A DNA stretch of 11,160 bases from Lentisphaeria bacterium (GTDB lineage Bacteria; Verrucomicrobiota; Lentisphaeria; Victivallales; GWF2-50-93). The notes under the pieces are model-generated. The model was not told where the DNA came from. It saw only the letters and a program-made list of their open reading frames with translations, and did not search any database. Positions 1 through 11,160 of the stretch are shown in pieces (the first letter of the stretch is position 1; the number at the start of each line of letters is the position of its first letter). The translations under genes and the position numbers were made by a program. The stretch is from contig JAGVIF010000214.1 of the NCBI GenBank assembly GCA_020056205.1, positions 1 to 11,160 on the forward strand, written 5' to 3'.

Positions 1-6
1 TGCTTT

Positions 7-104
7 AGGTTGAAAATTGCATTTTTAATGGAGGGCCACGCTTGCCGTGGCCGCCCTTACGGTCGCGGCAAGCGCGACCCTCCACAATTTTCACAATTCA
101 ACCT
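7..104. repeat. ~98-bp imperfect palindromic repeat (REP/MITE-like)
   Basis: The core at 29-84 is an inverted repeat: TGGAGGGCCACGCTTGCC on the left pairs with the complement of the right arm, which ends in GCGACCCTCCA, with a few mismatches. The flanks continue the symmetry: AGGTTGAAAATTG at 7-19 faces CAATTTT and TTCAACCT at 85-104, with a 7-nt insertion on the right. The transcript would fold into a long GC-rich hairpin. It lies about 125 bp beyond the stop of the transpeptidase-like gene and could act as a downstream terminator or mRNA stabiliser, which is inference. A short open frame through it on the plus strand is a by-product of the repeat. Positions 105-229 show nothing further that I can name. 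Confidence 0.75.
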
Positions 105-229
105 TATAGAGTATAATTGGCTTCCCGGCGGCCACAACGTCTTTTCGCCGACATTATCGAGAGATATTCCTTTCAAAAGGCCAAGATTTCTCGACGCAGT
201 ATAGCATCATCAAAAATGATGTCAAAATA

Positions 230-1108
230 TCATTTATCCTGAAATTTGATCTCGCCGACTTTTGTTTCTATCATTTGATACAATTCTTTTGACCATATAG
301 GAATCTTTGGGTTTAAAAATCGTATCTTCTCAATGTCAATCGAAGCGGTTTTTCTGAAATCATACGGACTGATTATCACTGCGACATTCTGAATCTTTGT
401 TTTTGCGGCAAGAACAAAAATATCCTCGATCGGTTCATCGCCTATGGAAACACAGCCGATTGACGCATTCGAGCCATGTATAAAAATGTCGGAGCCGGGA
501 TAAACGCGATTTTCTTCTTCAGCCTTTTTCCGCTCAAATTCGTTCGGATAATTTATTTTCATGGAAAGATGAAAACGACTGTTTGGATTGAGTTCATCTA
601 TCTTATATATCCCCTCCGGGATTTGCATATCTCCTTCAAGCGTCTTTGGGCCGAGCACGCCGCTTGGAGCAAGAATTGGATATTGCGCAACAAGCGTATA
701 GTTCTTCTCATCGGCGGACGCATATATCTCAACAGTCATTTCCTTTTTAAAACAGAGGATGAGAAGGCGCTTAGGTGGATATTTTATTCCTTTTTTGCTA
801 AAGATGTTTATGAATTTATCATCCACCCTACCTTCATATTTTGCCAGAACACTGCCGACAGTGTCCTCTTTTCTCAGCTTCAGCAAGACGGCGTGCACAA
901 TAGGAATTCTTTTCAGATATGGCTTGCAGAAAAGAATGACAACCGAGACAAAAAACAGAATGGCAAGAGCGAATAGTCTATTGTTGCGATTTCGGATAAA
1001 ACGCAAGATTGGAGTTTTCGATTGGATTTTAGAATTCCTTTTTTCTCTTATTATTTCTCGCGCAAAGGGACAAAGCCACGAAGTCCGTTTCCAATCATGT
1101 CTCCGCAC
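230..1108 (-). CDS. Membrane-anchored L,D-transpeptidase-fold (YkuD, YafK/DpaA-type) protein
   Basis: A 292-aa protein with a basic cytoplasmic N-terminus, one membrane segment at about residues 44-62 (signal anchor), a linker, and a YkuD catalytic domain at about residues 140-250. The active-site motif is IFIHGSNASIGCVSIGD, with His211 and the nucleophile Cys219; an upstream PEGIYKI...LNPNSRFHLSMKINYPNEF block is typical of the YafK branch. YkuD enzymes make or remodel peptidoglycan cross-links and protein-peptidoglycan links outside the membrane; the E. coli YafK homologue (DpaA) releases Braun lipoprotein from murein. The exact reaction here is inference. The start is GTG without a clear ribosome binding site, and the frame stays open upstream, so the first ~35 residues are uncertain. 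It is monocistronic in this window and is the most ordinary housekeeping-like gene present. Confidence 0.88.
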   Translation of the reverse strand: MRRHDWKRTSWLCPFAREIIREKRNSKIQSKTPILRFIRNRNNRLFALAILFFVSVVILFCKPYLKRIPIVHAVLLKLRKEDTVGSVLAKYEGRVDDKFINIFSKKGIKYPPKRLLILCFKKEMTVEIYASADEKNYTLVAQYPILAPSGVLGPKTLEGDMQIPEGIYKIDELNPNSRFHLSMKINYPNEFERKKAEEENRVYPGSDIFIHGSNASIGCVSIGDEPIEDIFVLAAKTKIQNVAVIISPYDFRKTASIDIEKIRFLNPKIPIWSKELYQMIETKVGEIKFQDK

Positions 1109-1209
1109 TTGACATATCGTGCTGATCCCGTAGCGCCGAAGCCATTTCAGATGTGCAAAGGCGGGTAATCCTGTCAGAATATTTCCCGGATTTCTTTGTG
1201 CCAGAGTTT

Positions 1210-1237
1210 ATCCCGATTCTCGGATAGACATCGGGAT
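1210..1237. repeat. Short ATCCCGAT/ATCGGGAT hairpin repeat
   Basis: ATCCCGAT (1210-1217) and ATCGGGAT (1230-1237) form a perfect 8-bp stem with a 12-nt loop. A related 'ccccgatgccctttcgggatc' stretch occurs near 11062-11082. It lies in the spacer between the two leftmost genes and looks like one of the dispersed intergenic hairpins of this genome. No promoter function is visible. Confidence 0.5.
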
Positions 1238-1276
1238 GCCTCCGTGAGATAATATTTCTTGGATTCTAACGATAAA

Positions 1277-1318
1277 AGTGAGCTGCCACTGGCTGCGCCA
1301 GCGGGTAGCGGTTAGCTC
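1277..1318 (-). terminator. Possible intrinsic terminator after the three-helix membrane protein gene
   Basis: Read on the minus strand, GAGCT...CTGGC-GCA-GCCAG...AGCTC forms a bulged GC-rich stem (core CTGGC/GCCAG at 1289-1301) followed by ACTTTTATC. It starts about 22 bp after the stop at 1340. The U-run is short and the stem has mismatches, so this is only a candidate. Confidence 0.35.
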
Positions 1319-1339
1319 CACTGCATTGATAGCTTCTGC

Positions 1340-1639
1340 TCATCCTCCGATAACCATAAACAAAACCAAGGTGATTATAAGCGCGACCGTAGCGTAGGCA
1401 ACTCGGAAAGGCTGGGAAGTGAACACTCCGAAATCAAGCCCACGCCGTGCACGATGCCGGAGCCGAAGCGCCAAAATTGCGAACAACAACACACACCACA
1501 AGCATACCGACATCATGACTCTCACAAACGCTTCGCCGCCCGGTAGCACCGTGACGGCGGAACACATGAGCAACCCCAAGAAGAAGATGACCGACAGATA
1601 CCACGAAATGAAAATCGGATTCGTCAACTTGGCAGTCAT
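1340..1639 (-). CDS. Small three-helix membrane protein, unknown function
   Basis: A 99-aa hydrophobic protein with three predicted membrane segments at about residues 10-30, 38-60 and 78-97. A short Arg-rich loop (RLRHRARRG, about 59-67) would sit on the cytoplasmic side. The start is supported by GAGG five bases upstream of the ATG. I do not recognise a family. An overlapping plus-strand frame (1419-1700) is Arg/Ser-rich and reads as a shadow. The gene stands alone between a REP cluster upstream and a hairpin downstream. Confidence 0.6.
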   Translation of the reverse strand: MTAKLTNPIFISWYLSVIFFLGLLMCSAVTVLPGGEAFVRVMMSVCLWCVLLFAILALRLRHRARRGLDFGVFTSQPFRVAYATVALIITLVLFMVIGG

Positions 1640-1669
1640 GGTTGCCTCATCAAGCTACCGATTGGCTCA

Positions 1670-1885
1670 CCGACCGGCTGATGCCGGTTCGGAGAGGTGA
1701 TTTTGTTATCAATATTTTTGATCATTTTCCTGAAGTCGCGCAAGCCTTCGGCTTGCTGGCAATGTTCCATGTTGTAGCGCAAGCCTCTGGCTTGCAGGCG
1801 GTTTCCGAAGTAGCGCAAGCCTCCGGCTTGCATAGCGCTTTCAATCCGGAGGATTGAGCTACTTCCAATCACAAGCCGGAGGCTT
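1670..1885. repeat. Cluster of REP-like palindromes (AAGCCTCCGGCTT family)
   Basis: Three near-identical direct units GCGCAAGCCTCCGGCTTGC start at 1738, 1777 and 1813; the first two carry TTCGG and TCTGG in the centre. A fourth unit in inverted orientation (CAAGCCGGAGGCTT) lies at 1872-1885. Between them is TCAATCC-GGA-GGATTGA (1841-1857), a different hairpin, and ACCGGC-TGAT-GCCGGT precedes the cluster near 1674. Each unit is itself a palindrome. Together these fill most of the spacer between the membrane protein gene and the DUF6880 gene. Open frames running through the cluster translate into repeated QAxGLRY-like peptides and are not genes. Confidence 0.85.
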
Positions 1886-1904
1886 ATGCTACTCTTCAAA
1901 ACAT

Positions 1905-1922
1905 ACAGGCAAGGATGCCTGT
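1905..1922. repeat. ACAGGCA-AGGA-TGCCTGT hairpin
   Basis: A perfect 7-bp stem with a 4-nt loop, followed on the plus strand by TTTTAC. A partial copy (ATAACAGGCATTTTG) follows near 1935-1949. The plus strand has no gene to terminate here, so I read it as another dispersed hairpin. It could still slow transcription leaving the DUF6880 gene on the minus strand. Confidence 0.5.
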
Positions 1923-1998
1923 TTTACTCTTGATAACAGGCATTTTGCTCTGACTTTAGACTGTCCCCCCTGAAATTGTCAAACGGGCAACACTCCTA

Positions 1999-2107
1999 GT
2001 AAATATTCACCGAACCCTGCGAGCCGAGTCGCAGCCCTGAGCTTGCCTGTGGTGAGCTTGTCGAACCAGTCGAAGGGCGAAGACTGGTCCTTTCGGTGAA
2101 TATTTAC
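1999..2107. mobile_element. 109-bp MITE-like element with 16-bp terminal inverted repeats
   Basis: The ends are GTAAATATTCACCGAA (1999-2014) and its exact complement (2092-2107). The interior is GC-rich and includes the widely scattered 'gagcttgtcgaa...tcgaagggcg' sequence. No transposase is encoded, and the length and perfect termini fit a non-autonomous element or a large REP hairpin. It lies 17 bp past the DUF6880 stop codon, so it could act as that gene's terminator. No target-site duplication is obvious. Its GTA-starting ends loosely resemble those of the element at 5876-5972 (10 of 16 positions). Confidence 0.7.
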
Positions 2108-2124
2108 CGACGGATTTCATCGGC

Positions 2125-3507
2125 TCAAGTTTCGTATTTTGCCCAAAGAGCAGACTTGAGCCGGTGTATTTTTCGCAACTCTTCCTTGTGGGCATCATGT
2201 GTCGGAAAATTTCTCCAATCGGCAATTTTCACGGCAAGACCATCGAGCTTTTTCAGGTATCTCACCGCATAAACGTAGTGCTTGGATTGCGCCCTCTTGA
2301 GGATGGAATCTATCAGCGCCCTGTGAATCAAAGAAGCGGCGAGAAATCTGTTTTCGGCCTCGAATTTCTTGGAGAGTTCCAGCAAGGGCATATAGTTGTC
2401 GCCGTTGAGTTGATCCGTTCTTCCGACAAGATATTCTTCGGCCTCGTCCGTCTTTCCATTTTCAAGCAAAAAATCAGCGTCCGTTAGAGAAAGGTTGTCA
2501 CTCTTTATTGTCAGAGCTGTCTCATCCTCAATAATCTTGCCTCGTTCTGATTTGCCGACAGATTCCAGCAATTCTTTAAGATTGTCTGCCGATCTGTGCC
2601 GCCTGAAGGAGTTCAGCGCGATTTCATGCATCTTTTCCTTGTCGCCATTTTTTTTATATATCGAGAGTAGGAGTTTATCGCGATCATAGTCCGTATAATT
2701 TTCTGTTTTTGGAATTTTATTCAGCCAGTCCAATGCGGCAGCACAATCACCGGCATTAAAGTAGGCCTCCGCTATTTCCAGATGAGTTTTGCATGGAACC
2801 CCTTCAAAGTCTTCGCAGGATTTTAAAGAAGCCTTTTCGAACATGACTGGATCGTCAAGCTGTTTGGCAAGATTTTTCACCCCAAGCGCCCAATGCCTTG
2901 ACTCGCTATTATCTTTGGCTTCATTTATTTTTCCCATAAACAGTTCGGCAAGTTTTCTGAGTTCTCCCGGTGGAAGGAATTTCGCTGACTGTTTGAGCAG
3001 ATATTCCCTTAAACTGTAGGCATCTTCCTCATAGAGATCGGCGAGAATTTCCGAAATCCACTTCTTGTCCTCGCATTTTGACGCTAATTCCGCGAAGAGG
3101 TCGCTTGCGGAAAAGCGAAACACATCGCCAATAATCCCGTCCGAATCATCGCAATATTCGATAATGGCCTTGTCGCTTTTGAAGAATTCAACGAGAAGGG
3201 TGATGCCGTCGTTCGGATTTTCGGAGCCATTCCGGGTTTCAGCAAGGATTTCGTCGAGTTTGTGGCAGAAGAGCTTAGAACTTTTCCAGTCAACAAAACG
3301 CTTTTGCCGGCGCAGTCCCAATATTTTCGCTTTGGCGCGTTTGAAATTATCTTTTTTGCTTGAAATCAGCCGGGTGATAATGGCATCTGCGTCATCGTGT
3401 CGGATTGACAGTTCCATCAACGCTTCGACCAAGTCTTCCACCGCTACTTTCGCAAGCTTTGCGCGAATTTCGCTGTCTGAATTTATAAATTCCAACTGCT
3501 TGCTCAT
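2125..3507 (-). CDS. DUF6880 family helical-repeat protein
   Basis: A 460-aa soluble, almost wholly alpha-helical protein with no signal peptide. It matches the DUF6880 pattern as I remember it: an N-terminal block EDLVEALMELS, then RRQKRFVDWKSSKLF (about 66-80), then EYCDDSDGIIGDVF (about 117-130), later TPR-like helical pairs (about 220-430), and a terminal basic segment HRLKSALWAKYE. Members often carry an N-terminal SWIM zinc finger or sit beside one; none is present here. The function of the family is unknown; helical repeats suggest protein binding. The ATG lies 4 bp after the stop of the 48-codon ORF at 3512-3658, and the ribosome site is weak, so translational coupling is plausible. 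It ends beside a MITE-like palindrome. Confidence 0.82.
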   Translation of the reverse strand: MSKQLEFINSDSEIRAKLAKVAVEDLVEALMELSIRHDDADAIITRLISSKKDNFKRAKAKILGLRRQKRFVDWKSSKLFCHKLDEILAETRNGSENPNDGITLLVEFFKSDKAIIEYCDDSDGIIGDVFRFSASDLFAELASKCEDKKWISEILADLYEEDAYSLREYLLKQSAKFLPPGELRKLAELFMGKINEAKDNSESRHWALGVKNLAKQLDDPVMFEKASLKSCEDFEGVPCKTHLEIAEAYFNAGDCAAALDWLNKIPKTENYTDYDRDKLLLSIYKKNGDKEKMHEIALNSFRRHRSADNLKELLESVGKSERGKIIEDETALTIKSDNLSLTDADFLLENGKTDEAEEYLVGRTDQLNGDNYMPLLELSKKFEAENRFLAASLIHRALIDSILKRAQSKHYVYAVRYLKKLDGLAVKIADWRNFPTHDAHKEELRKIHRLKSALWAKYET

Positions 3508-3511
3508 GGGT

Positions 3512-3658
3512 TCACTTTTTTCTTATTACATCGAAATCCTGCCCCTTGGGCATTATGAAAAGACACTTGCCCTTGCTCCTCTTCTCCCAAAGCTCGCCGA
3601 GCTTGAAAAATTCCTCAAGCCGGTCAAGTGCATCGCTCTGGCAGGTTTTTAAAATCAT
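3512..3658 (-). CDS. 48-aa ORF, duplicated C-terminal tail fragment
   Basis: The product contains LGELWEKRSKGKCLFIMPKG followed by QDFDVIRKK. A near-identical stretch is encoded at 5487-5585, and coding-level conservation in both copies argues that the peptide was once a real protein end. From memory it resembles the C-terminal tails of some type III restriction (Res)/DEAD-box helicases, but I cannot verify this. AAGGAG lies 14 bases before the ATG, which is too far for efficient initiation. It sits directly upstream of the DUF6880 gene (4-bp gap) and directly downstream of an ORF6N remnant. Most likely it is a gene remnant; it may still serve as a leader ORF for the next gene. Confidence 0.45.
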   Translation of the reverse strand: MILKTCQSDALDRLEEFFKLGELWEKRSKGKCLFIMPKGQDFDVIRKK

Positions 3659-3679
3659 ACTTTTACAGATGTCTCCTTT

Positions 3680-3787
3680 TTATGAAGTGTGCTTGAACTC
3701 GGAGGAACATATCACAAATTGTGATATGTTCCGTATTTCCTCGCGTGTCAGCGCAAACATGAAATCCGAAGGAAATCTTTTAATAAG
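3680..3787 (-). pseudogene. ORF6N domain remnant (central part only)
   Basis: The minus strand reads LIKRFPSDFMFALTREEIRN and continues ISQIVICSSEFKHTS before a TAA at 3680-3682. This matches the middle of the ORF6N domain, the region that normally follows 'LKQAVKRN' and precedes 'AFTEQGVAMLSS'. The N-terminal IRGQKVLLD part and everything after the centre are missing; upstream the frame meets a stop near 3806. ORF6N proteins are DNA-binding-type domains known from phages and often found beside restriction-modification genes. The missing N-terminal region is exactly what a second remnant at 5635-5890 retains. Confidence 0.8.
3704..3732. repeat. Perfect 29-bp palindrome (14-bp arms, 1-nt centre)
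   Basis: GGAACATATCACAA (3704-3717), a single A, then its exact complement (3719-3732). It lies inside the ORF6N remnant, over codons for RNISQIVICS, and 46 bp upstream of the ATG of the 48-codon ORF. Arms this long and perfect are not expected by chance in 11 kb. It could be an operator or cruciform, or a by-product of the coding sequence. Confidence 0.9.
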
Positions 3788-3871
3788 GAGAAATAAATAA
3801 CAAGGTTATTGCTATTATCATTGTTGGGAGTTCTTGGCTTCAGAATATTGATTTTGACGATACATACCAAA

Positions 3872-4822
3872 TCAAGAAGAGCTTTTCTCCCAATCTAATA
3901 GACGATATCGAGTGGCGAGACGAACACGCCCAACTTTGGTAACATGCAACGTGAATATTGCTTTTTTACCAAGCAGGATACCCATCTCTTTGAATTTATC
4001 TTCGGACATATCAGGATCGATCTTTCCATAAAAAACTTCGTTGCCATCTTCAGGCGTTATTTCGAAGGTTCGTTTTGCTGGAAGAAAAAAAAGATATCCC
4101 GTTGCTTTTATATCGGCTTCAATTATGTTGTCATCTGCGAGCCTTTCTGCCGCAGTTTGAACGCTTTCAACATTCTTAAATTCAGTTACCTGATCGTCGC
4201 ATCGCATTTTAAAATAAGCATTGCTCTTCCCAACGGTTTCAAGAAAATCCCTGATTGCTGAAATAGTCCGTCTATCAACTTGTGAAGCTACTTCCACCAG
4301 CTTTTCATCGTCCTCATTGGCGCAAGCGAATATTATGGCTTTAGTTTGTTCGACAGCTTTACTTGTCAAGGATTTTTCGTCAAAAATCAATTCTGGTTCA
4401 ATACCAGATTCGGTTTTTCTAACGGAAATTTCCTCGAGAATAAAGCCAAAAGAACCAAGTGCGCGATCAGTAACAAAGAGCTTGTTGAACTCCCTGCCGG
4501 GTATACGGCCATCTAACCGGACTTCTTGACTCATTGACGCGGCTGCCAATGCAATGGCTTTGTCATATTTTTCTAATGCGTTACCAGCAAATTGAGCTTC
4601 AACTCCTTGTGTTCCCTGGACAGGTGCTCCGCGAAAAGTCAATTCTACCCTTGCACGTTGAATGCCATCAACAGGAATGGAATCACACTGTTTTTCAAGA
4701 TCGGAGATCCTGGACTCAATGCCCAATCGCGCTAAAGGAGAAGTCTTTTCTATGTCTGAAAGCATTTTTCGAAGTTGTGACAATTCAGCAGCGATAGCAG
4801 AGCGTTTCATATTTTGTGTCAC
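3872..4822 (-). CDS. Coiled-coil partner of the DUF6932 nucleotidyltransferase, unknown function
   Basis: A 316-aa soluble protein. Residues about 5-48 form a heptad-rich coiled coil; residues 61-80 hold a conserved-looking block LTFRGAPVQGTQGVEAQFAG; GSFGFILEE follows at about 123-131; an acidic helical region fills about 150-235; and the last ~80 residues are strand-rich and end in TRYRLLDWEK. I recall similar proteins next to DUF6932 genes in other bacteria but know no assigned function. The start is GTG at 4822: a perfect AGGAGG lies six bases upstream and the GTGA overlaps the stop of the upstream gene by 4 nt. The ATG five codons in is too far from that site. It would be co-translated with the nucleotidyltransferase, so a complex or toxin-antitoxin relationship is plausible but inferred. 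Confidence 0.75.
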   Translation of the reverse strand: MTQNMKRSAIAAELSQLRKMLSDIEKTSPLARLGIESRISDLEKQCDSIPVDGIQRARVELTFRGAPVQGTQGVEAQFAGNALEKYDKAIALAAASMSQEVRLDGRIPGREFNKLFVTDRALGSFGFILEEISVRKTESGIEPELIFDEKSLTSKAVEQTKAIIFACANEDDEKLVEVASQVDRRTISAIRDFLETVGKSNAYFKMRCDDQVTEFKNVESVQTAAERLADDNIIEADIKATGYLFFLPAKRTFEITPEDGNEVFYGKIDPDMSEDKFKEMGILLGKKAIFTLHVTKVGRVRLATRYRLLDWEKSSS

Positions 4823-5382
4823 AAAACACCTCCTGATTTAGCAATTAAAAATTCCCCTGCATCCGTGTCTTCATCCGGAGCCAAGCTAATTTCGACAAAT
4901 CCCTTCCATTCAAATGTGTCTCGTCTATGAGCCAAGAGACTATACCAGTAAGCTGTTTGTTGGACCAAAAACTTGGTTGGTTTTTCAAGAAGAACAGCAT
5001 ATGCGTCGACTGAATATTTTTCCTTGGTATCACTTGGTTTAAACAATTCTCCATGATGAGATACAAAATCTTGTTCATTCATTCCAACGGGAAGTTGGAA
5101 AAAAGAAACGACATCAATATCCCTCGGAGAGCGTTGATCAAGAAGCTCAATATTTTCAAGGAAGCTACCATTTATCCACTGAAATCCAATTGTAACACCA
5201 GAGGCATGCAATGCGGTGCGATATTTGAGAAACCCATCTAAGATACTGCGTCGCTCGGGGGACGTAGAAAATCGCGATATCGCATCAATTAGGCGGACCT
5301 GATACGGGGAGCGCGCCGCATCCGTTGGCGTGTCCATAAAAGGAGGCACTATTCCCCGGTGATTAAAGGTTGGTATTTCCAT
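4819..5382 (-). CDS. DUF6932-type nucleotidyltransferase (MNT-like)
   Basis: A 187-aa protein starting MEIPTFNHRGIVPPF, the opening I associate with DUF6932. The nucleotidyltransferase signature is visible: NGSF (Gly72-Ser73), then RDIDVVSF with Asp88 and Asp90 as the metal-binding DxD pair, and a likely third carboxylate at Asp126 in YSVDAYAV. Members of this fold transfer nucleotides to proteins, RNA or small molecules; the substrate here is unknown. The frame extends seven codons further upstream, but I chose ATG 5382: AGGA lies four bases before it and the -10 box at 5406-5411 would put the transcript start inside those seven codons. The downstream partner overlaps by 4 nt. Small nucleotidyltransferases of this kind serve as toxins or antitoxins in MNT/HEPN and AbiE systems. 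Confidence 0.8.
   Translation of the reverse strand: MEIPTFNHRGIVPPFMDTPTDAARSPYQVRLIDAISRFSTSPERRSILDGFLKYRTALHASGVTIGFQWINGSFLENIELLDQRSPRDIDVVSFFQLPVGMNEQDFVSHHGELFKPSDTKEKYSVDAYAVLLEKPTKFLVQQTAYWYSLLAHRRDTFEWKGFVEISLAPDEDTDAGEFLIAKSGGVL
4829..4834 (-). promoter_or_regulatory. Perfect Shine-Dalgarno AGGAGG for the partner gene
   Basis: AGGAGG on the minus strand, six bases before the GTG at 4822 and inside the last codons of the nucleotidyltransferase gene. It decides the GTG start and suggests the partner is translated at least as strongly as the upstream gene. Confidence 0.85.
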
Positions 5383-5405
5383 AAGTTCCTCAGTTATGAA
5401 CATTT

Positions 5406-5433
5406 ACTATACCGACATTTTTACGTAAAGCAA
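5406..5433 (-). promoter_or_regulatory. Sigma70-like promoter for the DUF6932 cassette
   Basis: On the minus strand TTGCTT (-35, 5428-5433), a 16-nt spacer and TATAGT (-10, 5406-5411). The transcript should begin near 5398, giving a ~16-nt leader before the ATG at 5382 that contains TGAGGA. This gives the cassette its own transcription. Confidence 0.55.
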
Positions 5434-5486
5434 AAACATAAGTATTCCAATTCTTGAAAAAGCCTGAGATGGATTGATGAGTATCA

Positions 5487-5638
5487 TCATTGTTTCACTC
5501 TTTCCCTTATTGCCTCGAAATCTTTCCCTTTGGGCATTATGAAAAGGCATTTGCCCTTGCTTCGTTTTTCCCAAAGCTCGCCCAACTGACGTTTTTCATG
5601 GTTATCCGGCAAATTTCCCTGACGAGTTCCCAAGTCAT
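5487..5638 (-). pseudogene. Second copy of the LGELWEKRSKGKC tail fragment, frameshifted
   Basis: The last 31 codons read LGELWEKRSKGKCLFIMPKG then KDFEAIRERVKQ, nearly the same as the tail at 3512-3658. An ATG at 5636-5638 overlaps the stop of the ORF6N remnant (ATGA) and opens a short frame, MTWELVREICRITMKN, that runs into the tail region in a different reading frame. One reading is that a longer gene which followed ORF6N lost its interior and kept its first and last codons. The long frame that runs in from further upstream at 5690 is not a real N-terminus, because it is an alternative frame of ORF6N sequence. What the parent gene encoded (possibly a restriction/helicase subunit) is unverified. 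Confidence 0.55.
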
Positions 5639-5890
5639 ATTTTTGTAAGTTTTCTTGCTTTTGCGCGATACTCGAACTTCTTTTCTTCAACGTGAAAACC
5701 GATCTTTTTCTTTGGTTGAACGGGCGGTGTCATTATTTGCCTGATTGCATCAAAGACAATGCTGAACTGTTCATCGTATTTCTTTTGACAGCCTGTTTCA
5801 GAACTTTTGTCTCCACTCCGTATAAAACAGCGAGATTCCGATCAAGCAAGACTTTCTGCCCCCTGATGAACAGGAGTACAAGTTCAGTAA
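5635..5890 (-). pseudogene. ORF6N domain gene with internal deletion
   Basis: Minus strand, first frame: [20 protein letters not shown] and then [12 protein letters not shown], the N-terminal half of the ORF6N domain (about 5778-5870). A shift at 5778-5784 leads into another frame: [36 protein letters not shown], ending YRAKARKLTKI and a stop at 5635-5637. This second part is the usual ORF6N-protein C-terminus. The centre of the domain and the middle of the protein, roughly 100 codons or more, are missing, joined through an AAAAGAAA stretch. The N-terminal end runs into the MITE-like element at 5876, so normal first codons are lost too. The gene is dead but recognisable. Confidence 0.85.
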
Positions 5891-5972
5891 AACCTGTCTG
5901 CCTGCGCATTGCTTGACTGCGAGCGCTGTCACTCAGGTAGGTACACAGACAGATATTTTACTGAACTTGTAC
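5876..5972. mobile_element. 97-bp MITE-like element with GTACAAGTTCAGTAAAA ends
   Basis: Both ends carry GTACAAGTTCAGTAAAA (5876-5892; complement at 5956-5972) and the symmetry continues with CTGTCTG inside, after a 2-nt insertion. The interior is about 45 bp and has no ORF. It abuts the truncated start of the ORF6N gene on one side, and its other end supplies the last four codons and the TAA stop of the membrane protein gene at 5958. A degenerate single end occurs at 11000-11016. No clear target duplication is visible. The absence of a transposase suggests a non-autonomous element mobilised in trans, or a large REP. Confidence 0.75.
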
Positions 5973-6410
5973 GTTGCAACGACCATATCTTTCCGCTAAT
6001 AGGGCACAAGCTAACAAAATAACGACACCAGCAATTTCTCCAACGACAGAAATAGCTATCGTTGTTTCATTGATTCCAATCCATGACCCTCTGACAAATC
6101 TCAGGGTAAGCATCGTGCTTTGAAATAGTAATACAACGATAACCGTGCATACGTACGGTCGTCTCAGTCGAGTAAATGCTATAATATATCCAGCAAAAAC
6201 AACAGAGGGAATTCGACATCCAAAGTACGCTAAGTAGAAGCCCATTCCCTGCGTAGAAATAGCATCCCGGGTACTTTCATTGCCAATAATAGACCAGTTG
6301 CCAAAGTGTATAAGCAGAAAAACTCCCAGAGCGCCAAGAATCCACATTGAGACGACGGCAATAGCTATGCCTTGGATGGGACTAAAAATCTTTTTAGCAC
6401 TATTACTCAT
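5958..6410 (-). CDS. Four-helix membrane protein, unknown function
   Basis: A 150-aa protein with four membrane segments at about residues 12-34, 57-80, 86-104 and 116-139 and small polar loops. No motif I recognise. The last four residues (VQVQ) and the stop are encoded by the end of the MITE-like element at 5876-5972, so the original C-terminus may have been altered or lost by insertion. No good Shine-Dalgarno precedes the ATG; the upstream bases are AT-rich (TTTTGTTTA). It may be co-transcribed with nothing, since its neighbours are remnants. Whether it is still a working gene is uncertain. Confidence 0.6.
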   Translation of the reverse strand: MSNSAKKIFSPIQGIAIAVVSMWILGALGVFLLIHFGNWSIIGNESTRDAISTQGMGFYLAYFGCRIPSVVFAGYIIAFTRLRRPYVCTVIVVLLFQSTMLTLRFVRGSWIGINETTIAISVVGEIAGVVILLACALLAERYGRCNVQVQ

Positions 6411-6481
6411 TAAACAAAATAACGTCTGATATCAGCCGCCTACCGCTTTCTTTCCTATCCAGTTTAATGTCGGCATGATTA

Positions 6482-6764
6482 CTAATTCCCTGTTTTCTTC
6501 TCGCTCTCCAAGTGTTTTTCCCCTGCCATCTTCCTGCCTTTTTCCGTCAGCCGGTACTTCTGCAGACGGCTGTTGGGCTTGCCGGGGATGGTATATTCCA
6601 AAAGACCGGCATCCCGCATGCAGGCAGGGCTTTACGGAGATTGCCGCTCAATTGATATTACTTCTGTGCAAGATAACGAGGAACCCGCTTTTTATTGGCT
6701 GGAATTCGACTTTCATCCCAGCTTTACGGCAGGCATCGTAAATGCGACGGGGTAAATGCCTGTC
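6482..6764 (-). pseudogene. C-terminal remnant of an AlbA_2-type ATP-binding regulator
   Basis: Minus strand, first frame: RRIYDACRKAGMKVEFQPIK then SGFLVILHR before a stop (about 6653-6764). A second frame further on: RDAGLLEYTIPGKPNSRLQK then YRLTEKGRKMAGEKHLESEK, ending at TAG 6482-6484. These match the C-terminal region of putative transcriptional regulators with an N-terminal AlbA_2 (Schlafen-type) domain, in which a GHKL-like part ending 'IYDACRKAG...F...GGFMV' is followed by a winged helix ending 'PDKPxSRLQKYRLTxKG'. The middle is deleted, a frameshift lies near 6620, and the N-terminal 300 or so residues are absent. Such genes commonly accompany restriction-modification loci. Confidence 0.8.
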
Positions 6765-6906
6765 GCCTTAGAGATTCCTTCACCGTTCTTCTCTTCTCTG
6801 TTATTGGATAATGTATTTTTGTGATACAAAAGTTACGTCTGGAGTTACTTCCGCACCCTAAAAGTACAGCTTGAATAACTGCCACTTGAGCCCATAATTT
6901 CGGACA

Positions 6907-7785
6907 TTATTTAACACCTTCCATCGCCTTATTGATCCGTTCAAGCGCCTTATCCAGATCGAAATTCTCGCGTTCAACTGGGGATAAAACATCAAATAGT
7001 TCGGCTTCGATACGAGAACGCATATCGTCAATCTCAGTGCTTTTACGCCCCATATTGACACGATATTTTGCTAAATCCAAATCCCCGCCATCCTCCTCTA
7101 TTTTCTTCTTAAAAAGGCTGATAACCTCTTTATCCGCAAGGTTAAATTTGTTGCGGAACAGAAAATATAGATCGTAAAAATCACGAGGAGCAATAATTTC
7201 TCTGAGAGCCGCGGCGCGGAGTTTCTCACTCACGATTTCATTGAGCGACAGACAAGCAACCTTGCCCCCATCAAAAAGAGGCTCTCCGGTAAACGGATGC
7301 GTATACGTATGATGAACCTGCTGTTTTTCTATCTTGTCAATGGGATTAAATCTTAAGCCGATTTCGAACTTAATTTGTCCTTCGATCGGACGCAGGGCAG
7401 ATTGATACGAAAAATAATACACATATTGCTTCGATTCGTTTCTCCCGGGATTCCCGGCATCAAGAATTTTCATATCAAATTGTTGCGCAAACTTTGCTAT
7501 TTTATCCTTCACGGGTTGTATACACTTTCTTCGCTCTCCTCGAGTCGCCTCGTATTGCGGTAGCTTCATGCTAAAATCAAGATCCTCGCTCAAACGATAA
7601 TATGCGTAATGAATCTTATTCAGACAGGTACCGCCCTTAAAAACAAGATCTTCGGCAAGCTCATGCGTTTGGGAAAGGATCAGGGTTAAATAGTAATCTT
7701 TCTCTAAAAGAGGAAGCAGAAATCCTTTTTTCTTTGCCGCCCGTTCCAAGGTCTTTACAAATTCATCTCTATTTTTGTGAATCAT
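6907..7785 (-). CDS. abiEii: AbiEii-family nucleotidyltransferase toxin
   Basis: A 292-aa protein with the AbiEii/AbiGii signature. FKGGTCLNK (about 49-57) and RLSEDLDFSM (about 64-73, Asp68 and Asp70) form the nucleotide-binding and metal-binding core; QIKFEIGL (about 137-144) probably holds the third carboxylate region; LNEIVSEKLRAAALREIIAP then RDFYDLYFLF (about 181-210) carries the conserved Lys188 and RDxxDL motif. Studied AbiEii-type toxins are nucleotidyltransferases that block growth, for example by adding nucleotides to tRNA acceptor ends; the substrate here is unknown. All motifs are intact, so it should be active. It overlaps the antitoxin gene by 17 nt, as is usual in these pairs. 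GGAGAG lies about ten bases before the ATG. Confidence 0.93.
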   Translation of the reverse strand: MIHKNRDEFVKTLERAAKKKGFLLPLLEKDYYLTLILSQTHELAEDLVFKGGTCLNKIHYAYYRLSEDLDFSMKLPQYEATRGERRKCIQPVKDKIAKFAQQFDMKILDAGNPGRNESKQYVYYFSYQSALRPIEGQIKFEIGLRFNPIDKIEKQQVHHTYTHPFTGEPLFDGGKVACLSLNEIVSEKLRAAALREIIAPRDFYDLYFLFRNKFNLADKEVISLFKKKIEEDGGDLDLAKYRVNMGRKSTEIDDMRSRIEAELFDVLSPVERENFDLDKALERINKAMEGVK

Positions 7786-8569
7786 TGATAATAACTCTCC
7801 ATTTCTTATTGAGTGTGCCTTTGCGCGATCCAGTAAAGGTGCTGACAGCGGTTTTCTTAACGCTGTTGATAAGGGGCTTTAACGCAGCGTCCGTAAGGTT
7901 CGATCCATCAAGAACCAACCCGATACGCTTCCTTGTTTTTATAATTGGAAATCGTGCGGCGTATTCCACCAATTTATTAATGTCACATTTCTTTTCCATG
8001 ACAAACTGTCTTAATACCGCTTCGGCGCTTTTGATGCCGCCAACGGGCTTATTAAAATAGATGAGGTCAATCAAAGTACGCTCTTTTGAGCTTATAATGA
8101 CATCGGCATCTTTGGCCTTGATAACCTCTAATCCGTAGAAACGATTCTCCGGAATCCTTATAAATTTATACGAAATGCCACAAATTATTTTCTCCTTCCG
8201 GATAGCGGTATTAAGAACGTAAACAGTCTGAAAAAGTTGTTCAGTAAATCCGTAGTAATTAAACAACGTTGAATAGCCAACGTAATAATTCTTTTTAGGG
8301 AAAAAGAGCGGCGGGATAAGAAGCTCATCAATACCAGTCCCATCCGGACCTGCCTCGAGCGGTGAGAACGCATATGTGCCGCGTTTAATGGGAGTAAGTA
8401 TTTTCTTTTTCTTGAGACGAAAAACAAGCTGTTTCCTATCAACAGGAGAAAGATTAAACAGACGATCGAGGTATTCAACTGTAACAATCGTCTTCTTCTC
8501 GTATGTCAGACGAGCAACAATATTAGTCTCAATTGGCCCCAAAGTTTTTGATGTATTATTAGATGTCAT
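7769..8569 (-). CDS. abiEi: AbiEi-family antitoxin / transcriptional autoregulator
   Basis: A 266-aa protein with an N-terminal winged helix-turn-helix (about residues 12-68, with VEYLDRLFNLSPVDRKQLVF and KRGTYAFSP) and a C-terminal antitoxin domain, including YYVGYSTLFNYYGFTEQ (about 95-111) and SSKERTLIDLIYF (about 155-168), as in the AbiEi_4 group. In type IV systems the antitoxin does not bind the toxin stably; the winged helix represses the operon by binding inverted repeats at its promoter. A fitting promoter and imperfect inverted repeat lie directly upstream. The start ATG has only a weak ribosome site. The gene is immediately upstream of, and overlaps, the toxin gene. Confidence 0.92.
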   Translation of the reverse strand: MTSNNTSKTLGPIETNIVARLTYEKKTIVTVEYLDRLFNLSPVDRKQLVFRLKKKKILTPIKRGTYAFSPLEAGPDGTGIDELLIPPLFFPKKNYYVGYSTLFNYYGFTEQLFQTVYVLNTAIRKEKIICGISYKFIRIPENRFYGLEVIKAKDADVIISSKERTLIDLIYFNKPVGGIKSAEAVLRQFVMEKKCDINKLVEYAARFPIIKTRKRIGLVLDGSNLTDAALKPLINSVKKTAVSTFTGSRKGTLNKKWRVIINDSQK

Positions 8570-8587
8570 AGGTTATCTTCAACATAA

Positions 8588-8614
8588 CTTACATGCCCTT
8601 TTTATACATGTTAA
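8588..8614 (-). promoter_or_regulatory. Candidate AbiEi operator (imperfect inverted repeat)
   Basis: On the minus strand TTAACATG (8607-8614) and CATGTAAG (8588-8595) face each other across 11 nt, matching at 6 of 8 positions. A CATGTA direct repeat is also present. The position, overlapping the -10 edge and transcript start, is where AbiEi-type autorepression would act. Function is inferred. Confidence 0.4.
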
Positions 8615-8641
8615 GTCTATCACACATTTTCCCCGTGTCAA
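8614..8641 (-). promoter_or_regulatory. Sigma70-like promoter of the abiE operon
   Basis: On the minus strand a consensus TTGACA (8636-8641), a 16-nt spacer and TAGACT (8614-8619). Transcription would begin near 8607, about 38 nt before the antitoxin ATG. The promoter lies between the end of the asparagine-synthase-like gene and abiEi, so the toxin-antitoxin operon is independent. Confidence 0.6.
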
Positions 8642-8657
8642 TAAGAATATTTACAAT

Positions 8658-10502
8658 TCAACTTTGCGTCAGGAATGTCCCGATAGTTACTATAGTCTGG
8701 ACAAGGTCGCCGCTGATTCCGGGAACTTTTTCTCCGTTCAACCAGCGGGGAAATTCCTCCCTGATTTTTCCTATGTCGAGGAAACTAATTTGCTCCAGAG
8801 TATTTGAGTTTATAATTTCGAGAGCTGCATTTTTTAATGACGGATAATTTTGCAGGGCGAACTCGCGGGACGGCCACGTGCGCTCTGTCCATTCCTCCCA
8901 GTCTTTTTGTCCGAGAATTCTTCGTTTCAGCGCGCCTGCGATTTGATAGATAGTCTGTTCCATGCTCGATGCTGTGACGGGCAGGCCGGTGTTCGCGCTT
9001 GGGATTTTCGCAAGTTTAGGGTCAAGCATTTTCAGCGTCTCCTTCTCGATTCTCCCATTGAACCGCTGTTCCGCAGGAAGGGCGAGATATAAATCAAAAA
9101 TCTCATTGGTGAATGATGCGATTCTCGCTTCAGAGAATGTTTTTATGGACATTGCGTTCGGATAACTGTAATGCCTTGAAATGTGATGAAAAGTGAAATA
9201 CTCCCACAGATCATATTTGTTGTCCGTAAGTTCTTGTCCGCGCCGGTAAATCTCGTTTATGCTTTCGCGCTGAAATTCCTCCAGATTTTTTCGTTCATCG
9301 TTCTTGACAAATTTCCATATATCGGCGCCTTTTATCCGGTATGAAGCGTTGTTGATAAAATATGAGACAAGATCATCGGGAGGCTCGCTCATAAATCGCA
9401 GATAAAGATTTCTGCTCCCGAATTTCACGGTTTTTGCCGGGATATACATTCCTTGAAACATAAAATCGAAACCGTATCCGTTGAAGCAGGTGTCCGCGTG
9501 TTTTATTACTTCATCATTGTATCCGAGAAAAAGCGCGTGGTCGTAATTGAACATTCCTCCGCATACTTTTACGGCGGTCTCACGAATCACCCCGTAATGC
9601 TCCGGATGAAGCTGAAAATAGAGATGTTTCGCCCCTTTTGTCTCGGCGATTTTTCTTGCCGTGCGAACTTCGCGGTTATCGGATATCCCAACCGTAAAAC
9701 AGGTCGGGAGTTGTTCATCGAAAGCCGCAAGCACGGAACGCGAATCCATCCCGCCGCTGAGAAAATGGCCATAGCGTTTGCCGTCGCTGGTCTTGAGTTT
9801 TACGGACTGCCTTAGAAAATCCGCAAGCATAGCGGCATTGCACAAGAGAGGATTATTATTTTTCGTGTAGTTTCTTTGCCAATAACGCGCAATCTTGCTT
9901 TCCCCGTCCTTTACTTCGAGAATTTGCGCGTCCGGCAGGAAAAATACTCCCCGCGCAAGCGTTTTCGTCCCGAATATCCGCTGAAAAAATAAGAACTCAA
10001 AAAAAGCCTCTTGGTTTATCTCTAAAAGGCTCTTGATTTTCAAGAATTTCCACAGCGAAGAAAAATGAGGGCTTGCGCAGAAAAGCCTTTTTTCCTTGGA
10101 CTGAAAATAATGTAACGGGACAGCCGTGAATCTGTCGTTGATGATTTTCAGCGTCCCGTCGGTTTTTCCAAAATAAATCGCAAGAAACTCTCCATCAACA
10201 AGTTCGAGCGCTGTTTTTTCTGAAAAATCATCAAGAAACGCTTTCGCGGTTCTTTCAGCGTCAACTTTTATGTCGTCATAGATTGGAGAGCCAAGAATGA
10301 CAACGGCCGCGTTGTTATCTTCCTTAATTGTTGGCGCGGGGAATATCCCGGAAAATTCAATGCTCAAGGTTTTCCCATGAGCCGTGAATTCAACTTTTTT
10401 CACATCCGCCGGCCCAGTCGTTTTGCGAATTTCGCAAAAGCGGTCATCAGACAAGACCAGCAAAAAATGCGGAATAGAGAATTTATTTGCGAATTTGATC
10501 AT
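8658..10502 (-). CDS. Asparagine-synthase-like ATP-dependent amide ligase, no glutaminase cysteine
   Basis: A 614-aa protein with the two-domain layout of the AsnB family. The N-terminal half (about 1-200) keeps the Ntn-like fold (DGEFLAIYF and INDRFTAVPLHYF) but starts MIKFANKF, not Met-Cys-Gly, so it cannot use the usual N-terminal cysteine to release ammonia from glutamine. The C-terminal half has a PP-loop ATP pyrophosphatase motif, FLSGGMDSRS (SGGMDS at 249-254). The later block that is normally GEGSDELFxGY reads NGYGFDFMFQG (341-351), losing the acidic residues. It is therefore probably not a housekeeping asparagine synthetase; such divergent proteins occur in surface-polysaccharide and peptide-modification clusters. 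AGGA lies five bases before the ATG. No pathway partner is visible in the window. Confidence 0.85.
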   Translation of the reverse strand: MIKFANKFSIPHFLLVLSDDRFCEIRKTTGPADVKKVEFTAHGKTLSIEFSGIFPAPTIKEDNNAAVVILGSPIYDDIKVDAERTAKAFLDDFSEKTALELVDGEFLAIYFGKTDGTLKIINDRFTAVPLHYFQSKEKRLFCASPHFSSLWKFLKIKSLLEINQEAFFEFLFFQRIFGTKTLARGVFFLPDAQILEVKDGESKIARYWQRNYTKNNNPLLCNAAMLADFLRQSVKLKTSDGKRYGHFLSGGMDSRSVLAAFDEQLPTCFTVGISDNREVRTARKIAETKGAKHLYFQLHPEHYGVIRETAVKVCGGMFNYDHALFLGYNDEVIKHADTCFNGYGFDFMFQGMYIPAKTVKFGSRNLYLRFMSEPPDDLVSYFINNASYRIKGADIWKFVKNDERKNLEEFQRESINEIYRRGQELTDNKYDLWEYFTFHHISRHYSYPNAMSIKTFSEARIASFTNEIFDLYLALPAEQRFNGRIEKETLKMLDPKLAKIPSANTGLPVTASSMEQTIYQIAGALKRRILGQKDWEEWTERTWPSREFALQNYPSLKNAALEIINSNTLEQISFLDIGKIREEFPRWLNGEKVPGISGDLVQTIVTIGTFLTQS

Positions 10503-10689
10503 TAGTGTCCTTGTTTTACGGTTCTATGTTTTAAGCGTATGGGAAAGCAAAATTGGTGGTTCAGGAAGTCAGCGTCCTACTGCGAGTTTCGCAGATTTAT
10601 CAATAAGAAACTGCCAAGAAAGAGACACGCTAAAGCTGTGAACTCCAACGGCAGTTTCAAAGGAGGATTTCCGATTTCTAATTTCTTTC

Positions 10690-10730
10690 GCCGCAGAGAC
10701 GCGGAGACATAAGAGACACAAGGGACATAT
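10690..10730. repeat. GCCGCAGAGACGCGGAGAC dispersed-repeat remnant
   Basis: The sequence GCCGCAGAGACGCGGAGAC followed by 'ataagagacacaaggg' repeats GAGAC three times. Very similar stretches are scattered through many environmental genomes; here it appears once. Confidence 0.45.
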
Positions 10731-10800
10731 TATTTTTTGATTTGGTGATTTAGAGATCTTATGATTTTAAAAACTTTCGCGCTTCCGAACTCTTAGTATT

Positions 10801-10860
10801 TGGTGATTTTAAGATTTGGAGATTTTTCAATCCTTCAATCTCCCAATCATCCAATCACCA
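10801..10860. repeat. 60-bp imperfect inverted repeat with 24-bp arms
   Basis: The left arm begins TGGTGATTTTAAGATT (10801-10824) and the right arm ends ATCATCCAATCACCA (10837-10860); the arms match at 20 of 24 positions around a 12-nt loop. A further half-copy, TTTGGTGATTTAGAGA, lies at about 10742. This is an AT-rich, satellite-like intergenic repeat. Confidence 0.7.
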
Positions 10861-10923
10861 GATTCTACATTCTGGCTACTGTCTCCTGAATGTTGACACA
10901 CTGACACTTTTTACTTCCGGCTA

Positions 10924-10939
10924 TTCCGCCTTGGCGGAA
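10924..10939. repeat. TTCCGCC-TT-GGCGGAA hairpin
   Basis: A perfect 7-bp GC-rich inverted repeat. No gene ends beside it within the window, so it may be an isolated repeat, or a terminator for a gene beyond the edge. Confidence 0.45.
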
Positions 10940-10999
10940 AATATCATTCGTTCAAATAAGCTGTTATATAGTTTTTGTGGAGATGTCTTGAAAGCCAGG

Positions 11000-11016
11000 T
11001 TTTGCTGAACTTATAC
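11000..11016. repeat. Degenerate single end of the 5876-5972 MITE family
   Basis: TTTTGCTGAACTTATAC matches the element end TTTTACTGAACTTGTAC at 15 of 17 positions. No partner end is found nearby, so it is a solo or decayed copy. Confidence 0.5.
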
Positions 11017-11093
11017 ATGGAGAATCCGCCCTTTCAGGGAGGCATCCGCGGCGGCACAACTGCCCCGATGCCCTTTCGGGATCTGGAAGTAGC

Positions 11094-11110
11094 ATAAGCC
11101 TCCGGCTTGT
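11094..11110. repeat. Distant REP unit of the AAGCCTCCGGCTT family
   Basis: ATAAGCCTCCGGCTTGT shares its core with the four units at 1738-1885 and also the flanking 'gaagtagc' seen before the third unit. This shows the family is dispersed and not a local tandem array. Confidence 0.75.
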
Positions 11111-11160
11111 GATTTGATGGATTCAAAAATAAATAGAAGCCAAAAATTTTGAATTCCACA

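Follow-up and report, generated by a model that had tools for sequence, protein, structure and literature searches.

A Conserved Two-Gene DUF6932 Nucleotidyltransferase Module That May Guard Restriction Operons and Prophage Immunity Regions

Introduction

Guards of the PrrC type are found inside type I restriction operons and consist of an anticodon nuclease that acts when restriction fails. The RexAB system of phage lambda likewise consists of two genes that lie beside a CI-type repressor, on the repressor's strand, and RexB is a membrane-spanning protein. RexA is described as binding DNA non-specifically, and Rex-like pairs as excluding other phages (PMC11077077). AbiEii toxins, by their Pfam description, are nucleotidyltransferases, and so are the MenT toxins. 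Among the candidate systems of PADLOC, PDC-M63 is made of two genes, A for a DUF6932 nucleotidyltransferase and B for its partner, and was found in prophage; the one deletion test found, of PDC-M63AB from a prophage of Escherichia coli NILS69, is reported to have had no effect on 10 phages (PMC12409345). PDC-M32 is also reported from prophages (PMC12429752), and DUF6575 is named as one of the domains that occur in defence systems selected by experiment (PMC9519451). The term "DUF6932" is absent from the open-access literature searched, a limited look at the same literature found no report of such a module embedded in restriction or BREX operons, and no metabolic role for the pair turned up within what was searched.

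We describe here a module of two genes, a DUF6932 nucleotidyltransferase (NT) and an unnamed partner, in a contig of a Lentisphaeria bacterium (GCA_020056205.1, JAGVIF010000214.1; "the window" is the whole stretch analysed, 11,160 nucleotides), together with its relatives in viral contigs, cellular genomes and plasmids. An earlier note on this DNA had proposed a possible undescribed toxin–antitoxin or defence system; the company that the genes keep backs a role in defence, but as a candidate the module is not wholly undescribed because PADLOC lists distant relatives of it as PDC-M63A and PDC-M63B.

Comparison with Described Systems

The kinship with PDC-M63 is uneven across the two subunits: the window's NT matches PDC-M63A (E 1.4e-10), whereas its partner gives no match to PDC-M63B at E 1, and only one of the two models is thus recognised at this locus. 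Of 70 partners, the window's counted in, seven score against the best of the PDC-M63B models, the lowest E being 2.2e-6. A PDC-M32A model likewise picks up seven of the 70 (lowest E 7.5e-8), and also L007, a divergent partner (E 4e-6); the window's partner is without a match to PDC-M32A, and its sole PADLOC match is PDC-M38B, at 0.0073.

In many viral contigs, relatives of the module occupy what amounts to the rexAB slot. The module differs from RexAB in possessing a nucleotidyltransferase and in that neither protein of the window's pair shows any sign of a RexB-type membrane segment by hydropathy averaged over 19 residues (maxima of 0.94 in the partner and 0.81 in the NT); a value above 1.6 is reached by two of 66 aligned partner rows and one of 66 NT rows. 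RexA does not figure among the PDB fold matches listed, an absence that excludes nothing. Like PrrC, the module is also placed among hsd genes, which suggests a backup for when restriction fails, but an anticodon nuclease is here replaced by a nucleotidyltransferase and the module comprises two genes.

With the HEPN/MNT and AbiE/MenAT systems the module shares a small nucleotidyltransferase of the GS...DxD kind adjoining an overlapping partner gene. Membership of HEPN/MNT was rejected by motif, as the partner has no conserved RX4-6H (its best histidine column reaches 47% of 66 rows); there is no HEPN among the listed fold matches of the partner, and an unlisted HEPN family is possible. Membership of the type IV AbiE/MenAT systems was rejected as well, neither the NT nor the partner matching PF08843 or PF09407.

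The model of a DUF6575 phage protein resembles that of the partner (Foldseek E 3.6e-11, in a 300-column alignment) and differs from it by a TM-score of 0.37 and an rmsd of 16.7. DUF6575 is absent from the Pfam matches listed for the 70 partners (25 of 29 families), and a scan for it across 145 genomes from the window's phylum and 198 from another family gave no match of any kind anywhere, a blank that counts neither for nor against the resemblance; Foldseek alone thus makes this predicted link.

The Nucleotidyltransferase

The longest open reading frame of the NT gene extends over 4819–5403 on the minus strand and encodes 194 residues counted from its first ATG. A start at the ATG at 5382 (4819..5382, 187 residues, opening with MEIPTFNHRG) is preferred because the relatives begin near M-x-IP-x-FN; in the 194-residue numbering used below, I10 is conserved in 47 and P11 in 60 of 66 aligned rows, which represent 65 pairs and the window (69 and the window once plasmid rows are included) and served for the conservation and folding alignments alike.

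The protein belongs to DUF6932 (PF22014; E 7.9e-31, with a score of 107.8 bits where 27 is the cut-off) and matches phrog_9194, a phage family without assigned function, at E 1.9e-33. Its AlphaFold2 model has a mean pLDDT of 95.8. A sequence search against solved structures returned no match at E 0.001 for either protein (best values 0.013 for the NT and 0.04 for the partner), and NCBIfam holds no match for the module's proteins. The first catalytic motif, NGSF (N78-G79-S80-F81; 5161..5172, minus strand), has its G79 and S80 in all 66 rows, and so do D95 and D97 of the metal-binding DID (5113..5121, minus strand), which is part of R94-D95-I96-D97; the third aspartate, D133 (5005..5007, minus strand), is D in 65 rows and E in one. 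The NT therefore displays the GS...DxD pattern and third acidic residue of Pol-beta-like nucleotidyltransferases. Both the family assignment and the intact NGSF...RDID signature with its third Asp, read from the letters in the earlier note, are borne out. Loss of the catalytic residues across the family was looked for, and all 140 unique NT genes of other loci keep the motif G[ST]...DxD. Judged by its catalytic residues, the NT is an intact DUF6932 nucleotidyltransferase.

The Partner Protein

The partner gene (3872..4822, minus strand) starts with GTG and encodes 316 residues. No Pfam family matches the protein above the cut-off; it matches phrog_18731, again a phage family without assigned function, at E 6.1e-46. 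Its AlphaFold2 model (mean pLDDT 93.1) predicts an N-terminal helical hairpin, a central alpha/beta part and a C-terminal OB-like domain. The hairpin (residues 1–54; 4661..4822, minus strand) is formed by helices 3–23 and 29–48; these helices lie where a coiled coil had been announced, which the model turns into a hairpin that is one part of a multi-domain protein. The hairpin is followed by the conserved block FRGAPVQGTQGVEAQFAG (residues 63–80; 4583..4636, minus strand), whose most constant positions are F63 (63 of 66 rows), G65 (66), P67 (60), V68 (60) and F78 (65); the GxxVxGxxGVEAQFAG-type block recognised earlier is RGAPVQGTQGVEAQFAG, residues 64–80. A GSFGF motif (residues 123–127; 4442..4456, minus strand) has G123, S124 and G126 in all 66 rows, F125 in 63 and F127 in 62. 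The OB-like domain covers residues 233–316 (3875..4126, minus strand), and through this predicted fold the partner would be a nucleic-acid-binding-like protein.

Coupling and Co-Occurrence of the Two Genes

The stop codon of the NT and the GTG start of the partner overlap in GTGA (4819..4822, minus strand), and an AGGAGG ribosome-binding site (4829..4834, minus strand) stands 6 nt ahead of this GTG; both features are present as first noticed. A four-base overlap is also the commonest spacing, found in 68 of 140 unique pairs. A promoter of the module's own, by comparison, found no support: three sigma-70-like sites occur in 3400–6000, where shuffled sequence would give 4.3 (sd 2.4), so that their number is no higher than chance, and the sole such site upstream of the NT stops 350 bases short of its start.

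Relatives were collected by scans of viral contigs, cellular genomes and plasmids, while tblastn of an annotated phage collection (queried with both proteins of the window, an NT from a viral contig and the partner of L007) and single-protein scans of viral contigs gave nothing useful. The 185 pairs obtained reduce to 140 that are unique by the last 150 NT residues, 63 from viral contigs, 73 cellular and four from plasmids. L150, which has no partner sequence, and L187, a duplicate of L181, were left out of the cellular loci, and L154, L162, L182, L186 and L189 duplicate viral-contig pairs and were counted with these, under the repressor niche described below; the cellular set is therefore short of prophage copies. 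It is also biased towards close NTs, as only the best 80 of 264 relatives were kept. Going by their record titles, these 80 fall into 13 named phyla of bacteria and one of archaea, many of them being metagenome bins, with 41 genomes in Pseudomonadota and five without a named phylum. The spread is patchy: the module is present in three of the 198 genomes in the family of a Citrobacter (G201, itself counted in), DNA similar to the Citrobacter copy occurs in 34 of 5426 E. coli genomes and over most of the copy in eight, and the DUF6932 cut-off is exceeded in two of 100 genomes searched as relatives of the window's genome, which is counted in and holds one copy each of NT and partner.

Whichever gene is used as the bait, the other is nearly always found beside it. 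A scan of viral contigs with the NT alignment found 67 loci, and in all 67 the partner follows immediately, in the same orientation (in two frames at L074, and cut off by the contig end at L064); a partner scan found 42 loci, all with an NT, in a set that has many contigs in common with the first. A scan of cellular genomes with the NT alignment alone found the partner downstream in 79 of the best 80 of 264 relatives, and at the 80th (L150) the contig stops 126 bases past the NT. In plasmids, an NT is present in four of four records with a partner and a partner in four of six records with an NT. One of the two exceptions is a short fragment; the other, L006 on a Rhizobium plasmid, has a transposase-like ORF in the partner's place, and tblastn detected no remnant of the partner there while finding two control loci in the same run. 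A match on a Pigmentibacter plasmid spans 18% of the NT. The distance matrices of the two proteins are correlated (Mantel r 0.79, n = 66, a value reached by none of 999 permutations), and no natural fusion of NT and partner occurs among the ORFs searched. The partner is hence conserved beside DUF6932, and the earlier inference that the pair works as a unit is supported by this adjacency: the pair is a conserved two-gene unit, obligate or nearly so.

Genomic Neighbourhoods

Two kinds of neighbourhood recur around the pair, here defined with genes called simply as longest ORFs. The first is found in viral contigs, where 35 of 63 unique pairs have a gene of the CI-like repressor cluster upstream, in the same orientation, 24 of them within 400 bp; examined one by one against Pfam, these 35 repressor genes contain HTH_3 in 33 cases and Peptidase_S24 in 28. 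Of the 28 pairs without a gene of this cluster, three have fewer than 500 bases upstream, and L039 and L103 appear to have a helix-turn-helix-like gene outside the cluster. In lambdoid prophages of E. coli (three loci, two lineages), the CI-type gene, the NT and the partner follow each other on one strand with a Cro-like gene on the other. On a tree of 139 pairs, built by a fast method and with its long branches flagged, the CI label changes eight times, at least seven of these changes being forced by starred branches.

A short branch of DUF6932, of 160 residues, was also seen in the Citrobacter family (L199 and L200), in the order S24 repressor, NT and divergent partner; these distant partners are detected by HMM at E 1.6e-4 and 5.7e-5.

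The second neighbourhood, in cellular genomes, is that of restriction and BREX operons, with the pair inside them or alongside. Genes of the type I hsdM/hsdS type are present in the fetched stretch of 30 of 73 unique pairs, within three genes upstream in 28, and an hsdR-type gene lies downstream in 23, all counted by single-linkage BLAST clusters of which four representatives (L113, L117, L170 and L133) were checked against Pfam, confirming HsdM, HsdS, a fused HsdMS and HsdR on one representative each. In 16 of the 73, the pair sits between hsdM/S (at most three genes upstream) and hsdR (at most three downstream), all on one strand. The 23 pairs with genes of the hsdR cluster, which includes some short fragments at the ends of contigs, compare with 0.44 expected over 1.11 Mb, given 125 matches per 317 Mb in 96 genomes from the window's own phylum, a rough control made with a detector other than the clusters. 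Single cases of other systems, picked by hand among the neighbours, are L120, where the pair is embedded in a BREX locus (BrxC, NT, partner, PglX-like methylase and, further on, PglZ and BrxL), L163, where the NT comes after type III mod-res, and L126, where it comes after a type IIG enzyme. The restriction-modification label (33 rows) changes 17 times on the tree of 139 pairs, with at least 13 changes forced by starred branches, and the link with restriction therefore arose repeatedly.

Several loci have further neighbours of their own. At four type I loci (L113, L117, L118 and L158), a gene of the Abi_C type (PF14355, checked by Pfam on L113 and L117) comes straight after the partner, overlapping it by four bases in three of the four. 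The type I locus L133 carries the SIR2-like PADLOC candidate PDC-S65 (E 3.8e-203) at 8106–9896, one gene directly upstream of the NT. Multiubiquitin/E2 and ThiF/JAB genes adjoin the pair on a Bradyrhizobium plasmid (L005), and at L167 the ORFs on both sides of the pair share their first 40 residues, perhaps as a repeat or a composite element.

Proposed Function and Alternatives

The genomic company described above, CI-type repressors next to the pair in viral contigs and restriction or BREX operons around or near it in cellular genomes, suggests an antiviral system and supports a role in defence: the module is conserved and mobile, and the case for its acting in phage defence is strong, if circumstantial. 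The reading that we favour, at slightly under an even chance, is a mobile anti-phage effector of two subunits, in which a working nucleotidyltransferase and a partner that senses nucleic acid and infection would modify a host target and stop growth. More tentatively, and clearly below an even chance in its full form, an obligate two-subunit nucleotidyltransferase may be a defence effector of a new class that guards prophage immunity regions as well as restriction/BREX operons, its OB-fold partner sensing infection and a host RNA being nucleotidylated.

The mechanism that we infer comprises complex formation, catalysis, a trigger, a substrate and an outcome. The NT and its partner would be made together by coupled translation and remain idle in healthy cells, the DUF6932 protein being a working nucleotidyltransferase and the OB-like domain of the partner supplying nucleic-acid recognition and infection sensing. 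In viral contigs, the pair behind its CI-type repressor would be expressed in lysogens, in the manner of RexAB; in cellular genomes, it would be a second line when restriction-modification or BREX fails, as PrrC is. Once triggered, the NT would add nucleotides to a target in the host, most probably tRNA or another RNA, and growth would halt before phage release. If this is true, one enzyme module serves both lysogen exclusion and restriction back-up, niches that are usually studied apart; DUF6932 and the unnamed partner family would acquire a function, and the PADLOC candidate PDC-M63 an explanation.

Two loci bear on how the two subunits depend on each other. The NT is intact in the contig of L047/L074, whose partner is split over two frames, and in L006, whose partner is missing, which suggests that the NT alone is harmless; its persistence there sits more easily with an enzyme of two subunits, or with an antitoxin of the MNT kind, than with a free NT toxin. 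The evidence of these loci is thin, and the frameshift could be a sequencing error. An MNT-like antitoxin is what a first alternative proposes, with the partner as the toxin and the NT as the antitoxin that modifies it, as in MNT/HEPN systems where AMP is added to the toxin. We consider it unlikely: the partner has no conserved histidine for a HEPN site, only two loci carry a broken or missing partner, of which one may be an artefact of sequencing, and addiction alone leaves the placement in restriction operons unexplained. Less probable again is the reverse arrangement, an NT toxin acting on tRNA or another RNA in the way of AbiE or MenT, with the partner as its inhibitor; the conserved catalytic site favours it, as does the nucleotidyltransferase nature of AbiEii and MenT toxins, but an unrestrained toxin should not allow an NT to be kept without an intact partner, as it is at the two loci, and the NT is without a match to PF08843. 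Last comes the improbable view that the pair is not a defence system at all and contributes to prophage or mobile-element fitness or to nucleic-acid processing in regions of high gene traffic, with which the negative PDC-M63AB deletion test (PMC12409345) and the many loci in neither neighbourhood agree, but the 16 same-strand placements between hsdM/S and hsdR, the single case with brxC before and a pglX-like gene after the pair, and the recurrence on the tree form a more specific pattern than a general hot spot would.

The Locus in the Window

The window's own pair sits in neither of the two neighbourhoods: no CI-type repressor lies upstream of it, and it falls within the set of 24 tree rows that carry neither a restriction-modification nor a CI label. 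A complete AbiE pair, AbiEi at 7769–8569 (PF09407, E 1e-9) and AbiEii at 6907–7785 (PF08843, E 5e-29), occupies 6907–8569 on the minus strand, the strand of the NT as well, and lies 1.5 kb upstream of that gene. The next gene downstream of the partner encodes a DUF6880 protein (2125–3507, minus strand; PF21810, E 2.5e-40) with weak TPR matches. The AbiE pair was rejected as a general companion of the module: the AbiE genes, DUF6880 and a 150-residue gene of the window match none of 1679 neighbour genes at 136 other loci, a search in which an hsdR query used as control matched 24. The window holds no Rfam family above its gathering score and no tRNA. An 87-nt direct repeat (3517–3603 and 5501–5587, 83% identical) flanks the two-gene module and may mark a duplication or an insertion. 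A perfect 17-nt inverted repeat is also present at 5876–5892 and 5956–5972, its two arms separated by a gap of 63 nt.
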